A stretch of 64,000 nucleotides of DNA from Streptococcus ruminicola (GTDB lineage Bacteria > Bacillota > Bacilli > Lactobacillales > Streptococcaceae), in assembly GCF_011387195.1 (NCBI RefSeq), contig NZ_CP046919.1, positions 62,001-126,000 on the forward strand, read 5' to 3'. This document shows positions 1 to 64,000 of the stretch, piece after piece. Within the stretch, counting starts at the first letter, position 1. Each line of letters opens with the position of its first letter. Under the pieces are notes generated by a model that worked only from the letters and a program-made list of their open reading frames with translations, had not been told where the DNA came from and made no database searches. Made by a program: the position numbers and the translations under genes.

Positions 1-534
1 AGCATTCTCTTCATAACGTTTTGCAAGAGATTGATAAAGAAAATCAGGCTCATTTGGCGACAATCCAATATTGAAATAATCAATCAATTCATCCGTCAAA
101 CCACGTTGCGCTAGATAAGCTTTCGCTTCTTGACCTTCTTTGGTTGTTTTTAAAACAGCATTGTAAAACTTAGCCGCATCCTTATGAATATCAATAAGAA
201 CTTGGTTAGGATTTTGCGGTTTTGCTTGTGCTTGCTGTGTTTCAACCTGCAAAGGAATTCCAGCACGTTCAGCGACACGATGAACACTCTCTAAAAAACT
301 AATCTGATGATATTCCTCTAAAAACTTGTAAACATCCCCAGATTTTCCGCAACCAAAACAATGAAAAAACTGCTTGTCTTCAATAACATTAAAAGATGGC
401 GTTTTTTCCTTATGAAATGGACATAATCCTATATAGTTGCGTCCTGCACGTGTAAGATTGACCACTTCGCCAATAACATCAACAATATTAACGCTATTTT
501 TTATCTCGGTAATTAACTCTTTGTCAATTGCCAA
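1..534 (-). CDS. dnaG: DNA primase DnaG, N-terminal part (cut by window edge)
   Basis: Primase that lays down RNA primers at the replication fork. Only about 178 N-terminal residues lie in the window; the rest runs off the left edge. The visible part carries the CHC2 zinc-ribbon, seen as CPFHKEKTPSF followed by CFGCGKSGD, the DNA-binding module at the start of bacterial primases. The start chosen is a TTG at 532-534, because GGAGGTGATC sits just upstream at ideal distance. An in-frame ATG ten codons earlier lacks such a site. It lies in the classical rpsU-dnaG neighbourhood, but mscL is inserted between them in the opposite direction. Confidence 0.95.
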   Translation of the reverse strand, partial: MAIDKELITEIKNSVNIVDVIGEVVNLTRAGRNYIGLCPFHKEKTPSFNVIEDKQFFHCFGCGKSGDVYKFLEEYHQISFLESVHRVAERAGIPLQVETQQAQAKPQNPNQVLIDIHKDAAKFYNAVLKTTKEGQEAKAYLAQRGLTDELIDYFNIGLSPNEPDFLYQSLAKRYEENA

Positions 535-640
535 AAGATCACCTCCACGCACTATTCCCATTTTAGTTTTGTATTTCATTATACCATTTTGATTCAGATT
601 TGTAAATTCTCAAAAACCAGACTTTAGCACATAATTTTGG

Positions 641-646
641 TATAAT
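641..646 (+). promoter_or_regulatory. Extended -10 promoter of mscL
   Basis: TATAAT preceded by TGG forms an extended -10 element 33 bases before the mscL start codon. No clear -35 is visible at 17 bp, which fits an extended -10 promoter. Confidence 0.5.
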
Positions 647-678
647 AATACTAATAAAACATACAGGAGGTTTTTCGT

Positions 679-1062
679 ATGATTAAAGAACTCAAAGAAT
701 TTTTGTTCAAAGCAAACGTTCTTGATCTCGCTGTCGCTGTTGTTATGGGGGCTGCTTTCAACGCTATCGTAACATCACTTGTTAATGATGTCATTACACC
801 ACTTTTCTTAAACCCAGCTCTAAAAGCTGCTGGTGTTGCCAAAATAGCTGACCTTTCTTGGAATGGTGTCGCTTATGGTAGTTTTCTAAGTGCTGTTATC
901 AACTTCCTTATTGTTGGTACAACACTATTCTTCATCGTCAAAGCTGCTAACGCCGCTGCTGCTCTTACTAAGAAAGAAGAAACTGAAAAAGCAAACGAAG
1001 ATGCCGCTCCAACTCAAGAAGAACTTCTTACAGAAATTCGCGATTTGTTGAAAGAAAAATAA
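679..1062 (+). CDS. mscL: Large-conductance mechanosensitive channel MscL
   Basis: Homopentameric membrane channel that opens under membrane tension and releases solutes during hypo-osmotic shock. The 127-residue protein has the family order: short amphipathic N-terminus (MIKELKEFLFKANVLDLAV), the glycine/alanine-rich pore helix TM1 (AVVMGAAFNAIVTSLV), a periplasmic-type loop, TM2 (about residues 70-90, FLSAVINFLIVGTTLFFIV) and a charged cytoplasmic helix at the C-terminus. Length is typical. AGGAGG lies 8 bases before the ATG. It stands alone, divergent from dnaG and convergent with rpsU, and ends at a shared hairpin. Confidence 0.96.
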   Translation: MIKELKEFLFKANVLDLAVAVVMGAAFNAIVTSLVNDVITPLFLNPALKAAGVAKIADLSWNGVAYGSFLSAVINFLIVGTTLFFIVKAANAAAALTKKEETEKANEDAAPTQEELLTEIRDLLKEK

Positions 1063-1088
1063 TCTTTATCAATCGTTAAAGCATAAAA

Positions 1089-1117
1089 AGAGACGCCTAG
1101 CTTAGCGCCTCTTTTCT
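1089..1117. terminator. Bidirectional terminator between mscL and rpsU
   Basis: Stem AGAGACGC/GCGCCTCT with one A-C mismatch and an 8-base loop. It is flanked by A-rich sequence on the left and T-rich on the right, so it can serve both convergent genes. Confidence 0.75.
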
Positions 1118-1134
1118 TTGTATCTAATGTTTAA

Positions 1135-1311
1135 TTAGAATTTTTTACGTTTGCGAGCTGCTTCTGATTTGCGTTTACGTTTTACAGATGGTTTTTCGTA
1201 GAATTCACGTTTACGTGATTCTTGAAGAGTCCCAGCTTTAGTCACAGAACGTTTGAAACGACGAAGTGCATCGTCAAGTGATTCGTTTTTACGTACTACT
1301 GTTTTTGACAT
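1135..1311 (-). CDS. rpsU: 30S ribosomal protein S21
   Basis: Small basic 58-residue ribosomal protein of the 30S subunit. The sequence starts [21 protein letters not shown] and ends in a Lys/Arg-rich tail ([15 protein letters not shown]), as expected for S21. The ATG at 1309-1311 is chosen because GAGGAGGTG lies 6 bases upstream; the open frame extends ten further codons without a second ribosome site. In many Firmicutes it is close to dnaG and rpoD on the same strand, as here. Confidence 0.97.
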
Positions 1312-1449
1312 ATGTTTCACCTCCTCAAGATATTGTAACATTTACACGTTCTCTATTAGGATACCTAATTTATCAAAAAAAGTCAATCCTTACACGCGCT
1401 AAATGCCATAAAAATTTAAAAAATGTTTTCAGCAAAATTTCCATCACAC

Positions 1450-1552
1450 TTATGATTTTTTTAAGGTTCCTTCACTATACTATAAACAATCCTAAAACTT
1501 TTCTTTTTCATAATCTCCTAAAAGACGACTGCAGAAATGCAGTCGTCTTTTT
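1450..1552. repeat. Degenerate direct repeat, copy 1 (with terminator)
   Basis: This stretch matches 3097-3197 with scattered differences, sharing blocks such as TTTCTTTTTCATAATCTCCT and CTATACTATA. It ends in a strong hairpin (1520-1552, AAAAGACGACTGCA/TGCAGTCGTCTTTT, loop GAAA) with a T-run, a good terminator. The two copies bracket the hydrolase and the broken oxidase gene. Confidence 0.75.
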
Positions 1553-1594
1553 GTTATTTAGTATGTATTTTTCTTGCTTCTGGCATTTCGACAG

Positions 1595-2392
1595 TTATCT
1601 CAAAGTGTTAAGAAAAGCGGCAATCTGTTTATTCACTGTTACAGGATTATCAACATTGGAATTATGGGCAGAATCAGCAATCCAAACTAACCGAAATCCT
1701 GTTCTTTTAGACCATTCTCTGTTATAGGCTTTCACCTTACCTGTGGTATCCTTTTCACCTACTATCAAAAGTGTCGGACAAGGTATAGACAGTTCTTGAT
1801 TATCTTCTAGGAACCCTGCATATCCAATTCCCATGAGATGGCACAGCTCCGCTTTATCATACTTGGCAATCATTGTTGCCATATTTTCTCGACCCCATTT
1901 CGTGATAGTATTTTTCTTCACAATAGATGATTTCAATAATTTCTCAGGGAATAATTTTGCCATCCACTCAATTTGATGTAGCCACCACATATCAGATTTT
2001 GAATAGTAATTGCCATACGGTGATGAGTCAATGGATACAAAGGCCTTCACCATTTCTGGATATCGCCTTATGAACGCCTGCGAGATAAACCCGCCCATAG
2101 ACTGTCCGATTAGAATAACCTGCGATATACCACATTCAGTAAGGATTGTTTTTATGGCATTTGCAGCCTCACCATAGGTAAAAGAGACGTAAGGGCGAGA
2201 CTCCCCATGTGCTGGTGCATCCCATGCGATGATATTATAATCATTTTCAAAAAATAAAAATTGTTGTTCAAACATCGTATGATCTGCTGTCAATCCATGA
2301 AGAAAGAACAGAGTATCTCTGGATAAAACAAAGACATCTGATTTCCAGTAAGCAATACTTCCATTGGGATTATCAATCTGCATTTTCTTCAT
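1595..2392 (-). CDS. Alpha/beta-fold hydrolase
   Basis: Probable soluble esterase/lipase-type hydrolase of 265 residues; the substrate cannot be told. The fold's landmarks are present: HG oxyanion motif at residues 32-33 (LHGLTADH), nucleophile elbow GQSMGG with Ser98, acidic residue Asp215 (VGEKD) and catalytic His243 (DSAHNSN). Length is typical. The ATG is in the MKKMQIDNPNG context with no strong ribosome site; the second Met, three codons in, is an alternative. It lies between two copies of a degenerate repeat together with a broken flavin-oxidase gene, so the pair may have arrived together. Confidence 0.85.
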   Translation of the reverse strand: MKKMQIDNPNGSIAYWKSDVFVLSRDTLFFLHGLTADHTMFEQQFLFFENDYNIIAWDAPAHGESRPYVSFTYGEAANAIKTILTECGISQVILIGQSMGGFISQAFIRRYPEMVKAFVSIDSSPYGNYYSKSDMWWLHQIEWMAKLFPEKLLKSSIVKKNTITKWGRENMATMIAKYDKAELCHLMGIGYAGFLEDNQELSIPCPTLLIVGEKDTTGKVKAYNREWSKRTGFRLVWIADSAHNSNVDNPVTVNKQIAAFLNTLR

Positions 2393-2527
2393 AATCTATC
2401 ACCCTACATTCCGTTTTAACTGTATACCCCACCTGTTGCGTGTTGTTTGTTGTTGCACTACTGATAATAGTATTATTCTTTTCATTATATCATATTCAAA
2501 ATAAAATTGCAAAATGGTAACCTTGAC

Positions 2528-2570
2528 AAAAAAGCCAACTGATGACTAAATCAGCACCAATCAGCTTTTA
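2528..2570 (-). terminator. Terminator after the broken oxidase gene
   Basis: On the minus strand a 15-bp stem (several G-T pairs) closes around TGATTTAG and is followed by six T residues. Confidence 0.6.
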
Positions 2571-2583
2571 CCACGTGTGATTA

Positions 2584-2959
2584 TTATAGCAATTGTTTTG
2601 CTTCTGTAACGGTTAGTTCCAAGACACTTCGCAAAAATGGAAATTTTGTTTTCATTTCGTCAAATTCTGCGCCCTCATTGACCAATCTACCCGTTCCTAA
2701 TATTCTAACCCCCCGTCCCTTGATAGCCGTTAAATCCCTCTACTTGACGAGCACCACATGTCAGAATAAGATTCGGATTAACCTTTAAATCCTTTTCTGT
2801 ACTATGCATCCCCGCTACTGGCAAGAGTATCCGATTATCTCCCTTTAAAACAAGATAAGAATTCCAAGTGCACGTAACATGCGGCATTTCTTCACCCCAC
2901 GACATTATCGAAACAACACCCTCATGATTTAAAACATTTTTAAAAGTCTCAGTAAACAT
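2584..2959 (-). pseudogene. Pyridoxamine-phosphate-oxidase-like FMN protein, frameshifted
   Basis: Looks like a small FMN-binding split-barrel protein of the pyridoxamine 5'-phosphate oxidase superfamily (about 125 residues). The first 84 residues read from the ATG at 2959 (MFTETFKNVLNHEGVVSIMSW) and stop at TAG just after GYQGTGG. Removing one base from the run of six C (2709-2714 on the plus strand) restores the frame, giving GYQGTGVRILGTGRLV and about 35 further residues ending in EAKQLL at 2584. So it is inactivated by a homopolymer slip, or it is a phase-variable switch or a sequencing error; these cannot be told apart here. AGAGGA precedes the ATG. Confidence 0.7.
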
Positions 2960-3096
2960 AAGAAATATCCTCTGTGTTCATATTTTGAGCTAAATCACGC
3001 TTCAACTCAGGGTCATTGTAACATCTCAATTTAAAGAAATGATTTCAGTTATGCTACAAGTAAACTTTTATAATTAAAAATTTTCTGGCATGATAA

Positions 3097-3197
3097 TTAT
3101 GATTTTTTAAGAATCTCCCTCTATACTATAGACAATCCTAATAAACTTTCTTTTTCATAATCTCCTAAGAACGACTGCCAATGGTGGTCGTTTTTTT
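3097..3197. repeat. Degenerate direct repeat, copy 2 (with terminator)
   Basis: Partner of 1450-1552. It ends in a plus-oriented hairpin ACGAC..GTCGT (3171-3190) followed by eight T residues. No plus-strand gene precedes it now, so it is probably a relic of a former gene end or of the insertion that made the duplication. Confidence 0.7.
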
Positions 3198-3211
3198 TGG
3201 GGGGATATAAA

Positions 3212-3809
3212 AGAGAGTGAGACAAATAAAGTCTCCACTACAGACTTTATTCATGAGCCTAAAAATTAAAAAGCGAATCAGTAGTTTCGCAGAAACTTGA
3301 TTTCTCAGCAAGCCTCAATTTCTTGTTACTGACCTAAAACGGTCTATTCCAAGATAGTTTTTGACACTTACTTCGTAAGCTTTATTTCCCGATTATAAAA
3401 GTTCTCCGAACCTTTATAACTCACCCCCGCATGACTCAAAAGCTTGGGGAAGCTTTTGAGGTGGGAAATAGAGTCAAGTGAAGCTTGACATCAAAAAGGT
3501 TTGGGGAACCATTTTGAGGTGGGAAATGAAGTCAAGCGCAACTTGATGTCAAAAAAGGGTTGTAAAAGCTGATTTATCAGCACATTAGGACCCACTCAGC
3601 AGTGATTGATTGCTCAAACAATTGAAAATTGTTTGAGGTTGGAAATCTACGTCAAAAAGTGCTTAATCAATTGTGCATGGGAAAATAAAGTCAGTAATCG
3701 CTGTTTTAATATTTCTTGACAGAGACCTCCAACAATCTATCGCCAGATTGTTGACCTTGTAAATAATCACTATGTAAACAAAGAAACTGGGTACTTTGTC
3801 CCAGCCTCC
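3212..3809. repeat. Repetitive intergenic block with inverted ends and internal repeats
   Basis: The left end (GAGTGAGACAAATAAAGT) and the inverted right end (GGCTGGGACAAAGT read on the minus strand) resemble each other. Inside, the motif GAGGTGGGAAATAGAGTCAAG recurs at about 3459 and 3513 in near-identical form, with looser copies near 3636 and 3677. Several small palindromes occur, e.g. AAAGCTTGGGGAAGCTTT. There is no open reading frame. It resembles the 'gagtgggacaaa' type of streptococcal intergenic repeat; the assignment is from memory. Confidence 0.6.
3780..3806 (-). terminator. Terminator of the binding-protein gene at 3815
   Basis: On the minus strand CTGGG/CCCAG closes a short loop and TTTCTTT follows. 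It coincides with the right end of the repeat block. Confidence 0.55.
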
Positions 3810-3814
3810 TTTAT

Positions 3815-4636
3815 TTATTCATCTTCATCAACCGCATCGCCTGTAAGTTGTGCAGCATCTGAAATGAATTGCTTATATTTATCTTCTTTGGCTAATTTTT
3901 TGATAACTTTATTAACCGTTTTGACAAGTTTTCCGCTACCTTTTGGCATTGCTACAGCTTTAGCATCACCGTCACTTGTTTTCAATGCAAAATTAGCTAG
4001 CGCTAAATCTGAATTTTGTGAAAGGTACCCTTCGGCAACTGGTTTTTCAAGGTCAACTGCTTGGACTTGACCAGATTTCAATTCGTTAATAGCCTCACCC
4101 ATTGCTGTCAAAGAAATGATTTTTGAATCTTTCAATTGTTCTTTAGCCAAGCCTTCTTCAATTGTTCCTTTTTGAACAGCTACTTTAAGACCTGACAAAC
4201 TACTAATTGAAGTGAATTTATCAAGGTTGCTTGTTTTGACAAGAATGGCATTTTCAGTTTCGTAGTACGGGTCTGAGAAATCGTAAGCATTTTTACGTTC
4301 CTTAGTTGCTGACAAACCAGAAATCGCAATATCAGCTTTACCAGTTTGAAGACTTGAAAGGACGTTATCAAAACTCATTGAAGACAATTCAAGTTTAACG
4401 CCAAGTTCGTCAGCAATAGCTTTCGCCAACTCAACATCAGCACCGACAATAGTATCTTTGCCATTAACCAAAGCTTTAAACTCAAAAGGTGCATAGTCTG
4501 GACTGATTGCAACAACTAGTTTACCTTTTTTAACCACTTTTTCTTGCAAATTTTCATTTGATGAAGATCCGCAAGCTGCCAAGGCAAAAACAGAGACAAA
4601 TGCAAGTGCCCCTAGAACAAGCTTTTTAATTTTCAT
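3815..4636 (-). CDS. Amino-acid ABC transporter substrate-binding lipoprotein (paralogue 3)
   Basis: Extracellular binding protein that captures a polar amino acid for an ABC importer; 273 residues. A lipoprotein signal ends in LAAC (Cys22), so it is anchored to the membrane. The mature part has the family-3 solute-binding pattern (AISPDYAPFEFK, VGADVELAKAIADELGVKLE, DIAISGLSATKERKNAYDFSDPYY). The ATG at 4636 places the signal peptide correctly; the frame is open 20 codons further upstream without a lipoprotein signal. No permease or ATPase gene is adjacent, so it must work with a membrane complex encoded elsewhere. It is a clear paralogue of the proteins at 5915 and 6737. Confidence 0.9.
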   Translation of the reverse strand: MKIKKLVLGALAFVSVFALAACGSSSNENLQEKVVKKGKLVVAISPDYAPFEFKALVNGKDTIVGADVELAKAIADELGVKLELSSMSFDNVLSSLQTGKADIAISGLSATKERKNAYDFSDPYYETENAILVKTSNLDKFTSISSLSGLKVAVQKGTIEEGLAKEQLKDSKIISLTAMGEAINELKSGQVQAVDLEKPVAEGYLSQNSDLALANFALKTSDGDAKAVAMPKGSGKLVKTVNKVIKKLAKEDKYKQFISDAAQLTGDAVDEDE

Positions 4637-4667
4637 ATTTATTCTCTCTTCTCTTAACATTATCTCT

Positions 4668-4696
4668 ATTTTATCCATTTTTTTGCGATTAGTCAA
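4668..4696 (-). promoter_or_regulatory. Promoter of the binding-protein gene at 3815
   Basis: On the minus strand TTGACT (4691-4696) and TAAAAT (4668-4673) are separated by 17 bases, 30-odd bases before the start codon. Confidence 0.65.
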
Positions 4697-4718
4697 CGAT
4701 TTTTGAATAAAAATTCAA

Positions 4719-5828
4719 TTATTTATTCAAACATAAAGATAATAACTCTAATCCCTTTTCTAAAGTTTCTTTTTTACATGAATATCCCAATCTGACATAA
4801 CCTTCTCGGTCAAAGCGGTTCCCAGGAACCAATAAAACACCGTAGTCTTTGAGCAGAGTCAGGCAAAATTCTTCAATCGGACAAGTGACTTCCAATTTTA
4901 CAAAAGAGGTTGGTACTTCTGCTGGTCTTATATAGGAAGCTTTTTTCTCTTTTTTTATCCATTGGTCAAGAATTTCAAGGTTCTGTCTGATGATTTTGCG
5001 ATTACGCTCTAGAATTACGTCCTTATGTTTCAAAGCTAAGCTAGCAACCATATCGTCAAACACACCCGCACAAATCATGGTATAGTCGCGATAATCACGC
5101 AAAATATCAGTTACTTTATCACAAGCGGCCACCCAGCCGACACGAATTCCTGGCAGTGAAAAGGTCTTAGAAAGACTATTTACCGAAATTCCCTTTTCAT
5201 ACAAATCAATAATCGACGAAACTTTTGTGTCCGTAAAAGGACGATAAACCTCATCAGCCAAAATATAAGCTCCGCAAGATCTAGCAATAGCGACTAGTTC
5301 ACGCAGATAATCATCATCCATAACAGCACCCGTCGGGTTATTGGCATTATTAATGCAAATCATTTTGGTATTTGGACGAATCAATTGACGAAGTTCTGCT
5401 AAATCTGGTAACCACTTATTTTCTTCACGGACCTGCCATAAATCAACCTCCGCTCCCAAAGATTTTGGAATATCATAAAGTTGTTGGTAAGTTGGATACA
5501 AAGAAATCACATGATCCCCAGGTTCAATCAAACCATACAAGACCAGCATATTGGCACCCGTGGCACCGTTGGTTTGGAGAATTTGATTTTCAGTCACAGA
5601 TTCATATAATTGACTGACCGCCTTTTTAAATTCTGGCGAGCCTTCAATCCAGCCATAATTTAATTTTTTAGCAAGTAATTCCTGATAAAAAGACGTTTCA
5701 GACTCCCCAGTCAATTCAAATAATTCTTGCAATGTTAGAGCTTCTATTGACACACCTGCAATGTCATACACAGCTTCTCTTTCGTGGCTATTGAGCCATT
5801 CTTCGACTCCAAATCGTGGTAATTTCAT
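4719..5828 (-). CDS. PLP-dependent aminotransferase, class I/II
   Basis: Fold-type I aminotransferase of 369 residues. PLP contacts are visible: NNPTGA (Asn164), LADEVYRPF (Asp192, Tyr195) and SLSKTFSLPGIRVGW with the Schiff-base Lys221. A late RLGYS arginine probably binds the substrate carboxylate. It lies among three amino-acid-binding lipoproteins on the same strand, which suggests that it processes the amino acid they import, though the exact substrate is unknown. A separate promoter is likely because a terminator lies just upstream (5875-5904). An A/T-rich stem overlaps its stop codon and may end the message. Confidence 0.85.
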   Translation of the reverse strand: MKLPRFGVEEWLNSHEREAVYDIAGVSIEALTLQELFELTGESETSFYQELLAKKLNYGWIEGSPEFKKAVSQLYESVTENQILQTNGATGANMLVLYGLIEPGDHVISLYPTYQQLYDIPKSLGAEVDLWQVREENKWLPDLAELRQLIRPNTKMICINNANNPTGAVMDDDYLRELVAIARSCGAYILADEVYRPFTDTKVSSIIDLYEKGISVNSLSKTFSLPGIRVGWVAACDKVTDILRDYRDYTMICAGVFDDMVASLALKHKDVILERNRKIIRQNLEILDQWIKKEKKASYIRPAEVPTSFVKLEVTCPIEEFCLTLLKDYGVLLVPGNRFDREGYVRLGYSCKKETLEKGLELLSLCLNK

Positions 5829-5874
5829 CGCTTACCTCTTTTGACTTTCTAAGATTATTTTACCATTCGTAAGG

Positions 5875-5904
5875 AAAAACTGAGAGCAATAACCCTCAGT
5901 TTCT
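5875..5904 (-). terminator. Terminator after the two-gene binding-protein unit
   Basis: AAACTGAG/CTCAGTTT stem closing around a 10-base loop, followed by TTTTTCC on the minus strand. It separates the binding-protein pair from the aminotransferase gene. Confidence 0.75.
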
Positions 5905-5914
5905 TTTCACTTCA

Positions 5915-6724
5915 TTATTCTGATTCAGAACTACTCTGCGTGTAAGTTGAAGCTTTTTCAATCCAAGCATCAAACTCACCTGATTTCTTAGCTTTCTTGA
6001 TAACTTTATTCACAGAAGCAATTAACTTTTTATCAGTTCCTTTAGCAAAGGCTACCGCATAAGCATCTGTATCAGTTGATTTCAATGGCATATCTGCGAT
6101 GGCTAAATCAGGATTTTGAGAAATATAGCCCTCAGCAATCGCTTTTTCTAGCACAACTGCCTGAAGTTGATTATTTTTCAATTCATTAATCATTTCACCG
6201 TTTGAAGTTAGTGAAACTAGACTTGAACTTGGTAATTGGTCTTTGGCAATGTTTTCTTGAATTGACCCTTTTTGTGCACCAACAGATTTTCCTGCCAAGC
6301 TTTCAAAACTTGTATAAGTCGCTAAATCAGCTTTTTTAAGAATCACGACATTTTCTGCTTCATAATAAGCATCTGAGAACTCGTAAGCTTTTTTACGTTC
6401 ATCTGTCACTGAAATTCCCGCAATAGCGATATCAGCTTTACCAGAAGTCACAGAAGCGAGAACGTTATTGAAGGACATCACTGAAAAATCAGCTTTAACA
6501 TCCAATTCTTTAGCAATTGCCTTAGCTAGTTCAATATCTGCACCAACCAAGGTATCTTTTCCATCAATTAAAGTTTTAAATTCAAAAGGTGCAAATTCTG
6601 ATTCCGTCGCGATGACGATTTTACCTTTATTTTGAATACTTTTTTGACTTGTTCCTGACGTTGAACAAGCTGTCATCGTTCCTAATGCTAAAAGTAGAAA
6701 CAAACCTCCTAAAAACTTCTTCAT
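5915..6724 (-). CDS. Amino-acid ABC transporter substrate-binding lipoprotein (paralogue 2)
   Basis: 269-residue binding lipoprotein with signal MKKFLGGLFLLLALGTMTAC, lipid anchor on Cys20. It shares the family-3 pattern with its neighbours (EFAPFEFKTLIDGKDTLVGADIELAKAI; DIAIAGISVTDERKKAYEFSDAYYEAENV). The start is preceded by AGGAGAAAATGATATG. Only 12 bases separate it from the paralogue upstream, so the two form one transcript ending at 5875-5904. The C-terminus ends in a Ser/Glu-rich tail, as in the paralogue at 6737. No transporter membrane subunits are nearby. Confidence 0.9.
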   Translation of the reverse strand: MKKFLGGLFLLLALGTMTACSTSGTSQKSIQNKGKIVIATESEFAPFEFKTLIDGKDTLVGADIELAKAIAKELDVKADFSVMSFNNVLASVTSGKADIAIAGISVTDERKKAYEFSDAYYEAENVVILKKADLATYTSFESLAGKSVGAQKGSIQENIAKDQLPSSSLVSLTSNGEMINELKNNQLQAVVLEKAIAEGYISQNPDLAIADMPLKSTDTDAYAVAFAKGTDKKLIASVNKVIKKAKKSGEFDAWIEKASTYTQSSSESE

Positions 6725-6736
6725 ATCATTTTCTCC

Positions 6737-7555
6737 TTAGTTACTTGATTCACTAGTTGACAAAGCATATGCTTCTTGAACAAATTGATCAATTTTTCCT
6801 GAATCTTTCAAGTCTTTGATAACTTTATTGACCTCTTTAGTCAATTTGTCGTCACCTTTAGGAAGTGCTACAGCATAAGCATCCGCGTCATCATTTTTCA
6901 ACTTGATATTGGCAATTGTCAAATCATCGTTATTAGCAGCGTAACCTTCTGCAATTGGTTTTTCAAGGACAACTGCTTGGATTTGACCATTTTTCAATTC
7001 ATTAATCATTTCGCCATTTTGTGTCAAAGCAACAACTTTTGAACCTTTCAATTGTTCAGAAGCCACATTTTCTTGGATAGATCCTTTTTGAGTTCCGACA
7101 GACAAACCAGCTAATGAACTTGTTTTTGTATATTTATCAACGTCTGTTTTCTTAATCAATACAACATTTTCTGATTCGTAATAAGCTTCTGAGAAATTAT
7201 AAGCTTTTTTACGTTCAGGCGTTGCTGAAATACCTGAGATAGCCACATCAGCTTTACCTGATTGAAGGCTTGCCAAAACATTGTTAAATGACATTGAAGA
7301 GAATTTCACTTTAACACCAAGCTCTTCTCCGATAGCTTTTGCAATCTCTACATCCGCACCAACAATAGTATCTTTGCCATCAACTAAAGTTTTAAATTCA
7401 AATGGAGCGAATTCTGGATTCATAGCAACGACAAGAGTTCCTTTATCTTTAATATCTGAAACTGATGTATCTTTTTGATTTCCTGAGCCACAAGCTGTCA
7501 ATAGAAAAGCTGAAGCAACAAGAGCTAACCCACCAAACATTTTACTTACTTTCAT
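6737..7555 (-). CDS. Amino-acid ABC transporter substrate-binding lipoprotein (paralogue 1)
   Basis: 272-residue binding lipoprotein; signal peptide ends LLTAC. Mature part: NPEFAPFEFKTLVDGKDTIVGADVEIAKAIGEELGVKVKF and the conserved ISGISATPERKKAYNFSEAYYESENVV. The start chosen is the ATG at 7555 (MKVSKMFGG), 9 bases after AAAGAGAA; another ATG two codons earlier lies too close to that site. It is first in a two-gene unit with 5915-6724. The promoter at 7590-7618 has an AT-rich palindrome resembling a CodY box directly upstream, so control by amino-acid supply is possible. Confidence 0.9.
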   Translation of the reverse strand: MKVSKMFGGLALVASAFLLTACGSGNQKDTSVSDIKDKGTLVVAMNPEFAPFEFKTLVDGKDTIVGADVEIAKAIGEELGVKVKFSSMSFNNVLASLQSGKADVAISGISATPERKKAYNFSEAYYESENVVLIKKTDVDKYTKTSSLAGLSVGTQKGSIQENVASEQLKGSKVVALTQNGEMINELKNGQIQAVVLEKPIAEGYAANNDDLTIANIKLKNDDADAYAVALPKGDDKLTKEVNKVIKDLKDSGKIDQFVQEAYALSTSESSN

Positions 7556-7589
7556 AGTCATTTTCTCTTTTCTTTTTTGATATGTATAC

Positions 7590-7618
7590 ATTTTATTTAA
7601 TATTTATACATTTGTCAA
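7590..7618 (-). promoter_or_regulatory. Promoter of the binding-protein pair
   Basis: Minus strand: TTGACA (7613-7618), 17-base spacer, TAAAAT (7590-7595). Very close to consensus. Confidence 0.75.
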
Positions 7619-7622
7619 CCCT

Positions 7623-7637
7623 ATTTTTATAAAAATT
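7623..7637 (-). promoter_or_regulatory. CodY-like palindrome upstream of the -35
   Basis: Reads AATTTTTATAAAAAT on the minus strand, 12 of 15 matches to the CodY consensus AATTTTCWGAAAATT. It directly abuts the -35 region. The AT-rich composition makes a chance match possible. Confidence 0.35.
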
Positions 7638-7667
7638 CATTATTTTTGTATTTTTTCTGTATATACA

Positions 7668-7702
7668 TAAAACGCGAGGTCTTTTTATCAACCTCGCGTT
7701 CT
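7668..7702 (-). terminator. Terminator of the malQP transcript
   Basis: Perfect stem AACGCGAGGT/ACCTCGCGTT around a 10-base loop, followed by TTTTATG on the minus strand. Confidence 0.85.
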
Positions 7703-7722
7703 TGTTTATACTCTATTTAATC

Positions 7723-9987
7723 TTATTTGCTGTGCCAGATTTCATCGTTGTATTGTTCGATTGTACGGTCTGATGAGAAGAAACCAGCCTTAGCAATATT
7801 TTTGATAACTTTAGTCATCCAAGATTTTTGATCTTCGTAATCAGCAAGCATTTGTTCTTTAACAGCAATGTATTCTTTAAGGTCAATCAATGTCATGAAC
7901 CAGTCTTTGTTAATCAATTCATTATAGAGACGTTCAAGACGTTCAGCATTACCATGTTTAACCAATTCATCACTAACAATAAAGTCTACTGCTTCTTTGA
8001 TGACAGGATCATTTTCATAGTAATCAGTTGCTACGTAACCTTGAGTTGCATAAAGATCAATGATTGTATCTGAATCTTTACCGAATGTATAAATATTATC
8101 CATACCAGCAAGTTCAGCGATTTCAACGTTGGCACCGTCCATTGTACCAAGCGTCAAAGCACCATTAAGCATGAATTTCATGTTACCAGTACCTGAAGCT
8201 TCTTTAGAAGCAAGAGAGATTTGTTCTGAAATATCTGTCGCAGGAATCAAGTGTTCAGCTACAGTAACATTGTAGTTTTCAACTAAGTGAACATTTAGGT
8301 ATTTGTTTACTTCTGGGTCGTTGTTAATCAATTCAGACAAGCAAAGGATCAAGTGAATAACATCTTGTGCAATGATGTATGCTGGTGCTGCTTTACCACC
8401 AAAGATAACAGTAATTTTACGTTCTGGTAGGTTACCACGTTTGATTTCAAGGTATTTATGAATGACATAAAGGGCATTCATTTGTTGACGTTTGTACTCA
8501 TGGAAACGTTTGATTTGTGTATCAATAATTGAGTTTTCATCAAGTTCAATACCTTTATTATCTTTAAGGTAACGTTTAAGCGCCAATTTGTTATTGTGTT
8601 TAATTTCAGCTAATTTAGCATGAACAGCTTCATCGTCCGCATAAGCAAGTAATTTTTCAAGCTTAGTAGCATCAGTAAGGTATTCATCACCGATAAGCTC
8701 TTTAAGGTAATCCGCTAAATCTTGGTTAGCAAATTCAAGCCAACGACGGAATGTGATACCGTTTGTTTTGTTGTTGAATTTTTCAGGGTAAATGTCATAG
8801 AATGGTTTCAATTCACTGTTTTTAAGGATTTCAGTGTGAAGAGCAGCTACACCATTTACTGAAGTTGAGAAGTGAATGTCCATGTGTGCCATGTGAACAC
8901 GACCTGATTCATCAATGATTTGAACAGCTGGATCTGAATATTGGCTAGCAACAAGTTTGTTTAATTTTTCAATGATTGTTACCAAGTGAGGGACAACTTC
9001 ATTGAGGTAATCAAGCGGCCATTTTTCAAGCGCTTCAGCCAAGATTGTGTGGTTAGTATAACCAACCATGCTTTTCACGATTGAAACAGCTTCTTCAAAT
9101 TCAATACCATGTTTTTCAGTCAAAAGACGAATCAACTCAGGAATAACCATTGATGGGTGAGTATCATTGATTTGAACATAAGCGTAGTCAGCTAAATCGT
9201 GAAGATTTGAACCACGTTCAAGAGCTTCATCAATCAACAATTGTGCAGCATTAGATACCATGAAGTATTGTTGGTAGATACGAAGCAATTCACCATTGCG
9301 GTCTGAATCATCTGGGTAAAGGAAGAGTGTCAAGTTCTTCTTGATTTCAGTCTTATCAAATGAAATACCATCATGAATCAAACCATAGTCAAGCCCGTCA
9401 ATATCAAACAAGTTCAAGTAGTTTTTAGTATCACGTTTGTAACCAAGAACATCAATACGGTCAAGACGAGATTTAAGTGTAAAGTCTTTAAATGGAACAT
9501 CGTAGCTGATATCAGTTGGCACAAGCCATGAATCTTTTTCAATCCAGTAGTTAGCTTCTGCTTCTTGTTGGTTATCAACGAAGACTTGTTTGAATAGACC
9601 ACAGTGGTAGTTAAGTCCAACACCTTCACCATTGATACCAAGAGTTGACATTGAATCGATGAAACATGATGCCAAACGTCCAAGACCACCGTTACCAAGT
9701 GATGGTTCAAGTTCGACGTCTTCTACTTCTGCAATTGATTTACCAGCTGCAGCAAGTTCAGCTTTAACATCTTTATAGATACCAAGGTTAATTAAGTTAT
9801 TTGACAAAAGTTTACCAATAAGGAATTCAGCAGAGATGTAGTAAACTTTGCGTTTTGCAGTATTTTTTGGTTTTTCTGCAGCTAATTCTTTAACGTAGTG
9901 CAAAAGCGCTACATAGATGTCTTCATTGCTCAATTCAGCAAGTTTTTGGCCTTTCGAAGTTACGTAATCTGTAAATTTAGTTGTCAT
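7723..9987 (-). CDS. malP: Maltodextrin/glycogen phosphorylase
   Basis: Glucan phosphorylase (GT35) that releases glucose-1-phosphate from alpha-1,4-glucans in the cytoplasm. At 754 residues it is the short bacterial maltodextrin-phosphorylase type. The PLP site is recognisable ([20 protein letters not shown], with the PLP lysine in GNMK), as are [17 protein letters not shown] and KRFHEYKRQ. It follows malQ on the same strand after a 21-base gap and ends at a strong terminator, so the two form a malQP operon. MalQ lengthens and trims oligosaccharides that MalP then shortens. Control is by the operator in the malQ promoter. Confidence 0.95.
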
Positions 9988-10008
9988 TATAATATCCCTT
10001 TTTCTTTT

Positions 10009-11511
10009 TTATTTAAATGTATTTTTGCGGCAATAAAGTGCAGTAATGTCTTTCAAGAATGCTTTGCGTTCATCTGTCAAATCTTCTTTTAACATACGCC
10101 ATTGCCAGTTGCCACCAACAGTATTTGGAATGTTCATGCGAGACTCAGCTGGTTTGTCTAGAATATCTTGCATAGTCGCAATTGCAATATCACTAACCGT
10201 TGCAAACAAAGTACGAAGCATTGTTTGTGTGATTGGTTCGTCTTCATGACGATGTGTATAAGCATCAACAAATGCTTTTTGTTCATCAGTCAAGTTGTCA
10301 TACCAACCATTAACCACTTCATTATCATGTGTGCCGTTATAAGCAACGCTATTTTTATTGCAGTTATGTGGAGCATCGATACTCTTACCTTCGGTATCAT
10401 AGAAACCAAATTCAAGAATCTTCATACCTGGGAAAGCAGTGTCAGTTAACAATTGCTCAGCTTTGGCATCAATATAACCAAGGTTTTCTGCAATAATAGG
10501 AAGTTCGCCAAGCTCGTCACGTACGACATCAAACAAAGCGCGTCCTGGACCAGGTTGCCAGCTACCATCATTTGCAGTTTCGTAATCCCCACGAATTTCC
10601 CAATAATCTGAGAAACCTTTAAAGTGGTCAATACGAAGAAGGTCGTAGAGCTTAATCCCCTCTTTAATACGGTAAACCCACCAAGCATAATTTGTTTTCT
10701 TGTGGTTTTCCCAATCATAAATTGGATTTCCCCAAAGTTGACCATCATCACTAAATGAATCCGCAGGAACACCAGCAATACAAAGTGGGTTCTTTTCAGC
10801 ATCAACTTTGAAAAGTTCAGGCATTGTCCAAACTTCTACGCTATCAGCAGAAACGTAGATTGGCATGTCACCAATAATCTTAATACCTTTTTCATTGGCA
10901 TAAGCTTTTAAATCAGCCCATTGTTGGTAGAAGAAATATTGAGTGACTTTATGGTAAGTGATAACGTCTTTTAGTTTTTCACGATAAGTTTCAAGAGCTG
11001 CTTCTTCGCGACGAACAACCGCTTTATCATCCCATTCTTGCAAAGCTTTATTGCCAAAGAATTCTTTAATAGCCATGAATTCAGCATAATCTTTCACCCA
11101 TGTCGCTTCTTTTTCGAATTCTGCTAGAGCTTTTTGATTGTCAGCACTTTGCATAAATTTTGCAACTGCTTTCTCTAAAATTGGACGACGAGCTTCAAAA
11201 ATGCGAGCATAATCAACGTTTTCTAAGTCATCACCGAAGTTAACAGTTTCATAGTCTTCTTTTGTTAAATAGCCTTGTTTACAAAGCAATTCTAAATCAA
11301 TTAAATGAGTGTTCCCAGCTGTTGCTGAGAATGATTGATAAGGGGAATCACCATAACTTGTCGTTGTTAATGGTAGGATTTGCCAGTATGTTTGGTCAGT
11401 TTCAACCAAGAAATCAACAAAGTTATAAGCTTCTTGACCAAATGTTCCCACCCCTTGTTTGCCGGGTAATGATGTGATATGCATCAGTACACCACTTGCA
11501 CGTTTTTCCAT
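10009..11511 (-). CDS. malQ: 4-alpha-glucanotransferase (amylomaltase)
   Basis: GH77 amylomaltase, called malM in some streptococci, which transfers glucan segments between maltooligosaccharides and frees glucose. 500 residues. The catalytic triad is visible: nucleophile Asp295 (LLRIDHFKGF), acid/base Glu342 (IIAENLG) and Asp396 (GTHDNEVVNGW). The N-terminus RASGVLMHITSLPG is typical. The ATG at 11511 is preceded by AAAGGAGAAAACAT. First gene of the malQP operon; its promoter carries a perfect-looking MalR operator between -35 and -10. Confidence 0.96.
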   Translation of the reverse strand: MEKRASGVLMHITSLPGKQGVGTFGQEAYNFVDFLVETDQTYWQILPLTTTSYGDSPYQSFSATAGNTHLIDLELLCKQGYLTKEDYETVNFGDDLENVDYARIFEARRPILEKAVAKFMQSADNQKALAEFEKEATWVKDYAEFMAIKEFFGNKALQEWDDKAVVRREEAALETYREKLKDVITYHKVTQYFFYQQWADLKAYANEKGIKIIGDMPIYVSADSVEVWTMPELFKVDAEKNPLCIAGVPADSFSDDGQLWGNPIYDWENHKKTNYAWWVYRIKEGIKLYDLLRIDHFKGFSDYWEIRGDYETANDGSWQPGPGRALFDVVRDELGELPIIAENLGYIDAKAEQLLTDTAFPGMKILEFGFYDTEGKSIDAPHNCNKNSVAYNGTHDNEVVNGWYDNLTDEQKAFVDAYTHRHEDEPITQTMLRTLFATVSDIAIATMQDILDKPAESRMNIPNTVGGNWQWRMLKEDLTDERKAFLKDITALYCRKNTFK

Positions 11512-11547
11512 ATGTTTTCTCCTTTATCAACGATCTTTACACTGCAA

Positions 11548-11576
11548 ATTATAACGCAAGCGTTTGCGTAAGTCAA
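11548..11576 (-). promoter_or_regulatory. malQP promoter with embedded MalR operator
   Basis: Minus strand: TTGACT (11571-11576), 17-base spacer, TATAAT (11548-11553). The spacer contains the palindrome CGCAAACGCTTGCG (11555-11568), a LacI-family operator of the MalR type, so the bound repressor would cover the promoter. Confidence 0.85.
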
Positions 11577-11595
11577 TCATTTTTTGCAAAAAAAT

Positions 11596-11640
11596 ATAAA
11601 AAAACACCTTAACTGCTAAAACTAATAGCAATTAAGGCAT
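11596..11640 (-). terminator. Terminator of malR
   Basis: 12-bp stem CCTTAATTGCTA/TAGCAGTTAAGG (one G-T pair) with a run of T residues on the minus strand. Confidence 0.8.
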
Positions 11641-11675
11641 TTATTTTCATTCATAAAAACCGCTAGAAAGGGATT

Positions 11676-12704
11676 TTATTTGTCTTCAACATGCAATTGA
11701 CGGACACTTTCACGCTCTCTCAAGGTAAAAGGAACAATGATTTTTTCGGTAATCGCCGTTTCAGGAGATTTAATCAATTCGACCAATCGTCTGAAACTAG
11801 TTCGACCCAAATTAGAAACATTAATATCAAATGTTGTCATATAGGGGTGAATCAAAGTTGAATACGCTGAGTTATTGAAGGTGATAATTGAAATATCATC
11901 CGGAACCTTCAATTGATAATAAGATAAGAACTGAGCTAATCGAACTGAAATTGTATCAGCAATCACAATCAGAGCCGTTGCTTTACTTGATTCGATTTTT
12001 TCAATTAATTCTTCCAAAACCATCGGATTTCTACGATCAAACAACAGTGCTTTATCACTTGTCAGACCAAGCTTTTCCATGCCTCGAAGGTAACCAAAAT
12101 AACGTTCTGATGACACTTCAGATTTTAAATCATCCGTAACAAATAGAATCTCACGATGTCCTTTTTGATAAAGATATTCAACTGCTTTTTTACCCATCAA
12201 TTGGTTATCATTATCTATATAAGTAATATCATTTTCGAAACCTTCGGGAGCACCGACAATCACAAAAGGTACATTATTATCCATTAAATACTTACGAACT
12301 GGATCTTCTGGATCAGAGTATAAGATAATAAATCCGTCTACACGTTTTTGGCGATACATTAATTTTACTTGTTCTTCTAATTCATCAACTGTCATACCGG
12401 TTGCAATAGAAACTGTAAAATCATTTAATTTCGCTTCGCTAGTTATAGTAGAAAGAATTTGCATAAAGAATGGTTCGTTTAAACGATCTGGTGTGATTAA
12501 CGGTGGAAAAATCAAACCAACATTATACGTTAAGCCACTAGCTAACATTTGGGCAGCTACATTAGGAACATAACCTAACTCTACCATCGCTTTCCGAACT
12601 TTGTCTTTTGTTTTCTGAGAAATGGATTTATTATCCTTCAAAACACGGCTAACCGTCGAAGGATTGACGCCAGCTTTAGCCGCTACATCTTTAATTGTAA
12701 CCAT
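11676..12704 (-). CDS. malR: Maltose operon repressor, LacI family
   Basis: 342-residue LacI/GalR-type repressor. The N-terminal helix-turn-helix reads VTIKDVAAKAGVNPSTVSRVLKDN, followed by hinge helix VPNVAAQMLASG and a periplasmic-binding-protein-like effector domain. It lies between malQP and the divergent malXCD, and both carry matching palindromes in their promoters, so it is the local maltose/maltotriose-responsive regulator. AAGGAGA precedes the ATG at 12704. A third palindrome overlaps its own -35, suggesting autoregulation. Confidence 0.94.
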   Translation of the reverse strand: MVTIKDVAAKAGVNPSTVSRVLKDNKSISQKTKDKVRKAMVELGYVPNVAAQMLASGLTYNVGLIFPPLITPDRLNEPFFMQILSTITSEAKLNDFTVSIATGMTVDELEEQVKLMYRQKRVDGFIILYSDPEDPVRKYLMDNNVPFVIVGAPEGFENDITYIDNDNQLMGKKAVEYLYQKGHREILFVTDDLKSEVSSERYFGYLRGMEKLGLTSDKALLFDRRNPMVLEELIEKIESSKATALIVIADTISVRLAQFLSYYQLKVPDDISIITFNNSAYSTLIHPYMTTFDINVSNLGRTSFRRLVELIKSPETAITEKIIVPFTLRERESVRQLHVEDK

Positions 12705-12790
12705 CTAAGTCTCCTTTGCATCTTACATTTTATAATAGATTTACTGTACTGACAAGGTTTTAGAGGTAAAAACTCTTATTTTTATCCCCT

Positions 12791-12826
12791 ATTATACATA
12801 AATAAGATATTTCTGCAATTGTTTGC
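12791..12826 (-). promoter_or_regulatory. Probable malR promoter with weak operator
   Basis: Minus strand: TTGCAG (12813-12818), 16-base spacer, TATAAT (12791-12796). GCAAACAATTGC (12815-12826) overlaps the -35 and matches the half sites of the malX operator. Confidence 0.45.
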
Positions 12827-12972
12827 CCTATTTTGTGATTTTTTTTAGAAAAATATTGTTTTTTCAAGCTATTTTATAGTAAAAACTGACCAATATATAT
12901 CAGATTAACGCACTTATTATCACTTTCTTTGTTTGACCTTTCAAGTTTTTTAAATTTTTTTACTAAAAATGC

Positions 12973-13001
12973 TTGACAATAACTGCAAACGGTTGCATAA
13001 T
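12973..13001 (+). promoter_or_regulatory. malX promoter with embedded MalR operator
   Basis: TTGACA (12973-12978), 17-base spacer, CATAAT (12996-13001). The palindrome TGCAAACGGTTGCA (12984-12997) fills the spacer, the same architecture as the malQ promoter. Confidence 0.85.
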
Positions 13002-13047
13002 ATAAGTGTAAATAATATTACTAATCTTTCTCTAGGAGGGGAAACTC

Positions 13048-14307
13048 ATGAAGAAGAACACATGGAAAAAAATGGTCCTTGCTGGCGCAGGTTTAACACT
13101 TGCTGGAAGCGTTTTAGTTGCTTGTTCGAATAACTCATCAACTAAATCATCTTCTGCCTCTGACAGCAAGACAATCAAACTTTGGGTACCAACTGGTGCT
13201 AAAAAATCTTACACTGCTATTGTTAAAGATTTCGAAAAAGAATCTGGTTACACAGTTAAGATGGTTGAATCAAACGATTCAAAAGCACAAGAAAACGTTA
13301 AGAAAGACCCACAAAAAGCTGCTGATGTCTTCTCACTTCCACATGACCAACTTGGTCAATTAGTTGAATCAGGTGTTATCCAAGAAGTTCCAGAAGATTA
13401 TGCCAAAGAAATTGCTACAAATGATACTGAACAAGCAGTAGCTGGTGCAAAATACAATGGTAAAACTTACGCTTTCCCATTTGGTATCGAGTCACAAGTT
13501 CTCTTCTATAACAAATCAAAACTTTCAGCTGACGATGTTGCTAACTACGAAACAATCACAAGCAAAGCAACATTCGGTGCAACATTTAAAGCAATGAACG
13601 CTTACGCAACTGCTCCACTCTTTATGTCAGTCGGTGATACACTATTTGGTGAAAATGGTGAAACTGTTGACGGTACTAACTGGGGTAACGATGCTGGTGT
13701 ATCAGTTCTTCAATGGATTGCTGATCAAAAATCAAACAAAGGTTTCGTTAACTTGACTGCTGAAAATGCAATGTCTAAATTCGGTGACGGAAGCGTTGCT
13801 TCACTTGAATCAGGTCCTTGGGATCTTAAAGCTGCACAAGACGCTGTTGGTAAAGATAATCTTGGTATCGCTGTTTATCCAAAAATCTCAATCGGCGGTA
13901 ACGAAGTACAACAAAAAGCTTTCCTTGGTGTGAAACTCTTTGCTGTTAACCAAGCTCCTGCAGGTTCAGATACAAAACGTATCGCTGCTTCTTACAAACT
14001 TGCTTCTATGCTTACTAGCGCAGAAAGCCAAGAAAACCAATTCACTTACGAAGGTCGTAACATTATTCCTGCTAACAAAGAAGTTCAATCATCAGATAAA
14101 GTTCAATCAGATGAATTGGCTCAAGCAGTTATCAAGATGGCTTCATCATCAGACTACACAGTTGTAACACCTAAACTTAGTCAAATGACTACATTCTGGA
14201 CTGAAAGCGCTGCACTTCTCAGCGATGTCTACAATGGTAAAATTCAAAGTGGTGACTACCTCGCTAAATTGCAACAATTTGACAAAGATTTAGCTAACGC
14301 TAAGTAA
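13048..14307 (+). CDS. malX: Maltose/maltodextrin-binding lipoprotein
   Basis: Extracellular solute-binding protein for maltodextrins; 419 residues. The lipoprotein signal ends LVAC, giving a membrane anchor. The mature part starts after a Ser-rich linker and shows the MalE-type pattern (IKLWVPTGAKKSYTAIVKDFEKESGYTVKMVE; GKTYAFPFGIESQVLFYNKS; SGPWDLKAA). AGGAGGGG lies close upstream of the ATG. First gene of malXCD, opposite to malR. A hairpin after its stop probably lets most transcripts end here, giving more binding protein than permease. Confidence 0.95.
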   Translation: MKKNTWKKMVLAGAGLTLAGSVLVACSNNSSTKSSSASDSKTIKLWVPTGAKKSYTAIVKDFEKESGYTVKMVESNDSKAQENVKKDPQKAADVFSLPHDQLGQLVESGVIQEVPEDYAKEIATNDTEQAVAGAKYNGKTYAFPFGIESQVLFYNKSKLSADDVANYETITSKATFGATFKAMNAYATAPLFMSVGDTLFGENGETVDGTNWGNDAGVSVLQWIADQKSNKGFVNLTAENAMSKFGDGSVASLESGPWDLKAAQDAVGKDNLGIAVYPKISIGGNEVQQKAFLGVKLFAVNQAPAGSDTKRIAASYKLASMLTSAESQENQFTYEGRNIIPANKEVQSSDKVQSDELAQAVIKMASSSDYTVVTPKLSQMTTFWTESAALLSDVYNGKIQSGDYLAKLQQFDKDLANAK

Positions 14308-14316
14308 GATGTTCTG

Positions 14317-14348
14317 AAGTGGGGAGTTACATCCCCACTTTATTTTTA
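14317..14348 (+). terminator. Partial terminator between malX and malC
   Basis: Perfect stem AAGTGGGGA/TCCCCACTT around GTTACA, followed by TATTTTT. Inside the operon, so it probably tunes expression. A second long inverted repeat follows at 14357-14416 (CTTGT..ACAAG outer arms). Confidence 0.7.
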
Positions 14349-14436
14349 GGGAAACTCTTGTCGGAGTTATTGCTAAGAACTTTAAGATTAAATTTTTAGC
14401 AGTGACTTCCAACAAGATTAATAAAAGGAGTTTTGT

Positions 14437-15804
14437 ATGACTAATTCACACTATTTTGACAGTGTATCAGTTACTGAGGCTTTTAAAAAAGGAAAATTTG
14501 ATACCAAACTGTCATTTCTGATTATGGGATTCTCAAATTTTTACCATAAACAGATTATTAAAGGTTGTTTGTTTTTACTATCAGAGATTCTTTTCTTAAT
14601 CACTTTCTTCTCTCAGATTATTCCAAACTTGCAAGGATTAATCACTCTGGGAACACACCAACAAGGTCTTGTTGAACAAACCGTCAACGGGATTAAGATG
14701 AAAGTTGCTGTTGATGGTGATAACTCAATGTTAATGCTTATCTTCGGTCTTGCTTCTCTTATCTTCTGCCTTGTTTTTGCTTACATTTATTGGTGTAACC
14801 TTAAGAGCGCTAGAAATCTTTATGTCATCGATAAAGAAGGTTTGAAAGTTCCTACCTTTAAAGAAGACTTTGAAACATTGGCAAACGGTCGTTTCCACAT
14901 GACTTTGATGGCAGTCCCAATGATTGGGGTTCTTCTCTTCACTATCTTGCCATTAATTTATATGATTTGTTTGGCCTTCACAAGCTATGACCACAATCAC
15001 CTACCACCGAAAAGTTTGTTTGACTGGGTTGGTTTTGCTAACTTCGGTAACATCTTTAACGGTCGTATGGCAGGAACATTCTTCCCAGTTCTTTCTTGGA
15101 CTTTGATTTGGGCAGTATTTGCTACAGTAACAAACTTCTTCTTTGGTATTGTCTTAGCACTTATTATCAATACTAAAGGTTTGAAATTGAAAAAAATGTG
15201 GCGTACAATCTTCGTTATCACAATTGCCGTACCACAATTCATTTCTCTTCTTATCATGAGAAACTTGCTCAGTGATGCTGGTCCAGTCAATGCATTCCTT
15301 GAAAAAATCGGACTTATCTCTGCTGCAAACCCACTGCCATTCTTGTCAGATCCACTTTGGGCTAAATTCTCAATCATCATCGTTAACATGTGGGTAGGTA
15401 TTCCTGTCACAATGCTTGTCGCTTCAGGTATTATCATGAACCTTCCACAAGAACAAATAGAAGCCGCTGAAATCGATGGTGCCAATAAATTCCAAATCTT
15501 TAAATCAATCACATTCCCTCAAATCTTACTTGTGATGATGCCAAACTTGATTCAACAATTTATTGGTAACATCAACAACTTCAACGTTATCTACCTTCTT
15601 ACTGGTGGTGGTCCTACTAACTCTAACTTCTACCAAGCTGGTAGCACAGACTTGCTTGTTACTTGGCTCTACAACTTAACAGTTACTGCAGCTGACTACA
15701 ACCTTGCTTCTGTTATCGGTATTCTTATCTTTGTTCTTTCTGCTGTATTTAGTCTCTTGGCTTACACAAGAACAAGTTCTTACAAGGAAGGGGTTGCTAA
15801 ATAA
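14437..15804 (+). CDS. malC: Maltodextrin ABC transporter permease (MalF type)
   Basis: Integral membrane permease, 455 residues, with about eight membrane segments. It has a long N-terminal extension containing two early segments, as in MalF-type permeases. The ATPase-coupling EAA loop is present near the C-terminus: QEQIEAAEIDGANKFQIFKSI. AAAGGAG precedes the ATG. The stop codon overlaps the malD start by one base (TAATG), so the two are translationally coupled. Partner of MalD and of a shared ATPase encoded elsewhere; none is in this cluster. Confidence 0.94.
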   Translation: MTNSHYFDSVSVTEAFKKGKFDTKLSFLIMGFSNFYHKQIIKGCLFLLSEILFLITFFSQIIPNLQGLITLGTHQQGLVEQTVNGIKMKVAVDGDNSMLMLIFGLASLIFCLVFAYIYWCNLKSARNLYVIDKEGLKVPTFKEDFETLANGRFHMTLMAVPMIGVLLFTILPLIYMICLAFTSYDHNHLPPKSLFDWVGFANFGNIFNGRMAGTFFPVLSWTLIWAVFATVTNFFFGIVLALIINTKGLKLKKMWRTIFVITIAVPQFISLLIMRNLLSDAGPVNAFLEKIGLISAANPLPFLSDPLWAKFSIIIVNMWVGIPVTMLVASGIIMNLPQEQIEAAEIDGANKFQIFKSITFPQILLVMMPNLIQQFIGNINNFNVIYLLTGGGPTNSNFYQAGSTDLLVTWLYNLTVTAADYNLASVIGILIFVLSAVFSLLAYTRTSSYKEGVAK

Positions 15805-16640
15805 TGAAAAACAAAAAAAGATTAACACTGACTTTTGTCTATATTTTATTGATTGTTTTATCAATCATCTGGCTCTTTCCAATCGTTTGGGTTGTTCTTA
15901 CTAGCTTCCGTGGCGAAGGAACAGCATACGTTAACTACTTCATTCCAAAAACTTGGACGCTGGATAATTACATCAAACTCTTTACCTCAGATGCCTTCCC
16001 ATTTGGGCAATGGTTTATGAATACCTTATTTGTAGCTTCTGCTACTTGTGTGATTTCAACATTCATTACCGTTGCTATGGCATATTCTCTTAGCCGTATC
16101 AAGTTCAAACACCGTAATGGTTTCTTGAAACTAGCTCTTGTGCTTAACATGTTCCCTGGATTTATGAGTATGATTGCAGTCTACTACATCCTCAAAGCAT
16201 TCAACCTCGACCAAACATTGTTGGCACTTATCCTAGTTTACTCAGCTGGTGCGGCACTTGGTTTCTACATTGCCAAAGGTTTCTTTGATACAATTCCTTA
16301 CTCCCTTGATGAATCTGCCATGATTGATGGGGCAACACGCGCTGACATTTTCTTTAAAATCACTCTCCCTCTATCAAAACCAATCATTGTCTACACAGCG
16401 CTTATGGCTTTCATCGGTCCTTGGATTGATTTCATCTTCGCCAAAGTTATCCTTGGTGATGCGACAAGTAAATACACCGTTGCCATTGGACTCTTCTCAA
16501 TGTTGCAACAAGATACCATCAATGACTGGTTCATGTCATTCACTGCTGGTTCAGTTCTTATCGCTGTTCCAATCACATTGCTCTTCATGTTCATGCAAAA
16601 ATACTACGTTGAAGGCATCACTGGTGGTTCAGTTAAATAA
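15804..16640 (+). CDS. malD: Maltodextrin ABC transporter permease (MalG type)
   Basis: 278-residue inner-membrane permease with six predicted segments and the EAA loop LDESAMIDGATRADIFFKITLPLSKP. Forms the translocation pore with MalC. Last gene of malXCD; a strong terminator follows. No MalK/MsmK-type ATPase gene is present, consistent with streptococci that use one multitask ATPase for several sugar importers (established knowledge). Confidence 0.94.
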   Translation: MKNKKRLTLTFVYILLIVLSIIWLFPIVWVVLTSFRGEGTAYVNYFIPKTWTLDNYIKLFTSDAFPFGQWFMNTLFVASATCVISTFITVAMAYSLSRIKFKHRNGFLKLALVLNMFPGFMSMIAVYYILKAFNLDQTLLALILVYSAGAALGFYIAKGFFDTIPYSLDESAMIDGATRADIFFKITLPLSKPIIVYTALMAFIGPWIDFIFAKVILGDATSKYTVAIGLFSMLQQDTINDWFMSFTAGSVLIAVPITLLFMFMQKYYVEGITGGSVK

Positions 16641-16697
16641 GAAGAAGTTACCAACTTCTCCCCTTCTATTTATTAATTTATTTATTAATTATCAAAG

Positions 16698-16727
16698 AAA
16701 GCTTGGAACAATAGTTCCAAGCTTTTT
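16698..16727 (+). terminator. Terminator of malXCD
   Basis: Perfect 12-bp stem AAAGCTTGGAAC/GTTCCAAGCTTT with loop AATA, followed by T residues. Confidence 0.88.
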
Positions 16728-16774
16728 GTATGTATTAAAATCTTCTCATATTATAGGAAGAAAACTTTCTATTC

Positions 16775-17239
16775 TCACCAAAATTCACGTAAGAAATCGT
16801 CTTTCAAACGTTCACGATAAAAGAGTTCATTGAGATTATCTTCTTCAAAAACACGTAGCAAATTTAGCATATCATAAGCTAAGTCAAGGTTAGGTAAATC
16901 TTTTCTAGCTACCCATTTAATTTCTCCTTCATCAGTAGAATGAATATCCCCTTCAAAATCAGAAGTTCGGTACAAGAAAACGAGATAACGTTCATCTTCT
17001 TTAGTGTACCAATGTTTCATTCCAACTAACTGAGGATTTTTAATGGTAAGTCCTGTTTCTTCTTTGACTTCACGGATAACTGATTCAACTAAACCTTCAT
17101 GGGCTTCGATATGTCCTCCAGGAAGAGCATAGCCTGACCAAGAATAACGTTTTGGGTCACGAATCTGCATGACGACATTGCCTTTGCCATCTTCAATTAA
17201 GCACATATTGGTTAAAATCACACGTTGTGCACGAGACAT
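16775..17239 (-). CDS. Nudix hydrolase (MutT/MutX type)
   Basis: 154-residue Nudix pyrophosphohydrolase; the family cleans up oxidised or surplus nucleotides. The Nudix box is complete at residues 42-64 (GHIEAHEGLVESVIREVKEE, then TGL). The N-terminal strand region is followed by ALPGG, typical of MutT-like 8-oxo-dGTPases. It starts 16 bases after the uvrB stop on the same strand and probably shares its transcript, which puts two DNA-maintenance genes together. The exact substrate cannot be read from sequence. Confidence 0.88.
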   Translation of the reverse strand: MSRAQRVILTNMCLIEDGKGNVVMQIRDPKRYSWSGYALPGGHIEAHEGLVESVIREVKEETGLTIKNPQLVGMKHWYTKEDERYLVFLYRTSDFEGDIHSTDEGEIKWVARKDLPNLDLAYDMLNLLRVFEEDNLNELFYRERLKDDFLREFW

Positions 17240-17255
17240 TTTCTTACATTTCCCC

Positions 17256-19247
17256 CTAATCCATAGCTTTCAACTCTAATACCATATCACGCAGTTGAGC
17301 AGCTAGCTCGAAATCAAGCATTTCAGCAGCTTCATGCATTTGTTTTTGAAGTTTCTTAATAGCATCTTTGCGCTCCGCCTTGTTCATACTTGAGTAATCT
17401 GGCGTATCCTCAGCTACTTCAGTATCTGTCGCTTTAGAAATAGAAATCAAATCGCGAATTTCTTTCTTAATGGTTTGCGGTACAATACCATGTTCTTCGT
17501 TGTAACGCATTTGAATCTTACGACGGCGCGCTGTTTCATCCATAGCTTTTTGCATTGATTCTGTAATCTTATCTGCGTACATGATAACATGACCTTCACT
17601 ATTTCGCGCAGCACGACCAATGGTTTGAATCAGACCACGTTCATTACGGAGAAATCCTTCTTTATCCGCATCAAGAATAGCAACCAAGCTAACTTCTGGT
17701 ACGTCAATCCCTTCACGCAGCAAATTAATCCCAATCAAAACATCAAAAACACCTAAACGCAAATCGCGAATAATCTCGGTACGTTCCAAAGTCTTGATAT
17801 CTGAGTGCATGTATTTGACTTTGACACCCATTTCTTTGAGATAATCCGTCAAATCTTCTGCCATTTTCTTGGTTAATGTCGTGATAAAGGTACGCTCACC
17901 TTTTTCAACACGAGCGTTGATTTCACCAAGAAGGTCATCCATTTGCCCCATCGTCGGACGAACTTCGACTTCAGGATCAAGTAGACCTGTCGGACGAATA
18001 ATTTGTTCAACGACGGTATCGGTTTGTTCTAGTTCATAATCACCAGGGGTCGCTGAGACGTAAACAATTTGGTGAACATGACTTTCAAACTCTTCACGAC
18101 GAAGCGGACGGTTATCAAGTGCACTTGGCAAGCGGAATCCATAGTTAACCAACATTTCCTTACGTGAACGGTCACCATTGTACATGCCCTTGATTTGTCC
18201 CATGGTCATGTGACTTTCATCAACCATAATCAAAAAGTCTTCAGGGAAGAAATCAAGAAGAGTAAATGGTGGCTCACCTTCTGAACGTCCATCCATATAA
18301 CGAGAATAGTTTTCGACACCATTTGTATAGCCCATCTCGCGAAGCATTTCGACATCATATTCTGTACGTTGACGAATACGCTGTGCTTCGATGAGTTTAC
18401 CTTCAGCTTCGAACTGCTTAACCTGCTCTTCCATTTCTGCTAGGATTTTTTGAATAGCTTCTTCCATGTGTTCTTCATTGGTCATGAAGTGGGTTGCTGG
18501 GAAAATCGCCAAATGCTCAACATCACCTAAAACTTTGCCTGTCAAACTTTCGATTTCTCGAATGCGATCAATTTCATCACCGAAGAATTCGACACGAAAG
18601 GCATGTTCGTCTCGGCTGGCTGGGAAAATTTCAACCACATCACCGCGCACACGAAAACGACCACGTTGAAAATCAATGTCATTTCGTTCAAATTGAATGT
18701 CAACAAGGTCATTTAACAATTGGTCACGTGAGATTTCCTGACCTGGACGAAGACTTACAACACTATCAGCATATTCTTTCGGTGACCCCAAACCATAAAT
18801 GCATGATACAGATGCAACGACAATAACATCATTTCGTTCAAGAAGTGATGACGTTGCTGAGTGGCGTAGCTTGTCAATTTCATCATTGACCGAGCTATCT
18901 TTTTCAATATAGGTGTCACTTGATGGCACATAAGCTTCGGGTTGGTAATAGTCATAGTAAGATACAAAGTACTCAACCGCATTTTCTGGGAAGAATTCCT
19001 TGAATTCCCCATAAAGCTGACCAGCCAGGGTCTTATTATGTGCAATAACAAGGGTCGGTTTATTAACTTTAGCAATGACTTGACTCATCGTATAAGTTTT
19101 ACCAGTACCTGTTGCTCCGAGAAGAATCTGAGCTTTTTCTCCCCCTTCAATATTATCAACTAAAGTCTCAATTGCCTGTGGTTGGTCACCAGATGGCTCA
19201 TATTTCGAGACTAATTTAAAATGATTATTTTCTATTCTATCAATCAT
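17256..19247 (-). CDS. uvrB: UvrABC system protein B
   Basis: DNA-damage-verifying helicase-like subunit of nucleotide excision repair. 663 residues, the usual length. Walker A GATGTGKT at 44-51, beta-hairpin region [21 protein letters not shown] split between the helicase lobes, DESH box ([11 protein letters not shown]), helicase motif VI (QTIGRAARN) and the C-terminal UVR domain ([14 protein letters not shown]) that contacts UvrC. The ATG at 19247 ([12 protein letters not shown]) has GAGGA upstream; the frame is open 11 codons further but that is not the family start. Confidence 0.97.
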
Positions 19248-19344
19248 AATATTCCTCAAACTGTCATTTAATACCTTCATTCTACCATAAATAAGGGCAA
19301 AATACTCCCTTTTGATATCGAAGGCAATTCGCCCTGACTTCTCA

Positions 19345-19361
19345 TGTTAGGTTTTCTAACA
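19345..19361 (+). promoter_or_regulatory. GlnR-type operator upstream of glnP
   Basis: TGTTA-GGTTTTC-TAACA matches the GlnR/TnrA box TGTNA-N7-TNACA exactly. It lies 17 bases before the -35, so nitrogen-dependent control of the glutamine transporter is likely. Confidence 0.75.
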
Positions 19362-19378
19362 TGATACAAAAACTTAAG

Positions 19379-19407
19379 TTGCTTAAGTGTCTGAATTTTG
19401 ATATAAT
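19379..19407 (+). promoter_or_regulatory. Promoter of the glnPQ-type operon
   Basis: TTGCTT (19379-19384), 17-base spacer, TATAAT (19402-19407). Confidence 0.7.
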
Positions 19408-19436
19408 TAATGCAATCTATTCTAAAGGAGACTAAC

Positions 19437-21641
19437 ATGAAGCACAAATTGAAAGCTATTATGCTAGCAATGGTTTCTGCAATCTTTGTGTTTGGTGCAA
19501 ATGCTAACGCCGATACAATCAGTATCGTGTCTGACACTGCATATGCCCCATTCGAATTCAAAGATTCAGATCAAGTTTATAAAGGTATTGACGTTGACAT
19601 TATTAATGAAGTCGCAAACCGAGAGGGTTGGAATATCGATATGACATTCCCTGGTTTCGACGCAGCTGTTAATGCGGTTCAAGCTGGTCAAGCCGATGCC
19701 CTTATGGCTGGTACAACAGTCACAGAAGCTCGTAAAAAAGTCTTCACATTCTCAGATACTTATTACGATACAGCTGTTGTTGTCTACACTCGTAGCGATG
19801 CTAAAGTGTCTAACTATAAACAACTGTCAGGTAAAACTGTTGGTGTTAAAAACGGAACTGCTGCACAAGCATTCCTTAAAGAAAATCAAAAGAAATATGG
19901 CTATAAAATCAAAACTTTTGATACAAGCGACTTGATGAACAACAGCTTGGATGCTGGTTCAGTCTATGCTGCTATGGATGACCAACCTGTTGTCCAATAC
20001 GCTATTAGCCAAGGTAAAAACTACGCTATCAATATCGACGGTGAAAAAGTCGGAAGCTTCGCTTTTGCTGTTAAAAAAGGAAGCAAATACGAATACCTCA
20101 TCGACGAATTTAACCAAGCTTTTGCTGAAATGAAAAAAGATGGTACTTACGATACTATCATGGCAAAATGGCTTGGTGATTCTGATAAAGCTGCTGATCA
20201 ATCAAGTGTTGTTGCCTCAAGCAGCCTAAAATTATCTGGTGACGCTTCTGCAAAAGCAACTCCAGTCAAATCAAGTTATAAAATCGTTATGGATTCTTCA
20301 TTTGCCCCATTTGAATACCAAAATGACTCAGGTAAATATGAAGGAATCGACGTTGACTTAATCAAAGCTATCGCAAAACAACAAGGTTTCAACATTGAAA
20401 TCTCAAACCCAGGTTTTGATGCAGCACTTAACGCTGTCCAAGCTGGTCAAGCTGATGGTGTTATGGCTGGTATGTCAATCACTGATGCGCGTAAAGAAAT
20501 CTTTGATTTCTCAGATGCTTACTACACTTCAAACATCTTGCTTGCTGTTAAAAAGGGAAGCTCAGTAAAATCATACGATGACTTAAGCGGTAAAACTGTT
20601 GGTGCCAAAAATGGTACATCATCTTACACATGGTTGTCAGAACACGCCGCTCAATACGGCTACACACTTCGTGCCTTTGATGAAGCATCTACAATGTATG
20701 ATAGTTTGAACTCTGGTTCAATCGACGCCCTTATGGATGATGAAGCTGTACTTCGTTATGCTATCAAACAAGGTCGTAACTTTGATACACCAATCGATGG
20801 TGAAAAATCTGGTGAATACGGATTTGCCGTAAACAAAGGTGCTAACCCAGAATTGCTTGAAATGTTCAACAACGGTCTTGCTGCACTTGTCAAATCTGGT
20901 GAATACGATAAAATCGTAAGCAAATACCTTGGTTCAACTGATTCTAAAAAATCAACATCATCAAGCGTTGATGAAACAACAATTTGGGGACTTATCAAAA
21001 ACAACTATTCTCAATTGCTCACAGGTCTTGGAACAACTCTTAGTCTAACACTAATTTCATTTGCAATTGCTATGGTTATTGGTATCATCTTTGGTATGAT
21101 GGCCGTTGCTCCAAATAAAGTTCTTCGTACAATCTCAGCAGTCTTTGTCGATGTTGTTCGTGGTATCCCATTGATGATCGTCGCTGCTTTCATCTTCTGG
21201 GGAATTCCAAACCTTATCGAATCAATGACAGGTCACCAAAGCCCAATCAATGATTTCCTTGCTGCAACAATCGCACTTTCATTGAACGCTGGTGCTTATA
21301 TCGCTGAAATTGTTCGTGGTGGTATCGAAGCAGTTCCTAAAGGACAAATGGAAGCAAGTCGAAGCTTAGGTATCTCATACGGTAAGACAATGAAAAAAGT
21401 TATCTTGCCACAAGCCGTTCGCGTGATGTTGCCAAACTTCATCAACCAATTCGTTATTTCATTGAAAGATACAACTATCGTATCAGCAATTGGTCTTGTT
21501 GAACTCTTCCAAACAGGTAAAATCATTATCGCTCGTAACTACCAATCATTCCGTATGTACGCTATCTTAGCAATCATCTACCTTGTAATGATCACCCTTT
21601 TGACTCGTTTAGCAAAACGTCTAGAAAAGAGGCTTAAATAA
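19437..21641 (+). CDS. glnP: Glutamine/amino-acid ABC transporter, fused tandem binding domains and permease
   Basis: 734-residue fusion. A signal peptide (to about residue 24, ANANADT) is followed by two homologous substrate-binding domains in tandem (about 25-255 and 285-510), each with the AGQADxxMAG and KTVGxKNGT patterns. Then comes a permease domain with about five membrane segments and the ATPase-contact loop [19 protein letters not shown]. Having two binding domains per subunit is typical of GlnP of lactic acid bacteria. The ATG at 19437 follows AAGGAG. Its stop overlaps the start of the ATPase gene. A GlnR box upstream supports glutamine/nitrogen control. Arginine or other polar amino acids are alternative substrates. 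Confidence 0.92.
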
Positions 21642-22381
21642 TGGCAGAATTAAAAATTGATGTTCAAGATTTGCATAAATCTTATGGAGATAATGAAGTC
21701 TTAAAAGGAATTACAACACAATTCCACGAAGGTGATGTTGTATGTATCATCGGTCCTTCAGGTTCAGGAAAATCAACTTTCCTTCGTACTCTTAACCTTC
21801 TTGAAACAATCACAAGTGGTAAAGTTGTTGTTGATGGTTTTGAACTATCTGACCCAAATACTGACGTCGATAAAGTTCGTGAAAATATCGGTATGGTATT
21901 TCAACACTTCAACCTTTTCCCACACATGACTGTTCTTGAAAACATCACTTTCGCTCCTATTGAATTAGGAAAAGAAAGCAAAGAAGATGCTGAAAAACAC
22001 GCTATGGAACTTCTTGCAAAAGTTGGTCTTGCTGATAAACGCGATGCCAAACCAGATAGCCTATCTGGTGGTCAAAAACAACGTGTCGCTATCGCACGTA
22101 GTTTGGCAATGAATCCTGATATCATGCTCTTTGACGAACCAACTTCTGCACTTGACCCTGAAATGGTTGGTGACGTTCTTGGTGTTATGAAAGACTTGGC
22201 AGAGCAAGGCATGACTATGTTAATCGTTACCCACGAAATGGGATTTGCTCGTAAAGTTGCCAACCGTGTTATCTTCACAGACGGCGGACAATTTATTGAA
22301 GATGGAACACCTGAGCAAATCTTCGATAACCCTCAACACCCACGTCTAAAAGACTTCTTGAACAAAGTATTGAACGTCTAA
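21641..22381 (+). CDS. glnQ: Amino-acid ABC transporter ATP-binding protein
   Basis: 246-residue ATPase of the polar-amino-acid importer. Walker [10 protein letters not shown] at 38-46, Q-loop [11 protein letters not shown], signature [17 protein letters not shown], Walker [15 protein letters not shown], switch histidine VTHEMGFA. The start overlaps the stop of the fused permease gene by one base (TAATG), so the two are made together. A strong terminator follows. Confidence 0.95.
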
Positions 22382-22387
22382 TAACTT

Positions 22388-22419
22388 AAAAAAACTAGGT
22401 TTTAAGACCTAGTTTTTTT
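22388..22419 (+). terminator. Terminator of glnPQ
   Basis: AAAAAAACTAGGT/ACCTAGTTTTTTT stem around TTTAAG, with a long T-run. Confidence 0.88.
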
Positions 22420-22651
22420 GTGTCTCCATATTGACCAAATAACAATATTTTCTTTTAACAATCTCTGTTAAAATTTTGACTTTCATTTTTGCTTTTGGTA
22501 GACTGAAGGTAAGTTATCAAGACAAGCTACAAACAAAAACTCAACCCTAATAACTTAGGGAATTACCTCACTTATATTGACAGAAAACTCCTTTTTTAAG
22601 CGAGATATGAGCACTAAGGTAGCAAATCCATAACTTTTTTCTGTGTAAAAT

Positions 22652-22667
22652 CAGTAGGTATCTACTG
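22652..22667 (+). promoter_or_regulatory. Palindrome just upstream of the rubrerythrin ribosome site
   Basis: CAGTAG-GTAT-CTACTG, perfect 6-bp arms, ending about 10 bases before AAGGAGG. Could be an operator or an mRNA hairpin; no match to a PerR box. Confidence 0.35.
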
Positions 22668-22690
22668 TTTAATATAAGGAGGACTTTGAT

Positions 22691-23227
22691 ATGTCTAAGT
22701 ATGCTGGTACTCAAACCGAAAAAAATTTGCAAGCTGCATTTGCTGGTGAATCTCAAGCACGCAACAAGTACACTTTCTTTGCTTCAAGAGCCAAAAAGGA
22801 TGGCTTTGAACAAATCGCAGAACTTTTCTTGAAGACTGCTGACAACGAAAAAGAACACGCCAAAATGTGGTATAAAGAACTCTTTGGCATTGGTGATACT
22901 GCCGAAAACTTGGAAACTGCAGCAGATGGTGAAAACTACGAATGGACAGATATGTATGTTGAATTCGCCAAAACCGCCGAAAAAGAAGGATTCCCTCAAC
23001 TTGCTAAAAAATTCCTCATGGTCGCTGAAATCGAAAAACACCACGAAGAACGCTATCGTGCTCTTCTCAAAAATGTCGAAACTGCTAAAGTCTTTGAAAA
23101 GAGCGAAGTTAAGATTTGGGAATGTCGCAACTGTGGTCACATTATTGTTGGTACAAAAGCACCAAAAGTTTGCCCAGTCTGCGCTCACGCTCAATCTTAC
23201 TTCGAAGTCCGAGCTGAAAATTATTAA
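22691..23227 (+). CDS. rbr: Rubrerythrin
   Basis: Cytosolic non-haem diiron peroxidase that lowers hydrogen peroxide; useful to a catalase-negative anaerobe-like cell. 178 residues: N-terminal four-helix ferritin-like domain (about 1-135) with likely iron ligands Glu20, Glu53, His56 and Glu113, then a rubredoxin-like iron site made by Cys145, Cys148, Cys161 and Cys164 (CRNCG ... CPVCA). AAGGAGG precedes the ATG by 8 bases. It is a single-gene unit ending at the hairpin 23232-23263. Confidence 0.95.
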
Positions 23228-23231
23228 TCTC

Positions 23232-23263
23232 AAAAATCCTCAGCCTTTTGACTGGGGATTTTC
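23232..23263 (+). terminator. Terminator of the rubrerythrin gene
   Basis: AAAATCCTCAG/CTGGGGATTTT stem around CCTTTTGA. Confidence 0.75.
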
Positions 23264-23272
23264 GCATATTCT

Positions 23273-23302
23273 TTGACAAAAATAGCACTCTTTTGCTAAA
23301 AT
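23273..23302 (+). promoter_or_regulatory. Promoter of the ABC-F gene leader
   Basis: TTGACA (23273-23278), 18-base spacer, TAAAAT (23297-23302). The message would carry a leader of about 200 bases before the ABC-F start codon. Confidence 0.7.
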
Positions 23303-23333
23303 GAAAGCAAATCAAGTAGGAGGAATTTAAGCA

Positions 23334-23345
23334 ATGAACAACTAA
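23334..23345 (+). CDS. Possible three-residue leader ORF (MNN)
   Basis: A strong AGGAGGAATTTAAGCA ribosome site precedes ATG-AAC-AAC-TAA, 30-odd bases after the promoter and about 110 before the terminator hairpin. Such tiny ORFs often precede drug-inducible ribosome-protection genes. An alternative is that it is the broken start of a small membrane peptide: the frame shifted by one base reads KNKTFWYTISGFVFSALLYS and continues to the ABC-F start. Confidence 0.4.
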   Translation: MNN

Positions 23346-23457
23346 GAACAAGACGTTTTGGTATACCATATCAGGTTTTGTTTTTAGTGCACTTCTCTAT
23401 TCTCTTGCTTATCCATCAGACGTGTTGGGTATTTTTAGCGTTGACCATAATGAGATT

Positions 23458-23492
23458 CACACTCTACCTGCTATGGTAGAGTGTGTTTTTTT
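23458..23492 (+). terminator. Intrinsic terminator/attenuator in the ABC-F leader
   Basis: Perfect 11-bp stem CACACTCTACC/GGTAGAGTGTG around TGCTAT followed by seven T residues, 15 bases before the ABC-F start codon. With a promoter upstream and no other gene between, it looks like a transcription attenuator. Confidence 0.8.
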
Positions 23493-23507
23493 GAAAGCGA
23501 GGATCTT

Positions 23508-25001
23508 ATGCTAGAAATTAATCAGTTATCCATTCACCATCTCAAGGATTCTAAGCCAATCATTACAGACTTGCATCTCATTGTAAATCCTGGTGAGAAA
23601 TTAGCCATTATTGGAGAGGAAGGGACAGGCAAATCAAGCCTACTAAAAACTATCGTATCCCCAAAATTAATTGCAAGCTATGCTGACTTTACTGGACAAA
23701 TTCGTAATCAGTTTAAAAAAATCGGATACCTTCCACAATCCCTGTCTAAAAATGACCAGACCATCTCTGATTTTCTTTATAAAAATATGGATTATCTTTT
23801 CAATTATACAGCTTTTTATCAAATGGCTGCACAACTAGGTTTGAATCTTGCTACATTAGAAGAAAAAAATCAACTTTTATCTAGCTTATCAGGCGGTGAG
23901 AAACTTAAGCTCCAACTGTCTAAATTAACTGGACAAGAAGCTGATTTACTCTTATTAGATGAGCCGAGCAGCGATCTTGATATTGACAGTCAAGTAGTCT
24001 TAAAAAAATTCATTCAAGAATCTAATAAGACCATTATTTTTATCTCTCACGATGAAGCTATGCTTGAAGATACTGCTACTGCCATCTTACATCTTGAACT
24101 TCTTAAGCATCGTCAACTTCCTCGCGCTAGCTATTTCCAAGGAAAGTACCTAGATTACCTTAAACAGCGCCAAAGCACTTATACTAAGCAATTACAAGAA
24201 GCCAAAAACGACTATCGCTTAAAGAAAAAACGAGATGCAAAAATCCATCGCATCCACCAAGCTGCCCAATACAATGTTAGACACACTCATGACAGCACTC
24301 TTGGAAGACTGGCGGCTAAAAAGATGAAAACTGTTCTTTCACTTGAAAAAAGGTATCAAAAAGAAGATAGCAATCGTGTCGACTTTCCAGAAAACATGGA
24401 CAACATCGCGCTCTTTTTTAATGATATTTCAACACTTGATAAAAACAAGAGAATTCTTTCTTGGAAAAAGCACCAGTTACCAACTGGACAGAAAATTAAT
24501 TTAGATATTTTCGGACAAGATAAATTAGTGATAACAGGTAAAAACGGCATTGGAAAAACAAGATTAATCAAACAGATTTATCACGACCTAAACCAAAATC
24601 AGCAACTCTCTATCGGTTACATGCCACAAGATTACGACAGTTTCTTTTCAAAAGAGATTTCAACTCTCGAATTTTTAGACGATGTAGCAAATGAGAATAC
24701 CTCAAGAACCATCCTAGCTTGCCTTCAATTTACAAGAGAAGAAATGGAGCACTCTGCTCTTAACCTATCTGGGGGGCAAAAAGCTAAACTTTTCTTAGCC
24801 CACATGGTCCTTTCTAAAAATCAAGCGATTATTCTTGATGAACCAACACGACATTTTTCACCAACAAGCCAACCGCTTATCCGCGAACTCTTCCTTAATT
24901 ATCCAGGATGCATAATCAGTGTTTCTCACGACCAACATTTTATTCAAACCGTTGCAAGAAAGCACTACCGTTTAACTGAAAATTCCTTAGATAGCAACTA
25001 A
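23508..25001 (+). CDS. ABC-F family ATPase, possible ribosome-protection protein
   Basis: 497-residue protein with two ABC domains and no membrane segment, so ABC-F class: these bind the ribosomal E site, some translating stalled mRNAs, others displacing antibiotics. Domain 1: Walker A GEEGTGKSS (36-44), signature LSGGEKLKLQLS, Walker B LLLLDEPSSDLD. A basic, charged linker follows (about 210-290, KNDYRLKKKRDAKIHRIHQ). Domain 2: Walker A GKNGIGKTR, signature LSGGQKAKLFLA, Walker B AIILDEPTRHFSPTSQP, in which the usual NHLD is replaced. GCGAGGA precedes the ATG at 23508. The leader with attenuator suggests inducible expression, as for resistance members; the drug class cannot be inferred. Confidence 0.85.
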   Translation: MLEINQLSIHHLKDSKPIITDLHLIVNPGEKLAIIGEEGTGKSSLLKTIVSPKLIASYADFTGQIRNQFKKIGYLPQSLSKNDQTISDFLYKNMDYLFNYTAFYQMAAQLGLNLATLEEKNQLLSSLSGGEKLKLQLSKLTGQEADLLLLDEPSSDLDIDSQVVLKKFIQESNKTIIFISHDEAMLEDTATAILHLELLKHRQLPRASYFQGKYLDYLKQRQSTYTKQLQEAKNDYRLKKKRDAKIHRIHQAAQYNVRHTHDSTLGRLAAKKMKTVLSLEKRYQKEDSNRVDFPENMDNIALFFNDISTLDKNKRILSWKKHQLPTGQKINLDIFGQDKLVITGKNGIGKTRLIKQIYHDLNQNQQLSIGYMPQDYDSFFSKEISTLEFLDDVANENTSRTILACLQFTREEMEHSALNLSGGQKAKLFLAHMVLSKNQAIILDEPTRHFSPTSQPLIRELFLNYPGCIISVSHDQHFIQTVARKHYRLTENSLDSN

Positions 25002-25028
25002 AAAAGCCCAGCCAAAAAGCTGAGCTCA
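25001..25028 (-). terminator. Terminator of the 60-residue gene
   Basis: Minus strand: AGCTCAGC/GCTGGGCT stem (one G-T pair) followed by TTTTTT. It also faces the end of the ABC-F gene. Confidence 0.65.
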
Positions 25029-25042
25029 AGTAGGAGTGCAGG

Positions 25043-25225
25043 TTAAGACTCTTGGTCTTCTGCTTCTCCTGCTTTTTCTTTTGCTAATTTTTCACGTTCT
25101 AAGCGAAAACGTCGATTTGGATTAAGGGTATTGAAAAGTTCTTCTAGCTTTTCAGCATTCCAAACATCGGCTGCTGATACAAAATTACCATCTTTATCTC
25201 TAAAAGATATCGGTTTTTCACCCAT
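25043..25225 (-). CDS. Small hypothetical protein, 60 residues
   Basis: Not recognised. A hydrophilic protein that begins MGEKPISFRDKDGNFVSAADVWNAEKLEELFNTLNPNRRF and ends in an acidic, Glu-rich tail. No signal peptide or membrane segment. GGGAGG precedes the ATG at good spacing and a terminator follows, so it is probably real and expressed. The upstream region is occupied by the 146-bp tandem repeats. Confidence 0.7.
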   Translation of the reverse strand: MGEKPISFRDKDGNFVSAADVWNAEKLEELFNTLNPNRRFRLEREKLAKEKAGEAEDQES

Positions 25226-25279
25226 AAGAACCTCCCGTTAAAAATATCTATAAAACTTATTATCGTTGATAAACACCTG

Positions 25280-25425
25280 CTACCACGTGAGAAAATGGGT
25301 TCGATATCAAACCATTTTCGAACTAGTAAGATACCTAGGCAACGCTCTATAGAGCTTGCCACAACTGTTAATTAGTATACCAATTAGTAATAGCTAACAT
25401 AACAATCGAACACGTCCTACGAGCT
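25280..25425. repeat. 146-bp direct repeat, copy 1
   Basis: Nearly identical to 25455-25600 (offset 175; three or so differences, e.g. GATACC versus GATGCC). Contains two palindromic stems: AAAATGG..CATTTT around GATATC, and GGCAA..TTGCC around CTCTATAGAG. No open frame. Confidence 0.92.
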
Positions 25426-25454
25426 AAACATTACCTTACTTGTTAACAGACATA

Positions 25455-25600
25455 CTACGACGTGAGAAAATGGGTTCGATATCAAACCATTTTCGAACTA
25501 GTAAGATGCCTAGGCAACGCTCTATAGAGCTTGCCACAACTGTTAATTAGTATACCAATTAATAATAGCTAACATAACAATCGAACACGTCCTACGAGCT
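25455..25600. repeat. 146-bp direct repeat, copy 2
   Basis: Second copy of the same element, separated from the first by 29 bases of unique sequence. Conservation of both stems suggests a structured RNA or protein-binding element, but no promoter is clear on either strand. Confidence 0.92.
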
Positions 25601-25691
25601 TGGCAAAAAAGATAATTTTTCCTAGAGCTCATTGCTCTTCGTTAAAATTTCTATTTTTGCTTTGCTCGCTTAACGGACTTTGTATCTTATA

Positions 25692-27005
25692 TTAATCCAC
25701 GAATTCGAATTCAAAGTTACCAATACGAACGATATCTCCGTCTTTAGCACCGCGTTCACGGAGGGCTTCATCGACACCCATACCGCGCAATTGACGGGCA
25801 AATTTCATAACTGATTCGTCACGTTCCATATTTGTCATGACAAAGAGTTTTTCAAGTTTTTCACCTGACAATACCCAAGCAGCATCGTCATCACGTGAAA
25901 TTTCAAACGGACGTTCGTCTGGATCAAATCCGTAGTAAACTTCTTCATCAATCATATCATCTTCAGTGTAAAGCAAGAATTCATCAGTCTTATCAAGCAA
26001 TTCTGCTGTTGCTTCCATCAGATTTTCCAAACCTTGGTGAGCTAAGCTTGAAATTGGGAAAATCATTGGCATTTCATCGAAATCATCGTAATTTGCTGCC
26101 AATTTTTCTTTGAAGACTTTCAAGTTTTCTTCTGCTTCTGGCATGTCCATCTTGTTAGCAACAATGATTTGTGGACGTTCCATCAAACGAAGGTTGTAAG
26201 TTTCAAGTTCGTTATTGATTGAAACATAATCTTCGTAAGGGTCACGACCTTCACTTGCTGACATGTCGATAACGTGCAAGATAACACGTGTACGCTCGAT
26301 GTGACGAAGGAATTGTGTTCCAAGACCTACACCTTGTGAAGCTCCTTCAATCAATCCTGGAAGGTCAGCCATGGCAAAGCTGTCACCTGATTTTGTGCGA
26401 ACCATACCAAGGTTAGGCACGATTGTTGTAAAGTGATAAGCACCGATTTTGGGTTTAGCAGCTGTAACAACACTTAGTAATGTAGATTTACCAACTGATG
26501 GGAACCCAACCAAACCAACATCTGCCAAGATTTTCAATTCAAGTTGAAGTTCACGTTCTTCACCTGGTTCACCATTTTCGGCAATTTCTGGTGCAGGGTT
26601 ACGTGGTGTCGCAAAGCGAATATTACCACGTCCACCACGTCCACCATGAGCGACAACAAATTCTTGACCATTTTCAACAAGGTCAGTGATAACTTTATTT
26701 GTCTCAGCATCACGAACAGTTGTTCCTTGTGGGACACGAACAATAAGGTCTTCTGCACCACGTCCGTGCATTCCCTTTGTCATCCCTTTTTCACCAGATT
26801 TAGCTTTAAAAATACGGTTGTAACGGAAGTCCATCAATGTACGAAGTCCTTCGTCAACTTTAAAGATGACTGAACCACCTTTACCACCGTCACCTCCCCA
26901 AGGACCGCCATTAGGGACGTATTTTTCACGACGGAAGGCAACCATGCCATCACCACCACGACCAGCTTTAACGCTGATTTTGGCAGTATCTAAAAACATA
27001 CTCAT
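25692..27005 (-). CDS. obgE: GTPase Obg/CgtA
   Basis: Essential ribosome-associated GTPase involved in 50S maturation and stress control. 437 residues in three parts: glycine-rich Obg fold at the N-terminus (about 1-158, [32 protein letters not shown] pattern), GTPase domain with GFPSVGKST (G1), [10 protein letters not shown] (G3) and NKMD (G4), and a C-terminal OCT domain (ending [11 protein letters not shown]). AGGA lies 7 bases before the ATG at 27005. Followed by a 42-residue membrane protein upstream on the same strand, each with its own signals. Confidence 0.96.
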
Positions 27006-27063
27006 TATTAATTCCTATTCTTTCATTGTAATAACTGTTGCACTAAAATTGGATGTGCAAAAG

Positions 27064-27090
27064 CATAAAAAAACGCCTCTTCAGCGTTCT
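27064..27090 (-). terminator. Terminator of the small membrane-protein gene
   Basis: Minus strand: AACGC/GCGTT stem around TGAAGAG with seven T residues. Confidence 0.7.
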
Positions 27091-27219
27091 TTAAATAATT
27101 GAACCAATAGCAGTCGCAATAAGACCACCTACAGTTACTAGAACCATTAAGATAACAACTACTAAAGTCAGTTTTTCAAACGCTGTTTTTTTACGTGGTC
27201 CGTTTTCACCAAATGCCAC
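27091..27219 (-). CDS. Small membrane protein, 42 residues (DUF4044-like)
   Basis: GTG start at 27219 with GAGGTG 7 bases upstream. The protein has a short cytoplasmic Lys/Arg head (AFGENGPRKKTAFEKL) and one membrane segment (TLVVVILMVLVTVGGLIATAI). The pattern matches the short DUF4044-type proteins found in streptococci, from memory. Function unknown. It has its own terminator. Confidence 0.75.
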   Translation of the reverse strand: MAFGENGPRKKTAFEKLTLVVVILMVLVTVGGLIATAIGSII

Positions 27220-27302
27220 CTTAATACACCTCGCTCAATTGATTTTATTACTATTATCTTAACATGATTAGGCTAAATAATCAAATAAGTACTGTAAGAA
27301 AT

Positions 27303-28031
27303 TTACAGCTCAACGTCAAATACTTCTAGTTTCGCTAGCTCTTCTGCTGTCAATCGACGCCACTCACCTAGTGATAAGTTTTCATCCAATTGTAATGGTC
27401 CCATACTCAAACGTTCTAGGTCTGTGACTTCCTTGCCACAAGCTAAAACCATGCGTTTGACTTGATGGAATTTGCCTTCTTTAATCGTAATAGCCACTAA
27501 GCTTGTCTTGGCAGCTTCATTAACCTCTAAAATCTCTAGCTGCGCTGGTTGACACGTGAAATCTTTCAACTCGATACCTTTAGCAAAATGCTCGACATCT
27601 TCAGCTGTCATAATCCCAGCTACTTTAGCGCGATAAAGCTTATCAACATGCTTTTTAGGCGAAAGCATGGCATGCGCCAATTTCCCATTATTTGTCAAAA
27701 GCAAAAGCCCGTGAGTATCAATATCTAATCGCCCAACAGGAAAGACTTCTTTATCCCAAGCTGTCTTATCAAGTAAATCCAGTACCGTCTTATGTTGATT
27801 GTCCTCAGTTGCAGAAATGACTCCTTTTGGTTTATTAAGCATGTAATAAACGTATTTTTCATAAGACAGATTTTGTCCCTGACAAATGACTTGATCTACT
27901 TTTTCATCGATTTGTGTCTTAGGAGAGGTCTCGATTTTTCCATTGACAGAGACTTGTTTTTTCTTAAGAAGCTGTTTGACTTCTGTGCGTGAGCCTTGAC
28001 CTGCTTCAACTAAAAATTTATCTAAACGCAT
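27303..28031 (-). CDS. rsuA: 16S rRNA pseudouridine synthase, RsuA family
   Basis: 242-residue RluA/RsuA-fold enzyme that isomerises a uridine in small-subunit rRNA (U516 in E. coli). N-terminal S4 RNA-binding domain (MRLDKFLVEAGQGSRTEVKQLLKK) and catalytic motif GRLDIDTHGLLLLTN with Asp103. The KLYRAKV and EGKFHQVKRM strands are also family hallmarks. The exact target uridine is inferred. AAAGGAAATATATG precedes the start. Confidence 0.92.
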   Translation of the reverse strand: MRLDKFLVEAGQGSRTEVKQLLKKKQVSVNGKIETSPKTQIDEKVDQVICQGQNLSYEKYVYYMLNKPKGVISATEDNQHKTVLDLLDKTAWDKEVFPVGRLDIDTHGLLLLTNNGKLAHAMLSPKKHVDKLYRAKVAGIMTAEDVEHFAKGIELKDFTCQPAQLEILEVNEAAKTSLVAITIKEGKFHQVKRMVLACGKEVTDLERLSMGPLQLDENLSLGEWRRLTAEELAKLEVFDVEL

Positions 28032-28082
28032 ATATTTCCTTTTACTAATATGATACTTTCATTGTACCATTTTTTAAGTCAT

Positions 28083-28117
28083 AAAAAAACAAGGCTCGAT
28101 AGGCTCGAACCTTGTTT
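28083..28117 (-). terminator. Terminator of the first oppA gene
   Basis: AACAAGG.TCGA/TCGA.CCTTGTT stem with one G-T pair, followed by seven T on the minus strand. Confidence 0.85.
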
Positions 28118-28134
28118 AATCATCACCTCATGAT

Positions 28135-29781
28135 TTATTTTTTGTATGCGTGTGTGAAGTCTACAGACAAACCTGTTGAGTTACGGACAAGACCTTTAAG
28201 ATCTGGATTTTGAAGTGATTTTGTACTACGGAAGTAGATTGGGTTATAAAGTGCGTTGTCATAAAGAGCTTTTTCAGCGGCTTTATAATCATCAGCAGCA
28301 GCTTTAGGATCTAGAGCATCTGTAGTAATAGCTTTTTGGTAGGCAGCATCATAATCTGCATTTGAGAACTTACCATAGTTGTATGATGAACCAGTAGTAA
28401 AGAGTCCGTAGAATGTAGATCCTTCTGGATAGTCACCACCCCAAAGAACAAGGGCAACATCAAAGTTTTGGTTCTTAGTATCTTCAAGACGTTGTTTGAA
28501 AGTAACGAATTTTTCTTCGACTTTCAATCCTGGAAGAGCTTCTTCCCAAGTTTGTTTGATATAGTCAACTGATGCTTTAGCAACTGGAGCATCTGAGTCA
28601 GCTGTGATAGTCAATTTAACTGAATCAGTACCAAGTTCTGCAAGACCTTCTTTGAAGAGTTTTGTAGCTTCTTTCTTATCATAGCTGTAACCTGGTGATA
28701 CGTATTTAGCCAAGTCAGTTCCATCAGGAAGTTTTTCAAGACCTGTTGGTGCTAGAGCTGTTGCAGCTTTTGAACCAGTATCGATGGCAGCTTTAACGAT
28801 ACCTTCACGGTCTGTTGCCAAGTTAAGAGCTTGACGGATTTTAGTGTTATTCAAAGCAGTCACTGTACCAGTTTGGTTGTAAACCATGTAAGTTGTAGTT
28901 GCTTCTGGAACTGGAACAACATCTTTACGGTTTTTGTTAGCTTTAAATGTTGCTTCTGTATTTGAGATGTTTGCTGTATCAAGGTCGCCATCTTTGTACA
29001 TTTGAACAGCTGTATCTGGTTTCTTGATTGTTTGAACGTTTACTTTCTTAGTTTTAACGTCTTTAGCATCCCAGTAGTATTTGTTTTTCACAAGTGTGAA
29101 GTTACCGTTTGTACCGTTCCATTTTTTAACAGTGTATGGACCAGAATACAATGCTTTATCTGAAGTTGTACCGTATTGGTCGCCTGCTTTTTCAACAAAT
29201 GCTTTACTTTGAGGCATGAAGTTTGCAAATGATAGAAGGCTCTCAAATTGTGGAGAAGGGTTTGACAAAGTAAAGATAACTTTGTTTCCATCAGCTTTTA
29301 CACCAAGTTCATCAACTGATTTTTTACCTGCAATAATATCTTCAGCGTTCAAGACATGAGCGTCTGAGGCAAGATATGAATATTCTGAAGCTGTTTTTGG
29401 ATCAACAAGACGTTGCCATGTGTAAACAAAGTCTTCAGCAGTCAATTTGCTTCCGTCTGACCATTTAAGGTTATCACGAAGAGTAGCTGTATATGTCAAA
29501 CCATCTTCTGAAACTTCAACACTTTTAGCCAAATCTGGTTGCAATTTACCATTTTTATCAACTCGAAGAAGGTTACTTCCTGAGTTACCAATAGCAATTG
29601 ATGAGTAAGTATCAGTTACTTTTGAAATATCAAGTGTGCTGATTTCAGTTGGTACAAACCAATTGATATCTTTGCTAGCAGATTTTGATGATGAATTATT
29701 TCCACCACATGCTGCTAGTGTAGCAGCAGACAACAATGTGACAGCCCCAAGACCGACACGTTTTAAAGTTTTGATCTCCAT
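28135..29781 (-). CDS. oppA: Oligopeptide-binding lipoprotein OppA (paralogue A)
   Basis: 548-residue family-5 solute-binding protein that captures extracellular peptides for an Opp importer. Lipoprotein signal ends LAAC followed by Gly/Asn/Ser linker. Family landmarks: WFVPTEISTLD, SVEVSEDGLTYTATLRDNLKWSDGSKLTAEDFVYTWQR, YSGPYTVKKWNG. The ATG at 29781 is chosen since AGGAGGATCTATT lies directly upstream. It is a close paralogue of 30181-31830, with matching promoter sequence, so it arose by tandem duplication. No oppBCDF genes here. Such proteins can also deliver peptide pheromones to Rgg regulators (established for streptococci). Confidence 0.94.
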   Translation of the reverse strand: MEIKTLKRVGLGAVTLLSAATLAACGGNNSSSKSASKDINWFVPTEISTLDISKVTDTYSSIAIGNSGSNLLRVDKNGKLQPDLAKSVEVSEDGLTYTATLRDNLKWSDGSKLTAEDFVYTWQRLVDPKTASEYSYLASDAHVLNAEDIIAGKKSVDELGVKADGNKVIFTLSNPSPQFESLLSFANFMPQSKAFVEKAGDQYGTTSDKALYSGPYTVKKWNGTNGNFTLVKNKYYWDAKDVKTKKVNVQTIKKPDTAVQMYKDGDLDTANISNTEATFKANKNRKDVVPVPEATTTYMVYNQTGTVTALNNTKIRQALNLATDREGIVKAAIDTGSKAATALAPTGLEKLPDGTDLAKYVSPGYSYDKKEATKLFKEGLAELGTDSVKLTITADSDAPVAKASVDYIKQTWEEALPGLKVEEKFVTFKQRLEDTKNQNFDVALVLWGGDYPEGSTFYGLFTTGSSYNYGKFSNADYDAAYQKAITTDALDPKAAADDYKAAEKALYDNALYNPIYFRSTKSLQNPDLKGLVRNSTGLSVDFTHAYKK

Positions 29782-29824
29782 AATAGATCCTCCTACCATA
29801 TAACTTTCTTTCGGTATGTTATGT

Positions 29825-29860
29825 ATTATAACACAATATTATCTAAAAATACAGAAAATT
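29825..29860 (-). promoter_or_regulatory. oppA (A) promoter and CodY-like box
   Basis: Minus strand TATAAT at 29825-29830 (TGT before it). The 15-mer AATTTTCTGTATTTT at 29846-29860 covers the -35 position and matches 12 of 15 bases of the CodY consensus. The same arrangement recurs before the second oppA. Confidence 0.5.
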
Positions 29861-30125
29861 TGAAAATTAATTAAAATTTCAAAAAGAGTGCTTTCACTCA
29901 TTTTTCACTCATTTTGCAAACATTTAGACTGATAGAGATGGAAATTGTTCGTTATTTTATAAAAATTCACTTGTTTTGGTGATTTACAATCAGTTTTCTT
30001 TTATCATTTTCAGCGATTATTAGAGTTTTAATCACTCAAATAATCATACTTTTCAAAGTATTTGTCAGCGTATAAAAGCTGACATCGTTTTACATATTTT
30101 TACATAAAAAGTATAAATATCACAC

Positions 30126-30160
30126 AAAAAATAAGCCCAAACATCAGTTGGGCTTATTTG
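30126..30160 (-). terminator. Terminator of the second oppA gene
   Basis: Perfect 12-bp stem AAATAAGCCCAA/TTGGGCTTATTT followed by T residues. Confidence 0.88.
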
Positions 30161-30180
30161 GTTAAACTAAATTCTAATGC

Positions 30181-31830
30181 TTACTTTTTATAAGCATGGC
30201 TAAAGTCCACTGTTAGACCTGTTGAGTTACGAACAAGGTTTTTAAGATCTGGATTTTGAAGCCATTCAGTACTACGGAAGTAAATTGGATTGTAGTGTGC
30301 ACCTTCGTAAAGGACTTTTTCAGCTGCTTTATAATCCGCTGCTGCTGCATCAGTATCCAAAGCATCAGTTGTCAAAGCTTTGTTATAAGCTTGGTCAAAT
30401 TCTGGGCTTGATACTTTACCATAGTTGTAAGCTGATGCTGATGAGAATAAACCATAGAATGTTGATCCTTCTGGATAATCTCCACCCCAAGAAACTAGTG
30501 CAACTTCAAAGTTTTGGTTTTTAGTATCTTCAAGACGTTGTTTGAAGGTTACAAATTTTTCTTCAATCTTCAATCCTGGAAGAGCTTCTTCCCAACTTTG
30601 TTTGATGTAATCAACAGCTGCTTTTGTAACAGCGTCATCTGAATCAGCAGTCACTGTCAATTTAACTGAGTTTGTACCAAGATCAGCTAAGCCTTCTTTA
30701 AATAATTTAGCGGCAGCTTTTTCGTCGTACTTGTAACCTGGTTCAACGTATTTAGAAAGGTCAGTACCATCAGTTAATTTAGCAAGTCCTGGTGTTGCAA
30801 GAGCTGTGGCTGGTTTTGATCCTGTATCGATAGCTGCTTCAACAACTCCTTTACGGTCAGTCGCTAGGTTAAGTGCTTGACGGATTTTTTCATTAGCAAG
30901 AGAGGCAACTGAGCCCGTTTCGTTATAAACGATGTAAGTCATTCGAGCTTCTGGTACTGGAACAGCATCTTTGTTTCCTTTATTAGCTTTATAGATTGAT
31001 GAGGTTGCTGAGATATTTGCGGTATCAAGCTCACCGTTTTTGTACATTTGAACGGCAGTATCTGCTTTTTTGATTGCTTGAAGATTGACTTTTTCAGTCT
31101 TAACGTTCTTAGCATCCCAATAGTATTTATTTTTAACTAAAGTAAAGCTGCCATCACTTCCGTTCCAGCCTTTGATAGTATATGGTCCAGAATAGATTTG
31201 GTCTTTAGAAGTTGTAGCATATTTATCGCCTTCTTTTTCAACAAATGCTTTTTTCTGTGGCATAAAGTTAGAAAAAGCTAGATAGTACTTAAATTGTGGG
31301 CATGGACTTGTAAGCTTAAAGGTAATTTTATTACCATCAGCTTTAACACCAAGTTGACTCAAATCAGAGATTTCACCAGTATTAATCTTATCAGCATTTT
31401 CAAGATGTGATTCAACAGCTAAATAAGCGTATTCTGAAGCTGTCTTTGGATCAACCATACGTTGCCATGTGTAGACAAAATCATCAGCAGTCAAGTCACT
31501 ACCGTCTGACCATTTCAAACCATCACGCAAAGTCGCTGTATATGTCAAACCATCCTCAGAAACTTCGACACTTTTTGCCAAGTCTGGTTTTGGTTCACCT
31601 TTTTTATCTACACGAAGTAGGTTACTTGATGAGTTCCCAATTGCTAGCGCAGAATATTGGTCAGTATTTTTTGAGATATCCAGTGTCAAAATCTCAGTCG
31701 GTGTGTACCAATTAATCTCGTTTTTATTAGCTGCAGTTTTATTTCCGCCCCCACATGCTGCTAGTAGAGCGACAGAAGCCAAACTAACCGCTCCCAGACC
31801 AACACGTTTCCAAGTTGATTTACTTTCCAT
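30181..31830 (-). CDS. oppA: Oligopeptide-binding lipoprotein OppA (paralogue B)
   Basis: 549 residues, same family and layout as paralogue A: signal ending LLAAC, then SVEVSEDGLTYTATLRDGLKWSDGSDLTADDFVYTWQRM and YSGPYTIKGWNG. The two differ mainly in the linker, in the segment around residues 150-190 (here SPCPQFKYYLAFSNFMPQ with an unusual Cys) and near the C-terminus. GGAGG precedes the ATG. It has its own promoter and terminator, so the paralogues can be expressed separately. It must use an Opp permease encoded elsewhere. Confidence 0.94.
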   Translation of the reverse strand: MESKSTWKRVGLGAVSLASVALLAACGGGNKTAANKNEINWYTPTEILTLDISKNTDQYSALAIGNSSSNLLRVDKKGEPKPDLAKSVEVSEDGLTYTATLRDGLKWSDGSDLTADDFVYTWQRMVDPKTASEYAYLAVESHLENADKINTGEISDLSQLGVKADGNKITFKLTSPCPQFKYYLAFSNFMPQKKAFVEKEGDKYATTSKDQIYSGPYTIKGWNGSDGSFTLVKNKYYWDAKNVKTEKVNLQAIKKADTAVQMYKNGELDTANISATSSIYKANKGNKDAVPVPEARMTYIVYNETGSVASLANEKIRQALNLATDRKGVVEAAIDTGSKPATALATPGLAKLTDGTDLSKYVEPGYKYDEKAAAKLFKEGLADLGTNSVKLTVTADSDDAVTKAAVDYIKQSWEEALPGLKIEEKFVTFKQRLEDTKNQNFEVALVSWGGDYPEGSTFYGLFSSASAYNYGKVSSPEFDQAYNKALTTDALDTDAAAADYKAAEKVLYEGAHYNPIYFRSTEWLQNPDLKNLVRNSTGLTVDFSHAYKK

Positions 31831-31873
31831 AAAAATTTCCTCCTACCATAAACTTTCTTTCGGTATGTCTGGT

Positions 31874-31909
31874 ATTATAACACACTATTTTCTAAAAATA
31901 CAGAAAATT
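31874..31909 (-). promoter_or_regulatory. oppA (B) promoter and CodY-like box
   Basis: Minus strand TATAAT at 31874-31879; the 15-mer AATTTTCTGTATTTT at 31895-31909 is identical to that before paralogue A. Confidence 0.5.
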
Positions 31910-32138
31910 TTAAAATTAATAAAAATTTCAAAAACTCACTTTATGATAACAAGATGTCATTTATGGCTGAAAAATGGTGAAATTGCTTGAAAATACAGGC
32001 TTTTAAGGCACTTTTATGGCAAAGTCCACTACTTCTGGTATTCTTGATTTTTCACTTTTTGCAAAGATTAAAAAATAAAAGCATAAAATTTTACGCTTCT
32101 TTCCTGCAAAATAAGTGAGAAAAACTAACACGATAATA

Positions 32139-32166
32139 AAAAAGAATGCCCAAAGGACACCCTTTT
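32139..32166 (-). terminator. Terminator of the SulP gene
   Basis: GGGTGTCC/GGGCATTC stem with G-T pairs around TTT, followed by six T on the minus strand. Confidence 0.6.
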
Positions 32167-32173
32167 ATCTATA

Positions 32174-33829
32174 TTATTTTGCTAAAGTTGCTGCGCGTTT
32201 TAGTGAAGCATCAATATTTTCACAAAGATTTTCTTGACCAACTTTTTCGATAAAGCCAGCTTTTTCCATCACACGATATGGTTGTTTATTAACGTGAGAT
32301 AAAATCAATGTCATGCCACGTTTTTTGCAGATTTCAAGTGTTTCTTCAAGAGCTTCAAGTCCTGAAATATCCATAGCAGGCACATTACGCATACGAAGAA
32401 TCAAAACATTTTTGCCTTCTTCATGAGTGAAGTTAAGGAAGTCATTTGCTGCACCGAAGAACAATGAACCAAAGATTTCATAAACAACTGTGTTACTTGG
32501 CACATGTTTCAAATCAGTGTTTTCTGAAAGTTCAGCGTCATCAAGGCTATCTTTATCAACCCATTGACGAACTGCGGCAACGTCTGACATACGTTTAAGG
32601 AATAAGAAGGCAGCCAAAACCATACCAAATTCGATGGCTACAACAAGGTCAAAGAAGACTGTTAACACAAGTGTAATTACCAAAACAGCAATATCACTCT
32701 TAGGTGCTTTTTTAAGCATGTGAACAAATGTACGCCATCCACTCATGTTATAAGCAACCATAATCAAGATTGAAGCAAGACAGCTCATTGGGATAAGTGA
32801 TGCGTAAGGCATCAAGAACAAGAGGATCAAGAGCAATGTCACAGCGTGAGTCATACCAGCGATTGGTGTACGACCACCATTTTTAACGTTGGCTGCTGTA
32901 CGAGCGATAGCACCTGTAGCAGGGATACCACCAAATAGAGCAGACATCATGTTACCAACACCTTGTCCGACCAATTCAGCATTTGAACGGTGGTGACTAC
33001 CAATCATACCATCTGAAACCACACATGAAAGAAGTGATTCGATAGATGCCAAAATTGCAATTGTAAAGGCTGGTGAAATCATTTGACGGATAAGACCAAA
33101 TGACAATTCAGGCATTGTAAATGACGGTAAACCAGCTTTGATAGTGTACAAGTCACCGATTGTTTTAACTGACATGTGACCAAATCCAACAAGAGCTGTT
33201 GTCACGATAATAGCAACAAGAGAACCTGGGATTTTTTGAGAAACACGTGGCCAGAAGATTTGGATAAGCAATGCAATCATACCAATCAAAAGTGTAGGCC
33301 AGTTGATTGTATTGATGTGTTGAGCGTAAGCTACCATTTTCTCAACAAACTCAGCTGGAACAGCACCCATGCTTAGTCCGAAGAAATCTTTTAGTTGACC
33401 AACAAAGATTCCGACAGCAATACCTAATGTGAACCCAACTGTGATTGTTTTAGGGATGAATTTAATCAAGTCTCCAAAACGAAGAAGCCCCATGACAATC
33501 ATCATAATACCAGCTAAGAATGTTGCAATGGTAAGACCTGCCATACCATATTGAGCAATGATACCATAGATGATAACAACAAACGCTGCTGTCGGTCCAC
33601 CGATTTGAACACGACTACCACCTAAAAATGAAATAAAAAAACCTGCGACAACTGCAGTATAAAGACCTTGTTCTGGATTAACACCTGATGCAATCGCTAA
33701 AGCAATTGACAATGGTAGGGCAATGATCGCCACAATAATCCCCGCAACAAGGTCTTTTGCAAACTGTGCACCCGAATAATTTTTAAGAGTACTAAACAGT
33801 TTTGGCTTAATATACTTAAAAGCGTCCAT
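32174..33829 (-). CDS. SulP/SLC26-family anion transporter with STAS domain
   Basis: 551-residue membrane transporter. The SulP core spans about residues 15-400 with 10-14 membrane segments, including the hallmark ALPLSIALAIASGVNPEQGLY and GVGNMMSALFGGIPATGAIARTAAN. A cytoplasmic STAS domain occupies about 430-540 (VVYEIFGSLFFGAANDF; ILRMRNVPAMDISGLEALEE). Substrate could be sulfate, bicarbonate or a dicarboxylate; sequence alone does not decide. GGAGGAAAAG precedes the ATG. Monocistronic, own terminator. Confidence 0.9.
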   Translation of the reverse strand: MDAFKYIKPKLFSTLKNYSGAQFAKDLVAGIIVAIIALPLSIALAIASGVNPEQGLYTAVVAGFFISFLGGSRVQIGGPTAAFVVIIYGIIAQYGMAGLTIATFLAGIMMIVMGLLRFGDLIKFIPKTITVGFTLGIAVGIFVGQLKDFFGLSMGAVPAEFVEKMVAYAQHINTINWPTLLIGMIALLIQIFWPRVSQKIPGSLVAIIVTTALVGFGHMSVKTIGDLYTIKAGLPSFTMPELSFGLIRQMISPAFTIAILASIESLLSCVVSDGMIGSHHRSNAELVGQGVGNMMSALFGGIPATGAIARTAANVKNGGRTPIAGMTHAVTLLLILLFLMPYASLIPMSCLASILIMVAYNMSGWRTFVHMLKKAPKSDIAVLVITLVLTVFFDLVVAIEFGMVLAAFLFLKRMSDVAAVRQWVDKDSLDDAELSENTDLKHVPSNTVVYEIFGSLFFGAANDFLNFTHEEGKNVLILRMRNVPAMDISGLEALEETLEICKKRGMTLILSHVNKQPYRVMEKAGFIEKVGQENLCENIDASLKRAATLAK

Positions 33830-34140
33830 CTTTTCCTCCTACTTTTATTTGTTCTCAGACGCTTACGAGAACTGACGTTACCATTTTATCACACCAAAAG
33901 TTAGAATTCTAGGGATATTAACATAAAAACTTGCAATATTTGCCCCTTTTTTGCTCCTCTAAGGGCTTCTACTTGAAATTTTGACCAAAAAACACTAACC
34001 AGCTAAAATGTAAGCGCTACACGTCAATATACGCTTATCTAAGATAATCAAAAAATGTCAGTAGGAAAAATTCTGATTTTTTCATAAAAAATATCCGAGA
34101 TTTTCACCTCAGATATTAAAATTATTCAAATGCCTACTTT
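33830..34140. other. Gene-free stretch between the ASCH and SulP genes
   Basis: 311 bases, A/T-rich. Holds the ASCH-gene terminator at its left end and presumably the SulP promoter at its right end, of which only a weak TAAAAT is visible. Nothing else seen. Confidence 0.6.
34086..34120 (-). terminator. Terminator of the ASCH-domain gene
   Basis: AATATCTGAG/CTCGGATATT stem (one G-T pair) with TTTTTAT on the minus strand. Confidence 0.75.
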
Positions 34141-34542
34141 CTACAAAACTTCTACAACTTCAAACTCTTCAAAGACAACTGACATTTGTGGTGAAAAGTG
34201 ATACCCAAGCATCTCTCCCTCACGAGTGAAGAAACGCTCGTGGCTTCTTTTCCAAGAGTCTAATGTCTCATCTTCGCCTTCAAGCTTAGCAAGGTCATAA
34301 GTGATTTCTTCATAAGGAAGAATGTGCAATTTCTTTGTTCTCACCACACAACGAGGATTGCCATCCCAATCAGTAATGACACTTAACTCTCCTTCTTTTG
34401 GCATAGTTTCATCACCAAGTTCAAAAGCTGCTAAGCTGCTTGACGTCGCTCTTTTCTGACCTTTTAAAACCAAATCAAGCAAACTATTACAAGCTTTCTC
34501 GGTCAGCTCGAAATGCCATTTTTCAAGATTTTCGATGTTCAT
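34141..34542 (-). CDS. ASCH-domain protein
   Basis: 133 residues. An ASCH domain (PUA-like beta barrel thought to bind RNA or nucleotides) fills most of the protein; its basic loop GQKRATSSSLAAFELGDETMPKEGE and the acid/hydrophobic LPYEEITYDLAKLEGEDETLDSWKRSHERFF are typical. Members related to E. coli YqfB hydrolyse N4-acetylcytidine; whether this one does is unknown. AAGGAAAAG precedes the ATG. It follows the broken hydrolase gene by 28 bases. Confidence 0.85.
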   Translation of the reverse strand: MNIENLEKWHFELTEKACNSLLDLVLKGQKRATSSSLAAFELGDETMPKEGELSVITDWDGNPRCVVRTKKLHILPYEEITYDLAKLEGEDETLDSWKRSHERFFTREGEMLGYHFSPQMSVVFEEFEVVEVL

Positions 34543-34570
34543 TTACTTTTCCTTTTCTCTCTTATTTTTA

Positions 34571-35352
34571 TTAAATGTTACAAATTGCCATCACAGATTG
34601 ATACCATTTTTCAGGATATGATGCCAAAAGTTCTTCGTGACGATAATTTTGTCTATGAATAATAGGATTTTTGAAATGTTTTTTATAGCGTTTTAAATAC
34701 TTCTCGCCCATTTTTTCCGCATAAAAAATATGTACCTTAGTCTCATCATTTTCAATCATATTAGCTAAAGGCGTGATTAAATCTGAGTAGAATTGATTGA
34801 AAAGTGATTGTTTACTGACAAATGTCAAACCAGTCATGAAAGAAAAAATATCCCTCACATAAGAATCTTTAGAAGACTCTTTTTGAAAATAGCTTTGCAC
34901 ACATTTGGAACAAAATACCCGTTTTTCAAAAAAGGATGCATTAGCATTACTAGCAATTTTCCCTTTAAAAAGGCTAATAGATGATTCTCTTGGTCAAAAT
35001 CCGAACTACCAATAATTGCTTTTGACATTATCACTTTCTTTCGTGCCACAAGCTGTGCGACAAGTGTTCCACCAAGTGATGAACCATAAGCTGCAAAAAT
35101 TTTTCCTTGATAATTTTGCTGAATCATCTCTTCAATCTTTTGAACCTCAGCCAAAATTGATTGAAAATCCTCCCTATCCTCACCATCAAATCCTGTATAC
35201 GAAACAACAAGGACAAAAAAATCTGACAGCAATCGTGGAATCACTTTCTCAAAATTCGCTTTCCAGTGACACATGGTTCCTGGTAACAAGATGATAATCG
35301 TTTTTGAAGAATCACCAAATTCATGACATAACATGACTAAACTTACACTCAC
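34571..35352 (-). pseudogene. Alpha/beta hydrolase, frameshifted
   Basis: Two overlapping frames together make one hydrolase of about 255 residues. The first (from 35352) carries the HG-like LLPGTMCHWKANF and nucleophile elbow AAYGSSLGGT, then runs out of frame near 34900 (FVPNVCKAIFKKSLLK). The second continues as VQSYFQKESSKDSYVRDIFSFMTG and ends at 34571 with a late VHIFYAEKMGEKY and MAICNI. A single-base indel around 34890-34905 explains the break. The late His of the triad would lie in the second part, so the enzyme is probably dead. Confidence 0.75.
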
Positions 35353-35400
35353 CTTCTAAATTGACATCGACTCCCTAGCATTATATCACTTTCTCAAGAA

Positions 35401-35430
35401 AAAAAGCTGTAACAACTTGTGCTACAGTCG
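35401..35430 (-). terminator. Terminator of the deaminase gene
   Basis: CTGTA.CA/TG.TACAG stem with seven T residues on the minus strand. Confidence 0.65.
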
Positions 35431-35451
35431 ATTTAACTTATCTACAATTTC

Positions 35452-35916
35452 TTAGTAGAGATTATGTTGCATGTTTTGATAATCTTTAAAAAGTTTCAAA
35501 CAATCATCATGACTAAGTTGAACAAGGTAATCTTCAGGGAGATTTTTTCGTCCTCCCATAAGCTCATCAAAGCGTTGGTCACGAAAACCAATCATGGCAT
35601 TATCAGCAATCGTACAACCATAATATACTTTATCAATATTTGCCCAAAGACAAGCTGCTAGACACATTGGACACGGCTCTCCAGTTGTAAACAAAGTTGT
35701 TCCTGACAAATCATGCGTGCCAAGTTTTTGACCTGCTGCTCTGATTGCCGTTACTTCTCCATGTGCTGTTGGATCGTGGTGAGCTAGAACCATGTTATGC
35801 CCACTAGCAATGATCTTACCATCTTTTACGATAACTGCACCAAAGGGGCCACCATCTCCCTTTTTAATCCCTTCGTAAGCCTCTTCAATAGCCTTTTGCA
35901 TGTATTCATTATCCAT
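35452..35916 (-). CDS. guaD: Guanine deaminase-like nucleoside/nucleobase deaminase
   Basis: 154-residue zinc hydrolase of the cytidine-deaminase fold, acting on a purine base such as guanine (to xanthine). Zinc site: His52 and proton-shuttling Glu54 in TAHGEV, Cys82 and Cys85 in EPCPMC. The long C-terminal part with FRDQRFDELMGGRKNLPE resembles Bacillus-type guanine deaminase rather than tRNA adenosine deaminase. The ATG at 35916 is chosen (AGGGGTG upstream); the frame is open 15 codons further. Single gene with terminator. Confidence 0.8.
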   Translation of the reverse strand: MDNEYMQKAIEEAYEGIKKGDGGPFGAVIVKDGKIIASGHNMVLAHHDPTAHGEVTAIRAAGQKLGTHDLSGTTLFTTGEPCPMCLAACLWANIDKVYYGCTIADNAMIGFRDQRFDELMGGRKNLPEDYLVQLSHDDCLKLFKDYQNMQHNLY

Positions 35917-36013
35917 ATGGGGCACCCCTTTCATATCTGTTAACTTAAGTATATCACACATTTTCAGAAAGCGATATCATAAAAAATTGATTTACATCAT
36001 CTAATAGTAAATC

Positions 36014-36421
36014 TTACGTCCATAAAGAGGTGATAAACAAAGCTGAACAATTTTCGCTTTTGACAAAGCCACAATTTTCATAGAAATCAATCTCCTTATT
36101 GTAGCCAATCACAGCAATTCTCATAAAAGATTTGTATTTTTCTTTGACCAGTTGAATCAACTTACTTCCAATCGTGTGACCTTGATAGGCAGGATCAACA
36201 AGCAAATAATGAATATAAGCATTCATCACCCCATCATCCATAGCACAAATCATGCCAACTAATTGGTCGCCATCCCAAGCCGAATAGACAGTATTAAAAT
36301 TCTGCATAGCCAGAACAAGCTTTTCAGGATAATGCCCTGATGACCATTCTACTGAAAGAAATAAACGCTCCAAATCACTGCACCTAAAGTCATGAATTGC
36401 TTTGTATTCAATAGCCGCCAT
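36014..36421 (-). CDS. GNAT-family acetyltransferase
   Basis: 135-residue N-acetyltransferase. Acetyl-CoA-binding motif A is visible as LLVDPAYQGHTIGSKLIQLVKEKY, followed by motif B AVIGYNKEIDFYENCGFV. The substrate cannot be named. AGAGGTTGTATT precedes the ATG. It stands between an epimerase-like gene and guaD, all on the minus strand. Confidence 0.85.
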   Translation of the reverse strand: MAAIEYKAIHDFRCSDLERLFLSVEWSSGHYPEKLVLAMQNFNTVYSAWDGDQLVGMICAMDDGVMNAYIHYLLVDPAYQGHTIGSKLIQLVKEKYKSFMRIAVIGYNKEIDFYENCGFVKSENCSALFITSLWT

Positions 36422-36475
36422 AATACAACCTCTTTCTTTATTCAGCTAAATCTTCTGTGTTAGTTATCACGCGCT

Positions 36476-37393
36476 TTAGTTTTTACTGTTTCCCTTCAAA
36501 TGTTTTTCAATATAATCAAAAAATGGTTTCTTTTTGACGTCGAAGACGTGGTTTTCATACCATGTGTAGGATTCTTTTAAGCCAATTTCTAGAGGTGTTA
36601 GCTCTGGTAATAATTTCTCTTGCCTTTTGACATCTAAAAAGAACTCATAGTCGTAAAAACTAAAGTAATTGCGCTGATCGACCTCATCAAAGACTTCGAT
36701 GAATTCTGGAATTTTATTGCTGCAGGCATAGCAGAGCTTCACCCACTGGCGAGTACTTATAACTTCAGTATTTCCTACGTTATAGAGGTGTTCTGTTGGC
36801 CGCTTTTCAATAATAGCTTCCATCATGCGGCACAAATCCTTAATATAAAAGAATTGTAATTTTAATTCACCGTGGCGTGGCAGATAAAATGGCAAATCAT
36901 CCTTAGCACAATCAAAGACAAAAGCTTCGCGATAGACATTATTCATCGGTCCGTATAGATATGGTGGACGTAAAATATAAGCTTCTGGAACCAGCTCAAG
37001 CAAACGTTTTTCTGCTGCAATCTTATCTAGACCATACTGGCCCCAGAATTTATTTTCACCAAGTTGAGAGGTTTCTAAAAATGGTTGCGCGCCGTCATCT
37101 GGATAAACAGAACTTGAACTAATCATGATATATGTTTCAAATGAGCCTATTGCTTCTACTAAACAAGAAATGTCATTAGCGTTATAAGCTGTCACATCCA
37201 AAACGATATCGAAATGGAGACTCTTCAATCGATTACCCAAATCATGTCGGTCAGCTTGAATCACAGTCACGCCTTCAACTTGTGTCTTGGTATTTCGATT
37301 GAGCACATAGACGTCATAGCCTTTTTTAGCAAAATAAGCCGCTGTATACTTGCTAACAAAAACTGTGCCCCCCGTTACAAGTACTGTTTTCAT
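36476..37393 (-). CDS. NAD(P)-dependent epimerase/reductase (extended SDR)
   Basis: 305-residue Rossmann-fold protein. Nucleotide-binding motif VTGGTVFVSKYTA at the N-terminus, active-site serines ISSSSVYP and the catalytic YGLDK (YxxxK). ILRPPYLYGP is typical of sugar-nucleotide epimerases and isoflavone-reductase-like proteins. The C-terminal half is less conserved. Substrate unknown. AAGGAGG precedes the ATG. No sugar-transferase genes nearby, so a cell-wall role cannot be claimed. Confidence 0.85.
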   Translation of the reverse strand: MKTVLVTGGTVFVSKYTAAYFAKKGYDVYVLNRNTKTQVEGVTVIQADRHDLGNRLKSLHFDIVLDVTAYNANDISCLVEAIGSFETYIMISSSSVYPDDGAQPFLETSQLGENKFWGQYGLDKIAAEKRLLELVPEAYILRPPYLYGPMNNVYREAFVFDCAKDDLPFYLPRHGELKLQFFYIKDLCRMMEAIIEKRPTEHLYNVGNTEVISTRQWVKLCYACSNKIPEFIEVFDEVDQRNYFSFYDYEFFLDVKRQEKLLPELTPLEIGLKESYTWYENHVFDVKKKPFFDYIEKHLKGNSKN

Positions 37394-37513
37394 CCAGAAA
37401 CCTCCTTTTGAATTATCAGAATATTATGATACTTGCATTGTAGCACAAAAAGACAGCACTTACAAAGAACAACTGTTTTTTAGCTTCTATCTCGCGTCAT
37501 CCTCTAAAACATT

Positions 37514-37545
37514 CAAAAACTGCAGCCAGAAAAGCTACAGTTTAA
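37514..37545 (-). terminator. Terminator of the 55-residue gene
   Basis: AAACTGTAGC/GCTGCAGTTT stem (one mismatch) with T-rich sequence on the minus strand. Confidence 0.6.
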
Positions 37546-37580
37546 CATCTTATTCTTTATAGATTCAATCGTCTGATAAA

Positions 37581-37748
37581 TTACTCGCCTTCATCATCGT
37601 CATCTTTGTCAATAAATAATCCAACCATAACCCCAAAGGCAATACCAAGTGACATCCAAAGTCCAATATTATGTGTTAGAAAGCCTATTCCTGCACCAAT
37701 GGCTACTCCAAATCCCATACCAATTAAAATACCATTTCCTTTAGTCAT
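37581..37748 (-). CDS. Small glycine-rich membrane protein, 55 residues
   Basis: ATG at 37748, GGAGGG 8 bases upstream. Two hydrophobic segments rich in Gly (ILIGMGFGVAIGAGIGFL and LWMSLGIAFGVMVGLFI) are followed by an acidic tail (DKDDDDEGE). The GxxxG spacing suggests tight helix packing. Function unknown; it is too short for most gene finders. Own terminator downstream. Confidence 0.75.
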   Translation of the reverse strand: MTKGNGILIGMGFGVAIGAGIGFLTHNIGLWMSLGIAFGVMVGLFIDKDDDDEGE

Positions 37749-37773
37749 AATATTGCCCTCCTAAAATCTGAAA

Positions 37774-38268
37774 CTATAAGTGCTTTTCAAATCGAAACAT
37801 TTCTGAAGCCTCATCATCATTTGGATCTTTGTGATGGCTGTTAAAGAATTCAACAATCTTAAACCCACAGCGATTCACATAAAAATGAATGTTACGTTTT
37901 TCAAAATATGGCGTCACGGTTTCCCAGATTTTCACCTGAGGAAACATCTTTTCAATTTGACACCAAGCGCCGTAGCCAACTCCCTTACTGTGGCATTTTG
38001 GAGAAACAAAAAGCAAATCCAAATCTCCTCTATCTCCCTCAATACGGACTACAACACCACCGACAACCTTTCCATCATCAAGGATACGGTAGGCTTCTCC
38101 ACTATCTATGGATTCTTCAATTGTCTCTCGAGAGATGATTTGACCATCTTCTTCAAAATGGTCATCTCGAAGACCAAATTCCTCTAAAGCTCCATAATTA
38201 AAAGCTTCTTGGTTATCTTTAATAAATCGTTCACGGTCACTTGAAACAAGTGGTTTCAACTCAATCAT
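37774..38268 (-). CDS. GNAT-family acetyltransferase
   Basis: 164 residues with a GNAT core: acetyl-CoA motif DLLFVSPKCHSKGVGYGAWCQIEKMFP, then KIWETVTPYFEKRNIHFYVNRCGFKIVEFF. The start chosen is the ATG at 38268 (MIELKPLV), 4 bases after AGAGGT; the frame is open 12 codons further. It lies 25 bases after the YoaP-like gene and is probably cotranscribed. Confidence 0.85.
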   Translation of the reverse strand: MIELKPLVSSDRERFIKDNQEAFNYGALEEFGLRDDHFEEDGQIISRETIEESIDSGEAYRILDDGKVVGGVVVRIEGDRGDLDLLFVSPKCHSKGVGYGAWCQIEKMFPQVKIWETVTPYFEKRNIHFYVNRCGFKIVEFFNSHHKDPNDDEASEMFRFEKHL

Positions 38269-38293
38269 ACTTACCTCTTTTAGTGAAAAATTA

Positions 38294-39049
38294 TTATCCT
38301 CCAACTTTTGAGACGAGTTTTAAAAATTTTTTGGCATTCATCTGCTCATTTGTGACATAATCCCCGTTGTAAAAAAGAGCGTAGGTCGTTATGGGTGTCG
38401 GCGCAGCTTGCGCTGTTTTCCTATCCGTAATTTGAATAGCCTTAAAAGAAATCCCTTCTTGCTTAGCTGTTGCTTCAAGGATTGGAACGTATTTCGCATT
38501 AAAAGGACATTGGCTGGTGTAATACAAAACATAACCTGATTTTTCGATGTGAGGGTGTTTGGCACAAGCTTTAAAGTTTGGTACTTTAGCATCATCGGAA
38601 AACGGCAGATACCAAAGTTGAATGCCATTATCAGCTTCATCAGCCACCTTAAAACCTTTGTAGGCTAAATACTTTGGATCAGCAAGAAATGGTTTCTTCT
38701 TAGCTGCTGCTAAGATACACAAGCCATTCTTCCCTTTTGCTTTGCTATCAGCGATACAAGCCTCCAGCAAATCAGTCGAATAACCATGACCTTTTAAAGA
38801 ACCCGAAACCCAGAGACAATCAATATACATGTAATCTTCTGCCTCAATGGGATTCCAAGCCTTTTCTGCAGGGATATACTCGATAAAACACTTGCCACGT
38901 TCAACACTTTTTAGAAAAACAAGTCCATCATCAAAGCGCTCAGATAACCAAGCTTTTTTAGACGAGACTTGAGCGTCTTTGTTGTTAGAAATAGCACAGC
39001 AAATATGCTCCTTTTCTAAATTATCTTTTGTCACTTGGATGTATTCCAT
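38294..39049 (-). CDS. GNAT acetyltransferase with C-terminal YoaP-like domain
   Basis: 251 residues. The N-terminal half is a GNAT domain (DCLWVSGSLKGHGYSTDLLEACIADSKAKG). The C-terminal part has a thioredoxin-like stretch YVLYYTSQCPFNAKYVPILEATAKQEG and the YoaP-type ending PTPITTYALFYNGDYVTNEQMN. This two-part layout is known for the YoaP family, function undefined. The start is the ATG at 39049, 8 bases after AGGAGG; an in-frame TTG lies two codons before it. Confidence 0.82.
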   Translation of the reverse strand: MEYIQVTKDNLEKEHICCAISNNKDAQVSSKKAWLSERFDDGLVFLKSVERGKCFIEYIPAEKAWNPIEAEDYMYIDCLWVSGSLKGHGYSTDLLEACIADSKAKGKNGLCILAAAKKKPFLADPKYLAYKGFKVADEADNGIQLWYLPFSDDAKVPNFKACAKHPHIEKSGYVLYYTSQCPFNAKYVPILEATAKQEGISFKAIQITDRKTAQAAPTPITTYALFYNGDYVTNEQMNAKKFLKLVSKVGG

Positions 39050-39125
39050 AATCAATACCTCCTAATCACCTAAGAAAACGTTATCACTCTTTGTTTTCAT
39101 TGTAGCAAAATCAGCTCATTATGAC

Positions 39126-39160
39126 AAAAGAAAAACGAGCCTTTGACAGGCTAGTTTCCT
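39126..39160 (-). terminator. Terminator of the TfoX-like gene
   Basis: AAACTAGCCT/AGGCTCGTTT stem with T-rich 3' side on the minus strand; it overlaps the last codons. Confidence 0.6.
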
Positions 39161-39468
39161 TTTTTCTTAGGTTCTGGCAGTTCTTCGTACATGGCTTGCA
39201 ACAAGCGGCTGAGTAAAGCTTTGTCATCAAGTTGATCGACTAAAAGCATCTTTTTAGCACCATCATAGGGAAGTTCAAGCCTTGCTTCTGGTAATAAAGC
39301 TGTAGCAGACTTAGTTGGTTTAATCAAAAAACGATTGTCATAAATCCCACCAATGACCTTACCACGGTAATAAAGGATGTATTCTCCCATCATTGAACGG
39401 TAGGAAATCTCTGGAATTTCTGAAAGTTTGTCCAATATAAAAACTAAGTATTCTTTACTCGATGCCAT
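39151..39468 (-). CDS. TfoX N-terminal-domain protein
   Basis: 105 residues with the TfoX/Sxy N-terminal fold: YRSMMGEYILYYRGKVIGGIYDNRFLIKPT is the typical core. There is no C-terminal TfoX domain, as usual for Gram-positive members; a competence role should not be assumed. The ATG at 39468 is chosen (AAGGAG 8 bases upstream); an in-frame GTG lies three codons before. It starts 16 bases after the hydrolase stop and is probably cotranscribed. Confidence 0.82.
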   Translation of the reverse strand: MASSKEYLVFILDKLSEIPEISYRSMMGEYILYYRGKVIGGIYDNRFLIKPTKSATALLPEARLELPYDGAKKMLLVDQLDDKALLSRLLQAMYEELPEPKKKGN

Positions 39469-39484
39469 ATCGTTCACTCCTTAA

Positions 39485-40222
39485 TCATAAGTTCTCCAAG
39501 AGTTCTTTCACATATAAATCTGGCTGGTTAATCGCATATTGACCGTGAGCCAGACCAGCTTTGATTTCCAAGCGACTGTCTGGTAAAAGATCATGTAAAT
39601 ACCTTGCTGAAGCATGCATCTTTTTAGTTTCTTTTTCTCCCACAATAATGCGAACACGCGCTAACGAATTCTTCAAATTTTTCTTTACTTGATACAAGCT
39701 ACTTGCTTTTGTAAAAGCAATCAAATTTTGCTTAGAAAGTTTCACCGTGTCCTCATAATAGTGTTCAAACAAATCAGCTCGAATGCCAAGGGAGCGAAAC
39801 TGCATCTTTGCAAACCACTTCTTCTTAATCAAAGGAAAACTCATCGAAAATAGCGGAGCGACCAAACCTGCTGTCAATTTATCTGGAATAATGGCAGCAC
39901 TTTCTACAATAGCGTACTGACAAATATCTTTTCGCAAAGCAAGCATTTCTAAAAGAATCTGACCACCTAGCGACAAACCAGCAATCAGAAAAACTGAACC
40001 ACCGTAGGTTTTATCAATATAATCCAGAAGTCGCTTAGCATTATCTTCAATGCTTGTAAAATCAGCATCACTTCCAGCATGTCCATCAAGAATTGGCAAA
40101 ACCACATGATAGTTTTCACACAGCAAATCCATCTGAGCTTGATATTGCCACCACGACAAACCGCCACCGTGAAGTAACACGATAACGTCTTGATTTTCTT
40201 GACCAACTTCAACAACTTTCAT
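39485..40222 (-). CDS. Alpha/beta-fold hydrolase
   Basis: 245 residues. HGGG oxyanion motif near residue 19 (LLHGGGLSWWQYQ), nucleophile elbow AGLSLGGQ, acidic residue region RVRIIVGEKETKK and late His in AGLAHGQYA. The ATG at 40222 follows GGGAGGAGATTGTG. Its first 77 bases and the 134 bases upstream are duplicated at 44763-44968, so an ancestral copy was split by the insertion of the island between. Substrate unknown. Confidence 0.85.
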   Translation of the reverse strand: MKVVEVGQENQDVIVLLHGGGLSWWQYQAQMDLLCENYHVVLPILDGHAGSDADFTSIEDNAKRLLDYIDKTYGGSVFLIAGLSLGGQILLEMLALRKDICQYAIVESAAIIPDKLTAGLVAPLFSMSFPLIKKKWFAKMQFRSLGIRADLFEHYYEDTVKLSKQNLIAFTKASSLYQVKKNLKNSLARVRIIVGEKETKKMHASARYLHDLLPDSRLEIKAGLAHGQYAINQPDLYVKELLENL

Positions 40223-40356
40223 CACAATCTCCTCCCCCAAAATGCTAACAAAAAAGACCAAAAGTCCTAGTAAAATAATAACACAGCACAACTAATCAAG
40301 TACCTGTTATCATATTACCATACTTTTGATTTTATTTGATGGGGGTAATGTTTTTA
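40146..40356. repeat. Island-flanking direct repeat, left copy (211 bp)
   Basis: Covers the 5' end and upstream region of the hydrolase gene. Matches 44763-44968 at roughly 90 percent or more by eye, including the whole untranslated region up to GGTAATGTTTTTA. Confidence 0.9.
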
Positions 40357-40482
40357 GAAAGTGGGATAGAATATTTGATAATATCACAATAGGACAACTG
40401 TTAAGTAGATATCAGACTTAAAGTAACTATGCTTCAATCTCGCTACTACAATCCTCAATTTCATTAAAATCATTTTTCTGTA

Positions 40483-41661
40483 TCACTTGAGATAGTCTCG
40501 TCTAATATAAATTAAAATAGCTTCTAAAATCAGACAAATTGCTGATAACAAAAAACTGATGGTAATGCCAAAATTCTCGGTAATATAGCTCATTAGTAAC
40601 ACAAATACTGAAAATGATAGTGTTGAAATCACTTCAATAACAGAATAAACATTGACCAAATTATTTTCCTCTACAGTCTCCTGAAGAAATACACTTTCAG
40701 GAACTTCTTTTAGCTGTGACAACATACCAACTAAAGCGGAAAAAAATAAAAACATCTGTGCATTTGGAAATAAAATAATGGCCAACGTCACTATTGCTAT
40801 TGATACAAGAGGAAAAAGAATACTTTTCCATTTAGCAGCTAGGAACTTTTCAGATAATCTGAAAGCAATTAAACCACTGGTTATAATGCCAATAGAGTAT
40901 GCTGTATTTGAATATCCCCAGTAGCTTTCTGTTTTATTTAATAACTCAGTTACAAAAACAAGTATAATGGAAGAAACCCAAATCGTATTTGAGAAAATTT
41001 CAAATAAATTTGCCGAGATAAAAAGTCTTAATCTAGGATCTCTAGCAACTGACTTCCAACCTTTGACTAAAATGTCAAGATTAGTCTCTGACTCTAGCAC
41101 CTCCACCTCAGCATCAGGAAGAAATAACATCATGAAGCTGGAAATTATATACAACAGTAAAATTATAAGAGTGGTAGATAAAAGGCCAATCGTTGCAAAC
41201 AAGAGTCCACCTAATCCCCACCCCACCAATTGAGTAGCTTCACCACTCATTGACAATGCTGAGTTTGCCTTACCCAAATCAGTTGCATAACGTGGGACAA
41301 TAGCATAGGAAACAGGTGCTGCAAAACCATCTAATATGGAAATTACAACAACAAATAGATACATCACCAAGGGCGGTACTGATTTCATGACTATAAACAT
41401 TCCTACCAGTATCAACAATAATATAGTCTTTCCGAATTGAGATAAAGATAGAACCTTATTTAGTGCTAACCGTTTAGTAACTAAAGGAACTAAAATACTA
41501 GCAACAAAAGAGGATATTCCTATTAAAATAGGAACTAATGAAGTGGCAATTACTGATTTTGAAATAATGTATATGTTAGCAATGATAGTTACTCTAAAGA
41601 AAATATCTGCTAAATTTGCAACCAATTGAGAAACTAACAACTTGATAAATGAGTTAGACAT
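40483..41661 (-). CDS. MFS-type permease, MefA-like
   Basis: 392 residues with about 12 hydrophobic segments and the layout of small-molecule exporters related to macrolide efflux proteins (MSNSFIKLLVSQLVANLADIFFR; VPRYATDLGKANSALSMSGEATQLVG). GGTGGGAG lies 9 bases before the ATG. It is last in the minus-strand run of the streptide-like island. Its upstream spacer (41681-41720) is a scrap of a GNAT gene. Export of a drug or peptide is possible; the substrate is unknown. Confidence 0.8.
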   Translation of the reverse strand: MSNSFIKLLVSQLVANLADIFFRVTIIANIYIISKSVIATSLVPILIGISSFVASILVPLVTKRLALNKVLSLSQFGKTILLLILVGMFIVMKSVPPLVMYLFVVVISILDGFAAPVSYAIVPRYATDLGKANSALSMSGEATQLVGWGLGGLLFATIGLLSTTLIILLLYIISSFMMLFLPDAEVEVLESETNLDILVKGWKSVARDPRLRLFISANLFEIFSNTIWVSSIILVFVTELLNKTESYWGYSNTAYSIGIITSGLIAFRLSEKFLAAKWKSILFPLVSIAIVTLAIILFPNAQMFLFFSALVGMLSQLKEVPESVFLQETVEENNLVNVYSVIEVISTLSFSVFVLLMSYITENFGITISFLLSAICLILEAILIYIRRDYLK

Positions 41662-41680
41662 ACATTACTCCCACCTTTTC

Positions 41681-41720
41681 TTTCAAAACTCCCATTGCAC
41701 ATAGTTCAACTGTATCTTTT
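41681..41720 (-). pseudogene. Scrap of the GNAT gene inside the island
   Basis: 40 bases matching 45231-45270 with four differences (TTTCAAAACTCCCATT block). It encodes part of the TVELFVMGVLK stretch. It overlaps the end of the MFS gene at 41719 by two bases. Confidence 0.75.
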
Positions 41721-42810
41721 AAGTTTTTTTCTCTCTGTTTGAAAAAGAAAATAATACCAAGCAAAAAAGACTTACTGTACCAAATATTAAATAATTACTC
41801 CTTATACTAAAATTATCAGCAAAAATACCAGCTAGAAAATCTGCTACCATAAAACTTATTGAAATAAATAAATTATATACCGACCACGATACTGCTCTAT
41901 TTTTTTCTATCGACATATTAAATTTAGAGTAAAAATGGTTATTATAACTGGAATTGAGAATACGCATTAATAGAAAAGTTATAATTTGGATGAATAAATT
42001 GGTTTGAAAAAACATAAAAATAGCTAGTATTGGCAGCATTAAACTTATTTTAAACTTAATTTTTAGATAACTTCCCAAAGCCATAGATATATTAAACATA
42101 AATAGTACGATACCCAACATATCTAATGAAAGTCCCTGTTCATTTAAAAATATACCTGCATAAGAATTGCTAATCATAATTAGAGTCGAGAATGCTACTC
42201 CTAACAATATTAAGTTCCATGGAATATCTTTAACATTATCAATGCTGAATATTTTTTGATCATTATTCAGTGTATTTCTGATTTCAGGTAATCCTATTAA
42301 ACTTAATTGACTTAAAACCACAAATACAATGGAAATAATAATCGGATAACTAAAATTCCTATTCAATAAATATGGAGATATAATTGTAACAATAGCTATA
42401 AAAACATATTTTATTGTATTGAGATATTTCAAAAATGATTTATACACTACTTCATCATCAATTATTTCAAAATTATAGGCATTAAGAACACCTGAAGATA
42501 ATGATTCCGACAATCCAAAAGATATTGCTGAAATATATATTATATTTGATTTTCCAAAGAGTAAACAAGATAGCGCTAAAATTAATAGAAAATTTGATAT
42601 AACCAAAATTTTCTTGTAACCAAACTTACTTGAAATAACGCTTAATGGAATATCAAAAAATGAACCACATAACTCGGTAATAACAGATAAACTAGCTATT
42701 TCTGTGAAAGAGAAACCTAGATGCTTTAAAAGTAACATTGTTACAAAGTAGTACGGTAATCCAGACAGAAATATATTCATCACATATAAATTAAAAATCC
42801 TTTTACTCAT
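41719..42810 (-). CDS. MFS exporter of the streptide-like locus (StrC-like by position)
   Basis: 363 residues, 11-12 hydrophobic segments, Ile/Phe/Ser-rich, a major-facilitator pattern (SKFGYKKILVISNFLLILAL). The ATG at 42810 overlaps the stop of the decayed radical-SAM gene (ATGA), so the two were translationally coupled. In the S. thermophilus streptide operon a transporter follows the maturase in the same order, which supports a role in exporting the cross-linked peptide. That role is inferred from position. Noticeably lower GC than core genes around it. Confidence 0.72.
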   Translation of the reverse strand: MSKRIFNLYVMNIFLSGLPYYFVTMLLLKHLGFSFTEIASLSVITELCGSFFDIPLSVISSKFGYKKILVISNFLLILALSCLLFGKSNIIYISAISFGLSESLSSGVLNAYNFEIIDDEVVYKSFLKYLNTIKYVFIAIVTIISPYLLNRNFSYPIIISIVFVVLSQLSLIGLPEIRNTLNNDQKIFSIDNVKDIPWNLILLGVAFSTLIMISNSYAGIFLNEQGLSLDMLGIVLFMFNISMALGSYLKIKFKISLMLPILAIFMFFQTNLFIQIITFLLMRILNSSYNNHFYSKFNMSIEKNRAVSWSVYNLFISISFMVADFLAGIFADNFSIRSNYLIFGTVSLFCLVLFSFSNREKKT

Positions 42811-43352
42811 AATTTGCAAACTGAGTCTCTAAAATATTCTGGACTCTTCTCCTTAATCAAGTTAACATAGCAGCCGCCTTCGCAAATTTTTACTAAGCAC
42901 TCCGTTATCTTTTGCCTGACGCAAAATTCACTCCCAATCTTTAGCAGGTTTGGAACTTCTATCTTCTCGATTTGCTAAAAAACAAAAACCACATTTTAAA
43001 TCACAATACATACTAGGGTATATTACTAATTCGAGTGGAAAACTCAATACATTATGCTTTTTTAATTTTGCTACATACTCCCTCGCATTTTTTAAAGTCT
43101 CGGCAGGATCTTTCAATGATCCCTCAATATTTTTATCAGAATAGATATCTAATGATAATGCTCGTTTTAATTTTCCTGCTTCTATATCTTTTTTAAAAAA
43201 AGAAACAGCAATTTCAAAACCATGGCTTTGAACTAGATATAGAAAAAAGCCTCAGTCTCATCTAATTCAACTCGATCAAAATTTGTTTTATTTATTAAAA
43301 TTCCACCAAACTTCTCTAGTCTAAATAAAACATCTTCTGAAACCGTTCTCAT
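42807..43352 (-). pseudogene. strB: Radical-SAM KxxxW-peptide maturase (StrB-like), decayed
   Basis: Remains of the enzyme that would join Lys and Trp in the precursor. From the ATG at 43352 it reads MRTVSEDVLFRLEKFGGILI, breaks frame near 43235, then continues FEIAVSFFKKDIEAGKLKRAL and reaches the radical-SAM cluster motif CDLKCGFC (LELVIYPSMYCDLKCGFCF). A TGA follows DWE at 42928, then ILRQAKDNGVLS, then a large deletion removes the barrel. The last part is the SPASM-type tail CEGGCYVNLIKEKSPEYFRD ending at 42807. An intact enzyme is about 430 residues (family knowledge). AAAGG precedes the ATG. It cannot be functional. Confidence 0.85.
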
Positions 43353-43421
43353 TTCGAATGCCTTTCTAAAAAAGCAGAGGAAAATGTAACCTCTACTTAT
43401 CCTATGAGATAAATTACCAGA

Positions 43422-43487
43422 TCACTTCCAACCGTCGCCTTTTGCCATAGAACTAGACTCAAGGACTTTCTCAAGTTCTTTAGACAT
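43422..43487 (-). CDS. strA: Streptide-like precursor peptide, short form
   Basis: 21-residue peptide starting MSKELEKVLESSSM and ending AKGDGWK, directly upstream of the maturase remains and downstream of rgg. The leader matches the streptide precursor of S. thermophilus as I remember it, and KGDGW is the Lys-Trp cross-link motif. In that species the core continues VM and further; here TGA follows the Lys after Trp. AAGGAG lies 8 bases upstream of the ATG. With the maturase dead the peptide would stay unmodified. Confidence 0.85.
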   Translation of the reverse strand: MSKELEKVLESSSMAKGDGWK

Positions 43488-43518
43488 AATTGTAACTCCT
43501 TTCAAATAGGATACTATA

Positions 43519-43547
43519 ATTATATTCTTTTTCATCACTTACAATAA
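43519..43547 (-). promoter_or_regulatory. Promoter of the streptide-like precursor
   Basis: Minus strand: TTATTG (43542-43547), 17-base spacer, TATAAT (43519-43524), about 30 bases before the ATG. Likely Rgg/pheromone-activated by analogy. Confidence 0.5.
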
Positions 43548-43567
43548 AACATTCCCATATCTGCACA

Positions 43568-44431
43568 CTACCCTTTATCTGCTAAAATTTTTTCTAAATG
43601 TCCTTCATAAATCTTTGCTATATGATTGCTTCCAGCTAATTTCATTGCGGCAATACTCTTCCTCATTTCAACAATTGCTTTTCTATCTCCTTCTTTTTTA
43701 TATTGATATAAGTGTTGTACATACTGAAATACTAACCTCTCATAGATTTCCGTCTCAGTGAAAAAACATTGCTTTAGTTGTTTTTCAAAATACAAAGCAT
43801 CAAAAATTTTTCCTCTCTCAACACATGTGATATATCCATTTAATAACATCGATGAAATCATTCGCCTATTCTTTGGTATTTCTTTATAAAAATCTGAACG
43901 CCTACACATTTCTCTAGCCAAAACCATAAAAACATCATGATTTAAGGCATCTAATGTATTTGCAAATATCAATAATTCGTAATATCCCCAGTATTCAACA
44001 CTAAATAAATAATCTGTTAAATAAGATAAATCATCACTAGAATAATAAGGCTCTCCCGATAAATCTTGTAATCGAATTTTTAACAAAATTGTATTTATTT
44101 GATGAAATTTGCTCCGCTTGGAATTTGACTCCATTTGTAAATAGAGTAATTTTTTCATACCTTCAACATCATGATTAGATACAAAACAATTAACCTTTAA
44201 CAAAAGTTCATTTAGTTCATCACGACGGAAGTCATGAACTGCATACATAAATTCATCAATCGGTACATTAACCTCATCTAAAACAGCTATAAACTTTGAA
44301 ATTGTTAAATCAGTCTCACCATTTTCAAAACGTGATAACTGAGATGTTGATATACCAACCTTAGCAACATCTTTTAATCGTAATCCTCTAGATTCTCGAA
44401 ACTTTTTAAAAATTTCTCCAAATTTTTTCAT
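43568..44431 (-). CDS. rgg: Rgg-family transcriptional regulator
   Basis: 287 residues. N-terminal helix-turn-helix of the XRE type (FGEIFKKFRESRGLRLKDVAK, STSQLSRFENGETDLTISKF), then an all-helical TPR-like domain that binds pheromone peptide. Divergent from the short hydrophobic peptide gene 89 bases away, the classical rgg/shp pairing. The ATG at 44431 is chosen because AGAGGTACAAT precedes it; the frame is open 21 codons further. It probably controls the precursor promoter downstream. Low GC. Confidence 0.92.
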   Translation of the reverse strand: MKKFGEIFKKFRESRGLRLKDVAKVGISTSQLSRFENGETDLTISKFIAVLDEVNVPIDEFMYAVHDFRRDELNELLLKVNCFVSNHDVEGMKKLLYLQMESNSKRSKFHQINTILLKIRLQDLSGEPYYSSDDLSYLTDYLFSVEYWGYYELLIFANTLDALNHDVFMVLAREMCRRSDFYKEIPKNRRMISSMLLNGYITCVERGKIFDALYFEKQLKQCFFTETEIYERLVFQYVQHLYQYKKEGDRKAIVEMRKSIAAMKLAGSNHIAKIYEGHLEKILADKG

Positions 44432-44520
44432 ATTGTACCTCTGATATGCATATACAGGAATATTCTTAATTTTCAGTATTTTATCATAAAACATAAAAAA
44501 TTGAAAGCGAGAAAATTTAC

Positions 44521-44592
44521 ATGAAAAACAATAGGTTATTAACTATATTACTTCTAGCCTTTGAGGGAATCATTATCATTGTTATGGGCTAA
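44521..44592 (+). CDS. shp: Short hydrophobic pheromone peptide (SHP)
   Basis: 23-residue peptide: two-basic N-terminus (MKNNRLL), hydrophobic core, then Glu at position 15 and the tail EGIIIIVMG. This is the group of SHPs whose active form starts at Glu; S. thermophilus SHP1358 ends EGIIVIVVG (from memory). Divergent from rgg. Ribosome site weak (GCGAGAAAATTTAC). Mature pheromone probably EGIIIIVMG, secreted, trimmed by Eep and reimported by an oligopeptide transporter (family knowledge). Confidence 0.88.
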   Translation: MKNNRLLTILLLAFEGIIIIVMG

Positions 44593-44612
44593 TTGCTATT
44601 TTGAAAATAAAA

Positions 44613-44637
44613 AACGAAGGTATAATTACAATACCCT
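44613..44637 (+). terminator. Weak hairpin after shp
   Basis: CGAAGGTAT/ATACCCTCG stem with one A-C mismatch; no T-run directly follows. Confidence 0.35.
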
Positions 44638-44722
44638 CGCTAAAATATTTCTATAAGTATTTATTCAATACCCCTTTTATCTAATACAACTCTGCTCAAT
44701 AAAATAAAAACTAAAAAAGGAC

Positions 44723-44766
44723 TTTACTTCACTGCTTTATCAGCTCGTACAAGTAGTGATACTGCC
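44723..44766 (-). pseudogene. Scrap of the rlmCD-like 3' end
   Basis: 44 bases corresponding to the last codons of the methyltransferase gene at 46152 (here RADKAVK then stop; there RAAETAK). Joins directly to the hydrolase scrap that follows. Confidence 0.75.
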
Positions 44767-44968
44767 ACCAGGACAAACCGCCACCATGAAGTAACACGAT
44801 AACGTCTTGATTTTCTTGACCAACTTCAACAACTTTCATCACAATCTCCTACCCAAAATGCTAACAAAAAAGACCAAAAGTCCTAGGTAAAATAACAACA
44901 CAACTAATCAAGTGCCTGTTATCATATTACCATACTTTTGGTTTTATTTGATGAGGGTAATGTTTTTA
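44763..44968. repeat. Island-flanking direct repeat, right copy (206 bp)
   Basis: Matches 40146-40356. Contains the first 26 codons or so of the hydrolase (MKVVEVGQENQDVIVLLHGG) from an ATG at 44839 that now read into the rlmCD-like scrap, plus the upstream region. Confidence 0.9.
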
Positions 44969-44999
44969 TTAGTAAAGTGAATATACAAAACTTAAAAAG

Positions 45000-45459
45000 T
45001 TATTTTAAAGACATAAGATAGATTTGACAAGGATTTTGCTCGTCCCACAATGTTGGGAATACCTCAAATCCCTTAAAACCAAGTGAAAGATAGAAACGAT
45101 TTGTGCTATCATAACTATCGTATTTTCCCATTTGAACCGTTTTGACTTGAAGAAAAGTGTAACCTTTTTCGGTAGCAATCTCTTTAGCTTTCAAAACAAG
45201 AGTTTTTCCAACACCCTGTCGGTGATATTTTTTCAAAACTCCCATTACAAATAGCTCAACTGTATCTCTTCCAGTTTCTCAAATAAACAAAACTAACTGG
45301 GTGTTTTTTATCATAAGCAGCTATAAATGGGCACTTTGCACTTTCTTTGATGTAGTTCTCACGCGCTTCAGAAATCCCAAACCATTCAGGCAAGGCTTCT
45401 AAAATAAGACGTGTTATATCTTGTTTCTCAGTATAATCAATTATTTCTTTGAGTTTCAT
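45000..45459 (-). pseudogene. GNAT acetyltransferase, frameshifted
   Basis: From the ATG at 45459 (MKLKEIIDYTEKQDITRLILEALPEWFGI) the frame stops at 45256 after YLRNWKRYS. The downstream frame continues as ETGRDTVELFVMGVLKKYHRQGVGKTLVLKAKE, the acetyl-CoA motif, and ends YLMSLK at 45000. A one-base loss near 45277 accounts for it. Intact length would be about 150 residues. It is the source of the scrap at 41681-41720. Confidence 0.8.
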
Positions 45460-45481
45460 TGTATTTTTTAATTATTACAGT

Positions 45482-45886
45482 TTATAACAACTTTAATTGT
45501 TCATATATTTTTTGAACATCTTGTTTTGCACCACCAAATTTAGGCCATGCATCTATTCCGTCATCATTTTTTCTCGGAATAATATGAATATGAAAATGAG
45601 GAACCGATTGTCCCGCACTCTCATCACTAGCATTAAGTAGATTGACACCATCATAACCACAATTTTCTGTAAAATGCACAGAGAGTTTTTGAACTGTTTG
45701 CATAACAGCATTTAATAGAGTCGAATTACAATCTAAAATATTCTTACAATGTGTTTTTGGAATCACCAAGACATGACCATCAACATCCCTAGCAATATCC
45801 ATAAATGCAATTGTTAAATCATCTTCATAAATTTTCAAACTTGAAATTTCACCAGAAATAATTTTGCAGAAAATACAATTTGTCAT
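45482..45886 (-). CDS. hit: HIT-family nucleotide hydrolase
   Basis: 134-residue histidine-triad protein that hydrolyses nucleoside phosphoramidates or AMP-type substrates. The triad is at 97-101 (HFHIHIIPR). The N-terminal CIFCKIISGEI motif with Cys4 and Cys7 is typical of the Hit/HINT group. GAGGAGGATGTAGT precedes the ATG. Neighbours are the frameshifted GNAT and the rRNA methyltransferase. Confidence 0.92.
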   Translation of the reverse strand: MTNCIFCKIISGEISSLKIYEDDLTIAFMDIARDVDGHVLVIPKTHCKNILDCNSTLLNAVMQTVQKLSVHFTENCGYDGVNLLNASDESAGQSVPHFHIHIIPRKNDDGIDAWPKFGGAKQDVQKIYEQLKLL

Positions 45887-45920
45887 ACTACATCCTCCTC
45901 AACAAGTCGGGCTATATTCA

Positions 45921-46046
45921 TTAAGTTACGTAGAAATCTACTGATAAATCTTCATCAGATTCATACGGTTTCCATGCAACATAAAATCCATATCTCTCAC
46001 TCCAACTTGAACGCCAAATATCATAGTAGCAGTAGTTACTAACCAA
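45921..46046 (-). pseudogene. Coding remnant of unknown origin
   Basis: A short frame without start codon reads LVSNYCYYDIWRSSWSERYGFYVAWKPYESDEDLSVDFYVT and stops at 45921. Its aromatic, acidic composition looks coding rather than random, but I do not recognise the protein. Confidence 0.3.
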
Positions 46047-46151
46047 TCAAGCTTCGTAACCTCGCTTTCTTGGAGTAACTGTGCGTAGCATACTCCTAAG
46101 TTGCTAAAGCAACAAGGATTATCCTATATCGCATGGGCGGAACATCTACTT

Positions 46152-47531
<1,380 letters not shown>

Positions 47532-47587
47532 TCATGCCTGACTTATATAAGTCATCAGTAATATCTTATTCTCGGTTTCTTCACTAT

Positions 47588-47619
47588 AAAAAATAGAGAA
47601 GCTTAACTGCCTCTCTATT
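47588..47619 (-). terminator. Terminator of the LCP gene
   Basis: AATAGAGA.GC/GC.TCTCTATT stem followed by TTTTTAT on the minus strand. Confidence 0.75.
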
Positions 47620-47630
47620 ATATCATATTA

Positions 47631-49109
47631 TTAACGTAGCCCAATGTCCTTCAACTCTTTTTGGTATTTATTAAAATCAATGGCAATTCCAAGACCGCCA
47701 TACATATCATAGCCATCTGTCCAGTCGCCTTCTGCAGGAACTGTCTTTTGCTCAATTCCTTTTTGACCACTTGTCACCACACCTAAACCTTCTTTGACAA
47801 GAAATGGATAAGAGATGTTGGTTGAGGTAAGGGCATAGATTTTGCCGATTGCTGCTGAGCCTGTGAAAAGTTTTGAAGGGTCTTTGATTTGATTGACAAT
47901 TGCTGAAATCACTTGTTGCTGGCGCTGTGTACGACCATAATCGCCGTCATCATCCTTACGAAAACGCGCATAATTTAGCAAAGTCCGTCCATCCATCCTT
48001 TGTTGACCAACTTCAATGGTCTGATTTGGGACACTACCATCTGCTTGCATGCTAAGGTCATCTGGTACTTCAACCGATGACACTTCTTGACCATCAACCG
48101 TACCGAACTTGGCATCTATCTCAACACCCTTTGGAAAGAGCGTATTGATAGCTTCTGCGAAGGTTTCAAAGTCAACCATGACATAATACTTGACGTTAAT
48201 ATCAAAATTATCCTTCAAGGTTTTGCGCATGAGCTCAGCACCTTGACGGTCATCTTGTTCGCCAATATTAAAGGCCACATTTAGCTTTTGGTCATTAGCA
48301 TAGTCATTATAGCTGACACCATTGATATTCACCAAAGTATCACGCATGAAGCTAACTAGTTTAACTTTACCTTCTTTGTTGCCAATATTCATCACCATGA
48401 TGGTATCTGTTCTAGCATCAGATGAGCCTTGCGAAATCCGCTTATCACTGCCAAGAATCAAAATATTAGTCCCGTCATGACTATCTTGACCGTTAAAAGG
48501 TTCTACCACTGCAGCAGAATAATTCGTCTCGCCACTAGAAACTTCGTGAACCCCATGATAAAACATGTAAACCATGCCAATCATAATAATAACAACTAAG
48601 AAACCACAAAATTGCAAAAAATGCTTAAAACGTTTTTTATGGTTCTTCTTTTTGGGCTTCTTTGCTTTGGTCACCTTAGGTTCTTCGTGTGCAATTCCTT
48701 CGTAATAATCTAAATAAGAAGTTTGCTTTTTTGCCTTTTTCTTTCGCTTTGAAGGACGTGACTTTTTTGCCTTCGGGTATTTTGGCAGACCTTGTGAAGT
48801 GACTTGATTATCATAATCATCATAATCGTCGTACTCATCATAAGTCACATAGGCATCATAATCATCGTCATAGTCGTCATCGTAGTAATCATAATACTCG
48901 TAATAGTCACCATAATCGTCGTAACGCTCATAATTTGGCTCTTTATTGGCAGACGAAGGATATCCAGATGACATCTCTTGCATACTCATCTGCTTTTTAT
49001 GATAGAGATAACCAAATTCTTCCTTTTGTTGCGGATTTAGATATTCTAAATTTCCCAAAAGGTATTCATATCTTAATTCTTCGTGTCGACTTAATTTATC
49101 TTGTGCCAT
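47631..49109 (-). CDS. LytR-CpsA-Psr (LCP) family cell-wall glycopolymer ligase
   Basis: 492 residues. Enzymes of this family attach teichoic acid or capsule chains to peptidoglycan at the outer face of the membrane. Layout: cytoplasmic head with an extreme Tyr/Asp tract at about 60-100, a Lys-rich stretch (110-160), one membrane helix (163-185), then the extracellular LCP domain (213 to about 400) with ILGSDKRISQGSSDARTDTIMV and LVSFMRDTLVNI, whose Arg/Asp residues bind polyprenyl pyrophosphate. The acidic head is much longer than usual. It follows pheA after a terminator. Confidence 0.9.
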   Translation of the reverse strand: MAQDKLSRHEELRYEYLLGNLEYLNPQQKEEFGYLYHKKQMSMQEMSSGYPSSANKEPNYERYDDYGDYYEYYDYYDDDYDDDYDAYVTYDEYDDYDDYDNQVTSQGLPKYPKAKKSRPSKRKKKAKKQTSYLDYYEGIAHEEPKVTKAKKPKKKNHKKRFKHFLQFCGFLVVIIMIGMVYMFYHGVHEVSSGETNYSAAVVEPFNGQDSHDGTNILILGSDKRISQGSSDARTDTIMVMNIGNKEGKVKLVSFMRDTLVNINGVSYNDYANDQKLNVAFNIGEQDDRQGAELMRKTLKDNFDINVKYYVMVDFETFAEAINTLFPKGVEIDAKFGTVDGQEVSSVEVPDDLSMQADGSVPNQTIEVGQQRMDGRTLLNYARFRKDDDGDYGRTQRQQQVISAIVNQIKDPSKLFTGSAAIGKIYALTSTNISYPFLVKEGLGVVTSGQKGIEQKTVPAEGDWTDGYDMYGGLGIAIDFNKYQKELKDIGLR

Positions 49110-49225
49110 ATCTCATACCACTCTTTCAATCTAGCTATACTAAAGTCAGTACAAGTTTAACGAAACGACTATACTATTATTATACTAAAAAATGACAGCG
49201 CTTGCTACTTTGGGCACAATTCCAG

Positions 49226-49256
49226 CAAAAAACACCTGATTTTGCAGGTGTTTCTT
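49226..49256 (-). terminator. Terminator of the aroA-aroK-pheA transcript
   Basis: AAACACCTG/CAGGTGTTT stem around CAAAAT with TTTTGC on the minus strand. Confidence 0.8.
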
Positions 49257-49261
49257 TAGTA

Positions 49262-50082
49262 TTATAATTTGTAAACATCATAATTGCCTAGAGTTTTGTA
49301 ATCAATGCCCAAAAGCTGCAGTTCCTCAAGGGCACATACGACTAAAGCTTCGTTTGAATTGTCTACATCAACAATGAAAAAGTATTCTCCAAGAGCTGTC
49401 TTCAAGGGACGACTTTCGATTTTTGTCAAATTAATCCCACGCCAAGCAAAGACAGACAGAGCTTTATAAAGCGCACCAGGCAAATTATCCTGCAAAGTGA
49501 TGGCTAAAGACAGTTTTTGCTGAGACTTAGGCAAATCAAATACAGGCTTTTGGCGTCCAAGTAGCCAAAAGCGCGTGTAATTTTCATCCATTTCTTGAAT
49601 ATCTTTTGCGATAATCACAAGACCATACTCTTTTGCCGCTGCTGCTGGAGCAATGGCTGCGTATGGCTCATCAGGATTTTCTGCAATATAACGCGCGGCA
49701 TAAGCAGTACTTGCTGTCATTTCGATTTGAGCATTTGGATAATGTGCTTTAATGTATTTCTTGCCCTGAGCAATAGCCTGAGGGTGTGAAAAAATCTTTT
49801 CGATTTTTTTATCCTGTGACGTTGCTAAAAGCTGTTGCTTAATCGGCTGAATCATCTCGGCAACTGCTTCAATATTGGCTTGGTGATAAAGATAATCAAG
49901 CGTTTCATGGACAGAGCCCTCAATTGAATTTTCAACTGGAATAATGGCATAATCCACGACACCTTCTTCATAAGACTTAATCACTTCTGTGATATTGGCA
50001 AATGGCATGCGCTCGTCATCTGGAAAAGCCTTAACAGCAACATTGTGCGTAAAAGAACCACTCGGTCCTAGGTAGCCAACTT

Positions 50083-50086
<4 letters not shown>
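49262..50086 (-). CDS. pheA: Prephenate dehydratase
   Basis: Converts prephenate to phenylpyruvate for phenylalanine synthesis; 274 residues. The catalytic domain (about 1-180) ends with the Thr-Arg-Phe motif at 171-173 (YTRFWLLGR). The C-terminal ACT domain (ALSVFAWRGINLTKIESRPLK) binds Phe for feedback inhibition. No chorismate mutase domain, as normal in Firmicutes. The ATG overlaps the aroK stop by four bases (ATGA), so translation is coupled. Confidence 0.95.
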
Positions 50087-51963
<1,877 letters not shown>

Positions 51964-51968
51964 ATGGT

Positions 51969-53804
51969 TTATTTTTTACTGCTTTCGTCATCCATTGAAA
52001 GTACTGACAAGAAGGCTTCTTGTGGCACTTCAACTGAACCGATAGCTTTCATACGTTTTTTACCTGCTTTTTGTTTTTCAAGCAATTTACGTTTACGAGA
52101 AACGTCACCACCATAACATTTTGCAAGCACGTTTTTACGAAGGGCTTTAATATCTGAACGAGCCACGATTTTTTGACCGATAGCTGCTTGAATTGGCACT
52201 TCAAATTGTTGACGTGGAATGATTTTCTTCAATTTTTCAACGATTAATTTACCACGTTCATAGGCAAATTCATTGTGAACGATGAAGCTAAGCGCATCGA
52301 CTTTGTCGCCGTTAAGCAGAATATCCATTTTAACCAATTTAGATTTGCGGTATTCTGAAATTTCGTAATCAAAGCTTGCATAACCACGTGTTGATGATTT
52401 CAATTTATCAAAGAAATCAAAGACAATTTCAGCAAGTGGGATTTGGTAAATGACATTAACACGATTTTCATCGATGTAATCCATCGTCACAAAATCACCA
52501 CGTTTACGTTGAGCAAGTTCCATAACAGCTCCGACAAATTCTTGTGGGACCATGATTTGTGCTTTAACATATGGTTCTTCGATGCTTGCAACCTTAGTTG
52601 GGTCTGGGAATTCAGACGGGTTTGACACCTCAAGCATGTCGCCATCAGTCGTATTAACATGATAAACAACGGATGGTGCTGTCATAATCAAATCAATGTT
52701 AAATTCACGTTCCAAACGTTCTTGGATAACATCCATGTGAAGAAGTCCCAAGAAACCACAACGGAAACCAAAACCAAGCGCTTGTGACGTTTCTGGTTCA
52801 AATTGAAGACTAGCATCATTCAATTGAAGTTTTTCAAGAGCTTCACGAAGGTCGTTGTATTTGTTTGATTCGATTGGGTAAAGACCAGCAAACACCATTG
52901 GGTTCATTTGTTTATAACCGTGAAGTGGGGCTTCTGCTGGGTTATCCGCAAGAGTAACCGTATCACCGACACGAGTGTCCGCTACAGTCTTAATTGATGC
53001 TGCGATATAACCAACATCACCAGTTGCTAGGAAATCACGACCCACTGCTTTTGGTGTGAAGATACCCACTTCAGTGACATCAAATGTTTTACCATTAGAC
53101 ATCAACTGGATAGTATCGCCAGGTTTTACCATACCATTGACGATACGAACTTGAAGAATAACCCCACGATAAGCATCGTAAACTGAGTCAAAGATAAGTG
53201 CTTGGAGCGGTGCTTCAACATCACCTGCTGGCGCTGGCACGTACTCAACGATTTGCTCAAGGATTTCTTCAATCCCGATACCAGCTTTTGCTGAAGCAAG
53301 TACTGCTTCTGATGCATCAAGTCCGATAACATCTTCGATTTCTTGACGAACACGTTCAGGATCAGCAGCTGGCAAATCGATTTTATTGATAACTGGCAAG
53401 ATTTCCAAGTCATTATCAAGTGCTAAATACACGTTAGCAAGCGTTTGAGCTTCAATACCTTGTGCCGCATCAACAACTAAAATAGCACCTTCACAGGCTG
53501 CAAGTGAACGAGACACTTCATATGAAAAGTCAACGTGCCCTGGTGTGTCAATCAAGTGGAAAATGTAAGTTTCGCCATCTTTAGCTGTGTAGTTCAACTC
53601 AATCGCATTCAATTTGATTGTGATACCACGTTCACGTTCCAAATCCATGCTATCCAAGAGTTGAGCTTGCATTTCACGACTAGAGACAGTTTCAGTTTTT
53701 TCCAAAATACGGTCAGCCAAAGTTGACTTTCCGTGGTCAATATGCGCAATAATTGAGAAATTGCGAATCTTTTCTTGTCGTTTTTTTAATTCTTGAATAT
53801 CCAT
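51969..53804 (-). CDS. lepA: Elongation factor 4 (LepA)
   Basis: Ribosome-bound translational GTPase linked to back-translocation and ribosome assembly; 611 residues, normal length. G1 [11 protein letters not shown]3 DTPGHVDF, G4 NKIDLP. Domains follow the EF-G order without domain IV; the LepA-specific C-terminus ([26 protein letters not shown]) is present. Monocistronic: terminator after it and the CRISPR array on its upstream side. Confidence 0.97.
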
Positions 53805-54008
53805 CTATCCTATAATCCTATACAATTATTCATTATTTCTATTATAACAAATAAACACCTTGGGTGCTATAAAAAGTTTTCTAGGCACGATAAATATCAC
53901 TAAAATCAGCTACTGCAAATCATTTTACAAATTACACAGAAAGCGCTATTATTTAAGCAAAGATAATAAAAACTCAACTCATCGCAAACCTATGACCCAC
54001 ATAGATTA

Positions 54009-54035
54009 CCCCACCCAGTGACGAACTAGGTGGGG
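54009..54035 (-). terminator. Hairpin at the distal end of the CRISPR array
   Basis: CCCCACC/GGTGGGG stem around a 13-base loop, directly after the last, degenerate repeat. No T-run, so it is only a possible terminator for the pre-crRNA. Confidence 0.45.
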
Positions 54036-54793
54036 TTTTGGTGTTGTAAATCTTGAGAGTACAAAAACTGCTCTTTATCCAACGTATACTTAACTGGGTT
54101 TTACGGTTACTTAAATCTTGAGAGTACAAAAACACGTTATATCGAAGAAATTTGCAGGTTTTTGTTTTACGGTTACTTAAATCTTGAGAGTACAAAAACT
54201 TGCTAGCTTGATAGTTGGCAAGATTTGTCGTTTTACGGTTACTTAAATCTTGAGAGTACAAAAACTAGCGGACGGTCTGGGTCATTCAACAGCTAGTTTT
54301 ACGGTTACTTAAATCTTGAGAGTACAAAAACTAGCGGACGGTCTGGGTCATTCAACAGCTAGTTTTACGGTTACTTAAATCTTGAGAGTACAAAAACTCG
54401 ATTAGGTAGACGTCTTCTTGTGTAGGGGTTTTACGGTTACTTAAATCTTGAGAGTACAAAAACAATCGATGAGGTCGTAATATATGGCGGATTGTTTTAC
54501 GGTTACTTAAATCTTGAGAGTACAAAAACTAATTCTCGTCATCAAGGTCGAGAATGGCAGTTTTACGGTTACTTAAATCTTGAGAGTACAAAAACCGCCA
54601 GAAGACTGTAAGTATGTCATGATTTGTTTTACGGTTACTTAAATCTTGAGAGTACAAAAACTTTGGTGACGCTCATTGCTTACCTCCTTAAGTTTTACGG
54701 TTACTTAAATCTTGAGAGTACAAAAACAATGTTTTATTTACATTATAACCAACAGTAGTTTTACGGTTACTTAAATCTTGAGAGTACAAAAAC
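54035..54793 (-). CRISPR. Type II-A CRISPR array, 12 repeats and 11 spacers
   Basis: Eleven perfect 36-bp repeats start at 54098, 54164, 54230, 54296, 54362, 54428, 54494, 54560, 54626, 54692 and 54758. A shortened, altered 34-bp repeat at 54035-54068 is the distal end. Read on the minus strand the repeat begins GTTTTTGTACTCTCAAG and ends TAACCGTAAAAC, the S. thermophilus CRISPR1 type. Spacers are 30 bp (the last 29). Spacers at 54266-54295 and 54332-54361 are identical. Transcription is on the minus strand from the csn2 side. Confidence 0.99.
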
Positions 54794-54859
54794 CTCAAAT
54801 CGTCATTTTTAGTTCTTGTACCCTACAAGAATTATAATTTGATTAAACAAAAAAGTCAA
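54794..54859 (-). promoter_or_regulatory. CRISPR leader with promoter
   Basis: Minus strand TTGACT (54854-54859), 17-base spacer, TATAAT (54831-54836); the -35 overlaps the csn2 end. The leader ends ATTTGAG right before the first repeat, the known type II-A integration anchor. A palindrome TTCTTGTA-CCC-TACAAGAA sits at 54813-54831. Confidence 0.8.
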
Positions 54860-55905
54860 TCTTTATCCTTTAAAAAGCTGATTTCAAGCGGGTCGACCAA
54901 AGGAATGGGATAACTTAACTTCTTATCATACTGATATAAGCTATTAAGTATTTTAATAGCAACCATATCTGAAATTCCTAAACTCACATACGTGATTTGA
55001 TCGCTAAATAGATAACTTGCATTTTTTTGTAGCAGAATTAAAAATTCTTTTTTCGTTGGTATATTATTCGATGGATATCTTCCAACAAATCTTTCATACA
55101 TAAAATCAAGATCATATAAGGATTCAATATAGTCCGAAACAATCGTAACAGACTCTATTGTTTCTTTTGTAACATACAAATAACTTTCATTCGAAGGAAA
55201 AATAGTACAGTAAAAATTTGGAAACTCACTTGTTATCTGAGTAATAGATTCACAAATTCTTATAAATGAAGAATAATCAAGATAGTCATCCATATTCTTG
55301 AAAACCAATAAAATGTTACCAGTATCATTTTTTAGTTTTTCTTTTATCATTTTAAGTAAAAACATTACTTTAGTTTCGTTATTAACAAATTCAAAAGCAA
55401 TATTTTTTTCTTGATAATTAAAATATGGTTGAAAATACTTGCTTAATAATTGCTCAGACGTAACCAAACAGCTTTCCGTATGATAAGTGACATTATCTAT
55501 TGATAAATTAAGATTCTGATTGACAGTTAGTGAAATTCTATCCAATCTATCATTGATTCCATCAACTTCCGTCATGACATCAATAGTATCTAATTTCGAT
55601 TTCATAAAATCAAAAGCGACAGTTCCTTTTTTATAAGACATCTGCTCAAGCAAATCTTGGATATCAGAAATCGAAATGACCTTAAAATCTTTTCGCTTTA
55701 AAACCTTCCCATCACTTAAAATTTCAGGCTCCTCTTGATTAAAAAGTGACAAATCTTCTTCTGAATACTTTTTACCATCAAAATACCACATCAAAAGATG
55801 CCACATATAATATTTTAGTTGCTGATTTTGTCCTATTATCTGTGTAAATTGACCAAAATTAATATCTAGGTTATCCTTGTACGGATGAGTGAAGTGCCAT
55901 TTCAT
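54856..55905 (-). CDS. csn2: CRISPR adaptation protein Csn2, long form
   Basis: 349 residues. Csn2 is a ring-forming, DNA-end-binding protein needed for spacer uptake in type II-A. The long St-type of about 350 residues differs from the 220-residue S. pyogenes type. N-terminal MKWHFTHPYKDNLDINFGQFTQIIGQN, then a helical middle and C-terminal YVSLGISDMVAIKILNSLYQ. The start overlaps the cas2 stop (ATGA). Last cas gene before the array. Confidence 0.9.
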   Translation of the reverse strand: MKWHFTHPYKDNLDINFGQFTQIIGQNQQLKYYMWHLLMWYFDGKKYSEEDLSLFNQEEPEILSDGKVLKRKDFKVISISDIQDLLEQMSYKKGTVAFDFMKSKLDTIDVMTEVDGINDRLDRISLTVNQNLNLSIDNVTYHTESCLVTSEQLLSKYFQPYFNYQEKNIAFEFVNNETKVMFLLKMIKEKLKNDTGNILLVFKNMDDYLDYSSFIRICESITQITSEFPNFYCTIFPSNESYLYVTKETIESVTIVSDYIESLYDLDFMYERFVGRYPSNNIPTKKEFLILLQKNASYLFSDQITYVSLGISDMVAIKILNSLYQYDKKLSYPIPLVDPLEISFLKDKD

Positions 55906-56225
55906 ATAACCACCAACTTATTATTACTAACTACTTCTTCTTGTTTCGTTTTTCCACCTACGATTAAAGTCATCTCAGAAAATTGTTTCTCTGTAACAGC
56001 TAACAACCTTACGTTACCTGCAGGTAAATTGCTCTGCTGTAGTCTTTTATAAAACTTATTAGCAAAACTACGATTTGGACAAGTACGATAATAAACCGAA
56101 AACTGTAACATCTCAAATCCATTGGCTATCAATTCTTTTCTAAAATTTCGATAGGTCCTTTTTTCTTGTGCAGTTTCCATTGGTAAATCAAAAAAGCATA
56201 ATAATCTCATTGCAGCATACCTCAT
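55902..56225 (-). CDS. cas2: CRISPR-associated endonuclease Cas2
   Basis: 107 residues, ferredoxin-like fold, part of the Cas1-Cas2 integrase. The N-terminal strand RLLCFFDLPMETAQEKRTYRNFRKEL with the usual Asp is visible. The ATG at 56225 lies one base after the cas1 stop, with GGAG upstream inside cas1. A second Met five codons in is possible. Overlaps csn2 by four bases. Confidence 0.94.
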   Translation of the reverse strand: MRYAAMRLLCFFDLPMETAQEKRTYRNFRKELIANGFEMLQFSVYYRTCPNRSFANKFYKRLQQSNLPAGNVRLLAVTEKQFSEMTLIVGGKTKQEEVVSNNKLVVI

Positions 56226-56226
56226 C

Positions 56227-57141
56227 TTAAGACTCCAATTCTAGGCTTGACACTACTGGGCAAAAGAATTTGCTCGTATCTTTTTTATCAATACATTTTA
56301 TAAAACCTTGAACATATTTATCCATAGCACCAGTTACCGAACAATTTTCTTTCCCGTACTTAATATTGGCATTTAAAAGATTCGTTAGATTTAAGCGGTA
56401 CTCATATTTTAAATATTCTTTATCACGTAAATTTTGGTAAACCCAAATATCTACTATCTGTCTAAATGGCTCCATTAAATCATCTACCAGATTAAATTGA
56501 TTGTATTCATTTCTATGGAAAATACCAATTAGGGGATTGAGACCATATCCTTCGACAATCCTTGCCATTTGTGCTCTCAAGATTGCATATCCATAATTCA
56601 AACCAGCATTAATCACATCAGCCTCTTGTTGTGTCACGCGCGTAAACTTTTTACCAAAAAGCTCATTAAAATAAACTTTAGCAGCATGCCCTTCTCGATT
56701 CGTCTTATCTCCAAGCTCGATATGGTCTTTATAATCAGCTAATAACTGTATCGCATCAATATCTCTCTCAAATAATGACAGAACATCTTGCTGATTATTA
56801 ATTTTAAAATAAGTTACAATTTGCCAAAGCTTATCTTTTTGCTCCTGACTCCATTCTAACTGCTTTTGTAGTCTCTTATAAGCTCTAGAATGTCCATTCG
56901 GTGCATGATAAATGCCTGTCGGTAAGTGTTCATTATCACAAACAATAAGAGCAATATTGAATTTGCTTAAAGCACTAAGCAAACGAAGAGTTACTACCGT
57001 ATCTCCACCTTCAGCAACAATAATTGAAATATCACTTAAAGGAATCGTATATTCCTCGCCTAGCTTCTTTATTACGATATTATCCAATTTTAAATGCATC
57101 TTTTCACTTTGATTAACGTGCACAACTCTCCAAGTCATCAT
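56227..57141 (-). CDS. cas1: CRISPR-associated endonuclease Cas1
   Basis: 304 residues, type II Cas1 integrase. MTWRVVHVNQSEKMHLKLDNIVIKKLGEEYTIPLSDISIIVAEG is the beta-domain start; the helical catalytic domain holds Glu and His metal ligands in the DVINAGLNYGYAILRAQMARIVEGYGLNPLIGIFH segment. Two ATG codons in a row follow AAGGAGAAA; either may be used (57141 or 57138). Lies after the tracrRNA terminator and before cas2. Confidence 0.95.
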   Translation of the reverse strand: MMTWRVVHVNQSEKMHLKLDNIVIKKLGEEYTIPLSDISIIVAEGGDTVVTLRLLSALSKFNIALIVCDNEHLPTGIYHAPNGHSRAYKRLQKQLEWSQEQKDKLWQIVTYFKINNQQDVLSLFERDIDAIQLLADYKDHIELGDKTNREGHAAKVYFNELFGKKFTRVTQQEADVINAGLNYGYAILRAQMARIVEGYGLNPLIGIFHRNEYNQFNLVDDLMEPFRQIVDIWVYQNLRDKEYLKYEYRLNLTNLLNANIKYGKENCSVTGAMDKYVQGFIKCIDKKDTSKFFCPVVSSLELES

Positions 57142-57159
57142 TTTCTCCTTTACACAACG

Positions 57160-57261
57160 AAAAGCACCCCATGTAAAAACATGGGGTGCTTGAATTCGGC
57201 ATGAAGCCTTATCTTTGTAGGCTCTGCAAGATTTAAGTAACCGTGCAAGGCGTCCCTTGCA
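57160..57261 (-). ncRNA. tracrRNA
   Basis: Encoded between cas9 and cas1 on the cas strand. The anti-repeat ACGGTTACTTAAATCTTG pairs with 18 bases of the repeat; UACAAAGAUAAGGCUUCAUG follows as in S. thermophilus CRISPR1, then a GCACCCCATGT/ACATGGGGTGC terminator stem with T-run (57160-57190). A small 5' hairpin GCAAGGGACGCCTTGC precedes the anti-repeat. 5' end estimated from the promoter. Confidence 0.9.
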
Positions 57262-57267
57262 AGATTT

Positions 57268-57296
57268 ATTATATAGCGATTACATAAAAATTGCAA
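57268..57296 (-). promoter_or_regulatory. tracrRNA promoter
   Basis: Minus strand: TTGCAA (57291-57296), 17-base spacer, TATAAT (57268-57273). Confidence 0.75.
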
Positions 57297-57309
57297 CCCC
57301 AAAATTCAA

Positions 57310-60300
57310 TTATTTTTTATTATTTTTAAAATCCAACTTAGGTTTATCACCTTCTTTTTTAATAAAGAATTTATTACCAAGAACATCAGTACGAACTTTA
57401 TAGATTGATAAATTAGATTTATTTAAACTTTTTAGACATTGCCCACCATTTGCAACATTACCAAATACTTTCATTAGTTCTTGTCCACCATCATATCTTT
57501 CTTTATCGTATGGTTTCAGCTCTACATAATGTTTGACATTTGGCATTGTTCTAGATAGAAAACGATATAGCTCTTCTTCACCACTCTCTGTATCTTTGAT
57601 TAAAATCAAATCATTTCGATACAAAGTAAATTTAAATTCTGAATTCTTGCCAATACCCTCTTTTACTTTTATCTCATCATATCTTTCTTGAGAAATATGA
57701 TATTTACCAGTTCCTTTTTCAAAGCTCAAGTCTGAATATTTTAAGCCCATTAATTCATATTTTAAGGTATCAGGATTAAAGTAAAGGTCAGCTCTCCAAG
57801 GATTCAAAGATTGCAACACAACTTCATTTTTACTACCTTTAGGAGTGATATCAATACAATTTCCCAATTTCTTATCATAATACTTAAGAGATTTAATAGG
57901 TGTGCCTTTTCCTTTTTTACTGTATTTGCAGATTAAGCCATTTTCTCTGCGGTACTCTTCAAAAGGATTACATTTGACATTTTTCTTACCATCTTCAGAA
58001 AGTTTTTCACTCGGATAATCTCTTAAAATTACTTCAATGACATTTTCCCAAGTTAACGGATCTTTTTGATACATCAAGAATTGTGTTTTATCTTTTTTGT
58101 ATCTTTTAATAAAAGCATCAAATCCATCTTGACTGTAGATATCTTTGATTTTTCCTAAAACATAAGTTTCTTCTTTTTTATCTTTTCCAAGCCTAGCTTT
58201 TCGAGTTGAATAGATAGTTGCATCTGAAACTTTTCGATTATATTTTGAATCTACTTGATAAGAGAATAAGATTTCATCTTCAAAAGCTTTACTTGAAATT
58301 GTATTAACAAATCCTTGATACGGTGGTTGGAAAACTAGTTCTTTGTAATCATCATCTGATACCGACAGAATCTCACCAGTCTCCTTGTTAACCACTTGAT
58401 TTTCACCATAATCTACAAACATTGGATTTTCTTGTTTTTGCCATAATTTCAATTGGCTTGAAGCAGCAATAATCAAAGCATCCACTGCATGATGGTGATA
58501 CGTTTCACGTGATTTGTCAATCTTCCATTTTCGACGAAGTTGTGACGTAAATTGACCTCTAATAACAGAAACTTTAGTATCTTTATCCAATTCTTTTAAT
58601 GCCGCTTGAATGCTATTTAAAACAACACGTGATGCATAACGAGTATCGACCAGATTACGCTCGATAAATTTCTTTTTAACTTCTATCTTATCGATATTTT
58701 CTGTTGTTAAAAGGTACTCACGTTTCTTCTTACCAATTCCTTTTTGATTCAGTACGTAATCTTTCATTTCTCTAAATGACCACGCTGCATCCATAGAATC
58801 GATAACTTGATAAGGGGTCTTTTGACCTTTTTCTTGGTTTGTCCAAGCATAAACTAAAACTTTATTAGCTAAACTGTCATCAAAAGAAAGAGATAGCGGT
58901 AAAATATGGTCGATTTCAAAGTTATTTGAATTATGTACCAAATCTTGAATTGAAATTGGTTTTCCCGAATACAAACAACGTTCACCTTGTTGATACCAAA
59001 GGCGAATTTTAGTTTTTAACTGCTTATTACCATGAAAAACACCATCAGGTAATTTATCAGTACCATTATAAAGATAAGCTGCTCGTTTTAAAGCATCTTC
59101 AACTTCTTTAGCGTTTTCCTTTTGCTTTTTGTCAATAAATTTCTTCTCATCATCAGCATTCTTATCTCGTGGCATTTCGATAACAATCTTGTCAAAATCA
59201 CCGTATTTCTTAACTGCTGCATTAATGATTTTTACTGTTTGGCTAACAGATTTCGCTACAACTGGATTATAAATTTCATCCGTAATTTCTTTTTCATTAA
59301 TCGTCTTGGTATTTTCTGATGACTTTTTATTAACTTTAAATTTCTCTAATCGTGTCAAAATTGTCATCTGTTCCTCAGATGTTGCGTACAATTCAGGAAT
59401 TAGTTCATTCATCAATTTAACTGAGAAACTATGCCATCCTTTATTAAAAGCAGAACTTTGATTTTTTCTGACATTTACAAGTTCTACAATTTGCTCTTCC
59501 GTAAATTGGTTTGGTAAATTACGTTTGATGGCATCCTCAATACCTTCACGTTCTGTATTAAGTGTTAAGATATCTGCTAATTTATCTAATGTTTCTCTTG
59601 ATAATTCATCAATATCAATCAAACTAAGATTAAATTTTAGTTTGCGATATGGTTCAAATGTGTGTAAATCTGGTTTTCCTTTATTATCTTCACGATAACC
59701 CTTGATATCATCTACACTACATTCTACAATCTTCGCTATTTCTTTTAATAATTTTGCAACACCTAAAGCCTTCGAACTTTTGGCAAAATCAACTAAATAA
59801 TGTTTTTGTTCAGTAGACAACTTACCTGTTTCAGTCGGCACTTTTAAATTATTTAAATCATTTAAAAAGTTATATTCTTGAGCAGTATAAGAAGCTTTAG
59901 AGGTTCTATATTCATCAGGATAAAATGTACATTTACCAATCAAAATACCAAAAATATTCTCAAGTGTTGTTCCATCTGTACGATAGCGTCCATAATCCGT
60001 ACGAGATTTTTCGTTACCTGGTCCATGATAATATTTTCGTTTTTGAGTTAAAATTTCAATATAATCTTCAATAAACTCATCAGTAATTTGCTTATTATAA
60101 TTTGATTGAGTTTCTAAAATTTTACGTGCTTCATTCTTGTAATCAGATGTTGAGAAAACATTGATTAATCGGTGAGCTTCACCATTTTCATCATACACTG
60201 TGAAGTTTCCACGTAATTGACCATATTTTTCTAGTCGTTCTAATTGAATTTGACCTGGTGTCATGTTCTTCAACAAACGACGATTTTCTTCAATAGATTT

Positions 60301-60702
60301 TGCATAATCTGAGCTGCCTGTTGAATCATCTTCTGCATCATCAAGATACGAGATACCACGTCTTTTTGCAATTGTTCGCAAAGCAGCAAATAATTCTTCA
60401 TTTGTTAATTGTTCCGATAAACCTTTAACACGAAGTTCATAGGGATTTAAATTTAGATTTCTAAAATCAGTTGAAATATCATATTTTTCAAATAAGTCAC
60501 GTACTCGTTTAACACGATGCTTTTTACGACGTGTTAAGCGTCTTGCACCACGAAAGCCTCTTCTTTCAGCATTATTCTCAGCATTTGCTGCCGAAAATAG
60601 TCGAGAGTTAGCATGAATAACCTTACCAGTTTTAGCTTCAATGATACCAACTCCAACAGATGCTACACCAATATCCAAGCCTAAAATTTTTCCATTTGTC
60701 AT
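57310..60702 (-). CDS. cas9: CRISPR effector nuclease Cas9, St1 type
   Basis: 1130 residues, close in length to S. thermophilus CRISPR1 Cas9. RuvC-I catalytic Asp10 (GLDIG), arginine-rich bridge helix (RGARRLTRRKKHRVKRVRDL, 51-70), recognition lobe to about 480, RuvC-II IVIEMPRD with Glu509, HNH centre EIDHILPLS with His599 and Asn622, RuvC-III HHHAVDALI, then the PAM-interacting C-terminus. All catalytic residues are present, so it should be active. The ATG follows GGAGAAGTAATAGTA. PAM preference cannot be read from sequence; related enzymes use NNAGAAW (family knowledge). Confidence 0.97.
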   Translation of the reverse strand: MTNGKILGLDIGVASVGVGIIEAKTGKVIHANSRLFSAANAENNAERRGFRGARRLTRRKKHRVKRVRDLFEKYDISTDFRNLNLNPYELRVKGLSEQLTNEELFAALRTIAKRRGISYLDDAEDDSTGSSDYAKSIEENRRLLKNMTPGQIQLERLEKYGQLRGNFTVYDENGEAHRLINVFSTSDYKNEARKILETQSNYNKQITDEFIEDYIEILTQKRKYYHGPGNEKSRTDYGRYRTDGTTLENIFGILIGKCTFYPDEYRTSKASYTAQEYNFLNDLNNLKVPTETGKLSTEQKHYLVDFAKSSKALGVAKLLKEIAKIVECSVDDIKGYREDNKGKPDLHTFEPYRKLKFNLSLIDIDELSRETLDKLADILTLNTEREGIEDAIKRNLPNQFTEEQIVELVNVRKNQSSAFNKGWHSFSVKLMNELIPELYATSEEQMTILTRLEKFKVNKKSSENTKTINEKEITDEIYNPVVAKSVSQTVKIINAAVKKYGDFDKIVIEMPRDKNADDEKKFIDKKQKENAKEVEDALKRAAYLYNGTDKLPDGVFHGNKQLKTKIRLWYQQGERCLYSGKPISIQDLVHNSNNFEIDHILPLSLSFDDSLANKVLVYAWTNQEKGQKTPYQVIDSMDAAWSFREMKDYVLNQKGIGKKKREYLLTTENIDKIEVKKKFIERNLVDTRYASRVVLNSIQAALKELDKDTKVSVIRGQFTSQLRRKWKIDKSRETYHHHAVDALIIAASSQLKLWQKQENPMFVDYGENQVVNKETGEILSVSDDDYKELVFQPPYQGFVNTISSKAFEDEILFSYQVDSKYNRKVSDATIYSTRKARLGKDKKEETYVLGKIKDIYSQDGFDAFIKRYKKDKTQFLMYQKDPLTWENVIEVILRDYPSEKLSEDGKKNVKCNPFEEYRRENGLICKYSKKGKGTPIKSLKYYDKKLGNCIDITPKGSKNEVVLQSLNPWRADLYFNPDTLKYELMGLKYSDLSFEKGTGKYHISQERYDEIKVKEGIGKNSEFKFTLYRNDLILIKDTESGEEELYRFLSRTMPNVKHYVELKPYDKERYDGGQELMKVFGNVANGGQCLKSLNKSNLSIYKVRTDVLGNKFFIKKEGDKPKLDFKNNKK

Positions 60703-60760
60703 TACTATTACTTCTCCATTTTTATTTAAGTAATCCCTTACATTTTACCCCTTTATAAAC

Positions 60761-60790
60761 TAAAAAACAAGCGCCATTGAGCGCTTGTCA
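60761..60790 (-). terminator. Terminator of ndk
   Basis: ACAAGCGC/GCGCTTGT stem around TCAATG with six T residues on the minus strand; it also insulates cas9. Confidence 0.85.
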
Positions 60791-60807
60791 GCTACTAAAC
60801 TATCAAA

Positions 60808-61224
60808 TTATTCCCCAAACCAAAGGGCGATTTCGCGTTCTACTGATTCTGGTGAATCTGAACCGTGAACGATGTTAAATGTTGCAGCGCCTTCAGCTGG
60901 TGCTTGAGCAAAATCACCACGGATTGTTCCTGGAAGAGCTTCTTTAGGGTTTGTTGCACCCATCATTGTACGCCAAGAAGTAATCACTTCTTCTCCTGAC
61001 ATAACACCAGCAATCACTGGACCACTTGTCATAAAGTCAACGATTAGTGGGAAGAATGGACGGTCAACCAAGTCTTCATAGTGTTTTTCTAACAACTCAG
61101 GAGTTGCCATACGCATTTCTAATTTTTCAATTTTGAAACCACGACGTTCAATACGTTTAAGTACTTCACCAACAAGTCCGCGTTTCACGCCATCTGGTTT
61201 AATCATAAAGAAAGTTTTTTCCAT
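60808..61224 (-). CDS. ndk: Nucleoside diphosphate kinase
   Basis: 138 residues; balances NTP pools by moving the gamma-phosphate through a phospho-histidine. The active site is NIVHGSDS with His120; the N-terminus [25 protein letters not shown] is the family signature. Length normal. Monocistronic with a strong terminator. Confidence 0.97.
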
Positions 61225-61341
61225 GTAAACAATCCAACCTATCTAACTAAAATAAATTCACTTTCAATTTTACCATAAAAGAAAACTTTTGAAAAACATT
61301 GGAAGTGATTTTCACTAAAGTTTTAGTTAGAATTTGAAACG

Positions 61342-61581
61342 TTAAACTTCCACAAATTCTACATGCCCGTCACAAGTACATAAAGTATCTAGATTACTCG
61401 GATCTGGTAAAGGCATTTTTTCAATATAATAAGTTTCTAATACTCCTGATAAAAACTCCTTAGCATTTCTTCTAGCTTCTTCCAAGTTATCACCCTGAGT
61501 TCCGCCAGCAAAATCAGGAAATTCTACCCAATACCTTCCATTAGCTTCGTTGTGAAAAATTGCTGGATAATTTTTAATCAT
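61342..61581 (-). CDS. HicB-like protein, solitary
   Basis: 79 residues. The partial RNase-H-like fold of HicB antitoxins is recognisable: YPAIFHNEANGRYWVEFPDFAGGTQGDNLEEARRNAKEFLSGVL. The ATG at 61581 follows AAGGAG. No DNA-binding C-terminal domain and no HicA toxin gene in the flanking 200 bases on either side, so it may be an orphan or a household relative rather than an active antitoxin. It lies 20 bases after a small membrane-protein gene. Confidence 0.8.
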   Translation of the reverse strand: MIKNYPAIFHNEANGRYWVEFPDFAGGTQGDNLEEARRNAKEFLSGVLETYYIEKMPLPDPSNLDTLCTCDGHVEFVEV

Positions 61582-61601
61582 TGTACTTCTCCTTATTGGC
61601 C

Positions 61602-61772
61602 CTAACTCACCAACCAGCCCCAGAAGAAGGGGAGGAGAAAGGCGATGATGCCGCAGATGACATAGGTGATGCGCAGCCATTTTTGCGAAATGTTAGAGGA
61701 TTTTACCCAAAATGTGATGGCAAATATCCACGCTACTGCAAACAGTAGCCAAAAATACCATGCAAATGTCAT
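61602..61772 (-). CDS. Small membrane protein, 56 residues
   Basis: ATG at 61772 overlaps the stop of the upstream gene (ATGA). Two hydrophobic helices (FAWYFWLLFAVAWIFAITFWV and ITYVICGIIAFLLPFFWGWL) joined by a short basic loop (KSSNISQKWLR). Very Trp/Phe-rich. Function unknown; operon partner of the TIGR01906-type protein. Confidence 0.72.
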   Translation of the reverse strand: MTFAWYFWLLFAVAWIFAITFWVKSSNISQKWLRITYVICGIIAFLLPFFWGWLVS

Positions 61773-62428
61773 TTTTCATCCTTTCTCTCGTTGTTTTTTA
61801 GGCGATGATTTAATTGCTTACGAGCTGTTGCGACTAAACTTAGCATCATCACTTCATAAGCTACAAAGAAAATGATAAAGCAATGCATGAAGTATTCTTC
61901 TGGTAAAACCCAGATAATCGGGTCAGTCGCTGGGTTAAAAAGCCAACTGCTATCACCAGGAAATAAGGCTTCATGAAAGAGAGTAAAGAATTGGTCAAAA
62001 CCAATCAAAAGCCCTGCTACTGCAATGACAATCGGTAAAAATGCAGCAAAGGTAAAAGTTCTTTGATGAAGAAAAAGTGATTTTTTAGCTCTGCTATTTT
62101 TCAAAAAACGCCAAGAAGGATATAGCAAAATCACAAAGACAGCTTGTGCTAAATGAAATAGATGCTTCACGTCGCCAAAATGCTTAAGCCCACTAGCTGA
62201 TGAAGGAAAATCAGGCATAGCTAGAGTGTGTGATAATGGATTCGTCAGATATGTCATCAAGACATTGAAGTTTTTTAAGAGGTCGTCTTTTGTAATGGTC
62301 ACTTGGAGAGTTAACTTGAGCCAATCAATCTCAAGAGGATAGATTAACCAAGCGCCGTAAATAGCTACTAGCACTGCAAAAGATAGAAGCCATAACCAAG
62401 TGCTAAAGGTCCAAATTCTATTTTTCAT
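61769..62428 (-). CDS. Integral membrane protein, TIGR01906 type
   Basis: 219 residues with about five membrane segments, separated by a loop ([44 protein letters not shown]) typical of the family found next to nagD in streptococci. Function unknown. The ATG at 62428 lies inside the end of the phosphatase gene (11-base overlap), so both are translated together. C-terminus basic ([11 protein letters not shown]). Confidence 0.85.
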
Positions 62429-63191
62429 CAAAATTCCATTCGTCAAGGCTAGCTAGCACGTGGTCAGGTTTTACTGGAAGTGTTGGCACTTCTTCAGGTT
62501 TGGTAAATCCTGTTGTCACAAGTAAAGTAGCAATATCATTTTGAATTCCTGCCATGATATCTGTTAAGTAGTTATCTCCAACCATGATTGCTTCTTCTCG
62601 TTTAACGCCAAGAACATCCAAGGCTTTGTTCATGATAATAGCATTTGGTTTTCCGATGTAGACTGGTTTCACACGTGTAGCCACTTCCAAAAGATTGTTA
62701 ATGGCACCAGCTCCTGGCATCAAACCACGTTCCGTTGGAATGTTCAAGTCTGGGTTTGTTCCGATAAAGACAGCACCTTTTTGGATAGCTAATGTTGCTA
62801 CCGCTAATTTTTCATAGGTTAAATCAGTATCAAGTCCAACAACGACATAGGCTGGATTTTCAGTGTCTTCTACGTAACCCGCCTCAGCAATCGCTGTTTT
62901 CAAACCAGTTTCCCCAATCACATAAACAGTTTTGCCACGATTCAAATCATTCATGTAATCAATCGTTGCCATTGTTGCCGTGTAAATAGTGTTAAGAGGT
63001 GTATGAACGTTGAATTGTGTTGCCAACATTTCTTGGACTTTTTCAGGTGTACGTGTTGAATTGTTTGTCACCAAGACATAAGGAATTTGTCGTTCTTGAA
63101 GACGTTGAATAAAACGTTCTCCAGCTGGAATACGATCTTTTCCTTTATAAATTGTTCCGTCTAAATCAATCAAATAGCCTTTATAAGTCAT
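62418..63191 (-). CDS. HAD-superfamily phosphatase, NagD-like (YutF type)
   Basis: 257 residues. HAD motifs: nucleophile [14 protein letters not shown] (motif II), and GKPNAIIMN plus [14 protein letters not shown] (motifs III and IV), with the C2 cap in between. Substrate is probably a sugar or glycerol phosphate; not decided. The ATG at 63191 follows GGAGGAAAGA. Operon: phosphatase, TIGR01906 protein, small membrane protein, HicB-like. Confidence 0.9.
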
Positions 63192-63285
63192 TCTTTCCTC
63201 CATATATAGTAAATGACCTTTCAGGTAAGTTAAAAGGTCATTAAGTCTTACTTCTTTCCTTAATTATTTAAAAATAGCAGAGCGA

Positions 63286-64000
63286 TTATTTTTCTTTCCA
63301 TTCAATGCGTGCTTGAGCTCGTACCACACCTTGAGTGACAATTTCATGTTTGGTTGTCAAGCCATCACGTTCAACTCGTGACTTAATGTCATGGCCATAT
63401 TGAACTTCTTTCACATATTTCAAATTAATGTGGTGTGGAATGTATTTTTCCAAAAAGTTAACGTCTAAAACATCATACATCCATTCAAGGTATTTGCTGT
63501 TATTGACATGACCATTCAAATCAAGATCAAAGAAACGCACGTGGTAGAGAGTTTCTTCTGGATTTTCCAAGCCTTCATAACGAGGACCACGGTAAATTTT
63601 CTTCACTTTTTCAACTTGGTAAACATCGACAATATCATCGACAACAGGATGCACTTTGCGGGTGTCATAATCCATCAAGACAAAGGTCGAATGAATGGTC
63701 AAAATCTTCTCACCATCTTCGCCATAGACATTGAAATCACGGTAACAAAAGAGCTTGTTGTAAGCTGTTGGCACCGTCTCGATTACAATGTTTTCGGTAT
63801 ATTTAGGCAAGCGGTCGATCTCAATAGCATATTCTGTGATAATCCAGACAAGATTATAAGTTTGAAAAACATACTCGTCACTCATTCCAAGACTTAACGA
63901 TTGCTTGCCAGAAACCTGCAAAACAAGCGATAAGAGTTGTGATAATTTCATATTTTGATTAATATCACTTTCATAAAAAGGTACTTGATATTTTTCTTGA
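63286..64000 (-). CDS. Acyl-ACP thioesterase (cut by window edge)
   Basis: Hotdog-fold thioesterase that frees fatty acids from acyl carrier protein. About 238 residues are visible; the reading frame continues past the right edge (upstream of MKLSQLL it reads QEKYQVPFYESDINQN), so the start is missing. Family landmarks: VWIITEYAIEIDRLPKYTENIVIET and the second hotdog repeat VRFFDLDLNGHVNNSKYLEWM with the conserved Asn/His. A weak hairpin lies after its stop at 63206-63242. Confidence 0.9.
   Translation of the reverse strand, partial: QEKYQVPFYESDINQNMKLSQLLSLVLQVSGKQSLSLGMSDEYVFQTYNLVWIITEYAIEIDRLPKYTENIVIETVPTAYNKLFCYRDFNVYGEDGEKILTIHSTFVLMDYDTRKVHPVVDDIVDVYQVEKVKKIYRGPRYEGLENPEETLYHVRFFDLDLNGHVNNSKYLEWMYDVLDVNFLEKYIPHHINLKYVKEVQYGHDIKSRVERDGLTTKHEIVTQGVVRAQARIEWKEK

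Follow-up and report, generated by a model that had tools for sequence, protein, structure and literature searches.

A probable maturase-dead, mosaic derivative of the streptide locus with two intact exporter genes in Streptococcus ruminicola

Introduction

The streptide locus of Streptococcus thermophilus LMD-9 is described, in the parts of PMC7564271 and PMC3679016 consulted, as the gene series shp1358, rgg1358, strA, strB and strC, with a KGDGW precursor, a StrC of 363 aa and an SHP that contains an EGII core. In LMD-9, StrB has 439 aa and the precursor 30 aa. A second described system is the SHP/Rgg gp_sali_7 ryptide operon of S. thermophilus, in which an SHP/Rgg pair stands before an exporter without a maturase; according to the available part of PMC12445099, the operon encodes the transporter only in 264 of 265 strains, and no second cassette is described there. 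This ryptide operon is one exporter-only RaS-RiPP case in print. Among the titles and abstract openings listed in a literature search that covers few subscription journals, none describes streptide from S. equinus, to which the genome belongs or is very close, or streptide loci reduced to the exporter. The window analysed here is a stretch of 64,000 nt from the chromosome of Streptococcus ruminicola (contig NZ_CP046919.1, positions 62,001 to 126,000), and all coordinates given below are positions in it.

Locus organization

Positions 42807-44592 of the window hold a streptide (KxxxW RaS-RiPP) locus composed of shp, rgg, a KGDGW precursor gene, a dead strB and, directly downstream, an intact StrC-type exporter gene. 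Gene order, as an earlier note on this DNA had stated, and also orientation are the same as in LMD-9; the exporter that it called intact is indeed open, strC (41719-42810, minus strand) encoding 363 aa with a match to MFS_1 of 70.2 bits. The SHP shares the EGII core of the LMD-9 peptide. Unlike LMD-9, the window has a 21-aa precursor with one KGDGW, a dead strB, an SHP ending in IIIIVMG, and a ryptide-type exporter after strC, and it differs from gp_sali_7 in that its cassette is of the streptide and not the ryptide type. The second exporter gene, mfs392 (40483-41661, minus strand, 392 aa), is also intact and matches the 'ryptide export MFS' model NF041056 at 694.2 bits (cut-off 575). The name of this family is a weak guide, since only 1 of the 39 genomes with NF041056 matches had an RRR maturase beside the match. 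The nucleotide sequence of mfs392 is 97.7% identical to that of the exporter of the S. cuniculi ryptide (RRR) locus, likewise 392 aa long. However, S. cuniculi also carries an RRRY precursor and a 464-aa maturase (NF040899, 965.6 bits), and the window has neither, save for what may be the remaining 3' tail of a ryptide-type maturase gene, located just before mfs392 (41662-41686, minus strand), in which 23 nt are 91.3% identical to the S. cuniculi locus. A fragment resembling a GNAT gene (41678-41720, minus strand), 88% identical to the GNAT gene at 45228-45270, is a junction scar. A direct repeat (families D1 and D2), made up of the 5' part of an alpha/beta hydrolase gene and upstream DNA, has its left copy at 40140-40356 and its right copy, 84-91% identical, at 44757-44968. 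The whole gene order of the window, mfs392 included, recurs in S. mitis SK564 and strain Marseille-Q5986. Both of these, and S. agalactiae ATCC 13813, have an intact strB, whereas it is dead in the window; mfs392, intact in the window, is reduced to 5' and 3' remnants in ATCC 13813.

Precursor and maturase

The precursor gene strA (43422-43487, minus strand) encodes a 21-aa KGDGW peptide that scores 48.5 bits against TIGR04079 (cut-off 35). Its protein sequence is identical in S. agalactiae ATCC 13813 and Marseille-Q5986 (98.5% nucleotide identity to the latter) and differs by one residue in SK564. The precursor is short, as the earlier note had it, but the shortness is not damage, since 21 aa is the normal form in relatives; truncation by a frameshift is ruled out, the relatives carrying the same 21-aa peptide.

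The strB pseudogene (42807-43352, minus strand) matches the StrB profile TIGR04080 only in pieces, at profile positions 1-61, 24-155 and 409-440; positions 156-408 are missing, and the best piece reaches 192.4 bits, where the cut-off is 500. Alignment with intact relatives reveals the three lesions that had been reported for the maturase from the first reading, namely a frameshift within the first 40 codons, a stop in frame at about codon 141, and an internal deletion of 773 nt whose junction carries an 8-nt repeat (42891-42898, minus strand). The profile check proposed at that time thus assigns the precursor to its family and the maturase fragments to the StrB family. The frameshift sits in a homopolymer and by itself could be an assembly error; that the lesions as a set are errors is highly improbable, however, as a separate in-frame stop and a 773-nt deletion that has a repeat at its junction are atypical of errors, and the chromosome is a single 1.96-Mb contig. 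A search of the genome with TIGR04080 (E up to 1) found no second StrB, which rules out another StrB acting in trans. With strB dead and no other StrB in the genome, no cross-linked streptide is expected. As for a RiPP maturase of another kind acting in trans, PF13186 (SPASM) has no match in the genome, a weak test, since the intact maturases of loci L011 and L040 are likewise without a PF13186 match in Pfam.

Regulatory genes and promoters

The shp gene (44521-44592, plus strand), aligned with the shp of relatives, encodes a 23-aa SHP precursor, MKNNRLLTILLLAFEGIIIIVMG, with EGIIIIVMG as the predicted mature peptide. The divergent rgg (43568-44431, minus strand) encodes a predicted SHP-responsive regulator of 287 aa with matches to Rgg_C (PF21259, 210.9 bits) and HTH_3 (38 bits). 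The two have the features of an SHP/Rgg pair: an Rgg with HTH and C-terminal domain, and a short hydrophobic peptide with Glu before an Ile/Val run. The conserved Rgg box of the strA promoter (43552-43564, minus strand; GCAGATATGGGAA) fits the consensus. On the shp side, the Rgg-box-like element (44448-44460, plus strand; GCATATACAGGAA) has 2 differences from the consensus GCATATATGGGAA; the -10-like element (44485-44494, plus strand) reads CATAAAACAT, where 20 of 21 other aligned loci read CATA(A/C/T)AAT; and the SD deviates from the consensus as well. The Rgg box and -10 of shp are nearly constant in the other loci, and the description of the SHP/Rgg pair as intact therefore holds for the two reading frames only. 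With its promoter altered in this way, shp self-induction may be weak, while neither rgg nor the strA promoter looks impaired. The genome also has Eep-like and EcsB-family genes, the latter presumably PptB-like. Of the earlier claim that the circuit still works, what stands is rgg, the strA promoter and these genes; the shp promoter, off the near-constant positions, qualifies it and counts against the circuit being healthy.

Among 33 aligned sequences, the window Rgg departs most often, 7 times, from columns that are invariant in the others. A sequence in the protein collection, P0040, differs from it at 4 of 287 residues, all elsewhere than these columns, and has all seven of the deviating residues; P0100 and P0101 have five. 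Being common to these proteins, the seven residues mark a lineage and not decay, and decay of Rgg on the ground of private residues is ruled out. An intact rgg and the existence of so similar an Rgg are consistent with a circuit kept for genes elsewhere in the genome, as had been suggested. This is improbable, however: the exact pattern GCAKATAYRGGAA, which diverged boxes escape, has only two matches in 2.05 Mb, the shp and strA promoters of the streptide locus itself (the reversed control pattern has 1), so that other targets are without support.

Mosaic origin

The shp region is at most 74.5% identical to any compared locus, and the best compared relatives of rgg stand at about 85% nucleotide identity. 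Against Marseille-Q5986, identity is 98.7% in the rgg-strA spacer, 95.6% in the strB remnant and 94.8% in strC. Judged by these identities the locus is a mosaic, with a native shp/rgg, a strA-strB-strC cassette nearest to that of a mitis-like strain, and an exporter like that of S. cuniculi. The cassette sits behind the native shp/rgg and ahead of the ryptide-type exporter. Neither the mosaic origin nor the second exporter figured in the earlier note. A search for an empty site found the right flank matched only by pieces of <100 nt in 58 other genomes, and no match suggesting a plasmid origin was obtained in 72,556 plasmid records, from which records of the same genome may have been excluded. 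The locus shows a possible exchange of RaS-RiPP cassettes behind a shared SHP/Rgg module. It is probably a maturase-dead, non-producing, still inducible mosaic derivative of the streptide locus.

Exporters and maturases in Streptococcus

A strC gene is present in 16 of 284 Streptococcus genomes, always free of inner stops (16/16), and strB in 12, all among these 16. Seven of the 16 have strC without an intact strB, and strB without strC occurs in 0 of 12 (P 0.016; 6:0 and P 0.03 with G096 and G132 as one event; 5:0 and P 0.06 for close StrC alone). Besides the window, the seven are S. mitis SK642, with frameshifts in strB; G275, with an IS3-family transposase inside strB; S. loxodontisalivarius, in which strA and strB are gone and strC follows immediately after the Rgg-box promoter; S. 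merionis, with remnants of strA and strB; and G096 and G132, in which a StrC relative of 48-49% identity comes immediately after rgg. Nine further loci, with another cassette, have one maturase-deletion junction in common, and the adjoining ABC exporter is open in all of them. Its 60 synonymous changes stand beside 30 nonsynonymous ones, against an expectation of about 2.8 nonsynonymous for each synonymous change, and purifying selection acts on it. The exporter-only state of RaS-RiPP loci is thus recurrent, which suggests that exporters often outlive their maturases.

In the window, SHP, whether made by the cell itself or, as an EGIIIIVVG-type peptide, by a neighbour, would still turn on the strA promoter through Rgg. 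Induction would then yield the exporters and a StrA peptide without modification, but not the Lys-Trp cross-linked streptide. That this unmodified 21-aa peptide is itself exported and used is quite improbable: strA is intact and its product conserved as described above, but strA arrived as part of the cassette and has too little length for constraint to be seen, and strC was kept without an intact strA in S. loxodontisalivarius and S. merionis. Judging from relatives, the exporters would be worth keeping without a maturase, most likely for efflux of, or self-protection from, RaS-RiPPs that neighbours make. Selection for the exporter in this particular locus has somewhat less than an even chance. 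A plain relic, in which the cassette is recent, strB broke, strA, strC and mfs392 are intact for want of time and the shp promoter is fraying, is quite possible as well. It agrees with the off-consensus elements before shp, with the strB remnant still so close to its intact relative, and with the window branch of strC (7 synonymous, 12 nonsynonymous), which is not distinguishable from neutral (P 0.18); the strB remnant (4 synonymous, 5 nonsynonymous) looks no more relaxed than strC. Against it stand zero lesions in strC, mfs392, rgg and strA versus three in strB, and the many maturase-less loci that keep exporters; evidence from the window itself is weak for either view.

Several observations count against selection for the exporter. 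L025, one of the nine deletion carriers, shows no mfs392 ORF, and SK642, whose rgg is also broken, has a strC that looks relaxed (6 synonymous, 17 nonsynonymous). In S. mutans, SHP pretreatment gave no protection against the organism's own RaS-RiPP tryglysin, although the authors, in the part of PMC8092268 consulted, allow that conditions were wrong; and the accessible part of a 2026 review (PMC13361665) gives streptide's function as not characterized, so there is possibly nothing to resist. A wider and rather unlikely reading is that streptococcal RaS-RiPP loci repeatedly turn into quorum-regulated exporter-only loci, through unrelated maturase lesions and with Rgg and exporter selected, whose non-producing carriers sense the SHP of producers and pre-induce efflux; the window would then be a recent two-exporter case, its own shp going silent, that listens more than it speaks. 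If the exporter is selected after maturase loss, it has a role beyond secreting the product, and such loci are natural strB-minus, strC-plus strains for testing that role.

Locus organization

The Streptococcus genome (2.05 Mb, two contigs) contains the window at G000:C1:62001-126000. The small contig includes 20 kb that match plasmid p1_CNU_G6, of S. equinus from rumen fluid, with 100% identity over 82% of its length; the genome is accordingly that of S. equinus or a very close relative. The minus strand carries rgg (43568-44431), strA (43422-43487), the strB remnant (42807-43352), strC (41719-42810) and a second MFS gene, mfs392 (40483-41661), and shp (44521-44592) is divergent from rgg. NCBIfam models identify the precursor as a KxxxW-family member (48.5 bits), place two pieces of StrB in TIGR04080 and class mfs392 as 'ryptide export MFS' (694.2 bits). 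The decayed streptide-like RiPP locus proposed in the earlier note is confirmed as a pseudogenised streptide locus.

Maturase and precursor

Profile search located three StrB pieces in the genome, all at the RiPP locus (profile positions 1-61, 24-155 and 409-440). Alignment to intact relatives revealed that the reading frame shifts somewhere in codons 1-40, that a stop interrupts it in frame near codon 141 and that 773 nt are deleted, an 8-nt repeat marking the junction; the three lesions named in the earlier note were thus all recovered, and its proposed profile check returned the StrB family. StrB activity is not credible, since profile positions 156-408 are gone, despite the radical SAM cysteine motif retained in a 62-aa fragment. 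PF13186 had no match in the genome, a weak test, as two intact maturases (L011, L040) also lack a match. The short StrA is not a product of decay: the same 21-aa peptide occurs in S. agalactiae ATCC 13813 and Marseille-Q5986, whereas the S. thermophilus precursor is given as 30 aa in PMC7564271. In G219 (L079:5041-5184) StrA carries KGDGW twice, a layout resembling that of the S. thermophilus precursor.

Retention of exporters across the genus

Among 284 Streptococcus genomes, G000 included, strB was found in 12 (E ≤ 1e-30; 10 above cut-off) and strC in 16 (E ≤ 1e-40), none of the latter with an inner stop. All 12 strB genomes fall within the 16, of which nine have strB as a single open frame and seven do not: G000, G154 (SK642), G275, G020 (S. 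loxodontisalivarius), G021 (S. merionis), G096 and G132. In G275 (L082:2565-5464), one of the 10 above the strB cut-off, an IS3-family transposase occupies the 5' part of strB and the remainder contains a stop, with strC open. In S. loxodontisalivarius (L031:1004-1134) strA and strB are gone and strC lies directly behind an Rgg-box promoter. The StrC relative of G096 and G132, at 48-49% identity, is possibly another exporter; between the two copies there are 9 synonymous and 11 nonsynonymous differences (P 0.05). Sign tests of strC without intact strB against strB without strC gave 7:0 (P 0.016), 6:0 with G096 and G132 as one event (P 0.03) and 5:0 for close StrC only (P 0.06). The asymmetry may also arise because a maturase without its exporter is harmful.

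For strC the window branch carries 7 synonymous and 12 nonsynonymous changes, and for the strB remnant 4 and 5, counts that demonstrate neither selection nor neutrality. The strC of SK642, with 6 and 17 such changes, seems relaxed. The case for the window exporter being kept rests on the wider pattern. Against a protective role stand two published statements: SHP pretreatment did not protect S. mutans from tryglysin, the authors leaving conditions open (PMC8092268), and the function of streptide is given as not characterized (PMC13361665).

Another RaS-RiPP cassette, which pairs a radical SAM protein of 441 aa with an ABC transporter of 525 aa (assignment tested in L011), occurs at 12 loci of the mitis group, S. 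oralis and relatives. The maturase is intact in L011 and L026 and missing in 10, of which nine share one junction (L010, L012, L014, L015, L017, L019, L021, L024, L025) and L029 has another; the ABC gene is open in all 12. Among the nine it segregates 60 synonymous and 30 nonsynonymous changes against a neutral 2.8 nonsynonymous per synonymous; the contrast may be overstated if intact loci have recombined with these or if older variation is shared. L025 has no mfs392 ORF. A maturase-less junction common to S. hillyeri and S. ovis (L033, L047) comes with two ABC genes, which show 66 and 48, and 25 and 27, synonymous and nonsynonymous changes (both P < 0.001 at a neutral ratio of 2.9).

The ryptide-type exporter is present in 39 of the 284 genomes (38 above cut-off), never with an inner stop, and an RRR maturase was seen beside it in one (S. 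cuniculi), although 14 of the 39 are just 43-61% identical to that of the window and in other surroundings, and contexts L184, L185 and L188 hold < 2.3 kb upstream. Among the 24 at least 89% identical, including the window and three streptide loci, the maturase is likewise adjacent in one.

Mosaic origin

Along the locus, identity to the closest of the fetched relatives changes abruptly: 74.5% for the shp region, about 85% for rgg, 98.7% for the rgg-strA spacer, 98.5% for strA, 95.6% for the strB remnant, 94.8% for strC (Marseille-Q5986) and 97.7% for mfs392, here to the ryptide locus of S. cuniculi, in which the maturase passes NF040899. About 23 nt ahead of mfs392 resemble the end of that maturase gene. 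Behind strC in nine other streptide loci, mfs392 is intact in three (L080, L083, L085), a remnant in three (L028, L079, L081) and without match in three (L082, L084, L086). Two histories would fit this observed jump in identity: a streptide cassette may have taken the place of a ryptide cassette between the resident shp/rgg and mfs392, or strC and mfs392 may be long-standing neighbours, the window's mfs392 having been swapped for a copy from a ryptide locus. The mitis-group site between the MIP-channel gene and dltA (tested in L013) has shp/rgg and mfs392 around streptide or a different cassette, and in some loci mfs392 alone. S. agalactiae ATCC 13813 (L028:11494-11873) retains 5' and 3' pieces of the ryptide-type exporter behind strC.

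Regulation and order of loss

Of 34 fetched relatives, 28 have the box GCATATATGGGAA beside rgg, on its shp side, without any change, five have it with a single mismatch and L039 with two; in a few of the 34 no shp frame follows. The window's shp-side box has two mismatches, and its -10-like element is CATAAAAC, where 20 of 21 aligned relatives have CATA(A/C/T)AAT; its strA box and -10 match consensus. The earlier note's intact shp/rgg pair thus stands for the reading frames, but a circuit that still works is less certain, as these promoter deviations suggest that shp expression may be reduced. Alternatively, the window's Rgg lineage may have co-evolved with its box: the seven unusual residues of this Rgg are common to P0040, an Rgg that differs at four other residues and is given without source, so that its cluster may contain the window's own Rgg. 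No third Rgg box was found in the genome at exact match (a reversed control pattern matched once); Eep-like (TIGR00054) and EcsB-family genes are present. Two Rgg relatives 89-90% identical to the window's (P0100 and P0101, the latter a cluster of 307 sequences) end at 238 aa, which may reflect C-terminal shortening of the allele or the end of a contig.

The shp frame is intact in 17/17 loci with a maturase and 10/15 without (Fisher P 0.015, optimistic since the loci are related; the shortened frame of L033 counted as lost). This tally covers 32 of 41 loci classed by hand, leaving out L031, L035, L042, L043, L044, L046, L048, L049 and L050 (contig ends, distant types, no maturase type defined). 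It fits an order in which the maturase would be lost first, the pheromone next and the exporter last, which would place the window between the first two losses. Exporter-only RaS-RiPP loci have a precedent in ryptide of S. thermophilus, according to PMC12445099; among the literature matches listed, none reports that such loci recur across streptide and other cassettes, that the locus is a mosaic or that its shp promoter is altered.

Flanking repeats

Direct repeats of ~215 nt (hydrolase 5' end; 40140-40356 and 44757-44968, 84-91% identical) flank the whole RiPP locus, and recombination between them could excise it. A 42-nt copy of the rlmD (TIGR00479) 3' end (44725-44766 and 46153-46194) adjoins the right repeat, which suggests that the site has been rearranged several times. 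A GNAT acetyltransferase gene (45000-45459) appears split into two frames (45000-45245, 45256-45459), and a 43-nt fragment resembling it lies between strC and mfs392.
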